Part shown: piece after piece, positions 1 to 64,000 of the stretch
Position numbering within the stretch: position 1 is the stretch's first letter
Layout: each line of letters opens with the position of its first letter
DNA from: Verrucomicrobiia bacterium
Lineage (GTDB): Bacteria; Verrucomicrobiota; Verrucomicrobiia; Verrucomicrobiales; DEV007
NCBI GenBank assembly: GCA_020439995.1
Contig: JAGROY010000122.1
Coordinates: 1-64,000 of the forward strand
Reading direction: 5' to 3'
DNA length: 64,000 bases
Position numbers and translations under genes: made by a program
The notes under the pieces: model-generated
What the model was told of the DNA's origin: nothing
Database searches by the model: none
Seen by the model: the letters and a program-made list of their open reading frames with translations, nothing else

Positions 1-1
1 A

Positions 2-466
2 GACCTGGTCTGGCATCGCACCGGAAGCTTCTACGATGCCGCCTACCAGGCACCGCTCTCGTCCCCCACCGTTTTCAATTTCTTCCGCCCGGACTATCAG
101 GCACCTGGGCCCATCCGCGATGCCTCGCTTGCCAGCCCGGTGTTTCAGATTACCGACAGCTATTCCGCCATTTCCTTCCCTAACTTCCTCTGGGAAACGC
201 TTGTCAACGGCTTCGAAGCGCAGCCGTGGGGTGCGGAAAGGGAACGCTTCTCGCTCGATTTTTCCGCCATTCTGCCATTGACCAAAGAGCCAGCGGCACT
301 AGTCGACCGGCTGAACCTTCTGTTCTGCAGCGGATCGATGACGCTCACGATCAGGCGGGCGATTATCACTGCGATCGAGGATATCCCTGACACTGCACCA
401 GGAGTGCGGGCAATGCTGGCCGCCTACCTGACTCTCATGTCGCCGGAGGGCGCAATCCTTCGCTAA
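2..466 (+). CDS. DUF1800 family protein, C-terminal part (5' end outside window)
   Basis: The frame is open from the window edge to the stop at 464-466, giving about 154 C-terminal residues. The translation contains SSPTVFNFFRPDYQAPGPI, which matches the C-terminal signature of DUF1800 proteins (SPxVFNFFxPdYxPPGxI). These are large exported proteins of unknown biochemical role, and their gene typically sits directly upstream of a DUF1501 gene. That is the case here: the next gene starts 15 bases after the stop on the same strand, so the two are probably co-transcribed. No start or signal peptide can be assessed. Family assignment is firm; function is unknown. Confidence 0.85.
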   Translation, partial: DLVWHRTGSFYDAAYQAPLSSPTVFNFFRPDYQAPGPIRDASLASPVFQITDSYSAISFPNFLWETLVNGFEAQPWGAERERFSLDFSAILPLTKEPAALVDRLNLLFCSGSMTLTIRRAIITAIEDIPDTAPGVRAMLAAYLTLMSPEGAILR

Positions 467-481
467 CCCTTCCTGCCTACG

Positions 482-1927
482 ATGATCGATTCACAACTCA
501 CGCGACGACGTTTTCTCGGAGAAGCCAGCTGTGCTGCGCTCGGCTCCGCATCGGTTCTATCGACCCTGCTCAATCTTCGCATGGCGAATCAGGCTGCCGC
601 ACAAGACCTGGGAGCAGGCACCGACAGGAGGTCTCTGGTGTGCATCTACCTGGGCGGAGGAATGGATTCTTTTAACCTGCTGGTTCCCCGTGACGCCACT
701 GCCTACGCAGAGTATCAGGCCACCCGGGGCAATCTCGCGCTGCGCCCGGATCAGATGATTGCGCTCAATCAAACGGCGCAGGGAGACGGCAAGTCCTATT
801 ACATCAACAACGGGGCCAGAGAGCTGGCTGACATGTTCAATGGTACTGGCGCGTTCGCCGGAAAGCGCAGGCTGTCGTTTGCTGCAAATGTCGGAACGTT
901 AGTGCAGCCGACCAGCATCGATGAGTATCAAAAGGGCACCGTACCTTTACCAAAAGCCTTGTTCTCCCACAAAGACCAGACGGAGCAGTGGCAAACATCC
1001 GTACCTCAGGGAATGCGGGAACTCACCGGCTGGGCGGGGCGGGCGGCAGACCTCCTGCATTCAACCCACAATTCCGGCAAGACGGCGATGAACCTTTCGT
1101 TCAGTGGCAACAACGTGCTGCAATCTGGTAAGGCTACCACACAGTTCGTCGTCACTCGTGACGGTGCTCTCTACTTTTCTGGCAGCACGGCAAAGGACGG
1201 CCCATTATTCGCGAAGAATACAGCGCTCAAAAGCATGATGGAAGCCCACTATGATAACGTGTTCCGCAAAAGCTTCGCCGGCCTGACACGGGACAGCGCT
1301 GCTGCCAGTGAGTTTTTCACGAGCGTGTTTTCCAACGCTCCCACCATCACCACTCCATTTCCGAACTCACGAATCGCCGAGACACTCCGCTCCGTCGCGC
1401 TTACAATCGCCCTGCGCGATCAGCTCGGGCTGCGACGCCAGACGTTCTACGTCGACTACAGCGGCTGGGATCATCACTCTGAGTTGATCAATACGCAGGC
1501 GACCATGTTGCGTGAACTCAGCCCTGCCCTGGCGGCATTTCAACTTGCCCTGGAGGAACTGAACGTCGTCGATGACGTGATCGGTTTCACCTGCTCGGAC
1601 TTCGGCCGCACACTGCGCTCCAACGGCAGAGGAACTGATCACGCATGGGGCGGCAACCAGTTCGTGTTCGGGGCGCCCGTAGCAGGTGGACGCGTCACAA
1701 GCACAACGCTGCGCCCGTCCGGCTATCCATCGCTGGCTCTCGACGGGCCAGACGATATCGGGCGGGGCGGCAGAGTGCTGCCCACAACTTCAGTGGATGA
1801 ATACTTTACAGAGCTGCTGAGCTGGTTCGGAGTTTCAGGCACCCAAATGGACAGCGTGCTGCCCAATCTGCGTTCCTTCTACGATCCCACCACCATTACC
1901 CACCCGCTGGGAATCCTAAGCGCATGA
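482..1927 (+). CDS. DUF1501 family exported protein (Tat leader)
   Basis: A 481-residue protein. It begins with a twin-arginine leader (TRRRFLGEASCAALGSAS) followed by a hydrophobic stretch and an Ala-rich cleavage region near residue 40, so export in folded form by Tat is expected. DUF1501 belongs to the alkaline phosphatase/sulfatase-like superfamily. Visible family marks are GGGMDSFNLLVPRD near residue 60, a GWDHHSEL segment, and the C-terminal metal-site-like block SDFGRTLRSNGRGTDHAWGG. It follows the DUF1800 gene by 15 bases, the usual DUF1800-DUF1501 pairing, and its stop overlaps the next start as ATGA at 1924-1927, implying an operon. No substrate is known. Two further DUF1501 genes lie at 17818 and 30791. 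Confidence 0.9.
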   Translation: MIDSQLTRRRFLGEASCAALGSASVLSTLLNLRMANQAAAQDLGAGTDRRSLVCIYLGGGMDSFNLLVPRDATAYAEYQATRGNLALRPDQMIALNQTAQGDGKSYYINNGARELADMFNGTGAFAGKRRLSFAANVGTLVQPTSIDEYQKGTVPLPKALFSHKDQTEQWQTSVPQGMRELTGWAGRAADLLHSTHNSGKTAMNLSFSGNNVLQSGKATTQFVVTRDGALYFSGSTAKDGPLFAKNTALKSMMEAHYDNVFRKSFAGLTRDSAAASEFFTSVFSNAPTITTPFPNSRIAETLRSVALTIALRDQLGLRRQTFYVDYSGWDHHSELINTQATMLRELSPALAAFQLALEELNVVDDVIGFTCSDFGRTLRSNGRGTDHAWGGNQFVFGAPVAGGRVTSTTLRPSGYPSLALDGPDDIGRGGRVLPTTSVDEYFTELLSWFGVSGTQMDSVLPNLRSFYDPTTITHPLGILSA

Positions 1928-2532
1928 CATTTCGTCAGAAAATTGCTCTTGGAATTCTACTCATCGCCAGTGGAATCATTGCGCTCGTTTCGAACAGGAA
2001 TCCACCACAGAAACGGGTAGTCAATGTTCCCCCGACACCGCCTGCATCGATCGCCGTAGTTCCCCCCATTCCAGCGCCAGAGCCAACGGAGCAGATGGAA
2101 ACTGCCTTGATCGGTGAAGAAATCCTCGCGGATTACCTTGATCCCGCAGGTTCAGCGAGGGCCGATCTCATACTGATGAGCCACCTGCTCATCAGCTTTG
2201 ATACTCTGGTGAAAGCGGTCGACGCACTACCGCTTGGTGCCAATGGAGATATAGCTGATGCTTTCCGCGGGAAGAATCCCGTCCAGATGCGATTCCTCCC
2301 GGACGATCACAAGGCATTCAGTGCCACAGGTGAATTGATCGACCGTTGGCAGTCACCCCTGTACTTTCATGCGGAATCCAGCGACCGCATCGCTATCCGC
2401 AGCGCAGGCCCTGATACCGTGATGTGGACGGAGGACGACGTCCATCTGGAACCCGATGGACAATCGTTCTCCGAACGCACGGCACTGCTGCCTGCAAGTC
2501 TTTACGGCGACACCGATCAGGAGCTGAAGTAG
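1924..2532 (+). CDS. Hypothetical single-pass membrane protein
   Basis: A 202-residue protein starting inside the stop of the DUF1501 gene (ATGA overlap), so it is probably translationally coupled to it. An N-terminal hydrophobic segment (about residues 7-24) acts as an uncleaved anchor or signal. It is followed by a Pro-rich linker (VPPTPPASIAVVPPIPAPEP). The rest contains DRWQSPLYFHAESSDRIAIRSAGPD, which resembles the short segment seen near pseudopilin-type C termini (correct residues, sidedness and TEDD), but there is no pilin N-terminal methylation motif. The 3' end overlaps the convergent protease gene by 16 bases. I do not recognise a family; a role tied to the DUF1800/DUF1501 pair is inferred from operon position only. 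Confidence 0.75.
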   Translation: MTFRQKIALGILLIASGIIALVSNRNPPQKRVVNVPPTPPASIAVVPPIPAPEPTEQMETALIGEEILADYLDPAGSARADLILMSHLLISFDTLVKAVDALPLGANGDIADAFRGKNPVQMRFLPDDHKAFSATGELIDRWQSPLYFHAESSDRIAIRSAGPDTVMWTEDDVHLEPDGQSFSERTALLPASLYGDTDQELK

Positions 2533-3368
2533 CGCGGGCGTGGTTCGGGAGGTAACACTTCCCACTCTATTTCACGTGGTTTGGATGCGCCCGAAACCGG
2601 CGGTGGCGGTGGTGGCGTAGGCCTGGAAGCAGATGCGGTCGGAGTATGCCGGAACTCGTAGAAGATCGGCCCAAAGCGACCGAAGCGCACACCTGACTGC
2701 GCCGGTGATTCTTGCGCTTCCACCATTTGCCGCTCCGATTCGCCCGCGAACCAGACGAACATCCCGATGAATGCCAACATTGGTCCACCACCACCGAAGA
2801 TTCCATAGCAGGCAAGCAGCACCGCGATCACTTTGCCTATCTTGGCGGCCAGATTCGTGGCGTAAACGCGATCCTTCTTCATGCTCACCAGAGCGCGAAA
2901 TACACGTCCCCCGTCCATCGGAAACGCCGGAAGCATGTTGAAGAGCACCAGCACCACGTTCGTCCCTCCGAGGTATAAGAGGAATGTTGCTAGCTCAGTG
3001 TTCGCGAACTGCACTACATAGAGCAGCGGAAACAGAATAGCAGCAATGACAACGTTCACCGCAGGGCCCGCCAGGGCGACCACCAGTTCCTGCTTCGGAT
3101 CCTTTGGCATGCGATTGAGACTGGCGACTCCGCCGATCGCGTAAATGGTAATATCCCTCGTGCCAATGCCATAGTGGCGCGCGGCGAGGCTGTGGCCTAG
3201 CTCATGCAGGATAACACAACCAAACACCGCTGAAATGAATAGCACTCCTCCGGCGAAACCAAACGGGTTGCCTCCTCCGGTCAGGAATAAAAATACGGTG
3301 ATGGCGAACGTCCAGTGCAGAAAAACACCGATGCCGAACGGCTCGCCTAGTTTCCATTTTCCTTTCAT
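2517..3368 (-). CDS. Site-2 protease family (peptidase M50) membrane metalloprotease
   Basis: About 283 residues. An intramembrane zinc protease: HELGH (H55, E56, H59) forms the first metal-binding and catalytic motif, and NMLPAFPMDGGR supplies the third ligand, Asp152. Several hydrophobic segments surround these motifs, and LAGPAVN is the typical M50B segment between them. The C terminus is a cytosolic or periplasmic Pro-rich tail (PTPPPPPPVSG). A GTG start at 3383 is possible, but ATG at 3368 is preceded by a GAAGGG ribosome-binding site and is preferred. There is no CBS or PDZ domain, as in short cyanobacterial and PVC members. The substrate is unknown. It is divergent from rsuA with an inverted-repeat-rich spacer. 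Confidence 0.88.
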   Translation of the reverse strand: MKGKWKLGEPFGIGVFLHWTFAITVFLFLTGGGNPFGFAGGVLFISAVFGCVILHELGHSLAARHYGIGTRDITIYAIGGVASLNRMPKDPKQELVVALAGPAVNVVIAAILFPLLYVVQFANTELATFLLYLGGTNVVLVLFNMLPAFPMDGGRVFRALVSMKKDRVYATNLAAKIGKVIAVLLACYGIFGGGGPMLAFIGMFVWFAGESERQMVEAQESPAQSGVRFGRFGPIFYEFRHTPTASASRPTPPPPPPVSGASKPREIEWEVLPPEPRPRYFSS

Positions 3369-3412
3369 AATGATACCCTTCACTGCATAAAGCGTTCCAA
3401 ATGGCTGGACTT

Positions 3413-3433
3413 ATGCAACTGAAGCAGTTGCAT
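3413..3433. promoter_or_regulatory. Perfect 9-bp inverted repeat, candidate operator
   Basis: ATGCAACTG and CAGTTGCAT are perfect inverted copies separated by AAG. The site lies in the 152-bp divergent spacer, 45 bp upstream of the protease start and about 88 bp upstream of rsuA. There is no T-run on either side, so a terminator is unlikely. The size (9-3-9) suits a dimeric repressor. The same ATGCAAC/GTTGCAT half-sites recur, in the opposite arrangement, at 24033-24052. The regulator is not identified. Confidence 0.45.
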
Positions 3434-3454
3434 GAATCGCTACAAACGGATTGG

Positions 3455-3477
3455 ACACAATGTCACGACACATTGTC
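3455..3477. promoter_or_regulatory. Compound inverted/direct repeat, candidate operator
   Basis: ACAATGT (3457-3463) and ACATTGT (3470-3476) form an inverted repeat. The same stretch can be read as two near-palindromic direct units, GACACAATGTC then GACACATTGTC, 13 bp apart. It lies 44 bp upstream of the rsuA start, in the promoter zone of the divergent pair. The regulator is unknown and this is a pattern-only call. Confidence 0.35.
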
Positions 3478-3520
3478 CCACTATGGATCAAACTGTCACA
3501 GCTGAGAGGACTCATTCACC

Positions 3521-4207
3521 ATGCGACTTGATCGACTGATTCAGTCGTCCCTCCGCATGGGCACCAGGGAGGCGCGCCATTTTCTGGCAACCCGCAAGGT
3601 GAAGGTCAACGGCATCGTTGAGACCATGGGCAACGCGCAGATCGGCTATTTCGACCGCGTCGAGGCTCGCGGCGAAGTCCTGCAGGCACGGACTCCGCGA
3701 TACGTGATGCTGCATAAGCCGATCGGCGTAGTCAGTGCGACGACCGATCTTCTACACCAGACGGTCATCGAGTTGATCCGTGAACCGTGGGCAGGCGAAC
3801 TGCACCTGGCAGGGCGCCTCGACCGGTTTACCTCAGGATTGGTCGTCCTCACCAACGATGGCGCATTCTCCAAGGCACTGACATTGCCGGAGAAGAAGGT
3901 GCCCAAAACCTACCTCGTATCCACCGATTCCGACACTCCTCCCGAAGCCGTCTCCGCGTTCGAAAAAGGCATGCCCTTCGCCAAGGAAGGCGTTACCACT
4001 GAGCCAGCGATCGTCGACCAGTTGAGCCCAAGAAGCTGTAGGCTGACGATTTTCGAAGGCAAGCACCACCAGGTGAAGCGGATGTTCCTCCGATTCGGCA
4101 TTCGTGTGGTCGCTCTGCACCGTGAATCTGTGGGCAATTTACACCTGAACGACCTCGCTGCCGGGATGTATCGGGAACTGACAGCAGAAGAACGGCTTGT
4201 TCCTTGA
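3521..4207 (+). CDS. rsuA: 16S rRNA pseudouridine synthase, RsuA/RluB/E/F family
   Basis: A 228-residue protein of the usual RsuA length. It converts a uridine in rRNA to pseudouridine; RsuA proper modifies position 516 of 16S rRNA. The N-terminal S4-like RNA-binding segment is MRLDRLIQSSLRMGTREARH. The catalytic motif is GRLDRFTSGLVVLTNDG, with the nucleophilic Asp101, and the C-terminal family block is EGKHHQVKRMF. HKPIGVVS is the standard segment ahead of the catalytic motif. A purine-rich GAGAGG lies about 10 bases upstream of the ATG. The exact target base (RsuA versus RluB/E/F) cannot be settled from sequence alone; length and the EGKHHQVKRM block favour RsuA. Confidence 0.88.
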   Translation: MRLDRLIQSSLRMGTREARHFLATRKVKVNGIVETMGNAQIGYFDRVEARGEVLQARTPRYVMLHKPIGVVSATTDLLHQTVIELIREPWAGELHLAGRLDRFTSGLVVLTNDGAFSKALTLPEKKVPKTYLVSTDSDTPPEAVSAFEKGMPFAKEGVTTEPAIVDQLSPRSCRLTIFEGKHHQVKRMFLRFGIRVVALHRESVGNLHLNDLAAGMYRELTAEERLVP

Positions 4208-4240
4208 CTACGGGCGAGTGTCGCGGTTGACTCCCGCTCT

Positions 4241-4519
4241 ATGGATATGGATGTGCGCAGAGCGGCCGAACTGGCCCGTATCGAACTGACTGCCGACGAA
4301 GCCGAACGCTTCGGCGGGCAGCTTGGCAAGATTTTGGAATACATCGACAAATTGAACTCGCTGGATGTCAGTGGGGTCGATGCGATGGCGCACGCCAATG
4401 CAGTGTATGACGTGACGCGACCTGACGAAAGCCGCCCAGGCTTCGGCTTGGAGAAGGCGCTGCGCAATGCCCCGCGCAAGACTGCCGATCAATTTATCGT
4501 AACCAAAGTAGTCGAATAA
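4241..4519 (+). CDS. gatC: Asp/Glu-tRNA amidotransferase subunit C
   Basis: A 92-residue protein. GatC is the small scaffold subunit of the GatCAB amidotransferase, which converts Asp-tRNA(Asn) and Glu-tRNA(Gln) to the amidated forms. Family marks are the N-terminal [12 protein letters not shown], the [16 protein letters not shown] helix, and the C-terminal [19 protein letters not shown], corresponding to the conserved LxNAPxxxxxxFxVPkV tail with Pro replaced by Thr. It lies 8 bp upstream of gatA on the same strand. The start is ATG at 4241, with a second in-frame ATG two codons later. No gatB is visible in the window. Confidence 0.92.
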
Positions 4520-4527
4520 CAACAGGA

Positions 4528-5979
4528 ATGGAACTTCATCAACTTTCGATTACCGAGCTTCTGGATCGCTACCGAAGCGGAGCCGCCAGCCCGCGTGAAG
4601 CTGTGGAAAGCGTCCTCACTGCGATCAGCAACGGCGACGGCACCATTGGAGCCTATCTTTCCCATGGCGCCGAAGCAGCTCTCGCGGCTGCGGAAAACGC
4701 TGACACGTCTCTACCACTGGGCGGCATTCCCATTGCCATCAAAGATGCCATCAACGTCGAAGGGCAGACCACCACCTGCGCATCGAAGTTCCTCGAAAAT
4801 TTCAACAGCCCTTACGATGCCACGGTCATCGCGAAGCTGAAGGCAGCGGGAGCAATCCCACTCGGAAAGACAAACATGGATGAATTCGCTATGGGCTCGT
4901 CCACCGAGAACTCTGCCTTGGGAAAAACAACCAATCCGTGGGACACTTCGCGCATCCCGGGTGGCTCCAGCGGCGGCTCGGCTGCTGCGGTTGCCGCAGA
5001 TCTTGCGATCGCCGCGCTTGGCTCTGACACAGGAGGCTCGATCAGGCAGCCGGCTTCACACTGTGGCTGCGTAGGACTGAAGCCGACGTACGGTCGCGTG
5101 TCCCGCTTTGGTCTCGTGGCATTCGCATCGTCCCTGGATCAGATCGGCCCGATGACGAAGACTGCGGAAGATGCTGCACGCGTGTTGCAAGTGATCGCGG
5201 GTGGCGACATCAATGACAGCACGTGCCTGGACGAGCCAGTGCCGGATTATCTCGGTGCGCTGAATCAAGGAGTCAGAGGGCTCCGCGTCGGATTGCCGAA
5301 GGAATATTTTATCGATGGCATTGAGCCGGGGGTGAAGGCGGCGGTGGAAGCAGCAGTGAAGGAACTCGAGTCCCAGGGGGCCGAAATCGTCGAGGTTTCC
5401 CTGCCCCATACTGAATACGCGGTGGCCACTTACTACATTATCGCAACGGCGGAAGCATCGGCAAACCTTGCCCGGTTCGACGGCGTTCGCTATGGTCACC
5501 GCTCAGCGATTCAACCCGAGAGTATCGTCGAGCACTACAAGAACACGCGCGCCGAGGGCTTCGGTGAAGAGGTAAAGCGACGCGTCATTCTTGGCACCTA
5601 TGTGCTCAGCTCGGGCTACTACGATGCCTACTATCTCCGTGCGCAGAAAGTACGCACGCTGATCCGTCAGGACTTCACCAAAGCGTTCGAAAACGTGGAC
5701 GTTATCGCTTCTCCAGTCGCCCCTGCGCCGGCATTCAAGATCGGAGAAAATGCAGATGATCCTCTCAAAGTTTACCTCGAAGACATCTTCACGATCGCGG
5801 CAAATCTGGCAGGCATCTGTGGAATCAGCGTGCCCTGTGGATTTAGCGATTGCAAGGGATCTCGGCTTCCCGTTGGCCTGCAATTGCTCGGCAAGCCTCT
5901 GGGCGAGTCCGATATTCTCCGCGCAGCACATGCCTATCAGCAGACTACCGACTGGCACAAAGCTCGTCCGTTCGAATAA
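4528..5979 (+). CDS. gatA: Asp/Glu-tRNA amidotransferase subunit A
   Basis: A 483-residue amidase-signature protein of normal GatA length. It releases ammonia from glutamine for the transamidation carried out with GatB. The Ser-cisSer-Lys triad is complete: Lys72 in IAIKDAIN, cis-Ser147 in [14 protein letters not shown], and nucleophile Ser171 in [12 protein letters not shown]. The same spacing is known from characterised GatA proteins. The C-terminal segment [19 protein letters not shown] is also typical. It sits directly downstream of gatC and forms a two-gene operon with it; gatB must be elsewhere. Its 3' end is 5 bp from the convergent MFS gene. Confidence 0.95.
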
Positions 5980-5984
5980 TTTCG

Positions 5985-7241
5985 TCAGGCCGCTGGCGTT
6001 CGTTTTGCCGCAAGATCCTCAGCCCTCACCGGGTTGAATTTCAGCGCCAGCACTGCTGCTGCGATGGTTACGAGCAATGCTGCAATCGTGTAGAGTTGCG
6101 ATAGACTGCCTTCAGCCAAGCGTCCGCTCAGGTAGCTACCAACGATGCGAGGACTGCCGAGCACGAGCATGGCATAAACGCCCTGGATCGAATTTCTGAA
6201 CTCCGCGCCAGCAAGCCGGTTGATGTACATGATGGGCAGTACAAACAGAGCGGCGATCTCCGGCCCATGGAAAAGCTGCACCCAGATCGGGGTCCACGCA
6301 TTCTGGAATGCGGCAAGACAGGCGAAACGCGCAGCCATGCAGAGAACGCCAAAAACCATCAGCCGTTTGAGACCGAACCGCTTGCGCAGGCGCTCGAGGT
6401 TCGAGATTACGAATATTTCGATCACGACGCCGATGCAGATAATCAATCCGATGACGTTTTCCGAATAACCCGCTATTTCTTTGAGATAGAGGGGAAAAAA
6501 GGTGTGATACGCAGGGGCGCAGAGATAGGTGATGATGAGCGGGAAGCACATCCATCGGCCTTCAGGCCCGAAGATCACCTTTGCGGCAGCCACTGTGGGA
6601 AGCCGATTCGCATTCTGCGCACGCGGCGGATTCGGTGGCAGCCTCAGGCTATGAAATGCTGCAAGGATGGCAAATGCTGCCGCACAGAACATCATCACGC
6701 CAGTGATAGCTTCCTTCCCCGCCGGAAGAAACGCAGCGACTGCCCACAGCAGAGCACTTGGCACGATGAAGCCTGCCGTTCCCCACACCCTAACAGAACC
6801 ATAAGGTGCCAGTGGCCCCAGTTCTGGATCGTGCTCAGCCTCCATGCGGAAGTACATTCCATCCTGAAGCGGCGGCACTGAAACGTAGCTGAGGTGATAA
6901 ACGACATAGCAGGCCCCTACCAGCCATACGCCAGTGGCAAAGTGCATTCCGAGAATGAAAACCGTACTGATCGCCAGCGCCGTGGCGATGATCCGACGCG
7001 ACTCGATGCGCATGTCTGCGAGCAGAGTCATCAACACCGGGGAAATGATCATCGAAAAGCCGGACGCAGCCATGATCGCTCCAATGTCCGACTTGCTGAA
7101 TCCCTTTTCGTGCCCAAAGAACACGGATAGGAGCGGCATCATACTACCCATCACGGCGTATGAGACAAAGAATTGTATTTTGATCAGCCCCATCGAAGGC
7201 AATAATGCGCGCCGCCTTTCGCGAACGCGATCTAAAGTCAC
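5985..7241 (-). CDS. MFS transporter (MFS_1-like / nucleoside symporter or HcaT-like)
   Basis: A 418-residue inner-membrane protein with about 12 hydrophobic segments. The first half holds LADMRIESRRI, matching the loop 2-3 MFS signature, and YGSVRVWGTAGFI, the sequence typical of the LacY/HcaT/NupG-like branch (YGxxRxWGSxGF). Members carry small organic solutes with protons; the substrate cannot be predicted from the sequence. It is convergent with gatA and 7 bp downstream of ftsY on the same strand, so it may be read from the ftsY transcript. Start at ATG 7241; no clear ribosome-binding site. Confidence 0.8.
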   Translation of the reverse strand: MTLDRVRERRRALLPSMGLIKIQFFVSYAVMGSMMPLLSVFFGHEKGFSKSDIGAIMAASGFSMIISPVLMTLLADMRIESRRIIATALAISTVFILGMHFATGVWLVGACYVVYHLSYVSVPPLQDGMYFRMEAEHDPELGPLAPYGSVRVWGTAGFIVPSALLWAVAAFLPAGKEAITGVMMFCAAAFAILAAFHSLRLPPNPPRAQNANRLPTVAAAKVIFGPEGRWMCFPLIITYLCAPAYHTFFPLYLKEIAGYSENVIGLIICIGVVIEIFVISNLERLRKRFGLKRLMVFGVLCMAARFACLAAFQNAWTPIWVQLFHGPEIAALFVLPIMYINRLAGAEFRNSIQGVYAMLVLGSPRIVGSYLSGRLAEGSLSQLYTIAALLVTIAAAVLALKFNPVRAEDLAAKRTPAA

Positions 7242-7247
7242 CCTCTG

Positions 7248-8096
7248 CTATAGGATGTTCTCTGAAAACCAATCGGGATCGAAGTGATAGAACTGATCCA
7301 CCTCTTCACCGTATCCGATGAAACGTGGCGGAATCCCGAGTTCATGCATAATGCTGACGGCCACACCACCTTTGCCACTGCCATCCAGCTTGGTGATGAT
7401 GAGCCCGGAAAGCCCACCCACAGCGGTATTGAATTCCTTCGCCTGAGCCATCGCGTTCGAGCCAGTGGTGGCATCGACGACAAGAAAGATCTCATGCGGT
7501 GCGTCGGCATCATTTTTGGCAAGCGTACGCTGAACCTTGCTCAACTCCTGCATGAGATTGTGGCGGGTGTGCAGGCGACCAGCAGTGTCTACCAACAGAA
7601 AATCGCATTGCTCCTTCGCCGCACGCGCATAGGCATCGAAGCACACAGACGATGGATCCGACTTATAGACTCCCTTCACGATGGGAACGCCGATTCTTTG
7701 AGCCCAGAGGTCAAGCTGCTCGATCGCCGCGGCGCGAAAAGTATCGGCAGCGGCAAGCATGACTGAGTGCCCTTGAAAACGCAGATAGTTCGCCAGCTTG
7801 GCTGTCGATGTGGTCTTACCCGTGCCATTGACACCGACGACGAGAATCACCTTGGGCCGCCCCTCAAGCGGTTCCATCGGCACCACTTCCGCTGGCAATA
7901 TCCCCATGATCCGTTTGCGGCAGACTTCGACCACATCGTTGGCATCCAGCGTGCGCCCCATCCCTTGAAGCTCGTCAATGATCTCAGTGGTCAGACGGAC
8001 GCCCATGTCTCCTGAAATCAATGAGTGCTCCAGGTCGTCCCAGTCGATGGCGTCCCGCGAAAAGCGACTGATGAGCGATTTGAAGAATCCTGCCAT
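7248..8096 (-). CDS. ftsY: Signal recognition particle receptor FtsY
   Basis: A 282-residue SRP-type GTPase, the membrane receptor that docks ribosome-SRP complexes for co-translational insertion. It is the compact NG form with no acidic A domain; a short N-terminal amphipathic stretch (MAGFFKSLISRFSR) probably gives membrane contact. The P-loop GVNGTGKTT starts at residue 88. DTAGRLHT is the switch motif, and TKLDGSGKGG gives base specificity and the SRP-GTPase hallmark. Order on the minus strand is ribH, nusB, ftsY, with 26 bp between nusB and ftsY, so a shared transcript is likely. Confidence 0.93.
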   Translation of the reverse strand: MAGFFKSLISRFSRDAIDWDDLEHSLISGDMGVRLTTEIIDELQGMGRTLDANDVVEVCRKRIMGILPAEVVPMEPLEGRPKVILVVGVNGTGKTTSTAKLANYLRFQGHSVMLAAADTFRAAAIEQLDLWAQRIGVPIVKGVYKSDPSSVCFDAYARAAKEQCDFLLVDTAGRLHTRHNLMQELSKVQRTLAKNDADAPHEIFLVVDATTGSNAMAQAKEFNTAVGGLSGLIITKLDGSGKGGVAVSIMHELGIPPRFIGYGEEVDQFYHFDPDWFSENIL

Positions 8097-8122
8097 AGTG
8101 TGTTGTTGGGGGATGTATAAAG

Positions 8123-8596
8123 TTACTCTTCCCGTGCGGGCGGCCCGGGTTCGTCCGTCGGCGATGAGACGGGTGCCACATCGCGCAACGGCCTGGTCAA
8201 ATCACGCTTCAAGCGGTCCAGGATTCCATTGACGAAACGCCCGGATTCCTCCGAACCGAATCGTTTGGCTATTTCGATTGCTTCATTGATTGCAACGACC
8301 GGCGGCACATCATTGCAGTGGAACATCTCATAGATGGCGACGCGCAGGATGTTGCGATCTACAGTCGATAGACGGTCCAATGCGTAGTTTTCGGTCACAG
8401 CACGAATACGGTCATCGACAGCATCGCGATTCTTCTCGACGCCATCAACTAGTTGCATGCAGAACTTCCGAACAAAGCCATTCGCAGTGTGCAGCTTCCA
8501 GAATGCCCGCCAGTCCGACTCATCGGCCTCGGCATTCAGGTCATTGCTGAAGAGGAACTGTACTGCGGCTTCCCTACCTTCCCGCCGTTTGCTCAT
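8123..8596 (-). CDS. nusB: Transcription antitermination protein NusB
   Basis: About 157 residues from the internal ATG at 8596 (MSKRREGREAAVQFLFS). A longer frame exists from 8668, but the ATG at 8596 overlaps the ribH stop as ATGA and matches the normal NusB N terminus. NusB binds boxA RNA with NusE (S10) in rRNA antitermination. Family marks are LFSNDLN, the LSTVDRNILRVAIYEM helix, and VVAINEAIEIAKRFGSEESGRFVNGILDRL, which is strongly conserved. The C terminus has a Pro-rich tail beyond the usual end. It is translationally coupled to ribH, the classic ribH-nusB pairing. Confidence 0.93.
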   Translation of the reverse strand: MSKRREGREAAVQFLFSNDLNAEADESDWRAFWKLHTANGFVRKFCMQLVDGVEKNRDAVDDRIRAVTENYALDRLSTVDRNILRVAIYEMFHCNDVPPVVAINEAIEIAKRFGSEESGRFVNGILDRLKRDLTRPLRDVAPVSSPTDEPGPPAREE

Positions 8597-9132
8597 GTGG
8601 CCCTGATCTTCGCTGCTTCCGCTTCGCGATCGATTTTCTCCGGATAAGCGGTATGCAGTTTCTGCCAAAGCTCAGCCATATTAAGGGCAGCGCGAGCGGC
8701 TTCAGCACCACGGTTAATTTCCTGCCCCATGCAACGCTCATAGGCCTGCTGTTCGTCGTCAAGCAACAGAACTTCATTAATAATCGGAACAAGACGCCTG
8801 CACGCAATGTTCTGCAGCGAGTCAGTGACGGTGCGGGCAACTAGATCCGCATGAGCGGTCTCTCCTCTCATGATCACTCCGAGCGCTATGATAACGTCTG
8901 CCTTCGTATACTGAATGATGTATTCGCAGCACACAGGAATCTCGTAGGCACCGGGCACCCGATACAACGGCACGGAAGCGTTTGGCATGATCCCGAGAAT
9001 CTCATTCTTTGCTGCCTCCAGTAGTCCTCCCACAAAGTTCTGGTTATACATACTCGCAACAATAGCGAACGTACTCCTGGGTCCTATGACCCTTGGTTTG
9101 CGAGGAACACGTGAAGATGGAGAAGTCGACAT
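8593..9132 (-). CDS. ribH: 6,7-dimethyl-8-ribityllumazine synthase
   Basis: A 179-residue riboflavin pathway enzyme. It condenses 5-amino-6-ribitylaminouracil with 3,4-dihydroxy-2-butanone 4-phosphate. Motifs in order are YNQNFVGGLLEAA (substrate loop), VPGAYEIP, GVIMRGETAHADLV (containing the catalytic His), DDEQQAYERCMG, and NRGAEAARAALNM. The usual HF(D/E)YV block reads HADLV, an atypical variant, and an N-terminal extension of about 20 residues precedes the fold. It is the first gene of the ribH-nusB-ftsY run and is coupled to nusB by ATGA. I found no FMN riboswitch in the 307-bp upstream spacer. Confidence 0.9.
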   Translation of the reverse strand: MSTSPSSRVPRKPRVIGPRSTFAIVASMYNQNFVGGLLEAAKNEILGIMPNASVPLYRVPGAYEIPVCCEYIIQYTKADVIIALGVIMRGETAHADLVARTVTDSLQNIACRRLVPIINEVLLLDDEQQAYERCMGQEINRGAEAARAALNMAELWQKLHTAYPEKIDREAEAAKIRAT

Positions 9133-9439
9133 GGCCGGAGAATATTACCATACCCCCTGCTGCGCAAACAGAATCCGCGACTTAGCTGAGTCCCCCGATC
9201 GAGTACCGCTATCGCCCCCGCCAGTGAGCGGTGTCAGACTCACAACTACAAGAATGGCTAAAAAGTTGTCAGCGTTAATGATAGAGAGCTACGTCCGTAC
9301 ACCTCGCCGATTCGTGGCTCTAGAGAGTCGTTGAACTACTGTGATCCCGACCGCGCGCCCTCCGATTTTGACCAATACAACCTAATTTCTTGCGAAATCG
9401 CCGGGAAACGCCATCTCTAGGTCAGCTCCGGCCCCATCC
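9133..9439. other. Divergent intergenic region, ribH / RND exporter
   Basis: This 307-bp spacer separates two divergent genes and must contain both promoters. I see no tRNA, FMN riboswitch core or strong hairpin. An AT-richer patch (TATGGTAATATT, read on the minus strand) lies just upstream of ribH. TTGACC near 9368 on the plus strand is an isolated -35-like hexamer without a convincing -10. A short plus-strand frame from 9131 was not accepted as a gene. Confidence 0.5.
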
Positions 9440-11971
9440 ATGCCGCCCAGACCACTACTCCCCAGAATACTCATCCTTTTAAGCGTCAGCGCATTGCTTG
9501 GACTCTTGACGTACGTGGTCGTACACAATCTGAAGTTCAATGCCAATCCGCTAGACCTACTCCCAAAGAATCTTCCCGAAGTCGCCGGGCTGAAAATCTA
9601 CCAAGACTCGTTCGCGTCTCAACACGACATCATCGTAGCTTTGAGACCGAAAAACCCGGCGGATGGCGAACTGGCAGCGCGCTCCCTGGCCGAAGCTCTG
9701 GAACCGCTCGTTCCCACAGACATTCACAGAATCTCCTGGCGCCAGCCGTTTTTCGCCGATGCTCCTGGACTGGCGGAAACGGAAGATCCCACGTTGGACC
9801 CGACATTGGAGCCGATCGATGAGTCCGCAGAAGTTCTTAACCCCGATGCCGGTGAGCTGATCTCTTTCGTCTGGATGAACCAGCATCCCGATAAAATGGC
9901 CCAGCTGGTGGAGAAACTCAGTGAAGGCTCGTCCGCCAGGCTGTTCGAAGAAAACCTGAGCGCCCTTGAAAACGCGATGACCGCTGACGACATGGCGAAG
10001 GCGGGTTTTGGCTACGATCCCCTGGGACTCCTGCATCCCCCGGAGCAGGACAATGTCCGCTTCGAAGACGGCAACAGCAATCGCATCCGGTTTGCAACCG
10101 AGGACGGCACGCTACGAGTGGTGCTTATCGAAGCTGCGGGCAAAAACATGTACGACTACAGACGCACCAGCGCCTGGGCCGAACGCATCCGAACTGCGGT
10201 AATCGCCTGGCACGAAAACTCGCCCTATAAGGATTCGATCGCGGTCGAAGTCACGGGGCGTGCTCCCTACATCGCGGAAGTTTCGCTGGCCATGGTCAGC
10301 GAGATGAACACCTCTATTTTCGTGACCGCAGGCATTATCCTGGCGCTTTTCTGGATCATGTATCGCCGGATTTTGCCGCTGGTCTATCTGATGGTGGCGC
10401 TGTTCATCACTTTTGTACTAACGTTAGGAATCGGCGGACTTATTTTTTCAGAATTGAGCGCGATGAGTGTCGGCTTTGCCGCGATTCTGATTGGTCTCGC
10501 CGTCGACTACGGGTTCGTGATTTTTCAGGACTCGATCGAAGAAGAAAGCACGTGCCCCCGAGACCTCAGGCGGAGGCTTTTCCGGCCGATTGCGTGGGCG
10601 GCTCTGACCACAGTGGTGGTTTTTCTGGGGCTCAACTTGAGCAGCTTGCCAGGCGCGGCACAGCTTGGCACAATGGTAGCGATTGGAATCACCGCCGGAG
10701 CGACAACGATGCTGCTCCTTTTCACCTGGCTGATCAGCCGGTTTTGTCGCAAACCGCCAGCACACGCGCCAGCGATCGTGGACGACGGCATCGAAGGCGC
10801 CCCATGGCCCGGGCGTCGGGGAATCGCTCTGGTTACCGGCACTATTATCGCGATTTCGGTTACCGTCCTCACTATCAACGGTCTTCCCGTGATCACAAAA
10901 TCCCCAGATGCTGTGCGCCCGCGATCGAGCAAAATCTGGAAAGGCTACGAGGAGATCATGGATCGCCTCAGCAGCAAAGCCGATTCGATCATGGTTATCG
11001 CCGCAGGGGCAGACAAGACGGCTGTGGCCGAGCGCCTGCAATGGATTGAACAGGAGGTGCTCCGGATGAAGCAGGACGGCCTGGCGGTGGACAACTGGAT
11101 GCTGCCGACCGCCCTCTGGCCACACCCTGAGAGATTGCGTGCCAACGTGGCGAATGCCCGGATTCTGGCAGGCATGAAAGACCGGTTGAATGACGAGGCC
11201 GCTGCTGCGTTCTTCGATGAGACCTCGATGCGCTTCACCAATGAGGTTCTCGACTCCTGGGGGAAATTTGCCGATGTGGGTGATCAGGCATTTCCTCACA
11301 ATGCAGTCAGCCAGTGGATCACGGACAAGGTGTTTTCATTCGATGGAAACGAGATGGCGGCAGCGGGTAGCATCCGTCTCACCAATGGCTGCACAGACGA
11401 GCAAGCGGAGGCAATCATCGAGAGACTGACCGTAGGGAAGAATGGCGATGTCAGTGGCGTCTATCTGGCGAACTGGAATCACCTGAGTCCGGCAATCGGA
11501 CGCCTCATTCAACACGATTTCTACTACACGATTTTGCCGATTGCCGGGGTCATCGTTCTCATGTTGTGGGTAGTGTTTCGCGACACGAAAGGAACGCTAT
11601 TGTCCATCGCGACCCTTGGAGTGAGCGGGCTGTTGCACCTGACCTTCATGTCGCTACTGGGAGCCGAGTGGAACATTATCAATATCGTTGCGATCCCACT
11701 GCTGCTCGGTGCCGGGCTCGACTACAGTATTCACATGCAACTGGCGATCCGGCGCACTGGCAATGCTCGGCTGTCCCAGCACAATCTTGGCCGCGCCCTG
11801 CTGCTCTGCGGGGTTTCCACTGCCGTTGGTTTTGGCTCGCTCGCGTTTTCGAGCAACACCGGTCTGTCTACACTGGGGATCGTTTGTGCGATGGGAATTC
11901 TGACCACCATGCTTGTCTCCGTCTTCCTTCTCCCCGGCTGGTGCAGCATCGGAAACCGGAAGGTTTCCTGA
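9440..11971 (+). CDS. RND superfamily exporter (MMPL / COG4258-like)
   Basis: An 843-residue protein with the RND two-fold layout. TM1 is near residues 8-28, a large periplasmic loop follows to about 285, then a TM2-6 cluster, a second TM near 475-495, a second periplasmic loop, and a TM8-12 cluster at the C terminus. Each membrane half carries the RND helix with an acidic residue: GLAVDYGF in the first and GAGLDYSIHM in the second. Such proton-driven proteins usually export lipids or hydrophobic compounds; the FNANPLDLLPKNLPEV opening after TM1 is typical of predicted exporters of this group. It is monocistronic as far as visible. Substrate unknown; HpnN-like hopanoid transport is one option, but no hopanoid genes are nearby. 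Confidence 0.82.
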   Translation: MPPRPLLPRILILLSVSALLGLLTYVVVHNLKFNANPLDLLPKNLPEVAGLKIYQDSFASQHDIIVALRPKNPADGELAARSLAEALEPLVPTDIHRISWRQPFFADAPGLAETEDPTLDPTLEPIDESAEVLNPDAGELISFVWMNQHPDKMAQLVEKLSEGSSARLFEENLSALENAMTADDMAKAGFGYDPLGLLHPPEQDNVRFEDGNSNRIRFATEDGTLRVVLIEAAGKNMYDYRRTSAWAERIRTAVIAWHENSPYKDSIAVEVTGRAPYIAEVSLAMVSEMNTSIFVTAGIILALFWIMYRRILPLVYLMVALFITFVLTLGIGGLIFSELSAMSVGFAAILIGLAVDYGFVIFQDSIEEESTCPRDLRRRLFRPIAWAALTTVVVFLGLNLSSLPGAAQLGTMVAIGITAGATTMLLLFTWLISRFCRKPPAHAPAIVDDGIEGAPWPGRRGIALVTGTIIAISVTVLTINGLPVITKSPDAVRPRSSKIWKGYEEIMDRLSSKADSIMVIAAGADKTAVAERLQWIEQEVLRMKQDGLAVDNWMLPTALWPHPERLRANVANARILAGMKDRLNDEAAAAFFDETSMRFTNEVLDSWGKFADVGDQAFPHNAVSQWITDKVFSFDGNEMAAAGSIRLTNGCTDEQAEAIIERLTVGKNGDVSGVYLANWNHLSPAIGRLIQHDFYYTILPIAGVIVLMLWVVFRDTKGTLLSIATLGVSGLLHLTFMSLLGAEWNIINIVAIPLLLGAGLDYSIHMQLAIRRTGNARLSQHNLGRALLLCGVSTAVGFGSLAFSSNTGLSTLGIVCAMGILTTMLVSVFLLPGWCSIGNRKVS

Positions 11972-11982
11972 TCGTCGAAGAG

Positions 11983-13935
11983 CTATTGAATCGCTCCCAG
12001 TCTTGGCACATCACGCAGTTGAAATTCAACCCGGCGCCGCTTCCAGCTGGGCCCGACTTCTTCATCCGCGCCCTCACTGCCATTCTCATCGACCACCATA
12101 CGCTCGGGTTCGATACCAAGTCCCACCAGGTAAGATTTAACGGTCTCGCAGCGCTTTTTGCTCAGATAGAGATTGTATTCTGCGTTTCCCCACTTGTCGC
12201 AGAAGCCACGAATAATTAGATCTTTCCCGGGATTCTGCGCCAGAACACTATTCACCGCCCGCAGCTTTGAACGCTCGGAACGTCGGATTGCAAAACTGTT
12301 GATACCAAAATACACGATCGAATCCTCCAGCTCGGTTGCGGGAGCATCCATCGCTGCCCCTCCGGGCAGTGGCTTGCGCAGTTCGAATTCTTCGGAAGAT
12401 GCGATCGGCGTCCGGGGAGCCACACGCTGCAACTGCATTTCCACTCGGCGCTTCTTCCAGCTCTCTTCGTTGGGGTCTCTAGACATGAGAGCCTCGGACC
12501 AAGGCTCAATTATCACCTGCTCCTCTTTCACGCCGTGCATGCGCAGAATCTTGCGCACCGAACCGCAGCGCAAATTTGCAAGTTCCTGGTTCATCCTGGC
12601 ATTCCCTCCCTGATCCGTAAAACCGCGAAGCACGACTCGGTAATCGCTTTCAGCAGCCAGCGCAGTGCCCAGCTTTTTTAAATTGCTGATGTTCTCAGTG
12701 CCTAACATTGCGCTGTTAATTTTGAAATAGATAACGGTTCCCTCAATTTTTTCCCGAAGCGCCGCATCAACCGATCCGCTACCGCCAGCAACGGAGGGCA
12801 GCGATACTGGCACCATCGGAGCAGCTGCCACCGGTTTGGCAGCGGCGGCGATGATTCGCAAAGCACCGGCCTCCGCCACATGGATGTTGTTTGTCACCTC
12901 AAAGTCTGAAGCTGGAAAAAGACCGGCAATTGCGCTGTCGATCTCCCGGCATCCGCGTTCGGACACCGCTTCGACAACTGCGGTGACGACATTGTTTTCG
13001 ACTCCGATTTTGGCGGTCATCGCGTAGCTGAAGAATCTGCGGCTCGCTTCCGCGATCTGCTGATACCATTCGCCATCCGCAAGACTACCATCGATCTGCA
13101 GTTCGTCTGCAACGGTCACGGACGCTGGGACGATCGAGTTGAGATGGTTCATCAGTGCCGCCTTAGCAGCAACGGTAGGCAGGGCACCGGTCACCCGCAG
13201 GGAATCGGGCGCAACGAAAAGAATGGTGGCGAAGGCTGGTTTTCTATCTGAAACGATCCCCAGACGATTCTCAAAAAAGGGAAACGCGGCTCCTAAGTGG
13301 GAGACTGTAAGCCCCCCAAGCCGTTCCCGATCCATCTCGCTGGCTACGACTCCGCCCAGCGCAACCCGATTGTCCTGAATCGTCAAGCGGCATCCTGGCG
13401 CATCATGAATGAATTCAGGCACGTAGGCCAAAAGAGCATCCTCCCAGGGAACACTGCCAAGCTCCCGGTGAACTTGCAGGCGGTCGTCGATGCTGCTTCC
13501 CTCCGGCACCGCCGCACGCAACACCGGCCGCAGGCGCTCTACTAGCGAAGCAGTCAATCGCCCCTCCACCCGAACAGATCCTGACCGCAGTGTAGAAATG
13601 GACAATGCTGCCGGCTCCCTGAACTGCAGCCCGTTGTAGAGCTTGCTCACCGCCTCCAGTCCGGCGAACTCTCCCCTTTCTATACTGGTGATCGCAGCAG
13701 CGGTCTTTTCCAGCAGACTCCGGGTACCGATCTTTCCATGCACAATACCCTCGGTGCCAACGAAGGATACTTTCCAATCTGCCTCATCCCGTAATTCTGG
13801 AACCGCCCTGAGCAGGGCGGCTGTCGATTTCAAAGTAAGTGAGCCCTCGACCTGGCCTTTGCGCAGAGATGCTACCCCCACAAAGAGACCTGTGAGAACG
13901 AGAACGATGACGATTATTCGAGTGGCCGTTGGCAT
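11983..13935 (-). CDS. Cell-envelope protein with two tandem OmpA-like peptidoglycan-binding domains
   Basis: About 650 residues from ATG 13935; an upstream TTG at 13977 is less likely. One TM helix lies at residues 5-22. Next come several degenerate BON-like repeats (patterns of GxVxVEGRLTA and DNRVALGGVVAS), an arrangement recalling the mycobacterial OmpATb/ArfA N domain. Two OmpA C-terminal-like domains follow in tandem: the first around VIYFKINSAMLGTENISNLKKL...RGFTDQGGNARMNQELANLR, the second around VYFGINSFAIRRSERSKLRA...RGFCDKWGNAEYNLYLSKKR. Both keep the Asp and Arg positions that bind diaminopimelate in OmpA/Pal domains. Duplicate OmpA domains on one chain are unusual. Its likely role is an anchor between the inner membrane and peptidoglycan. 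Confidence 0.8.
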   Translation of the reverse strand: MPTATRIIVIVLVLTGLFVGVASLRKGQVEGSLTLKSTAALLRAVPELRDEADWKVSFVGTEGIVHGKIGTRSLLEKTAAAITSIERGEFAGLEAVSKLYNGLQFREPAALSISTLRSGSVRVEGRLTASLVERLRPVLRAAVPEGSSIDDRLQVHRELGSVPWEDALLAYVPEFIHDAPGCRLTIQDNRVALGGVVASEMDRERLGGLTVSHLGAAFPFFENRLGIVSDRKPAFATILFVAPDSLRVTGALPTVAAKAALMNHLNSIVPASVTVADELQIDGSLADGEWYQQIAEASRRFFSYAMTAKIGVENNVVTAVVEAVSERGCREIDSAIAGLFPASDFEVTNNIHVAEAGALRIIAAAAKPVAAAPMVPVSLPSVAGGSGSVDAALREKIEGTVIYFKINSAMLGTENISNLKKLGTALAAESDYRVVLRGFTDQGGNARMNQELANLRCGSVRKILRMHGVKEEQVIIEPWSEALMSRDPNEESWKKRRVEMQLQRVAPRTPIASSEEFELRKPLPGGAAMDAPATELEDSIVYFGINSFAIRRSERSKLRAVNSVLAQNPGKDLIIRGFCDKWGNAEYNLYLSKKRCETVKSYLVGLGIEPERMVVDENGSEGADEEVGPSWKRRRVEFQLRDVPRLGAIQ

Positions 13936-14056
13936 TTTTCCGATGCACCGGATGTGCGATTGGCGGAACAATACCAATTTTTATAAAAAACGTCAACAGC
14001 TGGAATCATTTTCAAGAATTCGTCCAGAATCTGGGGCTTAGTTGCTTGAAATCGGG

Positions 14057-16753
14057 TTAGTAGCCCAGCCCCAAGTCAAGAATTACGCGAAATCCAAGGT
14101 TCGACCATTGAGCATCAGCAGATAATAGATCCTCACGGTCGAGGCGCATAATGGTCTTGTAGGAATCGGACTGGTGCATGTCTAGTCCCCATGCCCCCCC
14201 TCGAACGACATGCAATGTATTCGCGTCACTCCCTGCAATTTCGTCCTGGCACCATTCCCGCACGTTTCCGCCTAGATCAGCAATCCGGCTTCCTCGGAAA
14301 CTGCCGACGGGACTCGTTGCCGCATAGCCGTCGTGATAATCAAGCCATTTGCCCTGCACATTTCGCTTTATCTGATGCGGAAAATTCTCAGTCAGCTCAG
14401 TCGCTGGCCATTCTGTCCCCCAGGCATAGACCTTGCGATTCGTGCCAGTCAGGATTCCAGCTGCCACGCTCCACTCCGACGAAGTGGGAAGTCGGTAAAA
14501 GGCCTGCGGCCCTATTTCACCGGCTGCCCGATCGCGATTGGTCAGCCATTTGCAAAATGACTCCGCATCACGATGATTAATGCCGATCACCGGATGGTCA
14601 TCTTGTTGTTCGAACGGCGGGTTATCCCACGAAATGTTTTCGATTGGGCCCCAGGTTTCATCGCTGAGGAGAGTGATCATTCCCTCGGGCACTTGAGTCG
14701 CAGTAGCCTCAACGTATTCCCTGAAATCCCTGCGGCGGACTTCCCAATGGGAAAATAGAATGGTTCCGCCAACAAGAACAGGATCGAACCTCAGGCCGGT
14801 ACGATTGAGCCAGCCCCGTCCCGGCTTGGGTGGCAAAATCCTGTTAGTTGCAGAATCGGTGCCCCCAATGTGCGCGCTCTCGAGCATTGGCGAATCGAGA
14901 ATTTTTCCGCCCCCCGTGGGAGCAATTCCCTGAGCGGACAGGATACGCAATGCCGTGCCTTCCAGCGGCGAAAGATCCGTCACGCGAGTATGATCCAGAT
15001 ACAATTCCTGCAGCGGCATTCCTCGCAGCGGAGACAAATCAGAGACAGCCGTGTTGCTCAGGTTCAGATGGGTAACTGGCATGCCATTGAGCATCGAGAC
15101 ATCTGTCAGCGCGGGATTGTTAGACAAGTCGAGGCGCAACTCTGCGTCCCTCTCGTGAATCGAAAATTCAGGTACTGTGCCATCTTCCATTTCGGCTCTG
15201 GCCAACCGTTTTTCCAGGTCTTTCCATGGATCATAGTCCTGCCGGGCGAAGTTTGCCCGGTCCTTTGCTCCAGGGTGTTCGGGTAAAAATCCAGTTGCCT
15301 TAGCCAACTCCATACGCTCACGTGAAAAATCACCCGTCCGGCGCGCCTCAGCGGCCTTGTGCATCGCTTCCTTGTAGCCCTTGGTTCCTACTTCAAGCTG
15401 CTTCGTCAGTGCCTCCACCCTGCGCCAGTCGACGGCATCCGCTTTGTTGGTGGCCTTGGGTATTTTTATCGCCGAAAGATCCAGAGCAACATCGGCATCA
15501 CCCGCTTCGACTGACATCAGAACTGCAGCCTCCAGCGCAGCGGGATCCATTGCCTTCTGCCCGGCCCTGACAGAGCTACGAACCATCGCGGCGGCGATGG
15601 CGACAGCAGCTTCCTTGTCCCCCTTGTCCATCAGCTCGCGCACTTGCTTGAGTTCCTTTGCCTGCTCGGCCGCCAGCGTTTTCGCAGGGCCGCTGCCGTC
15701 TGATGAAACGACAGGCTCCTCATGCTTCATCAGAAACCGAACTGCCATGATCGCACCAATCGAAAGCGTAGAGAGGAGCAGGATAAGAACGATCGCTGGT
15801 ACGAGGCGCTTGGGTCCACTGGTGGAGCCAGCGACTCCTTCTTCCTGTTGTTTCCTCATATAGCGTAGCCCCGCCAGAGGATCATTCTTATTCCCGGTTC
15901 CCACCATCTTCACTTGCTCAGCAAATGCCGCAGCCGAACCGTATCGCTTCTCCCTGTCGGTGTGCATCGCGCACAATACGATATCGTCCGTGCCACGATT
16001 CACATCCGCTCTGCTCGACGGCAAGACGGTAAAACCTCCCGGCGTTTTCCCAACTAGCAAGTGATACGTGATCGCTCCAAGCGTATAGATATCAGAACGA
16101 AAATCAGACGGTTCAGAGGGCACGAGCTGCTCCGGCGCGAGATAACATCTCAGCTGCACCGGACGATGGATCATCGACTGCAGCAACTCTGCATCACTGG
16201 CGAAAAGGGCCTGAACGATGCCAACTGCGGCCAGCTTTACCTCCATCTCCCCACCTTCCTGCTCATCCACTAAGATCCAGCCCGGATGAATGTCACAATG
16301 TACAAATCCCGCCTGATGCGCTGCATGCACCGCATCCGCCGCTTTGCCTACTATTTTAACAGCCTTCGCGGGCTCAATCCGCTCGTTCATTCGACCGAAA
16401 AGCGGTGAGCCTGAAAAATCTTCATAAACCACTGCGATCCAGTCTCCAGAACGATCGACTCCCGCTATGGCAAGAAGCCCCTCATGCTCCACTTCTGCAA
16501 CTTGGATCATGCTCTCCACGAAGGCTTCCCTGTGTTCTTCATCGTGAAACCCATCAGGCTTTACCATGAGGGTAATCCAACGGGAGCCATCTGGAATGTA
16601 GCGGGCCCGGCAGAGCACTGTGTTCCCACAGCTAATTAGGATTTCCGTAATTTCAAAATCCGGAAACACTCCATCCGGAAGAAGTTCTTGCTTAGAAGGG
16701 AACTCTCTGGTCTTCGTCTCTTGTTCTACGTCTGCAATATTTGCCATACTCAC
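14057..16753 (-). CDS. Pseudokinase - TM - leucine-rich repeat - FGE-sulfatase domain protein
   Basis: An 898-residue protein. Residues about 30-285 have a Ser/Thr kinase fold, but the key motifs are broken. The Gly loop reads ISCGNTV. HRDLKPxN is HCDIHPGW (Asp154 kept, Lys to His156, Asn to Trp159). DFG is AVG (residues 176-178, metal-binding Asp lost). The APE motif and DIYTLGAITYHLL remain, so this looks like a PknB-type pseudokinase. A TM helix follows (AIVLILLLSTLSIGAIMAV). Then come an Ala-rich helical region, LRR units (LDLSNNPALTDVSML, LNLSNTAVSDLSPL, LYLDHTRVTDLSPL), and a C-terminal FGE/SUMF1-like domain with RLPTSSEW and DLGGNVREWCQDE. The FGE domain is probably non-catalytic and may bind ligand. 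Probably an envelope sensor; its partner is unknown. Confidence 0.85.
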   Translation of the reverse strand: MSMANIADVEQETKTREFPSKQELLPDGVFPDFEITEILISCGNTVLCRARYIPDGSRWITLMVKPDGFHDEEHREAFVESMIQVAEVEHEGLLAIAGVDRSGDWIAVVYEDFSGSPLFGRMNERIEPAKAVKIVGKAADAVHAAHQAGFVHCDIHPGWILVDEQEGGEMEVKLAAVGIVQALFASDAELLQSMIHRPVQLRCYLAPEQLVPSEPSDFRSDIYTLGAITYHLLVGKTPGGFTVLPSSRADVNRGTDDIVLCAMHTDREKRYGSAAAFAEQVKMVGTGNKNDPLAGLRYMRKQQEEGVAGSTSGPKRLVPAIVLILLLSTLSIGAIMAVRFLMKHEEPVVSSDGSGPAKTLAAEQAKELKQVRELMDKGDKEAAVAIAAAMVRSSVRAGQKAMDPAALEAAVLMSVEAGDADVALDLSAIKIPKATNKADAVDWRRVEALTKQLEVGTKGYKEAMHKAAEARRTGDFSRERMELAKATGFLPEHPGAKDRANFARQDYDPWKDLEKRLARAEMEDGTVPEFSIHERDAELRLDLSNNPALTDVSMLNGMPVTHLNLSNTAVSDLSPLRGMPLQELYLDHTRVTDLSPLEGTALRILSAQGIAPTGGGKILDSPMLESAHIGGTDSATNRILPPKPGRGWLNRTGLRFDPVLVGGTILFSHWEVRRRDFREYVEATATQVPEGMITLLSDETWGPIENISWDNPPFEQQDDHPVIGINHRDAESFCKWLTNRDRAAGEIGPQAFYRLPTSSEWSVAAGILTGTNRKVYAWGTEWPATELTENFPHQIKRNVQGKWLDYHDGYAATSPVGSFRGSRIADLGGNVREWCQDEIAGSDANTLHVVRGGAWGLDMHQSDSYKTIMRLDREDLLSADAQWSNLGFRVILDLGLGY

Positions 16754-16850
16754 TGAAAAATAACGCGTCTAAAAGTGAATCACAAATAGAAATATATTTT
16801 CCATAATAATTATAAATTGACCAAGATCATCATTTTTGGACCTTCTCAGG
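16754..16850. promoter_or_regulatory. AT-rich divergent promoter region
   Basis: A 97-bp spacer between the divergent pseudokinase gene and the hypothetical gene. It is strikingly AT-rich (AAATATATTTTCC and TAATAATTATAAATT) within GC-rich surroundings, which fits two back-to-back promoters. No specific -35/-10 pair is certain. Confidence 0.4.
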
Positions 16851-17483
16851 ATGCTAACCGAGTTTTTGGATCAACTTTTCCAGTCTGGGCAGGTGAAACT
16901 TGCAACGGCACGCCCGCTTGCAGTCGCAGAAACCGGCGCAATCGATCGCCTGAAGCAGGAGGAATCGGCCTGGAGGTCGGATTTCCCTGGAGATGCCCCG
17001 CCGTTTTCACTGGATGCCGCCTACTGGGCGGCGAGTTTGACCTATCGGCTCGCGCAATTCTTTGCTGCCCGCGACCTGCCCGCTGAAGCCGTTCACCGGG
17101 ATCTGTCAGAGCCCTGCCCTGTCAGCAATTCAGATTTGAGCGCCATCTATTCGGTCGATCTCACATTCCGCTACCTGCCCGATATCTACCGGTTGGCAGT
17201 CGCGCGGGCCGCCGCCGATCCTCTGATCGCTGAGCTGATGCGACTGGCAGACAGCTGGCCGCTCTCGTCTCCAGGCATTCCTCCGGGAGAATTTCGGGAG
17301 AGCAGTGTGCAGCACTTCCTCGGCCAGCAAAATTTTGAAAGGCTCTACGTGGACAGAGTGCTCGATGCCAAAGCCTTCGGATTGCTGGACGAGCCCCGTC
17401 TCCAGGCAATCGCAGAGGCCACCTGCGGTACCCATTTTGCCGAGATTCGCGACCGTTTGCCTCGGCCGCCTCTGTCGCAGTGA
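16851..17483 (+). CDS. Hypothetical protein
   Basis: About 210 residues from ATG 16851; a TTG five codons upstream (16836) would extend the frame. Predicted soluble, helical, with no signal peptide. Recognisable stretches are FSLDAAYWAASLTYRLAQFF and DLTFRYLPDIYRLA. Proteins with this look occur in MoxR-ATPase/von Willebrand-A clusters of PVC bacteria, but no such gene is in the window, so the link is only a recollection of context. The 3' end is 9 bp from a convergent small gene. Function unknown. Confidence 0.7.
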   Translation: MLTEFLDQLFQSGQVKLATARPLAVAETGAIDRLKQEESAWRSDFPGDAPPFSLDAAYWAASLTYRLAQFFAARDLPAEAVHRDLSEPCPVSNSDLSAIYSVDLTFRYLPDIYRLAVARAAADPLIAELMRLADSWPLSSPGIPPGEFRESSVQHFLGQQNFERLYVDRVLDAKAFGLLDEPRLQAIAEATCGTHFAEIRDRLPRPPLSQ

Positions 17484-17492
17484 CCGATTCGA

Positions 17493-17750
17493 CTACTTGT
17501 CCTCGATCTGCTTCCAAAGCAGATACGCAGCAGCAGCAGTCAGGCCAAGGCCTAAAAGATTGTTGAGCAGCCCAAAAATTCCTGCGTCCACGTCCTCAAG
17601 CTCATCGGAAGAAGCGATCTGAGCCTGATTTAACTCGCTCACTTCATCTGCCTGGAACGGCTGCTTCTTAACCGGGCCCGCAGTTGCCTGGCAAACGGTC
17701 AGCCCAAGGGCAACTAGAGTTGTAATGGCCGCAGCCTTATGGGGAATCAT
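17493..17750 (-). CDS. Small exported/membrane protein
   Basis: An 85-residue protein. A cleavable signal peptide is likely (hydrophobic TTLVALGLTVCQATAG, cleavage after residue 25 or so). An acidic middle (SDELEDVDAG) is followed by a C-terminal TM helix (LLNNLLGLGLTAAAAYLLW) ending in a short charged tail. The topology suggests a periplasmic stub anchored at its C terminus. No family recognised. It follows the DUF1501 gene at 17818 on the same strand after a 67-bp gap. Confidence 0.6.
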   Translation of the reverse strand: MIPHKAAAITTLVALGLTVCQATAGPVKKQPFQADEVSELNQAQIASSDELEDVDAGIFGLLNNLLGLGLTAAAAYLLWKQIEDK

Positions 17751-17817
17751 GGGCGCAGTAAGCCGCTCTCCGGGTGAAAAGTCAACCTTCCCTTGCGAAA
17801 ACGTAAGGCGCTGGCGG

Positions 17818-19278
17818 TTAGGCCAGAATCTCCTTTACCACATTTCCGTGCACGTCCGTCAGACGCATGTCCCGCCCACCGAACCGGAACGTGCTCCGAG
17901 TATGCTCGACTCCCAGCAGGTGTAGCATCGTCGCGTGCAGGTCGTGCATTTCCAGCTTCCCTCTTACCGCGTGGTAGCCGAATTCGTCAGTCTCACCGTA
18001 GATCGTGCCGCCTTTGACGCCACCTCCAGCCATCCAGACGGTGAAAGCGAATGGATTGTGATCCCGGCCATCGCGCCCCTGTGCGAACGGAGTACGGCCA
18101 AATTCCCCTGCCCAGACAACGAGCGTCTCATCGAGCATGCCGCGTTCTTTGAGGTCCTGCAGCAGCGCCCCGATCGGTTGATCCACTGCCAGCGAATTCT
18201 TGCTGTGATTGTCCCGAAGATTGCCATGCGCATCCCACCGGTCACTGCCCACGTTTGGGCAGGTGAGTTCGATAAATCGCACCCCACGCTCCACCAGACG
18301 CCGGGCCACAAGGCATTCGTTGCCGAAAATCCGGGTCGCGGCATTGCTGTGATTCAGACCATAAGCCTCTTTCAGATATTCAGGCTCAGACTTCAAATCC
18401 ATCAACTCTGGAATCGCGGACTGCATTTTGTACGCCATCTCGTAGTTCCGGATCGCTGATTCAAGATTGTCGTGATGACCAGCCCGCCGCAAGTTCCCGT
18501 GGTCAAGCTTGGCCAGCAGATCCAGCTTCCGTCGCTGCGATGAGGGAGATTTCTCCTGCGGAGTGATATTTGCCACCGGCTGGTTTTCGGGGCGAAAGAC
18601 CGATCCCTGAAAACTCGCTGGCAAGAACCCGCTGTTAAAATTGTCCAGTCCCCCGGGCGGCGTCAGCCCGCCATTGAGCACTACGAACCCCGGAAGGTTC
18701 TGACAAGCACTGCCAAGCCCGTAATTCACCCAGGCCCCCATGCTGGGCCGCCCCTGTAAGCCGCTTCCTGTGTGGAGAAAATAGTTGGCATTCGTGTGCT
18801 CGGAAAACTTCGAAGTCATTGAGCGAATCACGCACAAGTCATCCACATGCCGTGCCACATGTGGGAACAAATCACTGACTGGCGTACCACTTTGCCCATA
18901 CTGTTTGAATGCCCATGGACTCTTCAGTAGAGTGCCATTGTTATTAAACTGGGTGGGCTCCACTTTGAACATTCCGCCCGGATCCTTGCCGTCATGCTTG
19001 TCGAGCATCGGCTTGGGATCAAATGAATCCACCTGCGACACTCCGCCGTCCATGTAGAGGAAGATGACATTCTTCGCACGCGGCCGAAAGTGCGGCGCAC
19101 GTGGGGCGAATGGATCCAGAGAAACCGTTCGATCAACGCCGCTCGCATCAAAACCCGCAAATGCCCGGTCTCCCAGCAGCGCGTTCAGCGCAAAGCCACC
19201 AAACCCCATCCCACACTGCTGCAACATGCCACGCCGGGTGACGGGGTTCCTTCGAAACTGGCTGCAGTGGTTCTTCAT
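17818..19278 (-). CDS. DUF1501 family exported protein (Tat leader)
   Basis: A 486-residue protein. The N terminus NPVTRRGMLQQCGMGFGGFAL is a Tat-type leader. The core carries the planctomycete-type DUF1501 marks: FLYMDGGVSQVDSFDPKP near residue 75, ECLVARRLVERGVRFIEL mid-protein, WAGEFGRTPFAQGRDGRDH, GGVKGGTIYGETDEFGY and the C-terminal HDLHATMLHLLGVEH. This subtype is usually encoded next to a DUF1549/DUF1553 cytochrome. Here the upstream same-strand neighbour is instead a diheme beta-propeller protein 46 bp away, so the pairing is unusual. Related to the alkaline phosphatase superfamily; substrate unknown. Confidence 0.9.
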   Translation of the reverse strand: MKNHCSQFRRNPVTRRGMLQQCGMGFGGFALNALLGDRAFAGFDASGVDRTVSLDPFAPRAPHFRPRAKNVIFLYMDGGVSQVDSFDPKPMLDKHDGKDPGGMFKVEPTQFNNNGTLLKSPWAFKQYGQSGTPVSDLFPHVARHVDDLCVIRSMTSKFSEHTNANYFLHTGSGLQGRPSMGAWVNYGLGSACQNLPGFVVLNGGLTPPGGLDNFNSGFLPASFQGSVFRPENQPVANITPQEKSPSSQRRKLDLLAKLDHGNLRRAGHHDNLESAIRNYEMAYKMQSAIPELMDLKSEPEYLKEAYGLNHSNAATRIFGNECLVARRLVERGVRFIELTCPNVGSDRWDAHGNLRDNHSKNSLAVDQPIGALLQDLKERGMLDETLVVWAGEFGRTPFAQGRDGRDHNPFAFTVWMAGGGVKGGTIYGETDEFGYHAVRGKLEMHDLHATMLHLLGVEHTRSTFRFGGRDMRLTDVHGNVVKEILA

Positions 19279-19324
19279 AAGGCTATGCAGTCACACTACC
19301 CACTCTCGCAGATTTCTCAAGGCT

Positions 19325-22060
19325 TCACCAAGTCCGACGGAGGCGGATGAATCTCGCGTCGCCATCAGAAACCGGAATCTCTACCGCCCGCAAGGCTGGC
19401 GGAGTAAACAGGTACTCCGCATCATTGAGCGGACGCCAGGGAAACTCGCCTGTCCCCGGAGCCGCTTCCAGAAGGCTGTCCCCTTCAGCCCGACTCCACG
19501 ATACGCGAATCTTGTCCGTAGCATGAATCTTCTCTATAAAAAGCTTCGGCAACAACTCGTCACCGTCAGGAATTCCATTCTCGTTCACGTCGATCCCAAA
19601 ACGCATGCCTTGCCCCTTCGGAACTCCGAGAAAATTGAGGACGTCACCGGATTTCAGACGCGCCAGTAACTCTTCGAACATCACTGGCGGCACGGAAACA
19701 GTGTCGAAAACTATTGAGCCGGATTCCGCGTCGAATCGACCTGCCGCACGTTCGCCATCGACCACGCCGGTCACTACCAGATCGTTCCAGTATTGATTCA
19801 CATCCGCCCGGGAAGGATCCGCATTTCCCGCCATCGTTTCGAGTGTTTCCAGCAGTTCGGGATCCTTCGAGTTTTCAGCGGTGACCGTAACGGTGTGACC
19901 GACGACAGGTGAAGTCCCGCGCGTAATGGAATCAAATGAAAGGATGAAAGCGCGTGTATCGATCAACTGGTCCACATCCATGACTGAAAGAAAATAGAAG
20001 TGCGGCAGTGGCAGTGCCGCACCAGTGCCATCGTGCCCGAAGCCGAACCCTGACAGGGTGCGCCCCCTGGATGGCGTGAAGATTCCTTCCTTCTGATAAC
20101 TTTGAAGCAGCGACGGCGATTTTACGAAGTCGACCACCGAAGTATTGTTCAGTTCATCAATGTTGTGATCGGTTCCACTCGGAAGGGAGTGGCAAATCGC
20201 ACAGTGGCTCAGTCCGTGATTGAGAAAATTAAGCCGCCCCTTTGTCGGGTCGCCATTGGCTATCACCGTCGGCACACTGCGATTGAGATTTCGAAAAGGG
20301 TTCGGGTGAACATTGAGGGATTTGAAGTAGGACACCAGCAGAGCGAAATCCGCATCCGGCAGGCGGTCGCCTCCCATCAGCTTGTCGAAGGTTGCATTGA
20401 ACTCCTCAAGGTTTGCACGATCGCCCCTCCAGTGGAACGAAGGCTGGCGAATGGACACACCCGTTGGGTTCTGCGCATCGGAGATTCGTTCAGGCTCAGT
20501 CGTCATCCCGCGAAGCGTTTGAGTCACCTTGGGCCCCTTCATTGGATGCAGCGCCCGGGTTTCAATTTTGGGAACTTGATCGACCCCACCAAAGTCGTGA
20601 TTCACCCGGTTCTCGCCCTCGACGTAAACCATTTCTCCTGCCGGATCACCGAGATCCCAGGCGATCCCATCGTGCTCGGCATCAATGTGGCAACTCGCGC
20701 AGGAAACGGTGCCATTCCCAGAAAGCCGGGCATCGTACAAGAATCCTCGACCGCTTTTTACGTCCGGTGGCGTCGGATCATGGCTGGCAACGGGCAATTC
20801 TATCACCTCCTTTGCTGCTCGAGCATCGATGACCGAAAGCGTATTACGGATCCTGTTCAGCACGAAAAGCCGCTCACCAGTTGAATCGAACACCAGTCCC
20901 CGCGGCCCGCGCTTTTCGCTCGAACGACTGGCCTCTCCCTCATCAAGCACAGGCCCAACATCCACTCGCGCGACCACTTGACCGTCCTCAGCCCTTACTC
21001 TGGCAATGATATCCGACCCAAATCCGGCGACCCAGAAGTGAACTCCATCAACTTCAAAGGCAATCGCTGTCGGCTGGGCAATGGAAGTGCTGCGTGCAGC
21101 CTCATTCGGCAACTGGGAGTAGTCGATATCAGGATTCAGGTCAAACGGAACGACCTCATTTGGCGGGTCTGTTAGTGAGAGATCCATGCGAGTGACACGG
21201 CTGTCCACAAAGTGGCCGCGCAGAGCGGGTTCGAATCGGATGAGATTCAGAGCCTCGGTGTTCGCAGCCCACAGCGAGGATCCGTCGGGCGAAAACGCGA
21301 GATCGAACACCGTCGTTCCGACACCGCCGTAATAGCCATCAACCGCGAGCGTGGCGACATCGATCCGGCAGACATCATGATCGAGAACTTCATACGAAAT
21401 CATTTCGTTGGAATCACTCACTATCAGCCCGGTCTTAGGAGCGGGCGGCAGTGCTGGATTGGTCGGCATCGGTGGTTCCGGTGCCAGGTGCTGCGGCAGA
21501 ATCGTCGTCCTGTTCCCTGAATGCAATGCCGCGACATAAACCTTTTCGCCGCTGGGGTCGATCGCAAGGGCACGCGGCATGAGGCACTCAATCGGAATAT
21601 CAGCGAGCTTCTCCCGGGTGACAGCGTCGAACACCGCTATGCGACGGTTCCGGGCGCACGAGACAAAGGCTTTCCCGCCAGCGAACGCGACGTCGGCAGG
21701 CTCGTCGGGAACGTCAAGATGGCCGATCACAGCACCTCGCGAAAGGGATACGATAGACACCGAATCCGAAACCTCGTTGACGATCCATACCTCGTCCGCA
21801 GTACGCTCAGCGATCGACACGGGCTCGAGCCCGACCGGGATTTCCGCAGTGAGAATCGGTGTGCCAGTGATGTCGAACACGGACAGCCTGTGCCCCGGGG
21901 TATTCAAAGCGAACAACTTCCCACCGTCGGCAGAGATCCGGACAGGATGCGTCTGTCTGCCCTCGAATTGGATGAATGGTTCCTCCCCTCCAGCAGTGAT
22001 CGCCGTAGCCATAGCGGAGATCAACAGCGAGAGGCGGAATCTTAAAAGAATAGAAGCCAT
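19325..22060 (-). CDS. Exported diheme c-type cytochrome with YVTN-type beta-propeller
   Basis: About 911 residues from ATG 22060; the frame stays open to 22165, but the internal ATG begins a proper signal peptide (ILLRFRLSLLISAMATAITAG). The first half is a seven-bladed-type propeller with YVTN-like repeats (GLEPVSIAERTADEVWIVNEVSDSV, PADVAFAGGKAFVSCA, PRALAIDPSGEKVYVAA). Two heme-binding sites follow: CASCH at residues 454-458 and CAICH at 620-624, as in cytochrome c peroxidase/MauG-like fusions. A C-terminal beta-sandwich of the kind common in Verrucomicrobia ends the protein. It is the last gene of a minus-strand group with the PEP-CTERM and outer-membrane-like proteins. A periplasmic redox role is likely; the substrate is unknown. 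Confidence 0.82.
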   Translation of the reverse strand: MASILLRFRLSLLISAMATAITAGGEEPFIQFEGRQTHPVRISADGGKLFALNTPGHRLSVFDITGTPILTAEIPVGLEPVSIAERTADEVWIVNEVSDSVSIVSLSRGAVIGHLDVPDEPADVAFAGGKAFVSCARNRRIAVFDAVTREKLADIPIECLMPRALAIDPSGEKVYVAALHSGNRTTILPQHLAPEPPMPTNPALPPAPKTGLIVSDSNEMISYEVLDHDVCRIDVATLAVDGYYGGVGTTVFDLAFSPDGSSLWAANTEALNLIRFEPALRGHFVDSRVTRMDLSLTDPPNEVVPFDLNPDIDYSQLPNEAARSTSIAQPTAIAFEVDGVHFWVAGFGSDIIARVRAEDGQVVARVDVGPVLDEGEASRSSEKRGPRGLVFDSTGERLFVLNRIRNTLSVIDARAAKEVIELPVASHDPTPPDVKSGRGFLYDARLSGNGTVSCASCHIDAEHDGIAWDLGDPAGEMVYVEGENRVNHDFGGVDQVPKIETRALHPMKGPKVTQTLRGMTTEPERISDAQNPTGVSIRQPSFHWRGDRANLEEFNATFDKLMGGDRLPDADFALLVSYFKSLNVHPNPFRNLNRSVPTVIANGDPTKGRLNFLNHGLSHCAICHSLPSGTDHNIDELNNTSVVDFVKSPSLLQSYQKEGIFTPSRGRTLSGFGFGHDGTGAALPLPHFYFLSVMDVDQLIDTRAFILSFDSITRGTSPVVGHTVTVTAENSKDPELLETLETMAGNADPSRADVNQYWNDLVVTGVVDGERAAGRFDAESGSIVFDTVSVPPVMFEELLARLKSGDVLNFLGVPKGQGMRFGIDVNENGIPDGDELLPKLFIEKIHATDKIRVSWSRAEGDSLLEAAPGTGEFPWRPLNDAEYLFTPPALRAVEIPVSDGDARFIRLRRTW

Positions 22061-22083
22061 AGAAAATAATGGATATGTTAGGG

Positions 22084-23118
22084 TCAGAAACGCCACAGCA
22101 GTCCGGCCCGCAGAGTAAAATCTGCACCGTTGTCCCCCACTCCCAGCCCCGACCCGGCACCGCAACGAACCGACAGACTTTCGTTGGCCTCATAGTGAGC
22201 AGAAGCGATGAACTCGTGCTGTCGATCGCTGTTTCGGGACAAATCCCCCACTGCCTCGAGGCTCAAAGCGATGCGATCGGTGATGCCACGCCGCGCACCG
22301 ATTCCGTATCCCCAGTAGCCTTGATCATCGTCGGGAAACGTACCAATCAGATTAGCAGCAATCTTCGTCTTGCCGATACTCGTCTGTATCACTAGCCGTG
22401 TGATCCATTGACGTGAATCGTGGTTGTGAATGCCCGAATGTTTCTGGCTGCCGCCGCTGGTTGTCTTGGTAACTTTTCGAGTTACGACGGATTGCTTGCT
22501 GTTGGTCACCTGCGTGGAAGTGGTCGTGGTCGGCGCTTGCCCTGCATTGTGTCGTGGCTCCCGGGCTGGTGCAGATGGAGCGCAGTCCAGATCAAACAAT
22601 GGGTCACAGCCCGCCCCCGGATCGACTGGATCCGGGGGCACCTCGGTAGTGACCGTTTGCACGACAGGCGCATCCACATAACTTACGATTTCCTCAACAG
22701 AAGTGCGGGTGACCAGGGGATCAGATGGATCTTCAGCAAACTGGTAGCCCACGGAAATCCCCGCCTTTAACCACGAATCCGAGTGTGGATCCGTCAGTTG
22801 CAAATGCAGGCGCGGCGTCACAGAACTGTAGCGCCAGTCACCGTGTGAATTCTCAGCGATCCGCACGTCGACTCCGATTCCCACCCGGGACATCGGCGTA
22901 AAAAACACACCGGACTCTGCACTGAGTTCGTCGATCCCGCCATATTGCTCCCAGTCAAAAGCCGAATTGAGGAAGCCACTGCCGGGATGTCCGATATCGT
23001 AGTCCTCCAGCGCAAGAAACTCCGAACCATGGTGGGCATCCGCGCTGCCGGAGATCAACTCCAGAACGAAAACCGCCAGGCTGGCACCTAAGATTCGAGT
23101 TGGCACCGTCATTGGCAT
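22084..23118 (-). CDS. Probable outer-membrane beta-barrel protein, His-rich N terminus
   Basis: A 344-residue protein with a signal peptide (ILGASLAVFVLELISGSADA), then HHGSEFLALEDYD at the predicted mature N terminus, a possible metal-binding start. Alternating hydrophobic strands flank a Thr/Pro-rich disordered insert (about residues 155-235) that includes GCDPLFDLDC. The protein ends in a strand closing with Phe (RAGLLWRF), as beta-barrel outer-membrane proteins do. Its start codon shares one base with the stop of the PEP-CTERM gene, so the two are co-translated. 23 bp separate it from the diheme propeller gene. A porin or metal-handling role in the same pathway is inferred only. Confidence 0.65.
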   Translation of the reverse strand: MPMTVPTRILGASLAVFVLELISGSADAHHGSEFLALEDYDIGHPGSGFLNSAFDWEQYGGIDELSAESGVFFTPMSRVGIGVDVRIAENSHGDWRYSSVTPRLHLQLTDPHSDSWLKAGISVGYQFAEDPSDPLVTRTSVEEIVSYVDAPVVQTVTTEVPPDPVDPGAGCDPLFDLDCAPSAPAREPRHNAGQAPTTTTSTQVTNSKQSVVTRKVTKTTSGGSQKHSGIHNHDSRQWITRLVIQTSIGKTKIAANLIGTFPDDDQGYWGYGIGARRGITDRIALSLEAVGDLSRNSDRQHEFIASAHYEANESLSVRCGAGSGLGVGDNGADFTLRAGLLWRF

Positions 23119-23900
23119 CAGACCTTTCCGCTACGGCTTCTACGAACGACGAACCCCGCCGCTGCCAATGTGACAAGCAGAGCGCTAGACGGCTCAGGCA
23201 CAGCACTTGCCGTAAGGGTGGCTGAGAAGCCCTTGCGCAAATCTCCCGGCACCACTCCCGGCACAAACGCTCCTTCCTTTGAACCAGCAATATTGAACGT
23301 GTAACTGCCAGCATCGAGCGCCAGCGTCATTTCCACGAACGGCGCATTTCCAGCATTGCCATCGTGCGCAACGTAGACCATGTCGTCGATCCACGAAGTC
23401 TGGTTGCCATCGTTGTCAAAACGGTGGCCGCCATTGGGATTTGCCAGGCCCAGCGAGCCGTCTTCCGCATTGGCTTCTAGCCCGCTCCACAGCGTGAATG
23501 CGGGCACCAGATCCGCCCCGGCACCAATCATTTCCCCCGGATTGTTTTGATCAGGAATCTCCACCCCAGCCGCCTGGTCGATCCGGATTGTGAGGTTGAC
23601 GGGCTGCGCCAGGGTAACTGCAACCCAGCGTGACAAGTGAACCCAGCCAGTCTGTGCGCCGAGGGTCGGATCGTCACTGGCAAGATTGGGATGATCCCAC
23701 GAATAGGCATCCGTATCGGAAGCCCATTGCGCGCCCTCGCCAGGGTTTAACACGAAGTAATGATCGTATTTAAAAGTATTCACTCCCGGGATCGCCGAGG
23801 CATCGGCGGCATCGACAAAAACGGTGGCGGCAGACACTCCAGATGTGGAGAGAGAAAAACCAAGAACAGCAAAAACAAAGCGTGAAATAGAAGACTTCAT
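23118..23900 (-). CDS. PEP-CTERM sorted exported protein
   Basis: A 260-residue protein with a signal peptide (residues 1-24) and a C-terminal PEP-CTERM sorting signal: VPEPSS, a hydrophobic helix (ALLVTLAAAGFVV) and a basic end (RRSRSGKV). Such proteins are processed by an exosortase, so the genome should encode one. The body is beta-rich and Asp/Asn-rich (LDAGSYTFNIAGSKEGAF), suggesting an extracellular carbohydrate- or ligand-binding sandwich. It is the first gene of the group PEP-CTERM, outer-membrane-like, diheme propeller, and is preceded by an inverted repeat at 24033-24052. Confidence 0.82.
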   Translation of the reverse strand: MKSSISRFVFAVLGFSLSTSGVSAATVFVDAADASAIPGVNTFKYDHYFVLNPGEGAQWASDTDAYSWDHPNLASDDPTLGAQTGWVHLSRWVAVTLAQPVNLTIRIDQAAGVEIPDQNNPGEMIGAGADLVPAFTLWSGLEANAEDGSLGLANPNGGHRFDNDGNQTSWIDDMVYVAHDGNAGNAPFVEMTLALDAGSYTFNIAGSKEGAFVPGVVPGDLRKGFSATLTASAVPEPSSALLVTLAAAGFVVRRSRSGKV

Positions 23901-24032
23901 GAAAGAATCTTAATGAATTGATAGGATAGAAAGGATGACGGCACTGTTTGGAATCAATGCCGACAGTATGGAGCAACCTCCCCTACAAAGGGGAACTTGC
24001 GTGGGTGCAGAGCCCTGCTTGAGGCACACCGT

Positions 24033-24052
24033 GTTGCATCAATAAATGCAAC
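24033..24052. promoter_or_regulatory. Inverted repeat GTTGCAT-N6-ATGCAAC, candidate operator
   Basis: A perfect 7-bp inverted repeat with a six-base spacer, about 130 bp upstream of the PEP-CTERM gene and 66 bp past the end of the Cys protein gene. It uses the same ATGCAAC/GTTGCAT half-site as the 3413-3433 repeat. The layout resembles operators of Fur-family metal regulators, but the regulator identity is speculative. Confidence 0.4.
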
Positions 24053-24059
24053 CAGTTGA

Positions 24060-24077
24060 CCGGGCAGAACGGCCCGG
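24060..24077 (-). terminator. GC-rich hairpin after the small Cys protein gene
   Basis: CCGGGC and GCCCGG pair perfectly around a six-base loop, 41 bp past the stop of the minus-strand gene ending at 24118. There is no T-run, so intrinsic termination would be weak. It may instead separate this gene from the PEP-CTERM operon by RNA processing. Confidence 0.3.
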
Positions 24078-24117
24078 ACGATTGAAACCGTCGCAAGAAC
24101 TGCGCGACGTTAACCTA

Positions 24118-24510
24118 TCAAACCACTCGAGGAGGTGCGTCAAGCGGCTGGCTCGCACTCGCACGAGGCCAGTCACCCGAGTAGTCAGGCCGGGGAGTGG
24201 ATCGACCAGGCAACTCGACCACCGTGATCGCCGCTTCAGTCTGCAGTGTAAAGACGAGCTTCGTCTTCACCAGTTCAGACACGGGCAATGTCGGCGACTT
24301 CTGCTCCTGCTCACTGCGCACACCGGATTCCACCGCCTTACAGAGAGAACAGGGATGCTGACCGTCAAAAGTCCGGGACAGACCTGAGACGAGCGAGCCA
24401 TCTTCCCCGGTGTACGCGATTGCCATTCCCACCCAGGCCACACACTGGAGCAGTGTCCAATGGAAGCCGATTGAGAGCGCAGTAAGAACGGTGACGGAAA
24501 ATCGAAACAT
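24118..24510 (-). CDS. Small membrane-linked Cys-motif protein
   Basis: About 130 residues from ATG 24510; the frame extends to 24540 with another ATG. A hydrophobic N terminus (FSVTVLTALSIGFHWTLLQCVAWVGMAIAY) serves as a signal or anchor. HPCSLCKAVESG follows, a CxxC motif next to His that could bind metal or act in redox. The C-terminal third is Pro-rich. Small proteins of this build occur in Verrucomicrobia near metal-related or redox genes, as I recall, but no named family is certain. It is upstream on the same strand of the PEP-CTERM/diheme group, divergent from the alpha-2-macroglobulin gene. Confidence 0.65.
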   Translation of the reverse strand: MFRFSVTVLTALSIGFHWTLLQCVAWVGMAIAYTGEDGSLVSGLSRTFDGQHPCSLCKAVESGVRSEQEQKSPTLPVSELVKTKLVFTLQTEAAITVVELPGRSTPRPDYSGDWPRASASQPLDAPPRVV

Positions 24511-24657
24511 CGATAGATCTAAGGAAGAGTAAGCCGCCATCCATCGACGATGTCAAGGGACACCGTAGCCTTTGAATCGACGGCAGTCGCATCGACTCAT
24601 TTCCGTTTTTGACCTCCCAGGCTTCCAATCCAGACTGAAATGCTATAGTGAACCACT

Positions 24658-27600
24658 ATGAAGCCAATATTCTGGACTCTTGCAATGATCGTCAGCGGAC
24701 TGACTGTCTGCCTTCCGGCATCGGGGCAAACCGCTATAAGTGCCGACGCGATGAGAACTCAAGCGGTCAAGCTACAGCAGGAGGGAAACTATAAAGACGC
24801 GCTCGCAGTATTCCAAAAGCTGACACTTGAGATCGATAGCAACGCCGACGAACCGCTCGCGAGTGACCTGTCCGCAGCGTTCGACTGTCTGATGAGGCTG
24901 GGGCAACAAGCGAAAGTAGATGCACTTCTTGAAAAGGCCGTGAAACGCCACAGCACCGACTGGCGTCTGCTTTGGAGAGCCGCCACACTTTACCAGGACG
25001 TTCCGCACTACGGAGTAATTATCGATGGGGACTACCAGCGTGGCCGGGGCGGTCGGGGGCAGTACGTCAACACACTTGAGCGGGACCGCGTGCGCGCGTT
25101 GCAGCTATTTGAGCAGGCGATGCCACTTGCTGAGCAGTCAGCCAGCGAGCAACTCTACCGTGACCTCGCCAGGCTCTTACAGATGAACCAAGGCGGTGGT
25201 GCCTGGCGGTTTCAGGTGCTCACTTCCACTGCTGAGTTGCCGGACTTCGGTGATCCACAGGGAGTCAACCGTAGTGGTGCAGCACCTGTCGATGCCGACG
25301 GTAAGCCTGTCTATTACGCCATGCCAGAAAGCTGGGCGGCAGCGAAAAATGATGGCGAGCGCTGGCGATGGGCACTAGCTAAAGCTGGCTCCGCAAGTGC
25401 CGCTGCTGCTGCCCGTTCGAATCTTGTTCATGCGCAGTGGCTACAGCAACAGTTTGGCGTGCAGACCATGGCATGGGGACCACGCATAGCCTCAGATGTC
25501 GACGCAAATGACACTGGCCGCTTTGCCGTTCACACACTCAAGGAAAGCGAGACCATTGCCAGGCTCGCCACGGGCGTGCAACGCTTCGCCCTGCCGGACG
25601 AGTTCAACTTTATCAAGATTCTGCGAACGGTCGCACAGAACCGCGCCGATGAGAGCAGCGCACAATCTGCGCATGATCAACTGGCATCCATCTTTGAGAA
25701 TCGTCGCCAGTATGACAAGGCTGCGGCCGTTCTGGTCGATGCAATGGAAACGTTTGGCAATGTCGACCATCGCCAGCGCCGCCTGAAACAGATCACGGGC
25801 AACTGGGGGCGCTTTGAAAACTCCGAACTCGGCGCAGCAGGTCAGCCGGCAAAACTTGGCTTCGTCTTTCGCAATGGAACCAAAGCCAGCTTCCGGGCCC
25901 GATCTATCGACATTGAGTCGCTCGTTGCCGACGTTAAGGCTTACCTGAAATCGAACCCTGAACGACTCGACTGGAACAAAGTTCAGCTCGACGCCATTGG
26001 CTACCAGATCCTGCAGGACAACTACGCCAAGTATGTGAAGGACGAAGTGGCCAAGTGGGATGTCGATCTCCACCCCCGGGAAAAGCACTGGGACAAACGC
26101 ATCGACGTGATCACACCGCTGACCAAAGCCGGAGCCTACCTCGTCACCGGAGCGATGGCAGACGGCAATGCCTCGGAGATCGTAGTATGGCTCACCGATC
26201 TGGCACTTGTCAAAAAGAACGGTGATGGCGGCTCGCATGTCTTCGTCTGCGATGCGGCAACCGGCACCCCGGCACCGAAAGCAAACCTGGCATTTTTCGG
26301 ATACGAGGTGGACTACATCCAGAATCGCAACAACAAGCAGCGTCGGCAGGCCAATATCAAGACCCGGGAGTTCGCAGAGTTCGGCGGCGAGGACGGGCAG
26401 TTTTTTGCTACAGGAAAGAGACGCTTTGAAGATCGCTACAACTGGCTGATCACCGCCACCACCAGCGACGGAAAAATGGGAATGTTAGGATTTTCCGGTA
26501 TCTGGATCAATCAAAACGGACGCGGAGATCAGCTCAATCAGACCAAGGTTTACACCATCACAGATCGCCCGGTGTACCGCCCCGGCCAGGAAGTGAAGAT
26601 CAAAGCGTGGATCCGCGAGGTGAACTATGACCTCAAGGACGTCTCCAAATTTGCCGATAAAAAGGCAACTTTGATCGTCAACGATCCCCGCGGCCAGAAG
26701 GTCATCGAGAAGGAATTGCGTGGAGACACCTACGGCGGGATCGACCATGTCCTGATGCTTACCGAAGGAGCGACGCTGGGCAATTACTCGATTCAGATCA
26801 ACGGCAAGCAGTTCGGCGGCTATGCGAATTTCCGCGTTGAGGAATACAAGAAGCCAGAGTTCGAAGTGAAAGTGAACGCGCCCACTGAACCCGTTTCGCT
26901 TGGGGAGAAAATCACGGCTGAGATCGTCGCCAATTACTACTTTGGCGCTCCAGTGGTCAATGCCACGGTGAAATACAAAGTCATGCGCAGCGACCACAGC
27001 GCGAACTGGTATCCGACGCGGCCATGGGACTGGATGTATGGGCCCGGCTACTGGTGGTTCGGCTACGACTACGATCGGTATCCAGGCTGGTACAGGTGGG
27101 GGTGCATCGCCCCAGCACCTTGGTGGCAGCCGTTTGCAAGCAATCCGCCAGAACTCGTGATGGAGAACGAAGTGGCGATCGGAGCGGACGGAACGGTTAA
27201 AATCGAAATCGATACTGCTCTCGCTAAAGAGTTGCACGGTGACACCGATCACCGCTACCAGATCACTGCCGAGGTTGTCGATGAATCGCGTCGTACCATC
27301 GTCGGCCAAGGTGCCGTGCTGGTGGCGCGAGAGCCATTCCGTGTCTATGGGTGGACGGATCGCGGTCACTACGAGACTGGCGACACCATCTCGGCAAGTT
27401 TTCAAGCGCGCACGCTGGATGGCAAGGGTGTCGCGGGCAAGGGCACGCTGCGATTGCTGACCATCACTTACAATGATGCCATGGAACCGCAGGAGAAAGT
27501 GGTAGCCGAGTACGATCTGGAAGCGAACGAGGACGGCTATGCCAACCAGAAGCTGAGTGCATCCGAGAAAGGGCAGTACCGCCTTTCTTACAAACTCACC

Positions 27601-30600
27601 GACAGCAAAGGACATGTGATGGAAGGCGGGCACGTTTTTGTTGTGAGGGGAGCGGGGTTCGACGGGCGCGAGTTTCGGTTCAGTCAGCTGGAGTTGATCC
27701 CGGACAAAGCGGAATACGCCCCGGGAGAAAAGCTAAAACTAATGATAAACGCCGAGCATGCAGACAGCACGGTGGCCCTGTTTGTTCGCCCGGCGGACGG
27801 CGCATATTCGAAGCCCGAGATCATCCGGCTCACGGGTAAAAGCACCGTTCACACGGTCGACATCGCGAAGGGCGATATGCCTAACTTTTTCATCGAGGCA
27901 TTCACCGTCCACGATGGAAAAGTCCGACATGCCGTGAGAGAAGTGATCGTTCCACCGGAGAAGCGGGTGCTGAATCTGGCCGTCGAACCATCAGAAGAAA
28001 TCTACAAGCCCGGCAGCAAGGCAAAGGTGAAGCTCCGGCTCACCGATCACGATGGCAAGCCCTTCGTTGGCACCACTGTGGTGAGCGTCTATGACAAAGC
28101 GCTGGAATACATTTCCGGCGGAGCCAATGTCCCGGACATTCGCGAGTTCTTCTGGAAGTGGCGGCGCAACCACTACACCCAGTCAGAAACCAATCTGATG
28201 AAGGCTTTCGGGAACCTGATACGACCGGGAACCGAAGGAATGCAAACCCTGGGTGTGTTTGGCAATGATGCGATCGATATGGATGGAGTGGTGATGGAAG
28301 GAAGTGGTCAAGCATTCGGGGGGGCGCGAATGATGAAATCGCGGATGGCCATGCCGATGTCTGCAGCAGCTCCAGCATCTGAAATGGTCGCTGATGCAGC
28401 CCCGGCATCGGTGGGAGGGTTTGAGTCAGGTGGCGACGGCGCACCGGATTCAACTCCTGAAGTTACCGTGCGCACCGATTTTGCCGACTCCGCATTCTGG
28501 ATCGCGACTCTTAACACCAACAAAGATGGCCATGCCGAAGTAGAGTGGGACATGCCGGACGATCTCACCACCTGGAAGATTCGCAGCTGGGCAATGGGCT
28601 CAGGCACACGGGTGGGCGAAGGCACTGCCGAAGTCATCACCAGCAAAGATCTGCTCGTGCGCTTGCAGGCGCCACGCTTCTTCGTCGAGAAGGATGAAGT
28701 CGTCGTGTCGGCGAATGTTCACAACTATCTCGATGCGGAACAGCTGGTGCAGGTATCGCTGGAAACCGACGGACAGACGATGGAGGCAATAGAGCGTTCC
28801 ACTTTGAACTCAGCCATCACCCTCACTAGCGGTGGCGAGCAGCGTGTCGACTGGCGAATGCGCGTGCTGCGCGAAGGCACTGCGATGCTGCGGGTGAAAG
28901 CAGTGGCCAGCGGCGATTCCGATGCCATGGAGATGGAGTTCCCGGTCTTTGTGCACGGCATGCTCAAGACCGACTCCTACAGCGGTGTGCTGCGACCGGA
29001 TGATGAAAGCGGCGAATTTGTGATCACCGTGCCCACCGAGCGCCGACCAGAGCAGAGTCGACTGGAGATTCGTTATTCTCCCACCCTTGCCGGGGCTATG
29101 GTGGACGCATTGCCCTACCTGATCGACTTTCCTTACGGTTGCACTGAGCAAACATTGAACCGCTTTGTACCGACCGTGATCACCCAGAAAGTGCTGAAAG
29201 ACATGGGACTCGACCTCGCTGCTATTCGCGACAAGCGCACCAATCTCAATGCACAGGAGATCGGCAATGACCAGGCGAGAGCGAAGCAATGGAAGCGCTT
29301 CGATCGCGAGCCAGTCTTCAGCGAAACCGAGGCCGCCAATTTGGCCAAGGACGGACTGGAGAAGCTGACCAACATGCAGAACTCCGATGGCGGCTGGGGC
29401 TGGTTCTACGGCACGCAGGAGCGCTCTTATCCGCATACCACCTCCGTCGTGGTGCACGGCCTGCAGGCAGCGCAGGAGGCCAGCCTGGCACTGGTTCCCG
29501 GAGTGCTCGAACGGGCTGTCGACTGGCTGAAGAACTACCAGGCCGCAGAGTTGCAAAAACTTAAAAACGCCCCGTCCGAAACCAAGCCGTGGAAGAACGA
29601 CGCCGACAACATTGACGCATTTGTCTACAGCGTTCTGGTCGACGCCGACGTCGTCGAGCTCGACATGATGAAGATGCTCTATCGCGATCGCACTAAGCTA
29701 ACCCCCTACTCGAATGCACTACTGGGCTACGCATTCGACAAGCACGGTCGCGATACTGAACGGGATATGATCCTCCGTAACCTTGAGCAATTCCTGGTCA
29801 TGGACGCCGAAAACCAAACTGCCTGTTTGAAGACAGGAAACCTCAATTGGTGGCACTGGTATGGCAGCGATATCGAGACACAGGCAGCCTACCTTCGGCT
29901 CTTGTCCCGCGTGAAGCCCAAAAGCCCTGAGGCAGCTGGCGTTGCCAAGTTCCTGATCAACAACCGCAAGAACGCGACTTATTGGACTTCGACACGCGAC
30001 ACCGCATTCTGCATCGAAGCCCTGGCCGGATTCATGCGCGCCAGTGGCGAGGACAAGCCGGACATGACGATCGAACTTTACGTCGATGGACAGAAACATC
30101 AGGAGGTAAAAATCGACCGCAGCAACCTGTTTCAGTTCGACAACAGCTTCATCCTGGAGGGCGATGCAGTGACCGCTGGCGAGCACACCGTTGAATTTCG
30201 AAAGCGCGGCACCGGCCCTCTTTACTACAACGCGTATCTCACCAACTTTACTCTCGAGGACAACATCACCAAGGCTGGTCTCGAAGTGAAAGTCGAACGG
30301 AGCTTCCGCAAGCTGACGCCAGTCGATCAGTCGGTCAAGGTTGGTGGTGCACGGGGACAGGCACTCGATCAGAAGGTAGAGAAATACGAAAAAACACTGA
30401 TCAAAAGCGGTGACTCCTTGAAGAGTGGTGACCTCGTTGAAGTAGAGTTGATTCTCGAGAGCAAGAACGACTACGAATACCTGATTTTCGAAGACATGAA
30501 GGCAGCCGGATTCGAAGCTGTCGACGTCCAGAGTGGCTACACCAACAACGGTCTTGGCGCCTACAGGGAGCTGCGTGACGAACGTGTCGCATTCTTTGTC

Positions 30601-30753
30601 CGACAGCTGCCAATGGGAAAACACAACCTCACCTATCGACTTCGCGCCGAGATCCCCGGTAAGTTCAGCGCCCTTCCAGCCAGGGCATCGGCCATGTATG
30701 CACCGGAACTGAAGGGCAACTCCGATGAAGCAAAGCTCGTGATCGAAGATTAA
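24658..30753 (+). CDS. Bacterial alpha-2-macroglobulin family protein with intact thioester
   Basis: A 2031-residue exported protein with a signal peptide at 1-23 and no lipobox. A helical TPR-like region (about 30-180) comes first, then A2M macroglobulin domains (RPVYRPGQEVKIKAWIRE near 637 marks MG2). An aromatic-rich insert sits at about 782-830 (PWDWMYGPGYWWFGYDYDR). A Met/Ala/Ser/Gly-rich low-complexity stretch lies at about 1205-1270, just before DSAFWIATLNTNKDGHAEVEW, the position of the protease bait region. The thioester motif CTEQ is intact (Cys1495, Gln1498) in FPYGCTEQTLNR. The protein should trap proteases in the periplasm or at the surface. The common partner gene pbpC is absent from the surroundings. 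Confidence 0.9.
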   Translation: MKPIFWTLAMIVSGLTVCLPASGQTAISADAMRTQAVKLQQEGNYKDALAVFQKLTLEIDSNADEPLASDLSAAFDCLMRLGQQAKVDALLEKAVKRHSTDWRLLWRAATLYQDVPHYGVIIDGDYQRGRGGRGQYVNTLERDRVRALQLFEQAMPLAEQSASEQLYRDLARLLQMNQGGGAWRFQVLTSTAELPDFGDPQGVNRSGAAPVDADGKPVYYAMPESWAAAKNDGERWRWALAKAGSASAAAAARSNLVHAQWLQQQFGVQTMAWGPRIASDVDANDTGRFAVHTLKESETIARLATGVQRFALPDEFNFIKILRTVAQNRADESSAQSAHDQLASIFENRRQYDKAAAVLVDAMETFGNVDHRQRRLKQITGNWGRFENSELGAAGQPAKLGFVFRNGTKASFRARSIDIESLVADVKAYLKSNPERLDWNKVQLDAIGYQILQDNYAKYVKDEVAKWDVDLHPREKHWDKRIDVITPLTKAGAYLVTGAMADGNASEIVVWLTDLALVKKNGDGGSHVFVCDAATGTPAPKANLAFFGYEVDYIQNRNNKQRRQANIKTREFAEFGGEDGQFFATGKRRFEDRYNWLITATTSDGKMGMLGFSGIWINQNGRGDQLNQTKVYTITDRPVYRPGQEVKIKAWIREVNYDLKDVSKFADKKATLIVNDPRGQKVIEKELRGDTYGGIDHVLMLTEGATLGNYSIQINGKQFGGYANFRVEEYKKPEFEVKVNAPTEPVSLGEKITAEIVANYYFGAPVVNATVKYKVMRSDHSANWYPTRPWDWMYGPGYWWFGYDYDRYPGWYRWGCIAPAPWWQPFASNPPELVMENEVAIGADGTVKIEIDTALAKELHGDTDHRYQITAEVVDESRRTIVGQGAVLVAREPFRVYGWTDRGHYETGDTISASFQARTLDGKGVAGKGTLRLLTITYNDAMEPQEKVVAEYDLEANEDGYANQKLSASEKGQYRLSYKLTDSKGHVMEGGHVFVVRGAGFDGREFRFSQLELIPDKAEYAPGEKLKLMINAEHADSTVALFVRPADGAYSKPEIIRLTGKSTVHTVDIAKGDMPNFFIEAFTVHDGKVRHAVREVIVPPEKRVLNLAVEPSEEIYKPGSKAKVKLRLTDHDGKPFVGTTVVSVYDKALEYISGGANVPDIREFFWKWRRNHYTQSETNLMKAFGNLIRPGTEGMQTLGVFGNDAIDMDGVVMEGSGQAFGGARMMKSRMAMPMSAAAPASEMVADAAPASVGGFESGGDGAPDSTPEVTVRTDFADSAFWIATLNTNKDGHAEVEWDMPDDLTTWKIRSWAMGSGTRVGEGTAEVITSKDLLVRLQAPRFFVEKDEVVVSANVHNYLDAEQLVQVSLETDGQTMEAIERSTLNSAITLTSGGEQRVDWRMRVLREGTAMLRVKAVASGDSDAMEMEFPVFVHGMLKTDSYSGVLRPDDESGEFVITVPTERRPEQSRLEIRYSPTLAGAMVDALPYLIDFPYGCTEQTLNRFVPTVITQKVLKDMGLDLAAIRDKRTNLNAQEIGNDQARAKQWKRFDREPVFSETEAANLAKDGLEKLTNMQNSDGGWGWFYGTQERSYPHTTSVVVHGLQAAQEASLALVPGVLERAVDWLKNYQAAELQKLKNAPSETKPWKNDADNIDAFVYSVLVDADVVELDMMKMLYRDRTKLTPYSNALLGYAFDKHGRDTERDMILRNLEQFLVMDAENQTACLKTGNLNWWHWYGSDIETQAAYLRLLSRVKPKSPEAAGVAKFLINNRKNATYWTSTRDTAFCIEALAGFMRASGEDKPDMTIELYVDGQKHQEVKIDRSNLFQFDNSFILEGDAVTAGEHTVEFRKRGTGPLYYNAYLTNFTLEDNITKAGLEVKVERSFRKLTPVDQSVKVGGARGQALDQKVEKYEKTLIKSGDSLKSGDLVEVELILESKNDYEYLIFEDMKAAGFEAVDVQSGYTNNGLGAYRELRDERVAFFVRQLPMGKHNLTYRLRAEIPGKFSALPARASAMYAPELKGNSDEAKLVIED

Positions 30754-30790
30754 GTTCTACGGTTGCTACGAATTCCGCTAGCCTTCAACC

Positions 30791-32200
30791 ATGCTGAATT
30801 TTTACGGTAATCGGGTACGCCATTGCGATGGTGTTTCCCGTCGTAGTTTTTTGAAGGCGGGTGCCATGGGGATCGGCGGGATGACTCTTGCAAACTTGTT
30901 GCAGGCGGAGGCGGCAACAGGCCGTGGCAGCTCGCAGAAAGCCATCATTAACATCCACCTGGACGGCGGCCCTCCGCAAATGGATCTCATTGATCCTAAG
31001 CCGGATGCGCCCGCTGAATACCGGGGAGAATTTGGCACAATCCGGACCAAAATTCCGGGATTTCACGTCACGGAATTGATGCCCAGGGTGGCGTCGATCG
31101 CCGACAAGTTCATCTTTCTGCGTTCTCTGGTCGGGGCCGCCAGCCTACACGATGGATTCCAGTGCCAGTCTGGATTCGATGCGAAAGAATTGTCAAATGT
31201 CGGAGGTCGCCCTGCGATGGGAGCCGTCCTCAACCGGCTCCTCGGCTCGCCAACAGATGCCGCGCCCGTTTTTGTCGACCTGATGCAGGGGCGGCCACTA
31301 GTACGCAACAGTGCGCGGCCAGGGTTTCTCGGCCCTGCTTACAGTCCGTTCAGACCAGACATTTCCGAAATGTTCCCCCGCGAGCTGGAGGAGGGAATGA
31401 AAGGCGAACTGCAGAATCTTGGTGCCGGGCACCAAGTCAGCTTGTCACTTGGGGACGGTATCGATGCCGGACGCCTCGACAGTCGCCTGACATTGCTCCA
31501 GGGACTGGATTCAGTGCAGAGATCCCTGGATGCCTCGGGCTCGATGGACGCCATGGATCGTTTCCACCAGCAGGCATACGGCATTCTCACATCCGGTCGG
31601 CTTGCCGAGGCGCTTGATTTGGACAAGGAGGATCCAAAAGTGCTCAACCGCTACACACCGGCGATGCAGGTATCAAAGCTGGCATCGTACACCAGCGAAG
31701 GCCCGCTGGCAGCCCGCAAATTGCTGCTCGCCAGGCGGCTGGTAGAAGCTGGCGTGCGTTGCGTGAGCGTCTCCATTAGCGACTTCGATACCCATTCGGA
31801 CAATTTCCCCCGCATTCGGCAACTCGGGCCGATCGTTGATCATGCGTTGTGGGCACTCGTCACCGATCTGGAAGAACGCGGGATGCTGGACGACGTGACC
31901 ATTGTTGCCTGGGGAGAATTCGGACGCACGCCTAAAGTGAATGCCGAGGGCGGGCGCGACCACTGGCCGCGCGTGGCGATGGGCATGCTGGCGGGCGGAG
32001 GGATGCAAACGGGTCAAGTCATCGGATCGACCGATCGCTACGCCGGAGAAGCAACTTCACGACCTGTGCACTACCAGGACGTGATTGCTACCCTCTACCA
32101 CAACATGGGGATCGCCCCTCGCTCCGTGACCATCAACGATCCCACTGGCCGACCGCAGTACCTTGTCGATCATGGCCAGGTGATTCGCGAAGTGATTTAA
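30791..32200 (+). CDS. DUF1501 family exported protein (Tat leader)
   Basis: A 469-residue protein with the leader GVSRRSFLKAGAMGIGGMTLA, a near-ideal Tat motif (SRRSFLK). Core marks are HLDGGPPQMDLIDPKP near residue 57, LARRLVEAGVRCVSVS, WGEFGRTPKVNAEGGRDHWP and the C-terminal YQDVIATLYHNMGI. It starts 37 bp after the alpha-2-macroglobulin gene. No DUF1549/1553 partner is adjacent. It belongs to the planctomycete-type subgroup, as does the copy at 17818; the first copy (482) is of the DUF1800-linked type. Confidence 0.9.
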   Translation: MLNFYGNRVRHCDGVSRRSFLKAGAMGIGGMTLANLLQAEAATGRGSSQKAIINIHLDGGPPQMDLIDPKPDAPAEYRGEFGTIRTKIPGFHVTELMPRVASIADKFIFLRSLVGAASLHDGFQCQSGFDAKELSNVGGRPAMGAVLNRLLGSPTDAAPVFVDLMQGRPLVRNSARPGFLGPAYSPFRPDISEMFPRELEEGMKGELQNLGAGHQVSLSLGDGIDAGRLDSRLTLLQGLDSVQRSLDASGSMDAMDRFHQQAYGILTSGRLAEALDLDKEDPKVLNRYTPAMQVSKLASYTSEGPLAARKLLLARRLVEAGVRCVSVSISDFDTHSDNFPRIRQLGPIVDHALWALVTDLEERGMLDDVTIVAWGEFGRTPKVNAEGGRDHWPRVAMGMLAGGGMQTGQVIGSTDRYAGEATSRPVHYQDVIATLYHNMGIAPRSVTINDPTGRPQYLVDHGQVIREVI

Positions 32201-32349
32201 GTGATTTGATTCATAGAACAACTCCTACGACGTCCTACCGGAGCGGAACGGGGCTTATTCTGGTTTTACGACAGGAATGACATCCCCCATTTCTTAACTT
32301 GCGCCATCTTCCATTCGTCTCCACAATGCCTCGAAAGAAGAGAAGAGGA

Positions 32350-35241
32350 ATGGAAGTAGAAAAATCCCCCCTGCATCGGAACCCCGCCCATGAGAGCAGG
32401 TCTAGAGAACTCTGTGGAACGTCACTTAGCCCACTGGCGCTTGCAGTCATTTCGTCAGCCCTGCTCGCTGGGCTAGCCCCGGTGGCAACTGCGGCTGAAG
32501 AACTCATTCCGCTGAACTCGGAATGGCAATACTACGACTCTCCTATGCCCCCGGCGGATCAGTGGATGAGTGCCGGCTTTGCTGCAAAGGCTGCCGATGG
32601 CTGGAAAACAGGGAACGCTCCATTTGCTGTGGATCTTCCGGATACGGCCACTCCGATTGCCAGCGACGGCGATGTTACTCCTACGACTTATTTCCGAACC
32701 GAATTTGACTTCGCGGATCCAGAAGCGTTGTCCAAGGCGGTCTGCTATGTTCGCGTGAACGATGGACTGGTCCTTTACTTGGACGGAGTTCTACTGGGCG
32801 CGTCTGGCGTGGAGCGCCCCAACGCCAATGACCCTGGAAACGTGGGGCATAATCCTGGCAGCTCATTCAGCCGGATGGAATTCCCGATTCCTGCCGGACT
32901 ACCTGCCGGTCGTCACACACTTGCCGCAGTCGTCTTTCAGAATCCTCAAGACCCGCAACGGATGGTCTTCGATCTCTCGCTGGTCAGCCTTGCCAGGGGA
33001 GCACTAACGGAAGTGCTGATCGAACCGCGCAAGGGCGATTGGAAGTATTTTGACAGAACCGAACTCCCAGCTTCGAATTGGAACTCACTCGAATTCAATG
33101 CCAGCAGTTGGAAGTCTGGCCCCGGTGTACTTGGTTATGGTGATCCTGACATTGCCACTACTCTCGATTTTGGCACTGATTCAGAGTCCCGCCCGATGAC
33201 CGCCTGGTTTCGCCGGGAATTCGAACTCACCGGGAAAGGTCGCACACCGGTGTGGATCGGTATCCAGTTCCTGCGCGACGACGGCGCGGTCATCTACATC
33301 AATGGAATCGAAATGGTTCGACAAAACATGCCGGACGGCCCCATCGATCCTTCAACCCCGGCGGTCGATACCCAGAATAACCATGACGAGATGGTTTACC
33401 ATTTTTTCCCAATCGACGGAAGCTACCTGCGTCCTGGCCGCAACGTCATTGCTGCAGAAGTGCATCAAGTGAAGCCGGACAGCACCGATTTGCGATTCGA
33501 TCTGGGTCTCGACGTCACCTTTGAACCCAAAGCATGGAAATGGAACTCTGCAGCCGTAGTCCAGCCGCCAAAGCAGATCAATCGTCACACCACTGAGCAA
33601 GCGACTAGCACAAACACCACAGATCCACCGAATCAACGATCAGCCAATGTCGTCAATGCAGGCGACAGCGCAGCGATTCAATCGGCAACACCCGCAGACT
33701 GGAAGGCAACGACCATTGCCATGCGCAGTTCTTCGGAAAAAGTTTATGAGGCAGGTGATCTGGATCAGGCCGCGAGGCGTTACGCTGCGAGCCGATGGGC
33801 GACAGAATTCGCGGGCGACGCCCGGGTTCTTGATCCCGCACTGAAGCAGTATCTGCTCAGCACTGATGCCACCACACTGTCTCTGGAGTATTTCGACCTT
33901 TTGAGTCCCCGGGACAATACCAGAAAAGTTTACACCATCCTCAATGACATCTTTACTGCTTCGCCAGTGGCCTTCAAAGCGTACGCGGGCCTCGCCTTCG
34001 CCATCAGCATTGTTTATGATCAGGCCCCTCCCGCGAACTGGCCCCACCATCAGGTTTCACAGTCCCTGCTGCCAAGGAAGCTTCCTGATCCTATTGAAGC
34101 ATTCCAATTCTGGAGCTCGACGGACCAGCGCGGCAAAACCCTGCATCCGCTCGACAAGCTCCAGCTGGAAGAACTCAAATACGTCGTTGATTCCCCGGTG
34201 TCGATTGCTGAGCTCCGCGCAGCACTGGGAGAGCACGCTCGCCTCAGTGGCATGGATGATCTTTATTCTGGAATCCGGTATGACACCCAGAGATTTGAAA
34301 CCGGCGTGTACGATTGGCCGCACACCAGCTACGATCTGGACACCATCAAAAAACTCGGTGGGATCTGTGTCGACCAGGCATACTTCACCACCACCGTGGC
34401 GAAAGCGCATGGCGTTCCGTCGATGCTGGTAAGCGGCGCTGGCCAGGAGGGTAACCACGCCTGGGTCGGATTCCTGAACAAGAAAAACTGGGACTTCAAT
34501 ACCGGTCGCTACCCGGAATCCAAGTTCGTCACCGGCACCATGTTTGATCCGCAAACCTGGGAGCAACCGACCGATCACGAAATCGCCTTTTTGAGCGAGC
34601 GCTTCAGAGGAACCCCCAAGTATCGGCAGTCGCGAGTGCACGGCCGATTTGCCCGGGAATTCTTCACCGATGGAGATGTGGCGGCAGCAGAAAAAGCTGC
34701 ACGCGCGGCAATCGACACGGAATCCCGCAATCTTGACGCCTGGACCATCCTGATGGACTGCCTGGCTGCGAGAAAGGCCCCGCGCTCCGAACGCGAAGCT
34801 GCGCTAGCCGACGCCGCCAAAGCATTCGGACGTTATGCAGATACCGAGTCCTACTTCCTCGAACAACTTGCCGCAAGCTACGCCGAGCAGGGAAAGACAA
34901 AGGAAGCTGAAAAACTGCGCGCCGGGATCATCCGCCGCAACAGAGAAGCCCGACCGGATCTGGCACTCGCTCAGGCGAAAGCTGAACTCGACAAGAAGAT
35001 CGAAACCGAGCCCGTGCAGGCACAGGTAGCGCACTACAAAAGCGTCATCAACCGCCTCGATGATGCCGGCCTCATCGCATTCTATTCCCTCACAGAACCA
35101 TTCCTGGCACACTTGGGACGCAAAGGCGAAACGGACGCCGCCCGCGACGTCCTCAAGTATACCAAAAGGCGTCTCAAATCATCCGGCGAAGGCCAGCTTG
35201 GCGAAGCATTGGATGGCTGGGACAAGCGGCTGCCAGATTGA
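32350..35241 (+). CDS. Exported transglutaminase-like protein with N-terminal jelly-roll modules
   Basis: About 964 residues from ATG 32350, which follows a purine-rich AGAAGAGAAGAGG; ATG 32326 or TTG 32299 are alternatives. A signal peptide is present (LALAVISSALLAGLAPVATAA). Two N-terminal beta-sandwich modules carry WQYYDS/WKYFDR and the pattern DDGAVIYINGIEM...EVHQ, shared with the giant at 49519. A transglutaminase-like core has all three residues: Cys673 (GGICVDQAYF), His703 (GNHAWVGF) and Asp715 (WDFNTGRY). TPR-like helices follow. Such cores may act as proteases or cross-linkers on surface proteins; no reaction can be assigned. It lies downstream of the DUF1501 gene. Confidence 0.75.
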   Translation: MEVEKSPLHRNPAHESRSRELCGTSLSPLALAVISSALLAGLAPVATAAEELIPLNSEWQYYDSPMPPADQWMSAGFAAKAADGWKTGNAPFAVDLPDTATPIASDGDVTPTTYFRTEFDFADPEALSKAVCYVRVNDGLVLYLDGVLLGASGVERPNANDPGNVGHNPGSSFSRMEFPIPAGLPAGRHTLAAVVFQNPQDPQRMVFDLSLVSLARGALTEVLIEPRKGDWKYFDRTELPASNWNSLEFNASSWKSGPGVLGYGDPDIATTLDFGTDSESRPMTAWFRREFELTGKGRTPVWIGIQFLRDDGAVIYINGIEMVRQNMPDGPIDPSTPAVDTQNNHDEMVYHFFPIDGSYLRPGRNVIAAEVHQVKPDSTDLRFDLGLDVTFEPKAWKWNSAAVVQPPKQINRHTTEQATSTNTTDPPNQRSANVVNAGDSAAIQSATPADWKATTIAMRSSSEKVYEAGDLDQAARRYAASRWATEFAGDARVLDPALKQYLLSTDATTLSLEYFDLLSPRDNTRKVYTILNDIFTASPVAFKAYAGLAFAISIVYDQAPPANWPHHQVSQSLLPRKLPDPIEAFQFWSSTDQRGKTLHPLDKLQLEELKYVVDSPVSIAELRAALGEHARLSGMDDLYSGIRYDTQRFETGVYDWPHTSYDLDTIKKLGGICVDQAYFTTTVAKAHGVPSMLVSGAGQEGNHAWVGFLNKKNWDFNTGRYPESKFVTGTMFDPQTWEQPTDHEIAFLSERFRGTPKYRQSRVHGRFAREFFTDGDVAAAEKAARAAIDTESRNLDAWTILMDCLAARKAPRSEREAALADAAKAFGRYADTESYFLEQLAASYAEQGKTKEAEKLRAGIIRRNREARPDLALAQAKAELDKKIETEPVQAQVAHYKSVINRLDDAGLIAFYSLTEPFLAHLGRKGETDAARDVLKYTKRRLKSSGEGQLGEALDGWDKRLPD

Positions 35242-35262
35242 TGGCTGCCGCTTGCCTGCTGC

Positions 35263-36633
35263 TCAAACCTTCCAGGGATCACGGTAGTCGCGGGTGAGCC
35301 ATTTTGGATCACCGGTGCCTTCTGTGAACGTATTCGTCGCCGGGTCCCACTTGATCGTTTGACCGTGGTAGTAGGCGAGATTCATCAAGTGACAACAGAT
35401 GGCGCTGCGACCGCCTACCCCCTCATGAGTGATCGGCTTCTTGCGCGTTTCAACACATGTGAGGAAATCGCGCAGGTGATTATCGCTGCGGTACAACTGA
35501 ATTTTCGGTGCCTCGCCAAGGAAATCCTTCTCGGCTTTCTGTAGCTGTGAGTCAAGCGACACCCGGTCTTCGCGACTCAAGAAGCGCGCTTTTGTCTCCC
35601 CCTTATGCACAAAGTGAAACCGTCCCCGAGTGACTTCCACTTCTCCTTCCGTGCCAAAGAAGTGGACTCCAATGCCGCCGCCGTGGGTAACCGTCACGCC
35701 ATTGGCATAAACAAGGGTAGCACCGCGCTTGGCACCTTTTTCGGCAGGTGGCCGCGACTCCACTGGTCCGCTCGCATCCATCCCAAGTCCCCACTGGGCA
35801 ATGTCCAGATGGTGAGCACCCCAGTCAGTGACCATTCCGCCACCAAATTCACGGTAGTCGCGCCAGCTCGGAAAATGATCATGCACACCGCGCGGGCTGA
35901 GGATCGAATTGTAGGGACGCATCGGCGCCGGACCTACCCACATGTTCCAGTCCAGCCCTGCCTCCATTTCCTCTTCGGGCAAATCACACGGAATTCCGGG
36001 GTCGCCAAAATTGCACTCGACCCGTTCGACTTTCCCGATGTGCCCGTTCAGCACCAGCTCGCACGCCACGCGAAACTCTTTCATCGACCGCTGCATGGAA
36101 CCAGTCTGCAGAACACGCCCGTTCTCATCGACCGCGTTCATTACCTCGATGGCCTCGTGGATATTGTGAGTCAGCGGTTTCTCGCAATAGACGTCCTTGC
36201 CTGAGCGCAGAGCCGCCAGAGTGATAATGGCATGCCAGTGATCAGGCGTGGCGATACAGACGGCATCGATATCATCCCTCGCAATCATTTCACGAAAATC
36301 CACGTAGGCCTCGCATCCGGCCCAGCCCTCGGGCACCTTGCCGTCCTCTGCGTAGTAGTCCCGCACGGTTTTAAGCGCATGCTCACGGCGGGTAGTGTCC
36401 ACATCGCAGACCGCGACAACACTGACATCTGGCTGCCGGATAAAGTTTCTCATTAAGCCGCCGTTTTGCTTCCCTACCCCGATGAATCCCATCGTGAGCC
36501 TCTTACTGGCAGCCTTTTCCTGAGTAAATCCCAGTTGTGGAACAATCAATGGAGCTGATCCTGTAAGCGCTGCGGCCCGAATGAAGCGGCGACGTGAAAT
36601 CGCCGGACGAAAATCAGTAGAGGGTTCGTTCAT
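35263..36633 (-). CDS. Gfo/Idh/MocA family oxidoreductase, Tat-exported
   Basis: A 456-residue protein with a twin-arginine leader (AISRRRFIRAAALTGSAPLIV), so this NAD(P)-dependent enzyme is probably exported already loaded with cofactor. The Rossmann start is MGFIGVGKQNGGLM, followed by VVAVCDVD. EKPLTHNIHEA is the conserved catalytic-lysine motif, and DWGAHHLDIAQWGLGMD gives the second active-site His/Asp block. Family members oxidise or reduce sugars and inositols; Tat-targeted versions are very common in Planctomycetes and Verrucomicrobia. It converges on the transglutaminase-like gene (21 bp) and is divergent from the AsmA-like gene. Substrate unknown. Confidence 0.9.
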   Translation of the reverse strand: MNEPSTDFRPAISRRRFIRAAALTGSAPLIVPQLGFTQEKAASKRLTMGFIGVGKQNGGLMRNFIRQPDVSVVAVCDVDTTRREHALKTVRDYYAEDGKVPEGWAGCEAYVDFREMIARDDIDAVCIATPDHWHAIITLAALRSGKDVYCEKPLTHNIHEAIEVMNAVDENGRVLQTGSMQRSMKEFRVACELVLNGHIGKVERVECNFGDPGIPCDLPEEEMEAGLDWNMWVGPAPMRPYNSILSPRGVHDHFPSWRDYREFGGGMVTDWGAHHLDIAQWGLGMDASGPVESRPPAEKGAKRGATLVYANGVTVTHGGGIGVHFFGTEGEVEVTRGRFHFVHKGETKARFLSREDRVSLDSQLQKAEKDFLGEAPKIQLYRSDNHLRDFLTCVETRKKPITHEGVGGRSAICCHLMNLAYYHGQTIKWDPATNTFTEGTGDPKWLTRDYRDPWKV

Positions 36634-36791
36634 TCACGTGGACTAGCGGAAATCCATTCTCCATGCAAGGACAACATCCGAGCTTCGGCGCAATCCCCGC
36701 ACGATCTCTGCCGCTTCCGGAATGCTCCCTGGCAGACTCCTCGAAAATTCAAGTAAGCGACGACCAGAAGGCTGTGCTAGTCTAACAGTCG

Positions 36792-39572
36792 ATGCCGACG
36801 CCGGAGTCCGCTAGTTCCTCTTCGCAAACGTCCCCAACGTCCCCTTTTGAGCGGGCGAGAAAGCGTTTGTTCCGTGATGTCAAGGCGCAGCAGAATCTGC
36901 GCCTGGTCATTTTCATGGTCACGCTTTGTGCCCTTGCCGCAGGAGGATGGGCGGCCTTCTATGCTTACGATCGCGGGTTCACCAAGAGCTGGCGAAAGTC
37001 CATTATCGAGACACTCGAGCAGCATGGCGTCTACGCAACGATCGGGAAACTGACAATCGATCCTGTGGAGGGGCTGGTCGCACGAAACGTATTTCTTTAT
37101 GACGACCCCAAGCAGAAGCAATTGCTGGCGAAGATCAACCGCATCTCGCTGGATATCGATTTGGGGAACCTCATGCGCGATGAGCCATTCCTCAGCCAGA
37201 TCGACTTCAAGAATGCGGATCTCGCACTTCCGCTCGACCCAGGAAGCAAGGAAAGTGAGATCCTGCGAATCAGGGATTTCAGCGCCCACCTGTTGATGGA
37301 GAATGGGCGGGTCGAAATCACCCGTGCAGGAGGGCAGCTCAGCGGGGTCACCTTCAGCATCCAGGGATCACTTCTGGGGTATCAGCGAACGGATTTGACA
37401 TCCCGCGCAGATAGAACCGCTGCGAAGGAACGCATGAAATCGCTCAACAGGAGACGGACGCTGGTGTTCACTGTGGCTCAAGCGCTCGATCGCTTCAAGT
37501 TTCGCGGCCCTGTGCCACGGGTGGACATCGCGGTGAGCGGGGATATGTCTGATGCCGATACCCTGCACGGCACAGTCGCGTTCAACGGAACACAGATCAC
37601 CCACCGCGAATACGTGATCCAGAGCGTCAAGGGCACTCTGGAACTCCAGCGCGGAGAATTGGCCCTGCAACATCTCATCCTCAATGATGAGTACGGCGAG
37701 CTTAATCTTTCGGGCGTCCACAAGATAGGTACCCCTCAGGTCGATTTCCATCTCGACTCGTCTGCCAGCATTCACCGATTGCTGAAAGCAATGCACGACG
37801 ATCTTACAGTGGACGGGTTGCAGTTCACAGAGGCACCCACCATTTCCGTTCGCGGCACCTACGACTGGATGTCCAACGGTGGCTCTGAGGATCCAGACGC
37901 CGCTCCGACCGGCTTTTTTGAGCTACCGGTGCCATTGAAGATGATCGGCAGCGCGAAATGTGACGACTTCTCTTATCAAGGGGCAAGCCTGGGGGGCTCT
38001 GTGGACTTTAACATTGATCACGAGCGGCTCTACCTCCGCAATGTCTCCATAGAAGATGCACATGCAGGAACCCTGGATGGCGACCTCCTCATCACCCCGG
38101 AGGAAAGCCACTACGATTCCCGGCTGCGCATGGATCCCACATTGCTCAGTCGCTTTATCCCGGATGGTGGATTGAAGTCGTGGTTGAAAAAGCTGAAGTT
38201 TACGGACGACTCTGCAGTGCAAGTAGAAATGGAGGGGCACCGGACCAGTGCGGGGCCTCAAGGTTCGTGGGTGCACAAGGCAGAGATCGACCTGCGTGAC
38301 TTCGAAGCCAACGGGCAGACGGTTGATCGGTTCGAATGCGATGTCGACGTGAACTCTGAACGCATCGTCTTCAAAGATGTGCGCGTCGAAAGGAACAAGG
38401 CATCCGCCTTCGAACCCGAAGCCATCTGGTCACATGCAGAGAAAAAGCTGACGCTCAGCAGCCTGACCAGCGCGCTCGATCCAGCGACCACTGCGGCAAT
38501 TTTCTCGCCCGTGCTCGCCGAACACCTGAGCCATTATCCTTTTGAAACATCGCCCAACTTGCAGATCAAAGGCACCGTCGTCCCAGACGACCTGAGCAAA
38601 TGCGACCTCACCGTTGTCCTCACGTCACGCGGCGGCTCCAGCAGCACAATAGGTGGCTACGATCTGGGATTCACAGGCGCGAGCGGGAACCTGCAACTGG
38701 AGCAGGGAATCCTAACATTAAACTTAAACGGCAAGACGGCAGCGAACACTTCCCTGGCAGGTCTGACCCTTACCGAAGCAACGCCAATCGCGTTTGCCGG
38801 GCGATTCCCAGTGGTAGAAAGCCCGATTCCGCCTGCCTATAAAGTCGTGGGAGCCGCGACCACTGGCGCCAGCTTTCATCTTGCAGGGGTCGACATTCCG
38901 TTGCCCGGCTTCGATGTGGAAATCGTATCCGAAGGCTCAGAGCTGCATGTGGCCAGCAACGCAGCACCATTTGATGGCAAACTCTCAGTCTCAGTTGCCA
39001 TTCCAAACAGCGATTTGCCCGGCTACAAATCGACCGTCGTGGCAAAAGACGTCGACTTTGGCCAGCTGGCCCATCACCTGTCACCCGACCTCGACACCGA
39101 AGGCAAGCTGAGAGTCCTTTGCTCATTTTCGGGAGTCAATGGAGAGCCGGCCAGCATCGATGGCAGCGGTGAGATGGAGCTGCACGACGGCAACGTTTTC
39201 GCCATTCCTCTGCTGGGCCCGCTGTCTCCGGTCATCTCCAAGCTCTACCAGCAACGCCCGGTCGGCTACAGCGTGGCACGGGAAGCAACTGCCACCTTCA
39301 AGATCCGCGGCGGGCGTATCTTGACAGACGATTTCACATCTTCAACGGGTGCCTTCACCTTGAGCGGCAACGGCGAAGTGGATTTTCTCAATGACCGCCT
39401 CGATCTGCATGCGACACTCAAAGCCAGACGGGCTGTTGGAGTGCTGCTCTACCCGGTTTCCAGACTATTCCGATTTTCAGCCAAGGGAACGCTGAAGGAG
39501 CCCAATTGGCAGTGGCTGGAACGCGACAGCCTTGACACAACGGAGAAAGACGAAAATTCCAGCCAGAATTGA
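36792..39572 (+). CDS. AsmA-like C-terminal domain envelope protein
   Basis: A 926-residue protein. A Ser/Pro-rich cytosolic start (SASSSSQTSPTSP) and one TM helix (LRLVIFMVTLCALAAGGWAAF, about residues 38-58) precede a very long periplasmic beta-rich region typical of the AsmA/TamB superfamily. Members bridge the envelope and carry lipids through a hydrophobic groove. AsmA-like features near the C terminus are GSGEMELHDGNVFAIPLLGPL, FKIRGGRILTDDFTSSTGAF and LSGNGEVDFLNDRLDLHATL. Role inferred: lipid transport or outer-membrane upkeep. Apparently monocistronic. Confidence 0.78.
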   Translation: MPTPESASSSSQTSPTSPFERARKRLFRDVKAQQNLRLVIFMVTLCALAAGGWAAFYAYDRGFTKSWRKSIIETLEQHGVYATIGKLTIDPVEGLVARNVFLYDDPKQKQLLAKINRISLDIDLGNLMRDEPFLSQIDFKNADLALPLDPGSKESEILRIRDFSAHLLMENGRVEITRAGGQLSGVTFSIQGSLLGYQRTDLTSRADRTAAKERMKSLNRRRTLVFTVAQALDRFKFRGPVPRVDIAVSGDMSDADTLHGTVAFNGTQITHREYVIQSVKGTLELQRGELALQHLILNDEYGELNLSGVHKIGTPQVDFHLDSSASIHRLLKAMHDDLTVDGLQFTEAPTISVRGTYDWMSNGGSEDPDAAPTGFFELPVPLKMIGSAKCDDFSYQGASLGGSVDFNIDHERLYLRNVSIEDAHAGTLDGDLLITPEESHYDSRLRMDPTLLSRFIPDGGLKSWLKKLKFTDDSAVQVEMEGHRTSAGPQGSWVHKAEIDLRDFEANGQTVDRFECDVDVNSERIVFKDVRVERNKASAFEPEAIWSHAEKKLTLSSLTSALDPATTAAIFSPVLAEHLSHYPFETSPNLQIKGTVVPDDLSKCDLTVVLTSRGGSSSTIGGYDLGFTGASGNLQLEQGILTLNLNGKTAANTSLAGLTLTEATPIAFAGRFPVVESPIPPAYKVVGAATTGASFHLAGVDIPLPGFDVEIVSEGSELHVASNAAPFDGKLSVSVAIPNSDLPGYKSTVVAKDVDFGQLAHHLSPDLDTEGKLRVLCSFSGVNGEPASIDGSGEMELHDGNVFAIPLLGPLSPVISKLYQQRPVGYSVAREATATFKIRGGRILTDDFTSSTGAFTLSGNGEVDFLNDRLDLHATLKARRAVGVLLYPVSRLFRFSAKGTLKEPNWQWLERDSLDTTEKDENSSQN

Positions 39573-39632
39573 ACGCGTTGAACCGTCCTTGGCCACAACA
39601 GCATCTTTCATACCCTCACAATAAACTACACC

Positions 39633-40514
39633 ATGCCAAATCCCTGGACCGGAATCGGAAATCCATATACAAGAGAAGAAGTTATCCAACGCCTCAATGC
39701 TACGCTGCAACGTGGCGAACCGATAATAGCAGCGGGTGCAGGCACGGGTATCAGTGCCAAGTTCATCGAAAAAGGCGGGGCTGATCTGATCATCATTTAC
39801 AACTCTGGCCGCTTTCGGATGGCGGGGCACGGTTCGACAGCAGGGCTGATGGCGTATGGCGATGCCAATGCTGTGGCGATGGAAATCGGCGAACACGAGG
39901 TGCTGCCGATTGTCGAAGAAGTGCCAGTGATTTGCGGCGTTCACGCCACGGATCCGCGGCGGCGCATGTGGCACTGGCTGCTACAAGTGAAAGACATGGG
40001 ATTCAGCGGCGTGAACAATTTTCCAACGCATTCGATCGTCGATGGCAAGTTCCGCGAGATTCTTGAAGAAACCGGGATGAGCACCAAAAAGGAAGTCGAG
40101 ATGGTCGGCCTCGCACGGAAGATGGAGTTGTTCAGCATCGTCTATGTCGGATCGGACGACGAAGCAAAAGCGATGGCCGAAGTTGGCGCTGATGCCATCA
40201 TTGCACACGTAGGGACGACGATCGGAGGATCGATTGGTGTGGTCAATGCAACGATGTCAATCGAGGAAGCCGCAGTGCGAACCCAACAGATCATCGATGC
40301 CGCGAAGACAGTCCGCGAAGACATCTTTTTCCTCAGCCATGGCGGCCCGATCTCGACTCCCGAAGACGCGGCCTACATCAATGAGAACACCGAAGCGGTT
40401 GGATTTGTCGGTGCATCATCGCTGGAACGGATGGCGGTGGAAGAATCGCTTGTCAGGCTGACGCGGGAATTCAAATCCATCCCATGCCCTGCAGCGAAAA
40501 GCATCAAGTCATGA
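39633..40514 (+). CDS. TIM-barrel phosphoenolpyruvate hydrolase-like protein
   Basis: A 293-residue protein of the PF09370-type family (PEP hydrolase-like TIM barrel). Marks are GAGTGISAKFIEKGGADLIIIYNSGRFRM, PVICGVHATDPRR, NFPTHSIVDGKFREILEETGM, and DAIIAHVGTTIGGSIG. The family is found beside, or fused to, Tm-1-like ATP-binding domains, including in the tomato Tm-1 resistance protein. Here its stop overlaps the start of a Tm-1-like gene (ATGA at 40511-40514), giving a two-gene operon in the order TIM barrel then Tm-1-like. The substrate is not established. Confidence 0.85.
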   Translation: MPNPWTGIGNPYTREEVIQRLNATLQRGEPIIAAGAGTGISAKFIEKGGADLIIIYNSGRFRMAGHGSTAGLMAYGDANAVAMEIGEHEVLPIVEEVPVICGVHATDPRRRMWHWLLQVKDMGFSGVNNFPTHSIVDGKFREILEETGMSTKKEVEMVGLARKMELFSIVYVGSDDEAKAMAEVGADAIIAHVGTTIGGSIGVVNATMSIEEAAVRTQQIIDAAKTVREDIFFLSHGGPISTPEDAAYINENTEAVGFVGASSLERMAVEESLVRLTREFKSIPCPAAKSIKS

Positions 40515-41722
40515 CCAGGAAAACGATCGCCGTCCTCGGGACGCTCGACACAAAGGGGCACGAGCACGCGTTTGTTGAAGCGTGTATTCGTGCACGCGGT
40601 CATGAGGCTGTTCTGATCGATGTGGGAACGTCAGGGAAACCACAGGTGACACCCGATATTCAAAGTGAGGCGATTCTGCCAAAGTTCGAGCGCCCCGGAG
40701 ATCGCGGTGCCTGTGTGACCGCGATGTCTGAGGCCGTGCCCGCATTCGTTGCCAATCTCGCTGCAAGCGGACGCATCGATGGCATCCTTTCTCTCGGTGG
40801 CGGAGGCGGAACGGCGATCGCGTCCGCTGCCATGCGCGCCTTGCCCATCGGTTTTCCCAAGTTGATCGTTTCCACTCTGGCGAGCGGCAATACTGCGCAC
40901 TATGTCGGAACCAAAGATATCGTGATGTTCCCCAGCATTGTTGACGTCGCCGGACTGAATGCGATTTCGAAGACCATCTTCACCCAGGCGGCGGCGGCAA
41001 TTTGCGGCATGGTAGAGGCTGATTCCGATACAAAGGGCTCGCGACCGATCATCGCCGCAAGCATGTTTGGCAATACGACCGACTGTGTAAATATCGCAAA
41101 AAAAGTGCTGGAAGATGCGGGCTACCAAGTCCTCGTTTTCCACGCGACCGGCACTGGCGGCCGCACGATGGAGGCACTGATCGAGTCCGGTATGGTCGCT
41201 GGAGTTCTCGATATCACCACCACAGAATGGGCGGACGAACTGGTCGGCGGCACATTGAGCGCAGGCCCAGATCGGCTCAGCGCAGCTGCCAGAGCCGGGG
41301 TGCCTGCAATCGTAGCTCCAGGTTGCCTTGATATGGTCAACTTCGGCGAACGAGCGTCCGTACCCGAGAAGTTTGAAGGCCGCAATTTTTACATCCACAA
41401 TCCCCAGGTGACCCTCATGCGCACGACGCCCGAGGAGAATGCGCAACTGGGCAGCATCCTGGCGGAGAAAGTGAACACTTACACCGCTCCGGTTTCCGTC
41501 CTGCTCCCGACCAAAGCGATCAGTGTGATCAGTGCCAAAGGGCAGCCATTTCACTACCCAGCAGCAGATCTGGCGCTATTCCGGGCGATCAAAGCTTGTC
41601 TCCGTGCAGATATCCCACTCATCGAGTTGGAATGTGAAATCAACGATGCACGATTCGCGACTGCTTGTGCTGAACAGCTTCTCGCACTGTTGCGCAGCTC
41701 GCAAGCTACTCTACTAACCTGA
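40511..41722 (+). CDS. Tm-1-like ATP-binding domain protein (UPF0261)
   Basis: About 403 residues from ATG 40511; a longer frame from 40484 overlaps the upstream gene and is not needed. Family marks are IAVLGTLDTKGHEHAFV at the N terminus, ILSLGGGGGTAIASAAMRALP, TLASGNTAHYVGTKDI, MFGNTTDCVNIAKKVLE and VFHATGTGGRTMEALI. The tomato homologue inhibits tobamovirus replication through an ATP-binding domain; the bacterial role is unknown. Translation is coupled to the upstream TIM-barrel protein. The two probably act together in one metabolic step. Confidence 0.88.
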   Translation: MTRKTIAVLGTLDTKGHEHAFVEACIRARGHEAVLIDVGTSGKPQVTPDIQSEAILPKFERPGDRGACVTAMSEAVPAFVANLAASGRIDGILSLGGGGGTAIASAAMRALPIGFPKLIVSTLASGNTAHYVGTKDIVMFPSIVDVAGLNAISKTIFTQAAAAICGMVEADSDTKGSRPIIAASMFGNTTDCVNIAKKVLEDAGYQVLVFHATGTGGRTMEALIESGMVAGVLDITTTEWADELVGGTLSAGPDRLSAAARAGVPAIVAPGCLDMVNFGERASVPEKFEGRNFYIHNPQVTLMRTTPEENAQLGSILAEKVNTYTAPVSVLLPTKAISVISAKGQPFHYPAADLALFRAIKACLRADIPLIELECEINDARFATACAEQLLALLRSSQATLLT

Positions 41723-41776
41723 GGGAGTAGCAGGATCACCCAACCCAAAGGTTAAAAGCCCCGAGTCCCGAACCCA

Positions 41777-43807
41777 TCAATCTGCGGGCGCTATCTCGCG
41801 ATACGGTCGGCCTTGCTCGTAGACCTTGCGTCTCCGCTGGAGTTCTCGCAGTTGTCGCTCATTCTTGGACGACTGCGCCCGTTTGATTGCTTCATCCACT
41901 GTCGTGAGCGCGGTCGAGAAATCACCGTTTGCCGCGTGAGCTGCAGCCAGCGTATCGAGCACATCAGCTTGATCGCGCTTAGTCGCTTCGGCTGCCAATT
42001 TCGCCAATTTTAGGGATTCTGCGGGATTGCGAATTTTCGCATTGCTGTGCGTGGCGAGGAGCCACGCAAGTTCATTCGCAGCCACAAACAGATCGGGTTG
42101 TAGTCTAAGTGATTCGCGGAACTCAGCTACCGCTTCCGCTGCCTTTCTCAGGCGGATCAGTGCGTGGCCGAGCCAGAGCCGGGCGATCGGATCTTTGTCG
42201 TCCGCATCGATCAGGCGACGCAGGTGCTCGGCGGCTTCGGCGTAGTTTCTGGACTGGATGAGTGCGAGACTCAGCATCTTGCGAGTATTCGTCACGTCCG
42301 GCTGAGCGTCCACTGCGGCCTGGAGATGAGGAACGGCGTCAGCGTATCTCTGAAGCTTGAACAAAACCGTCCCCATGTCCAAGTGAGCGCGTGTCTTGCC
42401 GGGATTCAACGCCAGTGTTCGGGCGTAGGCTCCTAGCGACTCCTTGTCGTTGCCTTGAATCCGCAGTTCGTTTGCCACCAGAAAATACGATTCGGCGAGC
42501 CCCTGATTCGCCCGATCATCGCCGGTGACCGTGAATGCGTCGAGATATGCCTTAGCTGCCTCCGGCTTTCCGAAGCTCATGAATTTGTCGATCATTACGG
42601 TCGGAGTCGGCGGCCATGGGCCCTCGATCCAGACCCCGGGAAAATGTGCAGCCTCTGTTTGCAGCACCTCCGGCTCAGCCCCTAACAAAGCCAGATCAGC
42701 AATCAATTGCTCAGAACTTACCGGCCCTTTGTAGATGACTGCGATCTGTCGGCTGGAATCGAGCAGAATACTGCTAGGTACCGGAAACGGTTCGAATTTG
42801 TCGATCTGAGCGCGCCCGGCGACCTCGAGCATTTCAAGGAATTCCGTCCCAGCGAGCCCTACCTCGAAGGGAAAAGATAGCCTTTCGACAAATGGCCCCA
42901 CGACTGCGCGCCGAGTATCAAAGGTGGCATCCGGTTCATCGACGCTAAGTCCGAGAATGCGAATTCCAGCCTGCCTCAGCGAGTCCGCGTTATCAGACCA
43001 ATCCTTCATTTCCACGAGGCATGGGGCACACCATGAGGCCCAAAGGTTGATCAGAAGTGGGTGCCCATCGCTCACGAGAGGGGCTGCCATCCCGTTCAGG
43101 TTAATATAGTCGGCGTGTGGCAGTGGCAGACGTGAGGCCATAACGATGCGGGCCTGCTGCGAAGTGACCGTGTTCGGTGCTGTGATCGTAGCCAGCTTCT
43201 CTGCAACTGGCGGCTCCCAATTGCGAGCCCTGTTGGCACCCTGCTCGATCGTAAAGAATTTTCCCGCAATTACACCACTTATTGTCTCCTCGTCGGTAGC
43301 ACCTGGCCAGCGAACAGTAATCTTCTCAATCAGAGAGCCGTTCCTCAGTCCGAAGTGCAGCCACGATGATGACTGCGACAGAAAGCCATCACCCGCAGTA
43401 ACGGTGCGAATCTGCCGCCCGGGAGAATTATTCAAGGTCAGAGTAACCCGGGCTCCTACTGCCGAACGATTGCTTGAGGTACCCGTCAATTTCACAGCAA
43501 GGAACGCATTCTGTGTAACCGACTGATTGTGCTGCAGACGAATGCGGGGAGCGGTACGGTTCGTGATCCAGAAGTCAAGCTTGCCGTCGAAGTCCCAGTC
43601 AACGACACCGATGGACCGGCCATCGTCCATGACATTCAATCCAGTGGAGCCTGATACATCGGCAAATCGTGGGGATCCGTCCGCAGCATTTCCAAGGTTG
43701 AGAAAGGCAGTATTGCGTTCAAACCCACTATAGGATTTCCCCTCCTCTAACATTGTGTTCAGCGCCTTCCAGGCTTTTCGGTAGGCGAAGACGGCACTGG
43801 TCTTCAT
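41777..43807 (-). CDS. Downstream half of split CRTAC1-type protein: ASPIC/UnbV - TlpA-like - TPR
   Basis: 676 residues from ATG 43807, but the open frame and the homology reach back to 43852, directly after the in-frame TGA that ends the upstream half. Residues just after the TGA (SFAWRRVSSQSPNSA, then YRKAWKALN and GFERNTAFLN) continue the CRTAC1 pattern. Next are an ASPIC/UnbV domain (GARVTLTLNNSPGRQIRTV...WLHFGLRNGSLIEKITVRWPG), a thioredoxin/TlpA-like domain with the redox motif WASWCAPC, and a long TPR tail. It has no signal peptide of its own, so as a free-standing protein it could not be exported. I favour expression by UGA readthrough (Sec) as part of one chain with 43853-45775; a broken gene is the alternative. 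Confidence 0.8.
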   Translation of the reverse strand: MKTSAVFAYRKAWKALNTMLEEGKSYSGFERNTAFLNLGNAADGSPRFADVSGSTGLNVMDDGRSIGVVDWDFDGKLDFWITNRTAPRIRLQHNQSVTQNAFLAVKLTGTSSNRSAVGARVTLTLNNSPGRQIRTVTAGDGFLSQSSSWLHFGLRNGSLIEKITVRWPGATDEETISGVIAGKFFTIEQGANRARNWEPPVAEKLATITAPNTVTSQQARIVMASRLPLPHADYINLNGMAAPLVSDGHPLLINLWASWCAPCLVEMKDWSDNADSLRQAGIRILGLSVDEPDATFDTRRAVVGPFVERLSFPFEVGLAGTEFLEMLEVAGRAQIDKFEPFPVPSSILLDSSRQIAVIYKGPVSSEQLIADLALLGAEPEVLQTEAAHFPGVWIEGPWPPTPTVMIDKFMSFGKPEAAKAYLDAFTVTGDDRANQGLAESYFLVANELRIQGNDKESLGAYARTLALNPGKTRAHLDMGTVLFKLQRYADAVPHLQAAVDAQPDVTNTRKMLSLALIQSRNYAEAAEHLRRLIDADDKDPIARLWLGHALIRLRKAAEAVAEFRESLRLQPDLFVAANELAWLLATHSNAKIRNPAESLKLAKLAAEATKRDQADVLDTLAAAHAANGDFSTALTTVDEAIKRAQSSKNERQLRELQRRRKVYEQGRPYREIAPAD

Positions 43808-43824
43808 TGCACTGTTTGGCGATT

Positions 43825-43855
43825 GCGACGAGACCCGCCGCCATGCGAAACTTCA
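43825..43855 (-). promoter_or_regulatory. In-frame UGA with SECIS-like hairpin (candidate selenocysteine site)
   Basis: The TGA at 43855-43853 (minus strand) is followed after 11 bases by stem GCGGCG, loop GGTCT, stem CGTCGC (43841-43836, 43835-43831, 43830-43825). Five Watson-Crick pairs and one G-U wobble close the loop. The loop starts 18 bases after the UGA. From memory, the E. coli fdhF SECIS loop is also GGUCU at almost the same distance (18 intervening bases there, 17 here), with the G and U contacted by SelB. The reading frame continues without shift. No sel genes are in the window. Confidence 0.55.
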
Positions 43856-45775
43856 CAAATCCCCACTGTCTTCTGTCGTGATCATACCGTTGGCCACGAT
43901 CAGATCCTGCCTGCCATCGTTGTTCAGATCCGTGAACTTGGAACTCCATGCCCATCGCGCCATGTTAGCGCCAGACTGTTGGGTGAGATCCCGAAATGAA
44001 CCGTCGCCACTGTTCAGGAAAACCGAGTTCCCGCGTGCGTGCCGACGGGCCTGATTGCGCGTTGACTGATCCGCTCCTGGAAGGAATTGCCGCTGCAATG
44101 TGATGCGATTACCGGCATTCGACCACATGTTGCCGACGTAGAGATCCATCAGGCCGTCGTTGTTATAGTCGCCCCACGCTGCCGACATGCCGGGACCGAC
44201 ATCAACAACTCCCGCCGCTTCAGCAACATCGGTGAACGTTCCATTGCCATCATTGCGAAATAGATTGTTTCGGCCAAAATCATTGGAGACATAGAGATCC
44301 TGATCGCCATCGTTATCAAAATCCTCCCAGGCACAGGCGAGGCTAAACCTTCGGTTGTTGACGTTCATCCCGGCAGATTCAGTGACATCGGCAAATCCGA
44401 ATTCCCCTTCATTGCGGAGCAATGTGTTCGGCCCGCCGTTGTTAGCATCGTAGTATGGCATCGGGATGCCGAGCGCTCCCTGCTCAGCCTTGATCTCGCC
44501 GCTGGCATCCCGGCCACAAAGATACAGATCCACCCGTCCATCCAAGTCATAGTCGGCTGCGGCCATCGAATTGATCTGACCATCACTCGGAAACTCTCCG
44601 CGCTTTATGAAATGGCCGTGTCCGTCGTTCTCAAAGACCACCAATGTCCAGGCCAGCCCAACTGCGAGGTCTTGATCTCCATCGTTGTCGAAATCTACGA
44701 ACAAGGCACTTCTGCAAAAGTCGAGGATATCCACTCCAGATTCAACAGAATAGTCGATCGCCGATCCGTCCGACTGGTGTATAAACAATCTATTCGGAAG
44801 TCCGCCGGGTTGCAGGACATAAATATCGTCGAGCAGATCCCCGTTTACATCTCCCACTGCAATCCCTTGTGCCCCCAGCAGATCGGCGACCAGACTCCGA
44901 TCCGATCGTGCCCGCCAGTAGTCGAAACTTTTCGATAGTTGCTCGCCATAGCTGGAGGTCTTTGACAGAACCGCCGGAGCGATGTCGGCAAACTCAATGC
45001 GTCCAACGCCAGGAGTGACTTCCCGGTAATTGGTAACGTCGATCGACCTTAATCGCCAGGGCGACTCAACAGTCCACATGCAATGCCAAACCGCCGTGAC
45101 CTGAACCCTGCCGGTTGGTTGCTTCCCGCTCATCTCAAACAACAGTCGAGTCAGAATTTGGGATTCCTGCTTCTCGACGTGCATCACTTTGAATTTCGCA
45201 TACACCTCCGTCGCCGCTCCAAAGGGCTGCAACAAAAGTGAGAGTGCTTCCATGAATCCCTTAGCATCCAAGTATTTCCGATCACTTGTTGCCACGCTTC
45301 CCTCATCAACTGAACTCTCGTGTTCATTCATCAATGTTGTCAACTTCTCCGCACGCAACGAACTGCACGCGAATCCCTCGGATACAAGTGCTGCGATCAA
45401 ATCTGGATCCGCCGCGCTGGGATGTTCGAGATACTCAGCAACGGCATGTTTCATCTCGGAACTGACGAACTCGCTGAAGGCTTCACTTTCCCAACCCGCG
45501 CTGCTGGGATCGACGTTCGAAAGTTCGTCAGCCAATCGACGGTGAAACTGCAGGGCATCGGATTGCAGTGATAAGCTCCCCAGCCCTGGATCTTCAGCGA
45601 TCGGGTACTCGGCTGCAGCAACCACCACGGATTCAATAGACGCAGGGCTACTTTGATCCCCCACCTCCTCAGGCTCGATCAGTCCATTGCGCTGCCCGTC
45701 GCAGCCGAGGAGAGCTACCATGAGCAAACATAGGGCGACTCTCACTACTGTCGAAGTGCTGAGGGACATCATCAC
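43853..45775 (-). CDS. Upstream half of split CRTAC1-type protein: FG-GAP/VCBS lipoprotein
   Basis: 640 residues ending at the TGA at 43853-43855. The start is a lipoprotein signal (VALCLLMVALLGCDGQ, lipobox LLGC). A helical region of about 270 residues follows, then an FG-GAP/VCBS-type beta-propeller of at least five blades with Ca-binding loops (VGDVNGDLLDDIYVL, VDFDNDGDQDLAVG, ADYDLDGRVDLYLC, EDFDNDGDQDLYVSNDFG, GDYNNDGLMDLYVGNMW, TDLNNDGRQDLIVANGM). CRTAC1-type proteins in PVC bacteria normally continue into an ASPIC/UnbV domain. Here that part lies in the same frame just beyond the TGA (41777-43852). The truncated half alone would be a surface lipoprotein without its redox and TPR parts. 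Confidence 0.88.
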   Translation of the reverse strand: MMMSLSTSTVVRVALCLLMVALLGCDGQRNGLIEPEEVGDQSSPASIESVVVAAAEYPIAEDPGLGSLSLQSDALQFHRRLADELSNVDPSSAGWESEAFSEFVSSEMKHAVAEYLEHPSAADPDLIAALVSEGFACSSLRAEKLTTLMNEHESSVDEGSVATSDRKYLDAKGFMEALSLLLQPFGAATEVYAKFKVMHVEKQESQILTRLLFEMSGKQPTGRVQVTAVWHCMWTVESPWRLRSIDVTNYREVTPGVGRIEFADIAPAVLSKTSSYGEQLSKSFDYWRARSDRSLVADLLGAQGIAVGDVNGDLLDDIYVLQPGGLPNRLFIHQSDGSAIDYSVESGVDILDFCRSALFVDFDNDGDQDLAVGLAWTLVVFENDGHGHFIKRGEFPSDGQINSMAAADYDLDGRVDLYLCGRDASGEIKAEQGALGIPMPYYDANNGGPNTLLRNEGEFGFADVTESAGMNVNNRRFSLACAWEDFDNDGDQDLYVSNDFGRNNLFRNDGNGTFTDVAEAAGVVDVGPGMSAAWGDYNNDGLMDLYVGNMWSNAGNRITLQRQFLPGADQSTRNQARRHARGNSVFLNSGDGSFRDLTQQSGANMARWAWSSKFTDLNNDGRQDLIVANGMITTEDSGDL

Positions 45776-45963
45776 AATCTAGACCAAGCTACAGGGACTC
45801 ATCTACCACGAATTTCGCCCTTTGAGAAGAGCAGAGATGCCGGGATTGCGGCAAGCGTTCGCTCATTGTTTTTTTGCAGAATCCATCGTTTGTTCCTTGT
45901 CGTACCCGGCAGCTTTCCCTAAAAGGGTCTCGGTTCGCTAAAACTTCCCAACTCCCGGCAAAC
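45776..45963. promoter_or_regulatory. Divergent promoter region, CRTAC1-type / LamG genes
   Basis: A 188-bp spacer between divergent genes. It contains a T-run (about 45868-45875) and the small palindrome CCCTAAAAGGG near 45918-45928. No confident promoter hexamers could be assigned. A TTG-initiated extension of the LamG gene into this region (from 45874) was not adopted because it would bury the signal peptide. Confidence 0.35.
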
Positions 45964-48900
45964 ATGACAGCATCCAAACTCCACCGTCTACCAATTGCTA
46001 TCTGTCTCTTGATCACTGCCACCATCGTCTGTAGCAATGGTGCCGAGTTGCTTGGTTACTATGCATTTGAGGACAACTACGATGATTCCTCCGGCAACGG
46101 CAATGATGCCCAGGAGTCGCAGAATCCCGATCAACTGAGCTTCACCCAGGGACTGCGCGGGAAAGGCCTCGACATCAATGATCCGACCGTCGGAGGAGCC
46201 GCCAACAACAACTCCGGTGGCTCAATCGATATCCCGATCGATGCAAACGCTGATGTGCTGCCTGCCGTGTCCTTCGGTGGCTGGGTCAAGGTGGATGACG
46301 AAACTTTTGGGGAATTTGATGGCTTCATGGCAACCGACAATGGCGGCTGGGATCGCGGCATCACAGTCAACGAGGGCGGCACGGGAGCTTTTGGTGTTGC
46401 CAGCGGTGAAGGCCCGACAGTGGCTGGGGAGGTCACCCCTGGTGAATGGCGATACGTCGTTGGAACATTCGACATCGATTCTGGAATTTCGACGGTCTAC
46501 GTCGGCAATGCTGACGCAACAACTCAGACGACGGAATCCAATGTGGGCAACGATCTTGCTCAGATCGGTGAGCCGGTCATTGAGGTCGGTCGCTATGACA
46601 ATCAGGATTTGGACGGCGTCGTCGATGACCTGTTCGTGTTCGACGGAGCACTGGACGCTCATCAGGTCAATGCGATCCGAAACCTGCGCCTGAGCACGGC
46701 GGACCTCTCTCCCCTGCACGTGAACCAGATCTTTTTACTCTTCGAAGACGGCGAGGAAGGCCCGGTGAACGGCGCCCTCTGGAAACCGGTTTCCGGGCTC
46801 CCCGACGACAACCCGGGCGTGCTGGTAGACATGGGAGACGCGGGCGTCGCGGTAGTACTGGACGACTCAGGCAACGGCATGCTCGGTGAGCGCGCTGCAT
46901 TCATACCGAAGGAGGGCGACTCAGACGGCGATGGTATGAACGATGACTGGGAACGCACTTTTTTTGGCTCTCTGGATCGAGATGGCACTGGCGACTTCGA
47001 TGAAGATGGCGTGACGGATCTCGCTGAATTTGACGGCGAGTTGCTTCCAGACAACAAGGATACCGACGGTGATGGTCTGGAGGATGGGGCGGAAATCACT
47101 GCGACGAGCAATCCCAAACTCAAAGACACCGATGGCGACGGACTCGAAGACGGTCCGGAAGTCGCTACTTACAAAACAAGCCCCGTCAAAGCGGACACGG
47201 ACGGCGACACCTTTAGTGACAAGGTCGAAGTCGAATCGAAGACCGACCCGCTCGATATCAACGATAAGCCAGTGCCCGCTGCATTCGGTCTCATCGCCTA
47301 CTATGAATTTGAAGACGATTACTTCGATGTCTCGCAGAACGGAAACACAGCAGTCCCTTCGTTCAATCCTGATGAACTAACCTTCGCCCCGGGCTTCCGT
47401 GGTCAGGGCGTGGACATCAACGACCCAACGCCAGACAACAATTCGGGCGGCTCAGTAGATATCCCGGTGGATGCCAATCCGTCAGCCCTGCCTGGAGTCA
47501 CCTTTGGCGGATGGCTTAAAGTCGATGAAGAAACGTTTGGCGAATTCGATGGCTTTATGGCCACCGACAACGGCGGCTGGGATCGGGGAATCACGGTTAA
47601 CGAGGGCGGCACTGGAGCCTTCGGCGTCGCCAGTGGTGCAGGCCCGGTAGTGGCGGGAGAAGTGACGCCGGGACAATGGCAGTTCGTGGTCGGCACGTTC
47701 GACAATGACGCTGGTATCGCCAATGTCTATGTCGGCAACGACCTCCCTGCCATTCAGACTACTGAGTCTGCTGAGGGACAGGATATTACGATTCAGGGCG
47801 AGCCGGTAATCGAAATCGGGCGCTACGACAACCAGGACCTCGACGCTCTCGTCGATGATGTATTTGTTTTCGACAGCGCACTCGACGCCCATCACGTCAA
47901 TGCGATCCGCAACCTCCGCCTGAGCGCGGTCAATTACACACCGCGACAGGTAGCCGAGCTGTTTCAGCTATTCGAAGCCGGGGCATCTGGCACCGTCGGC
48001 AATGCGGACTGGGCTCCCACCACTGGCCTCAGTGCAAGTAATCCTGGGGCCCTTGTAAAAATTGGTGACACTGGGGTCGCGGTAGTTCTCGACGATTCAG
48101 GCAAAGGAATGCTGGCTCCGGCATCAGCGTTCAGCACCACCGATTCCGATGGTGATGGTCTGGATGACCTCTGGGAAACGGTGAACTTTGGAAACCTCGA
48201 CCAGAATGCTGAAGACGATCCGGATGGGGATTCACTCAATAATGCTGGCGAATTCGATGCCGGAACACGCCCTACCATCAAGGACACTGACGGCGATGGC
48301 CTGGAAGATGGAGCTGAAGTGACCACGCACATGACCAGTCCCGTGAAGGCGGACAGTGATGAAGACGGGGCCGATGATGCAAGGGAAATCGCCGCAGGCA
48401 CCGATCCTAACGATCCTGCCAGCGTGCCAAAGGATGCTGCTCCACCACTCCTGGCGTTGTTCGAATTCGAAGATGAATTCGCCGATAGCTCGGGCAATGA
48501 CAACACGGCCCGCGCAGAGCAGAATCCGGACGAAATCAGCTTTGTAGCAGGCTTCCGTGGGCTGAGCGCCGACATCAATGACCCCGACGATGCCCCGAAC
48601 ACCGGCGGTTCTTTCAATATTCCTGTTGACGCAAATCCGTCATCACTACCTGACGTTTCATTCGGTGGTTGGATCAACGTGGCCGAAGACAATTTTGAGT
48701 TCGACGGTTTCATGGCCGTCGACAACGGCGGTTGGGATCGTGGTATTTCGGTAAACGCCGAGGCCTCTGCGGCATTCGGTGTCGCCAGTGGTGCAGCGCC
48801 CGTCAGCAGCGGCGAAATCAAAAATGGCGAATGGCAATACGTCGTCGCCACTTTCAGTGATGACGAAGACCGCGCCATCCTCTATGTGGGCAGCGCCGAT

Positions 48901-49518
48901 TCCGCCTCCCAAACGACCGAGACAGCCGAAGCACAAGATCTTGCGACAGAGGGAGAAGTCGAAATTGAGGTCGGCCGTTACGACAATCAGGACCTCGACG
49001 GCATGGTGGATGACATCTTCGTCTTTGGAGGCGAATTGACACCGCATCAAGCGAACGCAATCCGAAACCTGCGCCTGAGCCCGCTCGATTACTCCCCAGC
49101 AGAAGCCGCCCAGGTGTTCGAGCTTTTCTCCAACGACGCCAGCGGCGCAGTGGGAGCCTACGGCTGGAATCCAGTGTCCGGTCTCGATGCCACGGCACCT
49201 GGAGCGGTGATTGACTTCGGTGGAGCATTTGCGGTCGTGCTCGACAATGCGGGCAACGGAATGCTGACCGGCTCGGCTCAAGTCTTCCAGATCAAGACGA
49301 TCGAAATCACCAGCAACGCCACTACCCGCAGTGTCACGCTTACGTGGAACTCGCAGAACAATCGAGTCTACGCCCTCGAAGCCGCCGCAGACCTCGATGC
49401 GTGGCTGGAAGTCGATGATGGCATCGACTCCGAAGGCAGCGAGACCAGCTACACTGAAACGTCGGCAGCACTGTTGGGCGAGACGGTTCGCTACTATCGG
49501 GTGCGGGAGGTGCGGTAA
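45964..49518 (+). CDS. Exported protein with three LamG-like domains and Ca-binding type-3 repeats
   Basis: About 1184 residues from ATG 45964, which begins a signal peptide (LPIAICLLITATIVCSNGA). Three concanavalin A/LamG-like units repeat the same sequence, each with FEDxxxDSSGNxN-type openings, a GGW segment, EFDGFMAxDNGGWDRGI, GRYDNQDLD and ANAIRNLRLS. Between them are thrombospondin type-3-like Asp-rich repeats (DSDGDGMNDDWE, DTDGDGLEDGAE, DTDGDGLEDGPE) that bind calcium. A C-terminal beta domain (VTLTWNSQNNRVYALEAAADLDAW) is typical of Verrucomicrobia secreted proteins. Probably surface adhesion or glycan binding. The next gene begins immediately after the stop. Confidence 0.85.
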   Translation: MTASKLHRLPIAICLLITATIVCSNGAELLGYYAFEDNYDDSSGNGNDAQESQNPDQLSFTQGLRGKGLDINDPTVGGAANNNSGGSIDIPIDANADVLPAVSFGGWVKVDDETFGEFDGFMATDNGGWDRGITVNEGGTGAFGVASGEGPTVAGEVTPGEWRYVVGTFDIDSGISTVYVGNADATTQTTESNVGNDLAQIGEPVIEVGRYDNQDLDGVVDDLFVFDGALDAHQVNAIRNLRLSTADLSPLHVNQIFLLFEDGEEGPVNGALWKPVSGLPDDNPGVLVDMGDAGVAVVLDDSGNGMLGERAAFIPKEGDSDGDGMNDDWERTFFGSLDRDGTGDFDEDGVTDLAEFDGELLPDNKDTDGDGLEDGAEITATSNPKLKDTDGDGLEDGPEVATYKTSPVKADTDGDTFSDKVEVESKTDPLDINDKPVPAAFGLIAYYEFEDDYFDVSQNGNTAVPSFNPDELTFAPGFRGQGVDINDPTPDNNSGGSVDIPVDANPSALPGVTFGGWLKVDEETFGEFDGFMATDNGGWDRGITVNEGGTGAFGVASGAGPVVAGEVTPGQWQFVVGTFDNDAGIANVYVGNDLPAIQTTESAEGQDITIQGEPVIEIGRYDNQDLDALVDDVFVFDSALDAHHVNAIRNLRLSAVNYTPRQVAELFQLFEAGASGTVGNADWAPTTGLSASNPGALVKIGDTGVAVVLDDSGKGMLAPASAFSTTDSDGDGLDDLWETVNFGNLDQNAEDDPDGDSLNNAGEFDAGTRPTIKDTDGDGLEDGAEVTTHMTSPVKADSDEDGADDAREIAAGTDPNDPASVPKDAAPPLLALFEFEDEFADSSGNDNTARAEQNPDEISFVAGFRGLSADINDPDDAPNTGGSFNIPVDANPSSLPDVSFGGWINVAEDNFEFDGFMAVDNGGWDRGISVNAEASAAFGVASGAAPVSSGEIKNGEWQYVVATFSDDEDRAILYVGSADSASQTTETAEAQDLATEGEVEIEVGRYDNQDLDGMVDDIFVFGGELTPHQANAIRNLRLSPLDYSPAEAAQVFELFSNDASGAVGAYGWNPVSGLDATAPGAVIDFGGAFAVVLDNAGNGMLTGSAQVFQIKTIEITSNATTRSVTLTWNSQNNRVYALEAAADLDAWLEVDDGIDSEGSETSYTETSAALLGETVRYYRVREVR

Positions 49519-52500
49519 TTGACGCTCTGGCAGCGCTATTCACTTTTGCTGGCAGCGTCGCTGGTCTTGGCCGGGCTCGGCCACGCGAGCGACAGCGTTG
49601 TCGCTTTCAATGAGGTACACTACCACCCTGCGGACGACAAAGATACCGCGCTGGAGTGGATCGAACTGCACAACCAGATGGCGGTCGATGTCGATCTGTC
49701 GGCCTGGCGCATCGATGGCGGCATCCAGTTTGATTTCGCTCTTAATACGGTGATTCCCGGTGGAGGTTACGTCGTAATCGCACAGAATCCCCAGGCGCTT
49801 CAAACGGCGACAGGGCATTCCGAAGCGCTGGGGCCGTTCACAGGTTCTCTTTCCAACCGCGGTGAAGAACTGGTTCTCTACAATCACAACCGGCTCCAGC
49901 CAAACGCGGAGCTTGCGGGACGGCGGGTGATGGATCGGCTCGCCTATACCGATAATGCTCCGTGGCCAGTGGCTCCGGACGGCTCTGGCGTGACACTGGC
50001 CAAGCGCGATCCTGACACTGGCAGCAGACAACCAGAGAACTGGACATGGAGCGGGCAAATGGGAGGCACGCCGGGTGCAGAGAATTTTCCCGCAGCAGAC
50101 AGCATTCCCCTCGACATCGTCCGCGTGCTGGAGGTCGACGCGAACTGGCGCTACAACGAAGCTGGTGAAACGTTTGACGCAAGCTGGGCGGGCACGCCTC
50201 ATTCGGACGGGGGCAACTGGAGCACTGGCCCCGGCGCGTTCGGATTCGAGGCGAAGCTGAATGACATTATCGGTACCGCACTCACTCAGCCCACACTGAA
50301 CCAGCCATACGTCGCTACGCACTACTTTGAGACCGATATCGAACTGACCGCTGAAGTGGTAGCCCGCATCGCGCACATTAACATTGCTCATATTGTCGAC
50401 GATGGCGCGGTGTTCTACATCAACGGCGAAGAAGCCCATCGCTACAATATGCCAGCGGGTGCCATCAACTTTGAATCGTTGGCAACGAGCAGCACGGAAG
50501 CAGAATGGATTGCGGTCGAGCAATTAAGAGCCGCCAGCCTTGTCCCCGGAACGAACCGCGTTTCCGTCGAAGTACACCAGTCGTCACTCGGCAGCAGTGA
50601 TGTCGCATTCGGACTCACCCTCGACATTGCCCTTGCCCCTCCTTCTGTCGGTGGAACCGACTTCTCTGGCCTTAAATTGAGCGAACTGAGCGCTGCAGAC
50701 GGCGCAACGCCACTCGTCATAGAGCTTTTCAACGGCGGAAGCCAACCACTGCAGCTCGATGGAATAGTGCTCTCGATCTCTGGCGATCCTGATCGGGAAT
50801 GGATCATCCCTGACGGCACCACCCTCGCTGCTGAAAGCTGGTTCGTGCTCGATGGCCCCGCTCTCATTGCCACGGATCAGGACCGAGTCTTCCTTCTGAG
50901 CCCGGGCCAGAATCAAGTGGTCGATGCACGGCAGGCATCGGCTTCTCTGCGCGGACTCGTAGCCGAGGGTGAATTCGCAGGACGCTGGCTACGCCCTGAC
51001 AAACCCACCTTTGGAGAGGTGAACAGCTTTACCTTTGAAGACTCTATCGTCATCAACGAGATTTTTTACCACGCCTATCCAGAACGTGGATTCCCTGACA
51101 TCCCGCCGGAGCTGGCCGATACTGTTTTACTCCCACTCGCCTCACCGTGGCGCTACCATGAGAACGTGTCGGGAGAAGGTCTGCCGACGGGATGGGCTAC
51201 AACCACCCACATCGAGTGGCCAGTCGGCATGGCGCTGCTCGGGCGTGAACCAACGGCGCTTGAGGAACCGATCCGGACGGCATTGTCCTATTCACGGCCA
51301 CAGGTCACCTACTACTTTGAGACCGAGTTCACATTCACTGGCGACGTCAACTCCGGACTTACGCTGCGCCACTTCATCGACGATGGTGCCATCTTTTATC
51401 TCAATGGCGTTGAGGTCTCCCGGTTCAACATGCCAGCTGGCCCGGTGACACCGGACACTCTGGCGAACCCAAGCGTCGACAATGCAGAGAGCCTCTCCAC
51501 CACCATTGCAGGCGCCAATCTGGTGCAAGGCAGCAACCGCCTCGCCGCGGAAGTGCATCAGGCGAACGTCGGCAGTAGTGATATCATTTTTGGTGTCGAA
51601 ATTCTTGGGAAATCGGTCGTCGCGCCGGGCATTCCTGGACAACCATACCGTGAACCTGGCGATGAATGGATTGAGTTGTTCAACCGAAGTAACCGCCCCG
51701 TTGACCTTTCAGGCTGGTCGTTGCAAGGCGGCGTGAATTTCACCTTTCCTGCGGGAGCAACCATCGCCCCATCAGCCTATCTGCTCATTGCGGACGACGA
51801 AGCAACACTTCAGGCAAAGCATCCGGCAAGCAGCATCGCTGGCTCATTCAATGGTGGACTGGCAAATGGCGGCGAGCGCCTGGTATTGGCGGACTCTTCA
51901 GGAAATCCTGCCGACGAAGTAGAATACGCGGACTCCGGACGGTGGCCGATTTACCCCGATGGCGGCGGCTCAAGCCTTGAGTTGATAGATGCCGACGCTG
52001 ACAATCGGATCCCTGAAGCATGGGCTGCCAGCGACGAGAGCACCCGATCGGCCTGGCAGACCTACAGCTATCGCGGCATCGCCGAAAACGACCGCATGGG
52101 CAACAACGTGTTTCACGAATTCCTGCTCGGCCTGCTGGACGCGGGCGAGTTACTGCTCGACGATGTCAGCGTCATTGAAGACCCGTCCGGTGCAGCCACT
52201 GAGTTCATTCAGAATGGCAGCTTCGAAAGTGATGCCGTGGGCGAGCTCGCGGAGAAATGGCGTGCCGTTGGAACCCACGGCAGCCATGGCCGCACCGTCG
52301 TCGTCACGGACCCTGACAATCCCGCCAACAAGTGCCTCCATGTGGCTGCGACTGGTCCGACCGGCGATAAACACAACAAGATCGAAACCACCTTTGCCAA
52401 CAGAGAGCGAGTCGTGGTCGGAACCGAATATCAGATCTCATTTCGTGCCAAGTGGCTCGCCGGATCGAATCAGATCAACACGCGCCTGTATTTCAACTAC

Positions 52501-55101
52501 CTGCAGAAAACATCGCTGATCACTGCGCCGGATCAGTGGAAACAATCGGGAACACCGGGCACAGTCAATTCTACTCATGTCGAAAACCTCGGCCCTACGT
52601 ATTCGCAATTGCTCCAAGCGCCTGCTGTTCCAGCCGAAAACGAACCAGTCAAGGTCAGCATTTTAGCGCAAGACCCAGACGGCGTGACGGCGATGTCGCT
52701 ATTTTACAGTGTTGAAGGTGGCGACTTCGCAGAGCTGACAATGGCTCGCAGCACCGGGGAAACTTACATCGCCACCATTCCCGGCCAGCCAGCCAATACC
52801 ACCGTGCAATTCTACGTCGAAGGCATCGATGCAGCAGGAGCCACGACACACTTTCCTGCTGGTGGCCCGCAATCGCGCGCTCTTTTCAAGTCCGACGACG
52901 GCCGTGCGCAGCTCGGGAATGTGCACAATCTTCGCATCCTCATGCTGGACGGTGACCAATCATTCCTCTTCCGCAACACCAACCGGATGAGCAACGATCG
53001 GCTCGGTGCCACGGTCATCTACGACGAAAAGACAGTCTACCACAACGTGGGCGTGCGATTGAAGGGAAGCGCTTTTGGCCGTTACAATCAACAGCACTAC
53101 GGATTCAACATCGAATTCGATTCCGATCACCTGTTCCGCGGAGTTCACAGAACGATTTCCATCGAACGCTCGCCGCCGCTGAAGGAAGTGCTGGCCAAGC
53201 ACCTCTTAACCCAGGGCGGAGGAGGAGGCTTCAGCGCTTACGAGGATGTCGGGCGCGTGATCACTCCCAACGAACGTGAATCCGGACCATGCCTGTTCTC
53301 GATGGCAAGGCACAGCTCCGAATACTGGGAAGGCCTCTTCGCCAATCCTGGAGACGGAACGTTGTTCAATCACGAACTGCTCTACAATCCCAACGGTTCG
53401 TCAGGCGGTGTCGAAGGACTCAAGATCAACAATCCCTACAATCACGACGGCGGACGCTACGATTTCATCGACCGTGGCGACGACGCGGAACCCTACCGGT
53501 TCGGATTTCAGATACGCAGCAACCGTACCCGTGACGACTACTCAGCCATCATCGGTGCCAGCAAGGCGCTGGCTCTTTTCGGTCAGGAAATGGAAGACGC
53601 TGCAGCCGAGTTTATCGACATCGATCAATTTGCACGCGGATTCGCCGCTCTTTCCTTAGTCGGCAACGACGACACTTACACCCGCGTCTGGGAACACAAC
53701 CTGCGCTACTACCAGCGGCCGACAGACGGTCGACTCATCGTGCTGCCGTGGGATCTCGACCGCGGCTTCCAACTGGCCGCCAACGCTCCAGCCATTGGCG
53801 GAAACAATGTTGGCAAACTCCTCAAACGTCCGCTCAATGAGCGACTCTTCAACAGTCATGCTCTCGACATGATCGAAACCACCTTCAACAGCGACTATGC
53901 CACGCGCTGGGCAAATCACTATCGCACACTGACCGGCTCCAGCTATGCTGCCGAAGCTCGGTTCATCGGAAGTCGAGCCAACTTCATCACCAGCCGCATG
54001 CCGGACGAATCAGCCTTCGCAATCACAACCAATGGCGGCGCAGATCTTACGGTAGCCACTTCAACAACTCCCCTGCAAGGCACCGGTTGGATCAATGTCA
54101 GTGCGATTCGCCGCCCTGACGGCTCCGGCTATCCACTGCGCTGGGTCGATACCGAAACATGGGAAGTTCAAGTTCCACTTCAGACAGGCGAAAATCTTGT
54201 CGCGCTGGAAGCTTTCGATCTCCGGGGAAGAAGTGTCGGCACCGACTCAATCCGGATCACCAGTACCGGCATCTCGGCGGTCAGCCCGCAGAACGTCGCG
54301 ATCTCAGAGATTCACTACCACCCATCAGCCCCTACTGAAGCAGAGATCGCTGCAGGATTCACCGATGCAGACCAATTCGAATTCATCGAACTGGAGAACA
54401 TCAGTGACAACTCCATCGATCTCTCCGGTGCCCGCTTTACCGATGGAATCGAGTTCACATTCCCCTTCCCTGCCACCATCACTTCGGGTCAACGCATCCT
54501 GCTGGTGGCGGATGAGACCGCATTCCGGTTTCGCTACGGAGATGTGACTGCAGCACTGATCAGGGGAACCTACACGGGCAATCTACGCAATAGCGGTGAG
54601 AAACTCCGTCTGGAAGACAGCGCTGGAACCGTAGTCCTTGAATTTGAATTCAACGACAACCATCCCTGGCCAGACAGCGCCGATGGAACGGGCCCGAGCC
54701 TCGTGCTCGTCGCTCCCGAATCCGCCTCCGACTACGTTGCAGGAATCAACTGGCGCCCCAGCACAACCGCCAACGGCAATCCCGGCACCACCGATCGAAT
54801 CCCATTCGATGCCACCTTCGCTGACTTGGCGGATTACGCGCTCGACAACTCAGTCACTCAGCCGTTCCTCACGATTCACGATGGCCGTCTTGCCGTCGCC
54901 TTTACCCAACGACTGGGAACCGATGACGCAACAGTCACAGTGGAATTTTCAAGCGATCTCAATTCATGGACGCCTGCGGACGCTGACGCCTTCGTAGCGA
55001 GGCAGCAAACGCCTGACGCTGCCTTTGAAACCCTCATCTTCCTGTTGCCAGATGCAGATTCCCAATACGTGCGCCTCACTCTGCGACTGAGGAATCCATA
55101 G
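49519..55101 (+). CDS. Giant exported lamin-tail-domain / CotH-kinase-like protein
   Basis: 1860 residues. The start is TTG 49519 abutting the previous stop, with GGGAGG eight bases upstream; a signal peptide follows (LLLAASLVLAGLGHA). Lamin-tail-type domains (FNEVHYHPADDKDTALEWIELHN near residue 30; others near 505, 700 and 1595) alternate with two jelly-roll modules (DDGAVFYINGEEAHRYNMPAG...VEVHQ). A carbohydrate-binding-like domain lies near 870-1000. A CotH-kinase-like domain spans about 1136-1480 with GVRLKGSAFGRYNQQHYG and VLPWDLDRGFQ. In Bacillus, CotH phosphorylates spore coat proteins; the bacterial LTD-CotH role is unsettled. Co-transcribed with the LamG gene. Confidence 0.85.
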   Translation: MTLWQRYSLLLAASLVLAGLGHASDSVVAFNEVHYHPADDKDTALEWIELHNQMAVDVDLSAWRIDGGIQFDFALNTVIPGGGYVVIAQNPQALQTATGHSEALGPFTGSLSNRGEELVLYNHNRLQPNAELAGRRVMDRLAYTDNAPWPVAPDGSGVTLAKRDPDTGSRQPENWTWSGQMGGTPGAENFPAADSIPLDIVRVLEVDANWRYNEAGETFDASWAGTPHSDGGNWSTGPGAFGFEAKLNDIIGTALTQPTLNQPYVATHYFETDIELTAEVVARIAHINIAHIVDDGAVFYINGEEAHRYNMPAGAINFESLATSSTEAEWIAVEQLRAASLVPGTNRVSVEVHQSSLGSSDVAFGLTLDIALAPPSVGGTDFSGLKLSELSAADGATPLVIELFNGGSQPLQLDGIVLSISGDPDREWIIPDGTTLAAESWFVLDGPALIATDQDRVFLLSPGQNQVVDARQASASLRGLVAEGEFAGRWLRPDKPTFGEVNSFTFEDSIVINEIFYHAYPERGFPDIPPELADTVLLPLASPWRYHENVSGEGLPTGWATTTHIEWPVGMALLGREPTALEEPIRTALSYSRPQVTYYFETEFTFTGDVNSGLTLRHFIDDGAIFYLNGVEVSRFNMPAGPVTPDTLANPSVDNAESLSTTIAGANLVQGSNRLAAEVHQANVGSSDIIFGVEILGKSVVAPGIPGQPYREPGDEWIELFNRSNRPVDLSGWSLQGGVNFTFPAGATIAPSAYLLIADDEATLQAKHPASSIAGSFNGGLANGGERLVLADSSGNPADEVEYADSGRWPIYPDGGGSSLELIDADADNRIPEAWAASDESTRSAWQTYSYRGIAENDRMGNNVFHEFLLGLLDAGELLLDDVSVIEDPSGAATEFIQNGSFESDAVGELAEKWRAVGTHGSHGRTVVVTDPDNPANKCLHVAATGPTGDKHNKIETTFANRERVVVGTEYQISFRAKWLAGSNQINTRLYFNYLQKTSLITAPDQWKQSGTPGTVNSTHVENLGPTYSQLLQAPAVPAENEPVKVSILAQDPDGVTAMSLFYSVEGGDFAELTMARSTGETYIATIPGQPANTTVQFYVEGIDAAGATTHFPAGGPQSRALFKSDDGRAQLGNVHNLRILMLDGDQSFLFRNTNRMSNDRLGATVIYDEKTVYHNVGVRLKGSAFGRYNQQHYGFNIEFDSDHLFRGVHRTISIERSPPLKEVLAKHLLTQGGGGGFSAYEDVGRVITPNERESGPCLFSMARHSSEYWEGLFANPGDGTLFNHELLYNPNGSSGGVEGLKINNPYNHDGGRYDFIDRGDDAEPYRFGFQIRSNRTRDDYSAIIGASKALALFGQEMEDAAAEFIDIDQFARGFAALSLVGNDDTYTRVWEHNLRYYQRPTDGRLIVLPWDLDRGFQLAANAPAIGGNNVGKLLKRPLNERLFNSHALDMIETTFNSDYATRWANHYRTLTGSSYAAEARFIGSRANFITSRMPDESAFAITTNGGADLTVATSTTPLQGTGWINVSAIRRPDGSGYPLRWVDTETWEVQVPLQTGENLVALEAFDLRGRSVGTDSIRITSTGISAVSPQNVAISEIHYHPSAPTEAEIAAGFTDADQFEFIELENISDNSIDLSGARFTDGIEFTFPFPATITSGQRILLVADETAFRFRYGDVTAALIRGTYTGNLRNSGEKLRLEDSAGTVVLEFEFNDNHPWPDSADGTGPSLVLVAPESASDYVAGINWRPSTTANGNPGTTDRIPFDATFADLADYALDNSVTQPFLTIHDGRLAVAFTQRLGTDDATVTVEFSSDLNSWTPADADAFVARQQTPDAAFETLIFLLPDADSQYVRLTLRLRNP

Positions 55102-55161
55102 GACGGTTTGGGGTTTTGTAAAAATCTTTACCCGGTGCGCCCGCAGTCTTAGAGCTTGTGT

Positions 55162-57553
<2,392 letters not shown>

Positions 57554-57570
<17 letters not shown>

Positions 57571-58294
57571 GTATTAGTGAAACACCACGCTCACGCAGGC
57601 AGGGACATTTTTCCAAATCACATGTGTCCTCTTTTCCAGAACGCCTGTTACCAAGCACCCCGACAGGCCCCATTTGTGCATCCGTGATTGCACACAGTGG
57701 CTGCCGGGATTGCTCGCCGACAGACTTCGGCTCTTCCCTGTAGGCGCTCAAATCTTTGGCAACCTGGAGTAATCGTGTTATTTCATCGACCTCGACAGAA
57801 TCTCTATTATTGAACTCGGAATGAAGTTGCGAAAGCCCGGCTTCAGAAATCCAGAATTCAATTGAAGAAGAATAGCGGTTGGGATTCCGCCACTTCAGAA
57901 TGCCAGCCAGCATCGATTCAAGCGCTTCGATCTGGCATTGCACCGCCTCCGATCTGGAGACCACGAGCCGAACTCTGAGATTGTATTGCTCAGCTTCGGC
58001 CGCATCCCGCTGAGCAATCGCGCTCCGCTCTAACACCTTTCTCGTGAGAGCCAATTCGTCGCGTTGCAATCCAAGCTCAGTCTTCTGCATATCGATTGTT
58101 CGATCCTGCTTCTCAAGTGCCTGAGACTGCTGGCGAATCGTGTAGGCGAGTGCGATGAAGGCCACGGTAGAAACCTGCACGTTCAAACCGCCAAACGAAT
58201 CTCCGAACAGAGCCCGGTCGCCGAGGTTCGGATATGCCCAAGCAACAGTGGCGATGTAAGCCGAGAAAGCCCACACGACAATTCCATTCTCCAC
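57554..58294 (-). CDS. Hypothetical membrane protein with coiled coil
   Basis: A 246-residue protein. Two hydrophobic segments lie in the first 55 residues (VVWAFSAYIATVAWAY; VQVSTVAFIALAYTI). A charged helical stretch follows (QQSQALEKQDRTIDMQKTELGLQRDELAL), a likely coiled coil. The remainder is a soluble helical domain ending in a Cys-containing tail. Proteins with two N-terminal TMs followed by a heptad region occur widely near mobile elements, but I recognise no family. It is the last chromosomal gene before the tRNA fragment and mobile element, and the convergent overlap with the sulfatase may mean recent arrangement. Confidence 0.6.
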
Positions 58295-58305
58295 GAGTAG
58301 ATGCC

Positions 58306-58324
58306 TAATTAATTAATTAATTAA
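58306..58324. repeat. TAAT tandem tetranucleotide repeat
   Basis: More than four uninterrupted copies of TAAT/ATTA immediately next to the tRNA fragment, at the left boundary of the mobile element. It is a simple sequence repeat. It could be slippage-prone or mark an AT-rich flank of the attachment site. Confidence 0.6.
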
Positions 58325-58326
58325 AG

Positions 58327-58375
58327 TAGCAGGAGGGAGATTTGAACTCCCGACCAAAGGCTTATGAGTCCTCCG
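58327..58375 (-). tRNA. 3' fragment of a CAT-anticodon tRNA (attachment-site remnant)
   Basis: On the minus strand this reads as anticodon loop CTCATAA, a variable region, a perfect T stem-loop (GGGAG, TTCAAAT, CTCCC at 58351-58335), then TCCTGCT as the acceptor 3' strand and discriminator A; CCA is not encoded. The D arm and the 5' acceptor strand (expected AGCAGGA) are missing: the sequence to the right is AT-rich and unrelated. This is the classic displaced tRNA 3' end left by an integrase. The tRNA would be Met or Ile (lysidine type). The intact gene should lie at the far end of the element, beyond the window. Confidence 0.7.
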
Positions 58376-58403
58376 AAAATGCTATTTTTATAGATCAAAA
58401 TCA

Positions 58404-58425
58404 ATCTGTAGACGATCTGTAGACG
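58404..58425. repeat. Tandem 11-bp direct repeat upstream of integrase
   Basis: ATCTGTAGACG occurs twice in perfect tandem, one helical turn apart, in the 108 bp between the tRNA fragment and the integrase frame. Candidate integrase or excisionase binding site, or operator for the integrase gene. No second palindromic arm is seen. Confidence 0.5.
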
Positions 58426-58433
58426 ATATTTAC

Positions 58434-59717
58434 TTGTCATTCGTTCTCTTTCGTTCAAAAGTCGGGTTTGTGAAGGCTCCACAATCCCGCCAGAAACCGC
58501 TCAAGAAATTCGCTCATAACGTGGCGATCCTGAAGGACACGAACCCGACGTATCCATACCGGGTTCACTTCACGGCTGAGGGCAAGCGGCAGAGGAAATA
58601 CTTCCGGCTCAAGAAGGAGGCGGAAGCATTCGCAGCCGAGAAAGCGGAAGAGCTGGATTTGATCGGTAGTCAGTCAGCGGCCCACAGTTTGTCTGAGGCT
58701 GAGTTGGGAGCGCTACGGGAGGAACTTCCCTACATCCGGGAGTCTGGCTTCACGCTGAGGAACGCTCTCGAGCACTTCCGGAGACACATTCAATTGACCA
58801 GCTCAAGCAAGACGGTGGAAGCGGCCGCTGCTGACTTCCTTCTGGAAAAGGAGCTGAGCCCGAAAGTGAACGAGCTGGCGTTGCGAGACTATCGAGCCCG
58901 CATCGGCAGGTTCTCGAAAGCTTTCGAATCTCAGAGCGTTGCGCTGGTCACTACCGACCAGGTCAGGGAATGGCTCTACTCGCTCAGGGTTTCCTCTGTG
59001 ACGCTCGACAACTACCGACGGGCCCTTTCAACGTTCTTCATCTGGGCTGAGGCGAAAGGTTGGTGCGAGGGCAACCCGGCCCACAAGCGAAGCGTCGATC
59101 TGCCCGAAATCGACGATGCAGAGATCGGCATTCTCGAACCTTCCGAGTTCGCTGCACTGATGGCGGCGGCACCCCCTCCCCTCGTGCCTTACATCGCCAT
59201 GGCTACGCTGGCCGGCATTCGGGTAGACGGGGAACTGCAGCGACTGGAATGGAAGGCCGTGAACCTCAGAACAGGCGTCATTCACATTTCCGCCAGCGTG
59301 GCCAAGCGAACGAAGAAGGGCGGCCGAAAGCGGCAAATCCCGATATCGGAGAACCTCAGGGAATGGCTGCTCACGTGCAAACCACGGACGGGCAAGGTTG
59401 CGCCTCCTAACAGTCGGCGACTGATGGACGCGGCGAGGGTGAGGGCTGGCTTCAAGCCGTCTCACTTCTCCACGGATCCCGAGACAAGGAAGATCGAGGA
59501 ATCGCTCAAGGACTGGCCACGCAACGCCATGAGGCATTCATTCGCTTCATACCGGATGGCTGAGACGATGCACGAGGGAATTGTTGCCGAAGAGATGGGC
59601 AATTCACCATCGATCGTCCAGCGCCACTACAAGGCACTTGTCACACGGGAAGATGCCGAGGAATTCTGGAACATCGGCCCCGAGGCAATCGAGAACATCG
59701 TCACAATGACAGCATAG
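58434..59717 (+). CDS. Tyrosine recombinase / integrase of the tRNA-targeting element
   Basis: Up to 427 residues. The start is uncertain: TTG 58434 opens the frame and GTG 58470 is a good alternative, with no early ATG. The N-terminal arm-binding region is basic (VHFTAEGKRQRKYFRLKKEAEA). The core-binding domain lies around residues 125-215 (TTDQVREWLYSLRVSSVTLDNYRRALSTFF). Catalytic residues are Arg263 (AGIRVDGELQRLEW), a Lys/Arg-rich beta-hairpin (AKRTKKGGRKRQIPI), Arg367 in NAMRHSF, where the usual His of HxLRH is Asn364, and nucleophile Tyr399 in QRHYKAL. It adjoins the tRNA fragment, so it is probably the enzyme that integrated the element. Confidence 0.88.
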   Translation: MSFVLFRSKVGFVKAPQSRQKPLKKFAHNVAILKDTNPTYPYRVHFTAEGKRQRKYFRLKKEAEAFAAEKAEELDLIGSQSAAHSLSEAELGALREELPYIRESGFTLRNALEHFRRHIQLTSSSKTVEAAAADFLLEKELSPKVNELALRDYRARIGRFSKAFESQSVALVTTDQVREWLYSLRVSSVTLDNYRRALSTFFIWAEAKGWCEGNPAHKRSVDLPEIDDAEIGILEPSEFAALMAAAPPPLVPYIAMATLAGIRVDGELQRLEWKAVNLRTGVIHISASVAKRTKKGGRKRQIPISENLREWLLTCKPRTGKVAPPNSRRLMDAARVRAGFKPSHFSTDPETRKIEESLKDWPRNAMRHSFASYRMAETMHEGIVAEEMGNSPSIVQRHYKALVTREDAEEFWNIGPEAIENIVTMTA

Positions 59718-59735
59718 AAGCGGATACAAGAAAAA

Positions 59736-59772
59736 GGCCCGCTGGCGTCCGGGAAGACAAGACCAGCGAGCC
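59736..59772. other. Hairpin after integrase gene (structured non-coding spacer)
   Basis: GGCCCGCTGG (59736-59745) pairs with CCAGCGAGCC (59763-59772) with one mismatch in ten, preceded by five A residues and 18 bases after the integrase stop. On the minus strand the stem is followed by TTTTT, so it could terminate leftward transcripts. The first arm with its A-run recurs inverted at 63647-63660. Confidence 0.4.
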
Positions 59773-59786
59773 CAAGAATCAGAACC

Positions 59787-60401
59787 ATGAGTGAATCAGA
59801 GACTCCGAACCCAAGCAAGGACGAACAACTCCAAATCTCCTTAGAATTACTGAATATGGAGGAAGAGACAATCGATCCGTCGGAGCACGACCTTGCTTCG
59901 ATTCGAGCGATCGAGGCGATCGAGGCCCCCCAAATCGCGTCTCTTGCCGCGCAAATCAGGCTTGCTGACGACGACTCAGGATGCACCCCGAAGGAGACCG
60001 GTGAACGGGACGAAGCCGCAGTGACTCGGGCGACCGATCTTCTCTTGCGCCTGGTTCGAATATCCGAAAAGGAGAGACTGATGCGGGCAGAAGAATTGGG
60101 GTCTCTTGAGAAAACCATTCGTTTAAAAAAAACACCGCTCAACAAAGTGCTCGAAAAATATTGGCCGAAGCGGAGTGCTGAAGTCCGCAAGGCGAATCTT
60201 AAGCAGCTGCTCAGCAAGGCATACGGTGACGATATTCTGATTGATCTCTATTACCGTAGATGGTGTGCCGGGGTCGATCCCCTTGACTGCGAGGAGATTG
60301 CCAAATTGTATGGCAAGCATTGGAAGCACTCAACGAAGGGAAAGCGAAAGGGAAAGGAGATCGACCAGCACAAGCAATCAAAAAAAGTTGAAGTTTTTTA
60401 A
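59787..60401 (+). CDS. Hypothetical element-encoded protein
   Basis: 204 residues, predicted soluble. The first half is acidic (EEETIDPSEHDLASIRAIEAIEA). The middle is helical, with KKTPLNKVLEKYWPKRSAEVRKANLKQLL. The C-terminal third is basic (KHWKHSTKGKRKGKEIDQHKQSKK), which suggests nucleic-acid contact. No family recognised. It lies between the integrase and two excisionase-like genes on the same strand. Its TAA stop is part of the first of four TAACTGAGG repeats. A role in element control is possible but unproven. Confidence 0.65.
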   Translation: MSESETPNPSKDEQLQISLELLNMEEETIDPSEHDLASIRAIEAIEAPQIASLAAQIRLADDDSGCTPKETGERDEAAVTRATDLLLRLVRISEKERLMRAEELGSLEKTIRLKKTPLNKVLEKYWPKRSAEVRKANLKQLLSKAYGDDILIDLYYRRWCAGVDPLDCEEIAKLYGKHWKHSTKGKRKGKEIDQHKQSKKVEVF

Positions 60402-60513
60402 CTGAGGGAGATCTCTGCTGAGTTGATGATAACTGAGGAGAGAGAACTATTGAGGCTCCAAGATGACAATTTAACTGAGGGCGGACGCGGGGATCTACGG
60501 CAATAACTGAGGG
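60399..60513. repeat. Four TAACTGAGG direct repeats, helically phased
   Basis: TAACTGAGG starts at 60399, 60430, 60472 and 60504, all on the plus strand. Three copies read TAACTGAGGG and the second ends in A. Spacings of 31, 42 and 32 bp are close to three, four and three turns of B-DNA, so bound proteins would lie on one face. It occupies the non-coding region upstream of two excisionase-like genes. Likely integrase arm-type sites, excisionase sites or a regulatory array. Confidence 0.6.
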
Positions 60514-60604
60514 AGGCGAAATATTGGTCAATTTGGGCCGATTACCACATTAACTACAGGTGTGCTATCGGTGTGCTAACACGTGAAAACGAACTCGAAC
60601 GCAC
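60402..60604. promoter_or_regulatory. Control region upstream of excisionase-like genes
   Basis: A 203-bp non-coding stretch holding most of the TAACTGAGG array. It also has a second direct repeat, GGTGTGCTA at 60559-60567 and 60570-60578 (11-bp period), just 27 bp before the first HTH gene. No Shine-Dalgarno sequence precedes that ATG. The arrangement looks like an autoregulated promoter of the HTH genes. Confidence 0.45.
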
Positions 60605-60796
60605 ATGGAAGCAAATCAAAAATTCTTGTCCAAGTCTGAGATTGCAAAGCGTCTCAGCGTTTCTCTGAGAACGATCGATAAATGGCGAGACCAGCACGGA
60701 ATGCCAGCGATCCAAATCGGCACCGTTATTCGGTTTGATCGAGAATCGGTAGACCGTTGGTTTAACTCTTTCGCCCGCCAGGAGATTGCCCAATGA
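60605..60796 (+). CDS. Excisionase-like helix-turn-helix protein (HTH_17 / MerR-like)
   Basis: A 63-residue winged-helix protein of the excisionase/AlpA type: FLSKSEIAKRLSVSLRTIDKWRDQHGMP forms the HTH and QIGTVIRFDRESVDRWF the wing and following helix. Such small proteins direct the integrase toward excision or regulate transcription of satellites and prophages. Its TGA overlaps the start of a second HTH gene (ATGA at 60793-60796). It probably binds the repeats immediately upstream. Confidence 0.8.
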   Translation: MEANQKFLSKSEIAKRLSVSLRTIDKWRDQHGMPAIQIGTVIRFDRESVDRWFNSFARQEIAQ

Positions 60797-61059
60797 GCAA
60801 CCTAAACACTCTCATCCGGGCCTTGGCTGCCTTCGTGCCATCTGGAGATTCAACCCCGCTGCTAACCCGGAAGGACTTGGCAGCACGGCTCCAAATCACC
60901 GAGAAATCCGTTGAGAACTGGGAAAAGTCCTACGGCTTACCAGTGCTTAAAATGGGGGGATCCGGCCAGGTTGTGCGCTACCACTGGCCCACAGTGAAAG
61001 CCTGGATCGATACCGAGACCGAGAGACACCTCAAGGCAGAGACTGGAACCCCGGCATAA
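60793..61059 (+). CDS. Second excisionase-like helix-turn-helix protein
   Basis: An 88-residue protein, translationally coupled to the preceding HTH gene. The HTH is LLTRKDLAARLQITEKSVENWEK and the wing is LPVLKMGGSGQVVRYHWPTVKAWI. It is longer than its neighbour by an N-terminal segment (TLIRALAAFVPSGDST). A nearly identical 129-bp piece of this gene (60818-60946) recurs in inverted orientation at 63520-63648. Two different excisionase-like proteins in tandem may act as a heteromeric regulator or as separate Xis and transcription control factors. Confidence 0.8.
   Translation: MSNLNTLIRALAAFVPSGDSTPLLTRKDLAARLQITEKSVENWEKSYGLPVLKMGGSGQVVRYHWPTVKAWIDTETERHLKAETGTPA
60818..60946 (+). repeat. 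129-bp inverted repeat, left copy (inside HTH gene)
   Basis: It matches the reverse complement of 63520-63648 with a single visible mismatch (GGCTCC versus GGTTCC). The pair brackets 2.57 kb containing the initiator-like gene, iterons and helicase. The left copy is the intact coding version. Confidence 0.85.
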
Positions 61060-61061
61060 AA

Positions 61062-61125
61062 AAGCCTGCTCGCACCGAAGCACGAACAGACTCGAAAGGT
61101 TCACCACCGGAAGAGTCGCAGGCTT
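61062..61125. other. Branched hairpin after the second HTH gene
   Basis: AAGCCTGC (61062-61069) pairs perfectly with GCAGGCTT (61118-61125). An inner stem, GACTC (61089-61093) with GAGTC (61113-61117), stacks directly on the 3' arm. It begins right after the HTH stop within a run of A residues. Layout parallels the post-integrase hairpin. Either a terminator (T-run on the minus strand) or a small structured RNA. Confidence 0.4.
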
Positions 61126-61147
61126 CTGAAGCGAGCGCAAGCTCGAT

Positions 61148-61297
61148 ATGACTTTACGAAAGCAACTCAAGCCCCGCTATGTGCTACTTTCGCACCGGTG
61201 GCCCTGGAGCCTAATTCTTGATCGGAGTACCGGGCGTATCACCAGGCTTCGTGATGCCGCTGCACTCAGAACTCTAACCGAGGGCTGGCTCCAATGA
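61148..61297 (+). CDS. Small basic protein upstream of initiator gene
   Basis: A 49-residue open frame with start ATG 61148 and TGA 61295-61297 that overlaps the next ATG as ATGA, the same coupling used by its neighbours. The product is basic and hydrophobic (TLRKQLKPRYVLLSHRWPWS). No family is recognised. The overlap geometry is the main support. It could be a leader peptide that couples translation of the initiator-like gene. Confidence 0.5.
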   Translation: MTLRKQLKPRYVLLSHRWPWSLILDRSTGRITRLRDAAALRTLTEGWLQ

Positions 61298-62106
61298 GGA
61301 CGGCAAAGATTCCAGAGTCCGCTTTCGAGCTTGGCCTCAGTCCGCACGCGCTAGCGCTCTACGCTGTGCTGCTGCTCCATCGAAACAGCGCGACCGGCAC
61401 CGCTTGGCCGGACAGGGAAACGCAACTCCGCATGTCAGGCACGAGCGTGAACAAACTCACGAAGTGGCTCGACGAATTGAAGACGCACCGACTAATCGAG
61501 CGCACTCGGAAGCGTGCCACGAACGTGAACGAATACCATGTGTATCTGCCCGATGACAGGCCAGAACCAGAATCACACATCTGTGACTCTGACCAGAATC
61601 ACACATCTGTGATTCTGCCACCAGAACCAGAATCACACAACTGTGATGACCAGAATCACACATCTGTGAGTAACGGTATTAAGGATAACCAACGATATGA
61701 ACCAACGATAGTCGGCGGTGATTTTTTCGAGCCCGAAATCGAGGAAAAGAAGGCGAAGAAATCGCGCTCAAAACCTGCCGTGGAAGACTACAAGATCCTC
61801 CTCGCCGAATGCGTCCGCCGGAAGCTGACAACGGAGTGGAGCACCAAGGAAATTTCAAAACTGAAGGAGCTCGCCAAGCGCCAGGACTTCGCGGCCGAGC
61901 TGGACACGATCCACGCCAGCTACACGAAATACCCCGCAAGTCCGCCAGCCAACGTTGAAGGCGATTATCGGCGGCATGGGTTGGAAACACTGCTCAACAA
62001 TTGGCCGGGCGAGGTCGATAAGTGTGTGAGCGGACGGCTCTACAAGTTCGCAATCACAAAAGCCAAGAGCAATCCTCAACTGGAGGGCGTCGAAATCGTA
62101 AAATGA
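61294..62106 (+). CDS. HTH replication initiator-like protein (lambda O / P22 gp18 analogue) with internal iterons
   Basis: A 270-residue protein. The N-terminal winged HTH (LSPHALALYAVLLLHRNSATGTAWPDRETQLRMS, then KLTKWLDELKTHRLIERTRK) matches the HTH_36-type domain of phage replication proteins. The middle is a low-complexity linker (PEPESHICDSDQNHTS repeated) whose DNA forms four iterons. The C-terminal part is helical and basic. Directly downstream, and coupled by ATGA, is a DnaB-type helicase, as in P22 (gp18-gp12). The layout argues for an origin-binding initiator that recruits the helicase. Sequence similarity to a named initiator was not tested. Confidence 0.7.
   Translation: MRTAKIPESAFELGLSPHALALYAVLLLHRNSATGTAWPDRETQLRMSGTSVNKLTKWLDELKTHRLIERTRKRATNVNEYHVYLPDDRPEPESHICDSDQNHTSVILPPEPESHNCDDQNHTSVSNGIKDNQRYEPTIVGGDFFEPEIEEKKAKKSRSKPAVEDYKILLAECVRRKLTTEWSTKEISKLKELAKRQDFAAELDTIHASYTKYPASPPANVEGDYRRHGLETLLNNWPGEVDKCVSGRLYKFAITKAKSNPQLEGVEIVK
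61566..61669 (+). other. Candidate replication origin: four iterons inside initiator gene
   Basis: Four direct 21-bp units at 61566, 61592, 61626 and 61649 each contain the palindrome TCACACATCTGTGA; the third has one change (TCACACAACTGTGA). Spacings are 26, 34 and 23 bp. An AT-richer tract follows to about 61730, the place where duplex opening occurs in lambda, whose origin also consists of four dyad iterons within the O gene. The encoded linker is low-complexity, consistent with DNA-level selection. Confidence 0.65.
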
Positions 62107-63374
62107 ACACGTTCGCGCCTCTCCCATCGGCCACCAATTCCGAAGCTGCCGCTATCAGTTGCGCTCTCCAGTGCGCAACCATGCGGGCGAGGGCTATCAG
62201 GGAACTGCCCATCGATCTTTTCCACCTGCCTGCACATCGGATAATCTGGGGGATCGTTCGCGAACTGGGAGACGCTGCCGACGTGGTGACGATCCAGCAA
62301 CGCCTTATCGCCCGGGATCAGCTCAGCGACGTCGGAGGCCCTGGCGTGATCGTTGACCTCAACCTTGCTGCACCAAGCGCGGGTCACTACGCCTACTACG
62401 TCGCGCAAATCATCGATGCTCATCAACGCCGGATGGCCATTGCTGGCGCAGAAAGGATCATAGAGGCCGCGCAAGACCCCGATGGTGACTTTGTGCAGGA
62501 GGCAGCGTCCGCACTGTCAGAGATAGCCTCTCAGCGCAAAGGGGTCGATACGGCAAAGGACGTTCGAGCGCTCGCAACGGAGTATCTGGATGATTTCGAA
62601 GCCAGGATGGAGGGACGCCACAACTATGGCTTACGCACTCGGTTCGCCAGACTCAATGCAATCACTGGCGGAATGCCGAATGGCAACCTCATCGTGATCG
62701 CAGGTTCCCGTGGAACCGGAAAATCAATTCTGGCCCAGAATTTGGGTGAAGATGCCATGAGCACGGGCAAGTCGGTGCTCTGGTTTTCCTACGAAATGCC
62801 ACGGCGGGAAATTATGAGCAGGCTGATCGCCTCGCAAGGCAATGTTCCTGGAAGGGTTCTCTTCGATCCGCATAACAACCGACCGACACAGGAGCATTTC
62901 CAAGCAATGACAGGCGTAATCACATCAATGCAAAATGCGGACTTGCTCAGATTGCGAGACCAGCACCTCACTGTGGATGAGATTCGGCTGGAAACTCTGG
63001 ACGCGATGAGCCGGGGCAACATAAGACTCATTCTTGTGGATTATCTGCAGCTTGTCCCGCCTACCGACCCGCGAGCGAGTCGTGAACAGCAGGTGTCCAC
63101 TGTCAGTCGAAAGCTCCGTGCTCTCGCGCTTGAAACGGATCTGCCAGTGATCGCACTGAGCCAGTTGAACCGCGAGGGAGATGCACGGGAGAGCATGGCA
63201 ATCGAACAGGATGCCAGCGTAATTCTTAAATTGATTTACCCCGATGAAGAAGCCCGGAAGGCTGGCGATGCGCTGTTGAAAATCGATAAGAACCGCAACG
63301 GACAATCGCACGTTGCTATCGCTCTTACTCACGAGCGCGGATTCTTCAGGTTCACTGAGAAAGGCCCCCCATAA
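62103..63374 (+). CDS. DnaB-like replicative helicase of the mobile element
   Basis: About 423 residues from ATG 62103, which overlaps the initiator stop (ATGA); a longer frame from 62022 is not needed. The N-terminal DnaB domain (SEAAAISCALQ...LFHLPAHRIIW) is followed by a RecA-type helicase domain: Walker A GSRGTGKS (201-208), SVLWFSYEMPRREIMSRL, Walker B RLILVDYLQLV (Asp313) and ALSQLNREGD. It unwinds DNA at the fork as a hexamer. A self-encoded DnaB relieves the element of a helicase loader, as in P22. It is the last clearly identified gene before the right edge. Confidence 0.9.
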   Translation: MNTFAPLPSATNSEAAAISCALQCATMRARAIRELPIDLFHLPAHRIIWGIVRELGDAADVVTIQQRLIARDQLSDVGGPGVIVDLNLAAPSAGHYAYYVAQIIDAHQRRMAIAGAERIIEAAQDPDGDFVQEAASALSEIASQRKGVDTAKDVRALATEYLDDFEARMEGRHNYGLRTRFARLNAITGGMPNGNLIVIAGSRGTGKSILAQNLGEDAMSTGKSVLWFSYEMPRREIMSRLIASQGNVPGRVLFDPHNNRPTQEHFQAMTGVITSMQNADLLRLRDQHLTVDEIRLETLDAMSRGNIRLILVDYLQLVPPTDPRASREQQVSTVSRKLRALALETDLPVIALSQLNREGDARESMAIEQDASVILKLIYPDEEARKAGDALLKIDKNRNGQSHVAIALTHERGFFRFTEKGPP

Positions 63375-63789
63375 GGAATCTTTTATCGAAACGTCCGGAC
63401 CAGAACGAGCGCAGCGCTCACCGGACTCGCACGTTTGTGTCGAAATTATTCGGGTGGGTGCCCGATGTCCATGTTGCAAATCTGAACCTACCAAACCAAT
63501 GAAAGGCCTGCCTTCTCTCGCACTGGTAAGCCGTAGGACTTTTCCCAGTTCTCAACGGATTTCTCGGTGATTTGGAACCGTGCTGCCAAGTCCTTCCGGG
63601 TTAGCAGCGGGGTTGAATCTCCAGATGGCACGAAGGCAGCCAAGGCCCAGCGGGCCTTTTCTGTGTTCGCTTTGGCTGCCTCTGAAGCCACCCGAAAGAG
63701 CGTTATCGCTACAATTCCGTGGCATGGATGAAAAGTCTTGATCACCCAGTTTCCGACTGCTAAACCAGCGCATGTTGTTCGCTGAAGAA
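63375..63789. other. Non-coding segment with rearranged duplicate
   Basis: A 415-bp region after the helicase without a convincing complete gene. It contains the inverted copy of the HTH gene fragment (63520-63648) and, fused to it, a 14-bp copy of the post-integrase hairpin arm (63647-63660). A minus-strand frame (63488-63886) runs through the fragment but has no recognisable N-terminal part. Confidence 0.55.
63520..63648 (-). pseudogene. Truncated inverted copy of the second HTH (excisionase-like) gene
   Basis: On the minus strand it encodes LAAFVPSGDSTPLLTRKDLA, one substitution (Leu to Phe) at ARFQITEKSVENWEK, then YGLPV, after which similarity stops and unrelated residues follow. The wing and C terminus are absent. 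It is the right arm of the 129-bp inverted repeat. The upstream junction is GGGCC microhomology with the AAAAGGCCCGCTGG element, suggesting illegitimate recombination. Confidence 0.75.
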
Positions 63790-64000
63790 ATGATAAAAGT
63801 AAAAGCAAGCACGTTAAAGCAGTGCCCCTATGGCTTTGCGACAAATCAAAGGGTTGATCCAACCCGGGATGACGTCCGAAGTGCAATTGAGGAAAATAGA
63901 TTCTGCCAAAAAGTGATGGATAGAGATTATGAAGCTATTCAACGTGAAATTCTCGAACTAACTGACATCCCTGCTGAAGCAGATCAACTGATGCGCAAGT
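63790..64000 (+). CDS. Hypothetical protein, 5' part (runs off window)
   Basis: ATG 63790 opens a frame with no stop through position 64000 (70 codons). The product begins MIKVKASTLKQCPYGFATNQ and is charged and helical afterwards (EENRFCQKVMDRDYEAIQRE). Base composition is more AT-rich than the chromosomal genes, as expected for element cargo. No family recognised. Confidence 0.5.
   Translation, partial: MIKVKASTLKQCPYGFATNQRVDPTRDDVRSAIEENRFCQKVMDRDYEAIQREILELTDIPAEADQLMRK

Follow-up and report, generated by a model that had tools for sequence, protein, structure and literature searches.

Two long open reading frames (ORFs), of 640 and 676 amino acids, lie in tandem on the minus strand of a 64,000-nucleotide stretch of Verrucomicrobiia DNA (here called the window), and they are separated by a UGA codon at positions 43853 to 43855. 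Does this codon terminate translation, or is it decoded as selenocysteine (Sec)?

A single reading frame interrupted by UGA

The two ORFs were found to constitute a single frame interrupted solely by the UGA, and their coordinates, frame and residue counts all match the original prediction of one TGA-broken gene. On the minus strand, 640 amino acids are encoded upstream of the TGA (43855 to 43853), and the first in-frame ATG of the 676-amino-acid ORF is located 15 codons past it. With the UGA read as Sec641, the full frame (41777 to 45775, minus strand, as for all features below) specifies 1332 residues, starting at the GTG at 45775 or at an ATG shortly downstream of it and ending with a terminal TGA at 41777 to 41779. 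Homologues align with it across residues 68 to 1331, through the UGA.

A frame carrying one stop is not rare, and evidence from homology was therefore needed. Across the six frames of the window, 12 single stops, 6 of them TGA, have more than 120 open codons in the same frame on either side, and a broken frame by itself therefore counts for little. These 12 broken frames are mostly antisense shadows of genes.

Analysis of the readthrough product with Pfam yielded the domain order of a lipoprotein-like N terminus, an FG-GAP propeller, an ASPIC/UnbV domain, a TlpA-like thioredoxin domain (AhpC-TSA) and TPR repeats. Inspection of the translation by eye suggested an N-terminal lipoprotein signal peptide with a likely lipobox Cys (ALLG-C) at 45701 to 45703. 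The FG-GAP repeats, which form a CRTAC1-like beta-propeller, extend approximately from 43580 to 44884 (FG-GAP_3, four stretches, E = 1.5e-37, over the curated cut-off) and are followed by the ASPIC/UnbV domain at residues 772 to 837 (43265 to 43462; PF07593, E = 1.1e-14, over the curated cut-off). The TlpA/ResA-like thioredoxin-fold domain occupies residues 903 to 1008 (42752 to 43069), where PF00578 scores over its cut-off and a PDB profile search matches TlpA (1jfu) and ResA (2f9s). Its WCAPC redox motif is at residues 915 to 919 (43019 to 43033), and the CxxC columns are invariant in 44/44 sequences of alignment A2. The TPR repeats are located at about residues 1129 to 1228 (42092 to 42391; TPR_1, TPR_2, TPR_16 and TPR_19).

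An AF2 model of residues 255 to 1050 reached a mean pLDDT of 91.3 and a pTM of 0.91. When it was searched with Foldseek, the best PDB match was mouse CRTAC1 (9etn, E = 7.5e-30), which is also the best match in the PDB profile search, and the C-terminal domain matched ResA/TlpA. The protein shares the FG-GAP propeller and the ASPIC/UnbV domain with CRTAC1/ASPIC-UnbV proteins (PF13517, PF07593), but in the profile alignment nothing in human or mouse CRTAC1 corresponds to the Sec loop, and the Sec, TlpA and TPR parts are missing from both. Likewise, the C-terminal domain has the WCxxC motif and the thioredoxin fold of TlpA/ResA oxidoreductases, but here it is a fused module, and the Sec belongs to the propeller, some 275 residues before the CxxC rather than within it.

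Conservation of the UGA column and of a downstream hairpin

Searches with the readthrough query of 1332 residues retrieved full-length relatives from numerous genomes of the same family and order, and all but a few of these relatives contain exactly one internal TGA. This stop always falls in the same column of the translated alignments, within the motif (D/E)DL-U-[SGM]-x-x-W-R-x-V. After removal of duplicates, about 84 sequences remained; UGA, D(-2) and W(+4) are invariant in 84/84 and R(+5) and V(+7) are conserved in 99%, counts that do not represent independent events since the sequences share kinship. Where family genes contain extra TGAs, each was a terminal stop or fell past it in the two cases checked, L058 and L061.

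At least 14 Verrucomicrobiota genomes contribute UGA forms, as do the Planctomycetes MAGs L042 to L045, on which the breadth in Planctomycetes rests. A Roseibacillus MAG is one carrier of the family. The Sec subfamily is amplified in Verrucomicrobiota, the source genome having 12 UGA paralogues with the gene at 41777 to 45775 among them, and it is present in Planctomycetes too. A scan of genome contigs for the family yielded 10 loci, and no match was obtained in the viral contigs scanned. When the neighbourhoods of the 11 other paralogues were inspected as ORFs, no recurring operon or clue to function emerged. In a pattern search of 388 genomes of the phylum, the UGA motif was present in G000 and G379 only; three other matches, with GTC, GCC and CAG at the column, were unrelated proteins or chance.

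Just 3' of the UGA, the proposed SECIS hairpin is present base for base as first described. Eleven bases after the codon comes a 6-bp stem (GCGGCG/CGUCGC, one G-U pair; 43825 to 43841), which closes a GGUCU loop (43831 to 43835) starting at the 18th base. Among 82 distinct sequences, 94.1% of cells at the inner five pairs are canonical, and 90% of sequences form the complete set of five. When codons were redrawn from each gene's own synonymous usage, pairing was 52% (maximum, 58%) and all five pairs occurred in 3.4%; when codons were permuted among sequences within the same amino acid, the values were 87.1% (SD, 0.7; maximum, 90.2%) and 56%. Covariation was 0.387 versus 0.167 for shuffled data (34 distinct sequences), slid structures scored much lower, and compensatory changes on both sides were found at three pairs (16-30, 18-28 and 20-26). 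At the matching place in Cys/Asp genes, taken as a negative control, pairing was 29%. The observation is far above chance, because the column is conserved in 84 homologues and the hairpin statistics are accompanied by this control.

The fdhF-type SECIS of E. coli lies directly 3' of its UGA and has a GGUCU loop, and the family hairpin is alike in its place, its GGUCU/GGUCG loop and its spacing. It differs in having a shorter regular stem and a loop that is mostly GGUCG (69/82 family members). No matching element was found in Rfam. The bSECIS model requires a hairpin 16 to 37 nt 3' of the UGA, a loop of 3 to 9 nt with a G in the first two positions and a minimum free energy (MFE) of -7.5 or lower (PMC13188914). 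The gene at 41777 to 45775 conforms to it, with the GGUCU loop from base 18 and -13.9 kcal/mol over 40 nt; in the family, G occurs in the first two loop positions in 81/82 and the MFE is -7.5 or lower in 82/84.

Stop-free homologues carry Cys at the Sec column in 10 sequences, three of them within the source genome, and rarely Asp (3). Either UGA with a conserved hairpin or Cys had been anticipated at this column, and the tally of 84 UGA, 10 Cys and 3 Asp bears this out. The next-best matches in the source genome (137 to 161 bits) have no stop and show Cys in the Sec column (KDYCTNYWCHD and similar). The Cys sister group (L166 to L168, L184 to L189 and L191) aligns cleanly over the same loop and places its Cys precisely in the Sec column (DYC-T/S-x-F/Y-W), but its members are devoid of the stop, the hairpin, TlpA and TPR, end after ASPIC, and form a separate clade. 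A maximum-likelihood tree built for this region unites the 86 Sec sequences in a single clade (0.966) and places the 10 Cys sequences in a clade of their own (0.976); the split between Sec and Cys/Asp forms is supported at 1.0 with midpoint rooting. No reversal from UGA to Cys was seen inside the Sec clade of this tree.

These data bear directly on whether the UGA could be a real stop, in which case the locus would be a split gene encoding two proteins, a pseudogene or a sequencing error. Such a reading would agree with the two parts being long open frames and with the ATGs of the downstream part, the first of which is 15 codons past the UGA, but the same UGA recurs in some 84 homologues, which span several genera and two phyla, with TAA or TAG never seen at the column. 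Furthermore, conservation extends over the residues that separate the UGA from the first ATG (W+4 in 100%, R+5 in 99%), the stop-free homologues continue straight through with Cys, and the hairpin is kept beyond codon constraint. On the conserved UGA column, the conservation after it, the Cys forms and the hairpin, a pseudogene or split gene was rejected, and we regard a genuine stop as very improbable. The original prediction had also proposed that a propeller lipoprotein is joined to a redox domain; this fusion is supported, because protein conservation begins at the codon right after the UGA, upstream of the first ATG.

Selenocysteine machinery and probable UGA recoding

The source genome encodes SelA (483 bits), SelB (283 bits) and SelD (263 bits), all over curated cut-offs, and a tRNA-Sec with a UCA anticodon, so the search for selA, selB, selC and selD suggested at the outset recovered all four. 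Among 37 related genomes, 13 carry the UGA form, and 13/13 of these have SelB over the cut-off or a tRNA-Sec above 53 bits, whereas the UGA form occurs in 0/17 of the genomes with neither; the Fisher value for this co-occurrence is 2e-5, somewhat inflated by kinship. SelB scored over its cut-off in 25 of the 388 genomes of the phylum sample, and the two genomes with the UGA form are both within those 25.

An open frame through the UGA would by itself fit Sec insertion and genome-wide reassignment or general readthrough of UGA (e.g., as Trp or Gly; code 4 or 25 type) equally, but the latter was rejected and is scarcely credible: UGA is the terminal stop of 21/46 complete family ORFs, the gene at 41777 to 45775 included, and therefore still a stop in a code that is not reassigned, the internal UGA is accompanied by the hairpin, the family co-occurs with tRNA-Sec and SelB, both of which are present, and the column in homologues holds Cys, not Trp or Gly.

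Taken together, the conserved UGA column with its hairpin, the Cys in the stop-free sister group and the presence of selA, selB, selC and selD uphold the predicted reading, and recoding of the UGA at 43853 to 43855 as Sec is strongly supported by these sequence comparisons. The gene almost certainly encodes a selenoprotein belonging to a monophyletic Sec subfamily of bacterial CRTAC1/ASPIC-UnbV FG-GAP proteins, produced by hairpin-directed UGA recoding. At the UGA, the ribosome would encounter SelB with Sec-tRNA-Sec bound to the hairpin immediately downstream, and Sec insertion would give rise to one lipoprotein of about 1330 residues.

A candidate Sec site in the propeller and its meaning

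In the AF2 model, Sec641 is the second residue of a predicted helix (residues 640 to 651, 43823 to 43858; model residues 386 to 397) in a loop between propeller blades, with a loop pLDDT of 73 to 86, and the site has no CxxU or UxxC pair. A TlpA-type CxxC is present in 78/80 Sec forms with at least 290 amino acids after U, a count from homologues gathered with the full-length query, which may favour TlpA-domain forms. It occurs in 0/11 complete Cys/Asp forms, which end after ASPIC, and a few divergent Sec forms (L022, L026 and L108) lack the TlpA domain. The original prediction did not include this association of TlpA with Sec, the 12 paralogues, the approximately 84 homologues or the monophyly of the Sec forms.

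Sec641 is modelled close to the beginning of a short helix, within the segment inserted between blades of the propeller (motif DL-U-S-x-x-W-R), and would serve as a reactive selenol external to the cytoplasmic membrane. This selenol may carry out a thiol/disulfide or peroxide-type redox reaction, and the fused TlpA-like CxxC domain could then re-reduce the Sec or accept its oxidising equivalents. We infer that Sec and CxxC constitute an extracytoplasmic redox pair, its location, redox chemistry and substrate included. Alternatively, Sec might be present as a metal ligand or structural residue, with the TlpA domain serving other partners. The lack of a partner Cys near Sec, the many conserved Asp/Asn repeats of the propeller, which are typical of calcium sites, the divergent Sec members without TlpA and the Asp at the Sec column of a few relatives are all in keeping with this alternative. 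However, the CxxC is near-universal in Sec forms and absent from Cys/Asp forms, and the modelled position of Sec near a helix start is one where reactive Cys or Sec often reside. A ligand or structural role is therefore possible but rather unlikely.

A catalogue published in 2026, covering 119 families and subfamilies of prokaryotic selenoproteins, contains no FG-GAP, CRTAC1 or ASPIC entry and makes no mention of Planctomycetes or Verrucomicrobia (PMC13188914). The catalogue does list a UGC-containing TlpA-family selenoprotein and a ResA-like WAxxUGC protein (NF041054). These are likewise Sec proteins related to TlpA/ResA, but their Sec is in the thioredoxin active site, whereas the thioredoxin motif here is an ordinary CxxC, and NF041054 scored 27.5 against a cut-off of 300. 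None of the NCBIfam selenoprotein models exceeded its cut-off with the 1332-residue protein. In the literature searched, FG-GAP or UnbV joined with selenocysteine was not found, and the papers combining CRTAC1 and selenoprotein concern human markers. Selenoproteins are reported in two planctomycetes (PMC4807772). The family is likely, although not certainly, undescribed, the candidate table of that paper and a groundwater MAG survey standing outside the comparison.

Nothing is unusual about the way the codon is recoded; what is new is the scaffold, together with the Sec motif and the number of copies. For comparison with the 12 paralogues of the source genome, the most selenoprotein-rich bacteria described have 57 to 63 selenoproteins when every kind is counted (PMC13188914). 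We lean slightly toward a large, unlisted family in which a CRTAC1-scaffold propeller carries a Sec active site served by the fused thioredoxin module, with roughly a dozen copies per genome among free-living PVC bacteria. If this holds true, it would be among the largest single-family selenoprotein expansions known, and it would add a selenoprotein family on a non-thioredoxin scaffold whose Sec site is neither CxxU nor UxxC. Any gene caller that treats UGA as a stop would report two truncated fragments in place of each such gene, and the proteins are therefore easily missed. CRTAC1-like proteins are widespread and poorly understood, and the Sec/Cys position may point to an active site with testable chemistry.

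Divergent UGA subfamilies

Homologue loci L203 (about base 803) and L032 (minus strand) form a divergent UGA subfamily of the CRTAC1-like selenoproteins, in which the UGA falls at the same column as in the main family. Their motif reads PDG-U-TC(M/L)WRAVV, and the Cys at Sec +2 (UTC) is in contrast to the main family. A second divergent UGA subfamily, with the motif DL-U-S-x-x-W-(R/S)-x-VV, comprises L022, L026, L107, L108, L200, and L202; C-termini are short and lack TlpA in L022, L026, and L108, and L107 retains WCAAC.

Sec forms with altered elements

An exception to the conserved pairing of the SECIS hairpin was observed in Sec forms L089 and L095, the loop of which is closed by an A-G mismatch (CAGGTCGGG). 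In Sec forms L099 and L101, Ser/Asp-type residues replace the thioredoxin CxxC (GSSSGDS and DSSSQDS), and their redox domain is possibly degenerate.

Genomes with tRNA-Sec and no UGA form

A tRNA-Sec (anticodon UCA according to ARAGORN) is present in genomes G003 and G005 (loci L130 and L131), in neither of which was SelB above the cut-off or a UGA form of the family found. This pattern may reflect incomplete assembly or relic machinery.

Repeat-protein neighbor

The selenoprotein gene is adjoined by a plus-strand ORF of 1214 residues (window 45874-49518) containing three near-identical repeats (AYYEFEDDY...GGWDRGI...), and encoding a large repetitive protein, probably of the surface.

Follow-up and report, generated by a model that had tools for sequence, protein, structure and literature searches.

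The iterated repeats in the middle of a replication initiator gene probably serve a small integrative element as its origin of replication, carried inside the element's own initiator gene. Based on the sequence and its comparison with relatives, we give this reading a probability of about 0.83. It would provide a concrete, testable origin for a Verrucomicrobiales mobile element, and it suggests that origins can be recognised in the linker DNA of phage initiators that lack annotation. The finding is solid and holds little surprise for a specialist; a C-rich motif shared by initiators across phyla, described below, is the more open point. Throughout, the window is the whole 64,000-nucleotide stretch that was analysed, and a host of the Verrucomicrobiales is supported; an earlier sequence-only reading of this DNA had proposed a Verrucomicrobium host.

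The integrative element

The visible part of the element and the features of its initiator gene are as follows.

58434..59717, + strand: tyrosine integrase, left end of the element (PF00589, E 1.9e-7; phrog_1 integrase, E 4.2e-36)
59787..60401, + strand: 204-aa ORF without a Pfam, PHROG or NCBIfam match
60605..60796, + strand: excisionase-type HTH protein, 63 aa (NCBIfam TIGR01764, above cut-off; PF12728)
60793..61059, + strand: second small HTH protein, 88 aa (weak PHROG matches to excisionase/DNA-binding proteins)
61148..61297, + strand: possible 49-aa ORF (translation; a stop overlapping the initiator ATG is the sole support)
61294..62106, + strand: replication initiator gene, 270 aa (HTH_36; phrog_186/270/428; precedes DnaB)
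61315..61542, + strand: N-terminal winged helix, residues 8-83, putative iteron-binding domain (AlphaFold2 model; VIA match to RepA_N)
61566..61586, + strand: iteron 1, ACCAGAATCACACATCTGTGA
61592..61612, + strand: iteron 2, including part of a 24-bp palindrome at 61594-61617
61626..61646, + strand: iteron 3, one change
61649..61669, + strand: iteron 4, repeat match
61670..61730, + strand: AT-richer stretch, candidate unwinding region (GC 0.417 against 0.541 for the gene; repeats)
61780..62067, + strand: helical C-terminal domain, residues 163-258, putative helicase-docking module (conserved in relatives; model)
62103..63374, + strand: DnaB-family replicative helicase of the element, 423 aa (PF03796, PF00772; phrog_19, E 3e-79)

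The genes scanned upstream of the integrase are chromosomal in kind (sulfatase, FG-GAP and TPR proteins). On the other side the contig ends at 64094, before the element's right end is reached. No tRNA that could serve as attachment site was found in the window, and a search for direct repeats on either side of the visible part gave nothing convincing, the best match being 14 nt long and inverted. The element is present in a single copy in the genome. The element's helicase has the N- and C-terminal domains of DnaB (PF00772, E 5.9e-9; PF03796, E 2.2e-47) and shares 29% identity with P22 gp12 and likewise 29% with the genome's other DnaB, which is encoded on C356 and presumed to be that of the host.

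Two further repeat families were seen in the element. A 129-bp piece of the second HTH gene (60818-60946) recurs inverted and 99% identical at 63520-63648, beyond the initiator-DnaB module, and may be an invertible segment, a duplication or an assembly artefact. Four AACTGAGG repeats at 60400-60515 separate the 204-aa ORF from the excisionase gene and are possibly integrase arm or excisionase sites.

Iterons within the initiator gene

The sequence ACCAGAATCACACAtCTGTGA occurs four times in the window, with copies beginning at 61566, 61592, 61626 and 61649 (start-to-start distances of 26, 34 and 23) and the block spanning 61566-61669. Copies 1, 2 and 4 of this 21-bp iteron are identical, and copy 3, TCACACAACTGTGA, differs by one change. 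Each of the four repeats had been read as carrying a dyad; the four copies stand, whereas the exact dyad TCACACATCTGTGA is present in three of them, copy 3 being changed. Iteron 2 enlarges to a 24-bp palindrome, symmetric at 22 of its 24 positions. When up to three mismatches were allowed, the 19-mer core of the iteron gave six matches in the 64 kb (four forward and two from the palindrome) against 0.00 expected, and zero matches elsewhere in the 8.83-Mb assembly. The initiator gene contains 87 repeated 12-mer pairs, compared with a maximum of six in 200 dinucleotide shuffles.

The iterons occupy codons 91-126 of the 270-codon ORF, with frame offsets of 1, 0, 1 and 0 that yield the peptides PESHICDS, QNHTSVIL, PESHNCDD and QNHTSVSN. 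Since the copies are read in two frames and into unlike peptides, the repetition is kept as DNA and not as peptide. Element-specific repeats that lie within the initiator coding region and are kept as DNA are a class feature of initiator-embedded origins, and they are found here.

GC content falls to 0.417 in the 60 nt 3' of iteron 4, compared with a gene mean of 0.541. Values are down to 0.40-0.42 across and past iteron 4, and the 60-nt windows with starts at 61630-61650 belong to the lowest 1% of the window in GC. The direct repeat AACCAACGATA occurs at 61687 and 61700, inside the AT-richer stretch. A stem-loop 3' of the iterons was weak and not better than shuffles. The location of the repeats in the coding region of an HTH protein, the AT-richer DNA after them and a coupled DnaB gene had all been noted from the letters, and all were borne out: the ORF is 61294-62106, with HTH_36 at residues 14-68, and the ATG of the DnaB gene at 62103 gives a 4-nt overlap with the initiator stop.

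The initiator protein

PF13730 (HTH_36) only just reaches its gathering cut-off in the initiator (25.1 bits against 25). The protein matches phrog_186, phrog_270 and phrog_428, which are replication initiation or DnaD-like loader families, at E 4e-10 to 8e-6, and there is one weak O-like PHROG match (E 0.0065). An AlphaFold2 model (mean pLDDT 71.6, pTM 0.42) has a winged helix (pLDDT by block 57-91), a low-confidence linker at about residues 89-160 and a confident helical C-domain, which reached a pLDDT of 86.5 when modelled alone.

By predicted fold, the N-domain seems nearest to the RepA_N initiators. The top VIA matches were 4pt7_B (Z 8.6, rmsd 2.7, 83 aligned) and 4pql (Z 8.4), followed by the further RepA_N entries 4ro3 (Z 7.8) and 5kbj (Z 7.5); a Z of 8 is near the noise level of which the tool warns, and unrelated winged helices fall within 1 Z of the top RepA_N matches. 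Foldseek found nothing significant for this domain in the PDB (E above 0.1) and 20 viral models at E<=0.001, of which the named ones are mostly HTH proteins, a replisome organiser among them. The RepA_N Pfam profile gave no initiator match at E<=0.1, and the whole initiator had no match among PDB sequences.

The C-domain has no family name in the databases compared. It is without a Pfam family, its profile gave weak Myb and chance matches to PDB sequences (best E 0.047), and structure searches with its model stayed at Foldseek E values of 3.5 or more and VIA Z values of 3.6 or less, from which novelty of the fold does not follow.

Together these parts suggest how the origin might work. Dimers of the N-terminal winged helix would bind the four dyad iterons, and the resulting complex would open the AT-richer stretch directly 3' of them. 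The flexible linker, which would be the origin read as protein, joins the winged helix to the C-domain; this domain would load the element's DnaB, which is made from the adjoining, overlapping gene, onto the strand thus opened. The element would then replicate autonomously after excision.

Repeats in relatives of the initiator

Relatives were gathered by querying IMG/VR, GTDB contigs and whole genomes with the full-length initiator or its C-domain. Once nearly identical copies, partial ORFs and those shorter than 200 aa had been dropped, 35 distinct initiators remained, the window's included. In the phylum search a relative was found in 6 of 387 genomes, again with the window's own included, so the initiator is rare in the phylum. 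The window's N-domain matches 2 of 386 genomes besides its own, both weakly, and by itself found no viral relative in the viral scan. No close relatives by protein were found at E<=0.01 in phage and plasmid collections, and the C-domain of a viral relative gave no match to phage records. N-domains vary among the relatives: the Pfam cut-off was reached in none of the 10 scanned, with one sub-threshold DUF1376 match.

Repeated 12-mers in excess of dinucleotide shuffles (p<=1/100) are present in 26 of the 35 C-domain relatives, window included, and in 21 of 123 controls, these being other ORFs of at least 600 nt from the same loci. At the stricter 0/100 level the counts are 24/35 and 18/123 (Fisher 2e-9). 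Nine of the 35 fail the test at p<=1/100, and six fail even at 5/100. The repeats sit chiefly in the linker, and their sequence is unlike between elements. In the viral pair L090/L091, the two genes are unrelated through their first half, repeats included, and about 97% identical from a hexamer tract on. N-domain and repeats were thus exchanged as a unit, which indicates, for this one pair, that the repeats travel with the N-domain. The check suggested with the earlier reading, whether related elements keep iterons at the DNA level, came out mostly in its favour: repeats are enriched, differ in sequence and are swapped in this pair; against it, nine relatives do not pass our repeat test.

In L047 the linker contains GGAACCACATGGTTCC four times. 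This initiator, at 4341-5321 of a contig whose title names Lentisphaerae, has the clearest repeat array among those collected: its linker holds four GGAACCACATGGTTC(C/T) near-palindromes together with GGTTAACC repeats. Tandem hexamers (GGTAAA, GGAATA, CGTAAT, GGAGAC, GCAGAA) that lie 3' of the iterons and are read as dipeptide-repeat linkers were seen in L031, L037, L047, L058, L028 and L090; it is speculation on our part that such a tract is a loading signal resembling the DnaA-trio.

Among 29 ORFs downstream of initiators (Pfam, window included), 17 are DnaB and five match an IstB-type ATPase profile. The relatives would combine the trick of placing the origin in the initiator with many different DNA-binding domains.

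A C-rich motif in related initiators

In many of the relatives the linker ends in C5-N4-C5-AA-G5. The 35 initiators were not chosen for this motif, and 14 of them have a loose form and 11 a strict form of it, compared with none of the 123 control ORFs; the window initiator has neither. In IMG/VR the pattern CCCCCNNANCCCCCAARGGGG was found in at least 120 stretches, against 12 for a control with the spacer bases swapped. Among the matches listed, 120 of 120 lie in a same-strand ORF, and in eight an opposite-strand ORF is longer.

The matches listed (viral loci L095-L214) include 88 distinct ORFs that are complete and at least 180 aa long, and the counts that follow apply to these. PHROG matches are mostly to replication initiation or primosomal families (39 phrog_270, 37 phrog_9474, 36 phrog_9327). 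The motif stands in codon phases 0, 1 and 2 in 9, 59 and 20 ORFs, respectively, and its use of three phases speaks for a constraint at the DNA level; all three yield similar proline-rich peptides, and a role in the protein may exist as well. The 240-nt flanks are repeat-rich upstream of the motif in 57 of the 88 and downstream in one, and hexamer tracts lie upstream in 18 cases and downstream in one. The motif is also present in L044, L047 and L026.

In P22 (NC_002371, L233) the motif, at 32963-32984, closes the annotated rep_origin (32840-32984) on its 3' side. When five genes were set side by side, it was found in P22 only; its absence from lambda O, F10 gp52, TP-84 gp57 and the window indicates that it is common but not required. 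In folding, the C5-G5 motif did not surpass shuffled sequences of equal composition (z -0.94). A literature search found no description of it, and older papers on the P22 and lambda origins may contain one.

These data allow a broader proposal, which we put forward tentatively and at somewhat less than even odds. Phage origins embedded in initiators may share one DNA plan across bacterial phyla, laid over unrelated initiators: dyad iterons specific to each element, then AT-richer or hexamer-repeat DNA, and then a C5-N4-C5-A2/3-G4/5 stem-loop that occurs in each of the three codon phases. The origins would have this stem-loop in common as a functional part, and its 5' border would be the point at which origin-binding and host-specific helicase-docking modules are swapped; the window would be a variant that lost the stem-loop or never had it. 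If the plan holds, the stem-loop could, for example, form a hairpin in single-stranded DNA and so hold the bubble open or prime synthesis of the first strand. If functional, the C-rich motif could serve as an easy sequence marker by which to recognise phage origins in metagenomes, and its role at the P22 origin would be the direct question to ask.

Alternative explanations

The reading of the iteron region as an embedded origin is favored because the iterons exceed chance expectation by far and occur nowhere else in the genome, because they use two reading frames, as lambda iterons use mixed frames, and because the modelled protein consists of a winged helix, a low-confidence linker and a confident C-domain. 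The downstream DnaB and IstB-type genes (17 and 5 of 29), the repeats in 26/35 relatives against 21/123 controls and the L090/L091 module swap add to this. Several observations count against it: close N-domain relatives with the same iteron were not found, 9/35 relatives fail the repeat test and 21/123 controls pass it, the GC drop is modest, the module swap was seen in one pair, and the element's right end is missing. We consider it improbable that the dyads are operators through which the HTH protein autoregulates its operon or acts as a repressor without a role in replication. Operators too are typically dyad repeats bound by winged helices, and the fold matches of the N-domain are rich in MarR-type regulators; the dyads nevertheless lie mid-gene rather than at the gene start and are followed by a DnaB gene, the PHROG families of the protein are replication initiators, its viral structural neighbours include several named replisome organisers or initiators, and the repeats of the relatives occupy the same place in the gene.

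Marginally less probable still is an origin of the repeats by slippage or duplication in a linker of low constraint, with no role as DNA. Low model confidence in the linker, as in disordered stretches, and the apparently slippage-prone dipeptide-repeat linkers of relatives would agree with this, whereas the window iterons stand in two frames and at unequal distances, each has a dyad, and the spacers between them are unrelated; the repeat richness around the C5 motif (57/88 upstream, 1/88 downstream, among the matches listed) depends on position in a way that slippage by itself does not produce. A more serious contender, unlikely as we judge it, is an origin that was once functional in a now decaying element and no longer fires. 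It overlaps with the embedded-origin reading, whose claim is about the function that the sequence is designed to serve. The contig end that cuts off the element at 64094, the inverted 129-bp HTH gene piece at 63520-63648 and the single copy in the genome fit decay; against it, none of the integrase, excisionase, initiator and helicase ORFs is interrupted, and the last two of these overlap neatly.

Comparison with known systems

The lambda origin consists of iterons inside gene O that bind O dimers, followed by 40 bp of AT-rich DNA (PMC5043065, PMC7466680), and lambda replication relies on the loader P and host DnaB (PMC5043065). Lambda, P22 and L are described as having distantly related initiators, each with different iterons within the gene, and L and P22 as having a DnaB-type gp12 (PMC8022706). 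Like these phages, the window element carries iterons in the middle of its initiator gene with AT-richer DNA 3' of them, and the initiator gene overlaps the next replication gene by 4 nt. The iterons stand in mixed frames as in lambda (0, 2, 2, 1 in lambda; 1, 0, 1, 0 here), while their sequence differs and the GC drop is modest (0.42, compared with 0.32 in lambda). Unlike lambda, and like P22 and L, the element encodes its own DnaB-type helicase; unlike P22, it is without the C5-G5 motif. The lambda/P22-like anatomy first read from this DNA, with dyad iterons in an initiator gene, AT-richer DNA after them and a coupled DnaB as in P22, was upheld. So was the view that the initiator is something other than lambda O: the profile PF04492 (Phage_rep_O) finds lambda O (E 5.7e-36) and P22 gp18 (E 6.7e-38) and gave no match in the window initiator at E<=0.1, and comparison of this protein with lambda O detected no relationship in sequence (E 0.61). 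The putative origin in the window joins an already-known kind, with protein parts different from those of lambda and P22.

Plasmid initiators offer further parallels. The rep gene of pSK41 has four Rep boxes in its centre, so that the linker is encoded by ori, and the Rep C-domain binds DnaG; pPR9 Rep joins a pfam13730 N-domain to a pSK41-type C-domain, and its mini-replicon replicates autonomously (PMC5703833). The window likewise has repeats inside the initiator gene and a linker encoded by the putative origin, and its N-domain has its best VIA matches, at a Z near the noise level, among RepA_N proteins (pSK41/pTZ2162 Rep, PLE RepA). It differs in having no RepA_N Pfam match and, where the pSK41 C-domain binds DnaG, an unnamed C-domain that adjoins an element-encoded DnaB. 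RepA of the V. cholerae PLE is a RepA_N initiator of a chromosomal satellite (PMC7145576), and the window initiator similarly belongs to a chromosomally integrated element. Its PF13730 N-domain is shared with pPR9 Rep and with gp57 of Geobacillus phage TP-84, in which initiator, loader and DnaB follow in this order and the repeat signal of the gp57 gene is weak (reached by 5/200 shuffles); the C-domains of these two proteins are unlike that of the window, being pSK41-type in pPR9 and Phg_2220_C in gp57. On the predicted models, the RepA_N and HTH_36 plasmid initiators are nearer structural parallels to the window initiator than lambda O.
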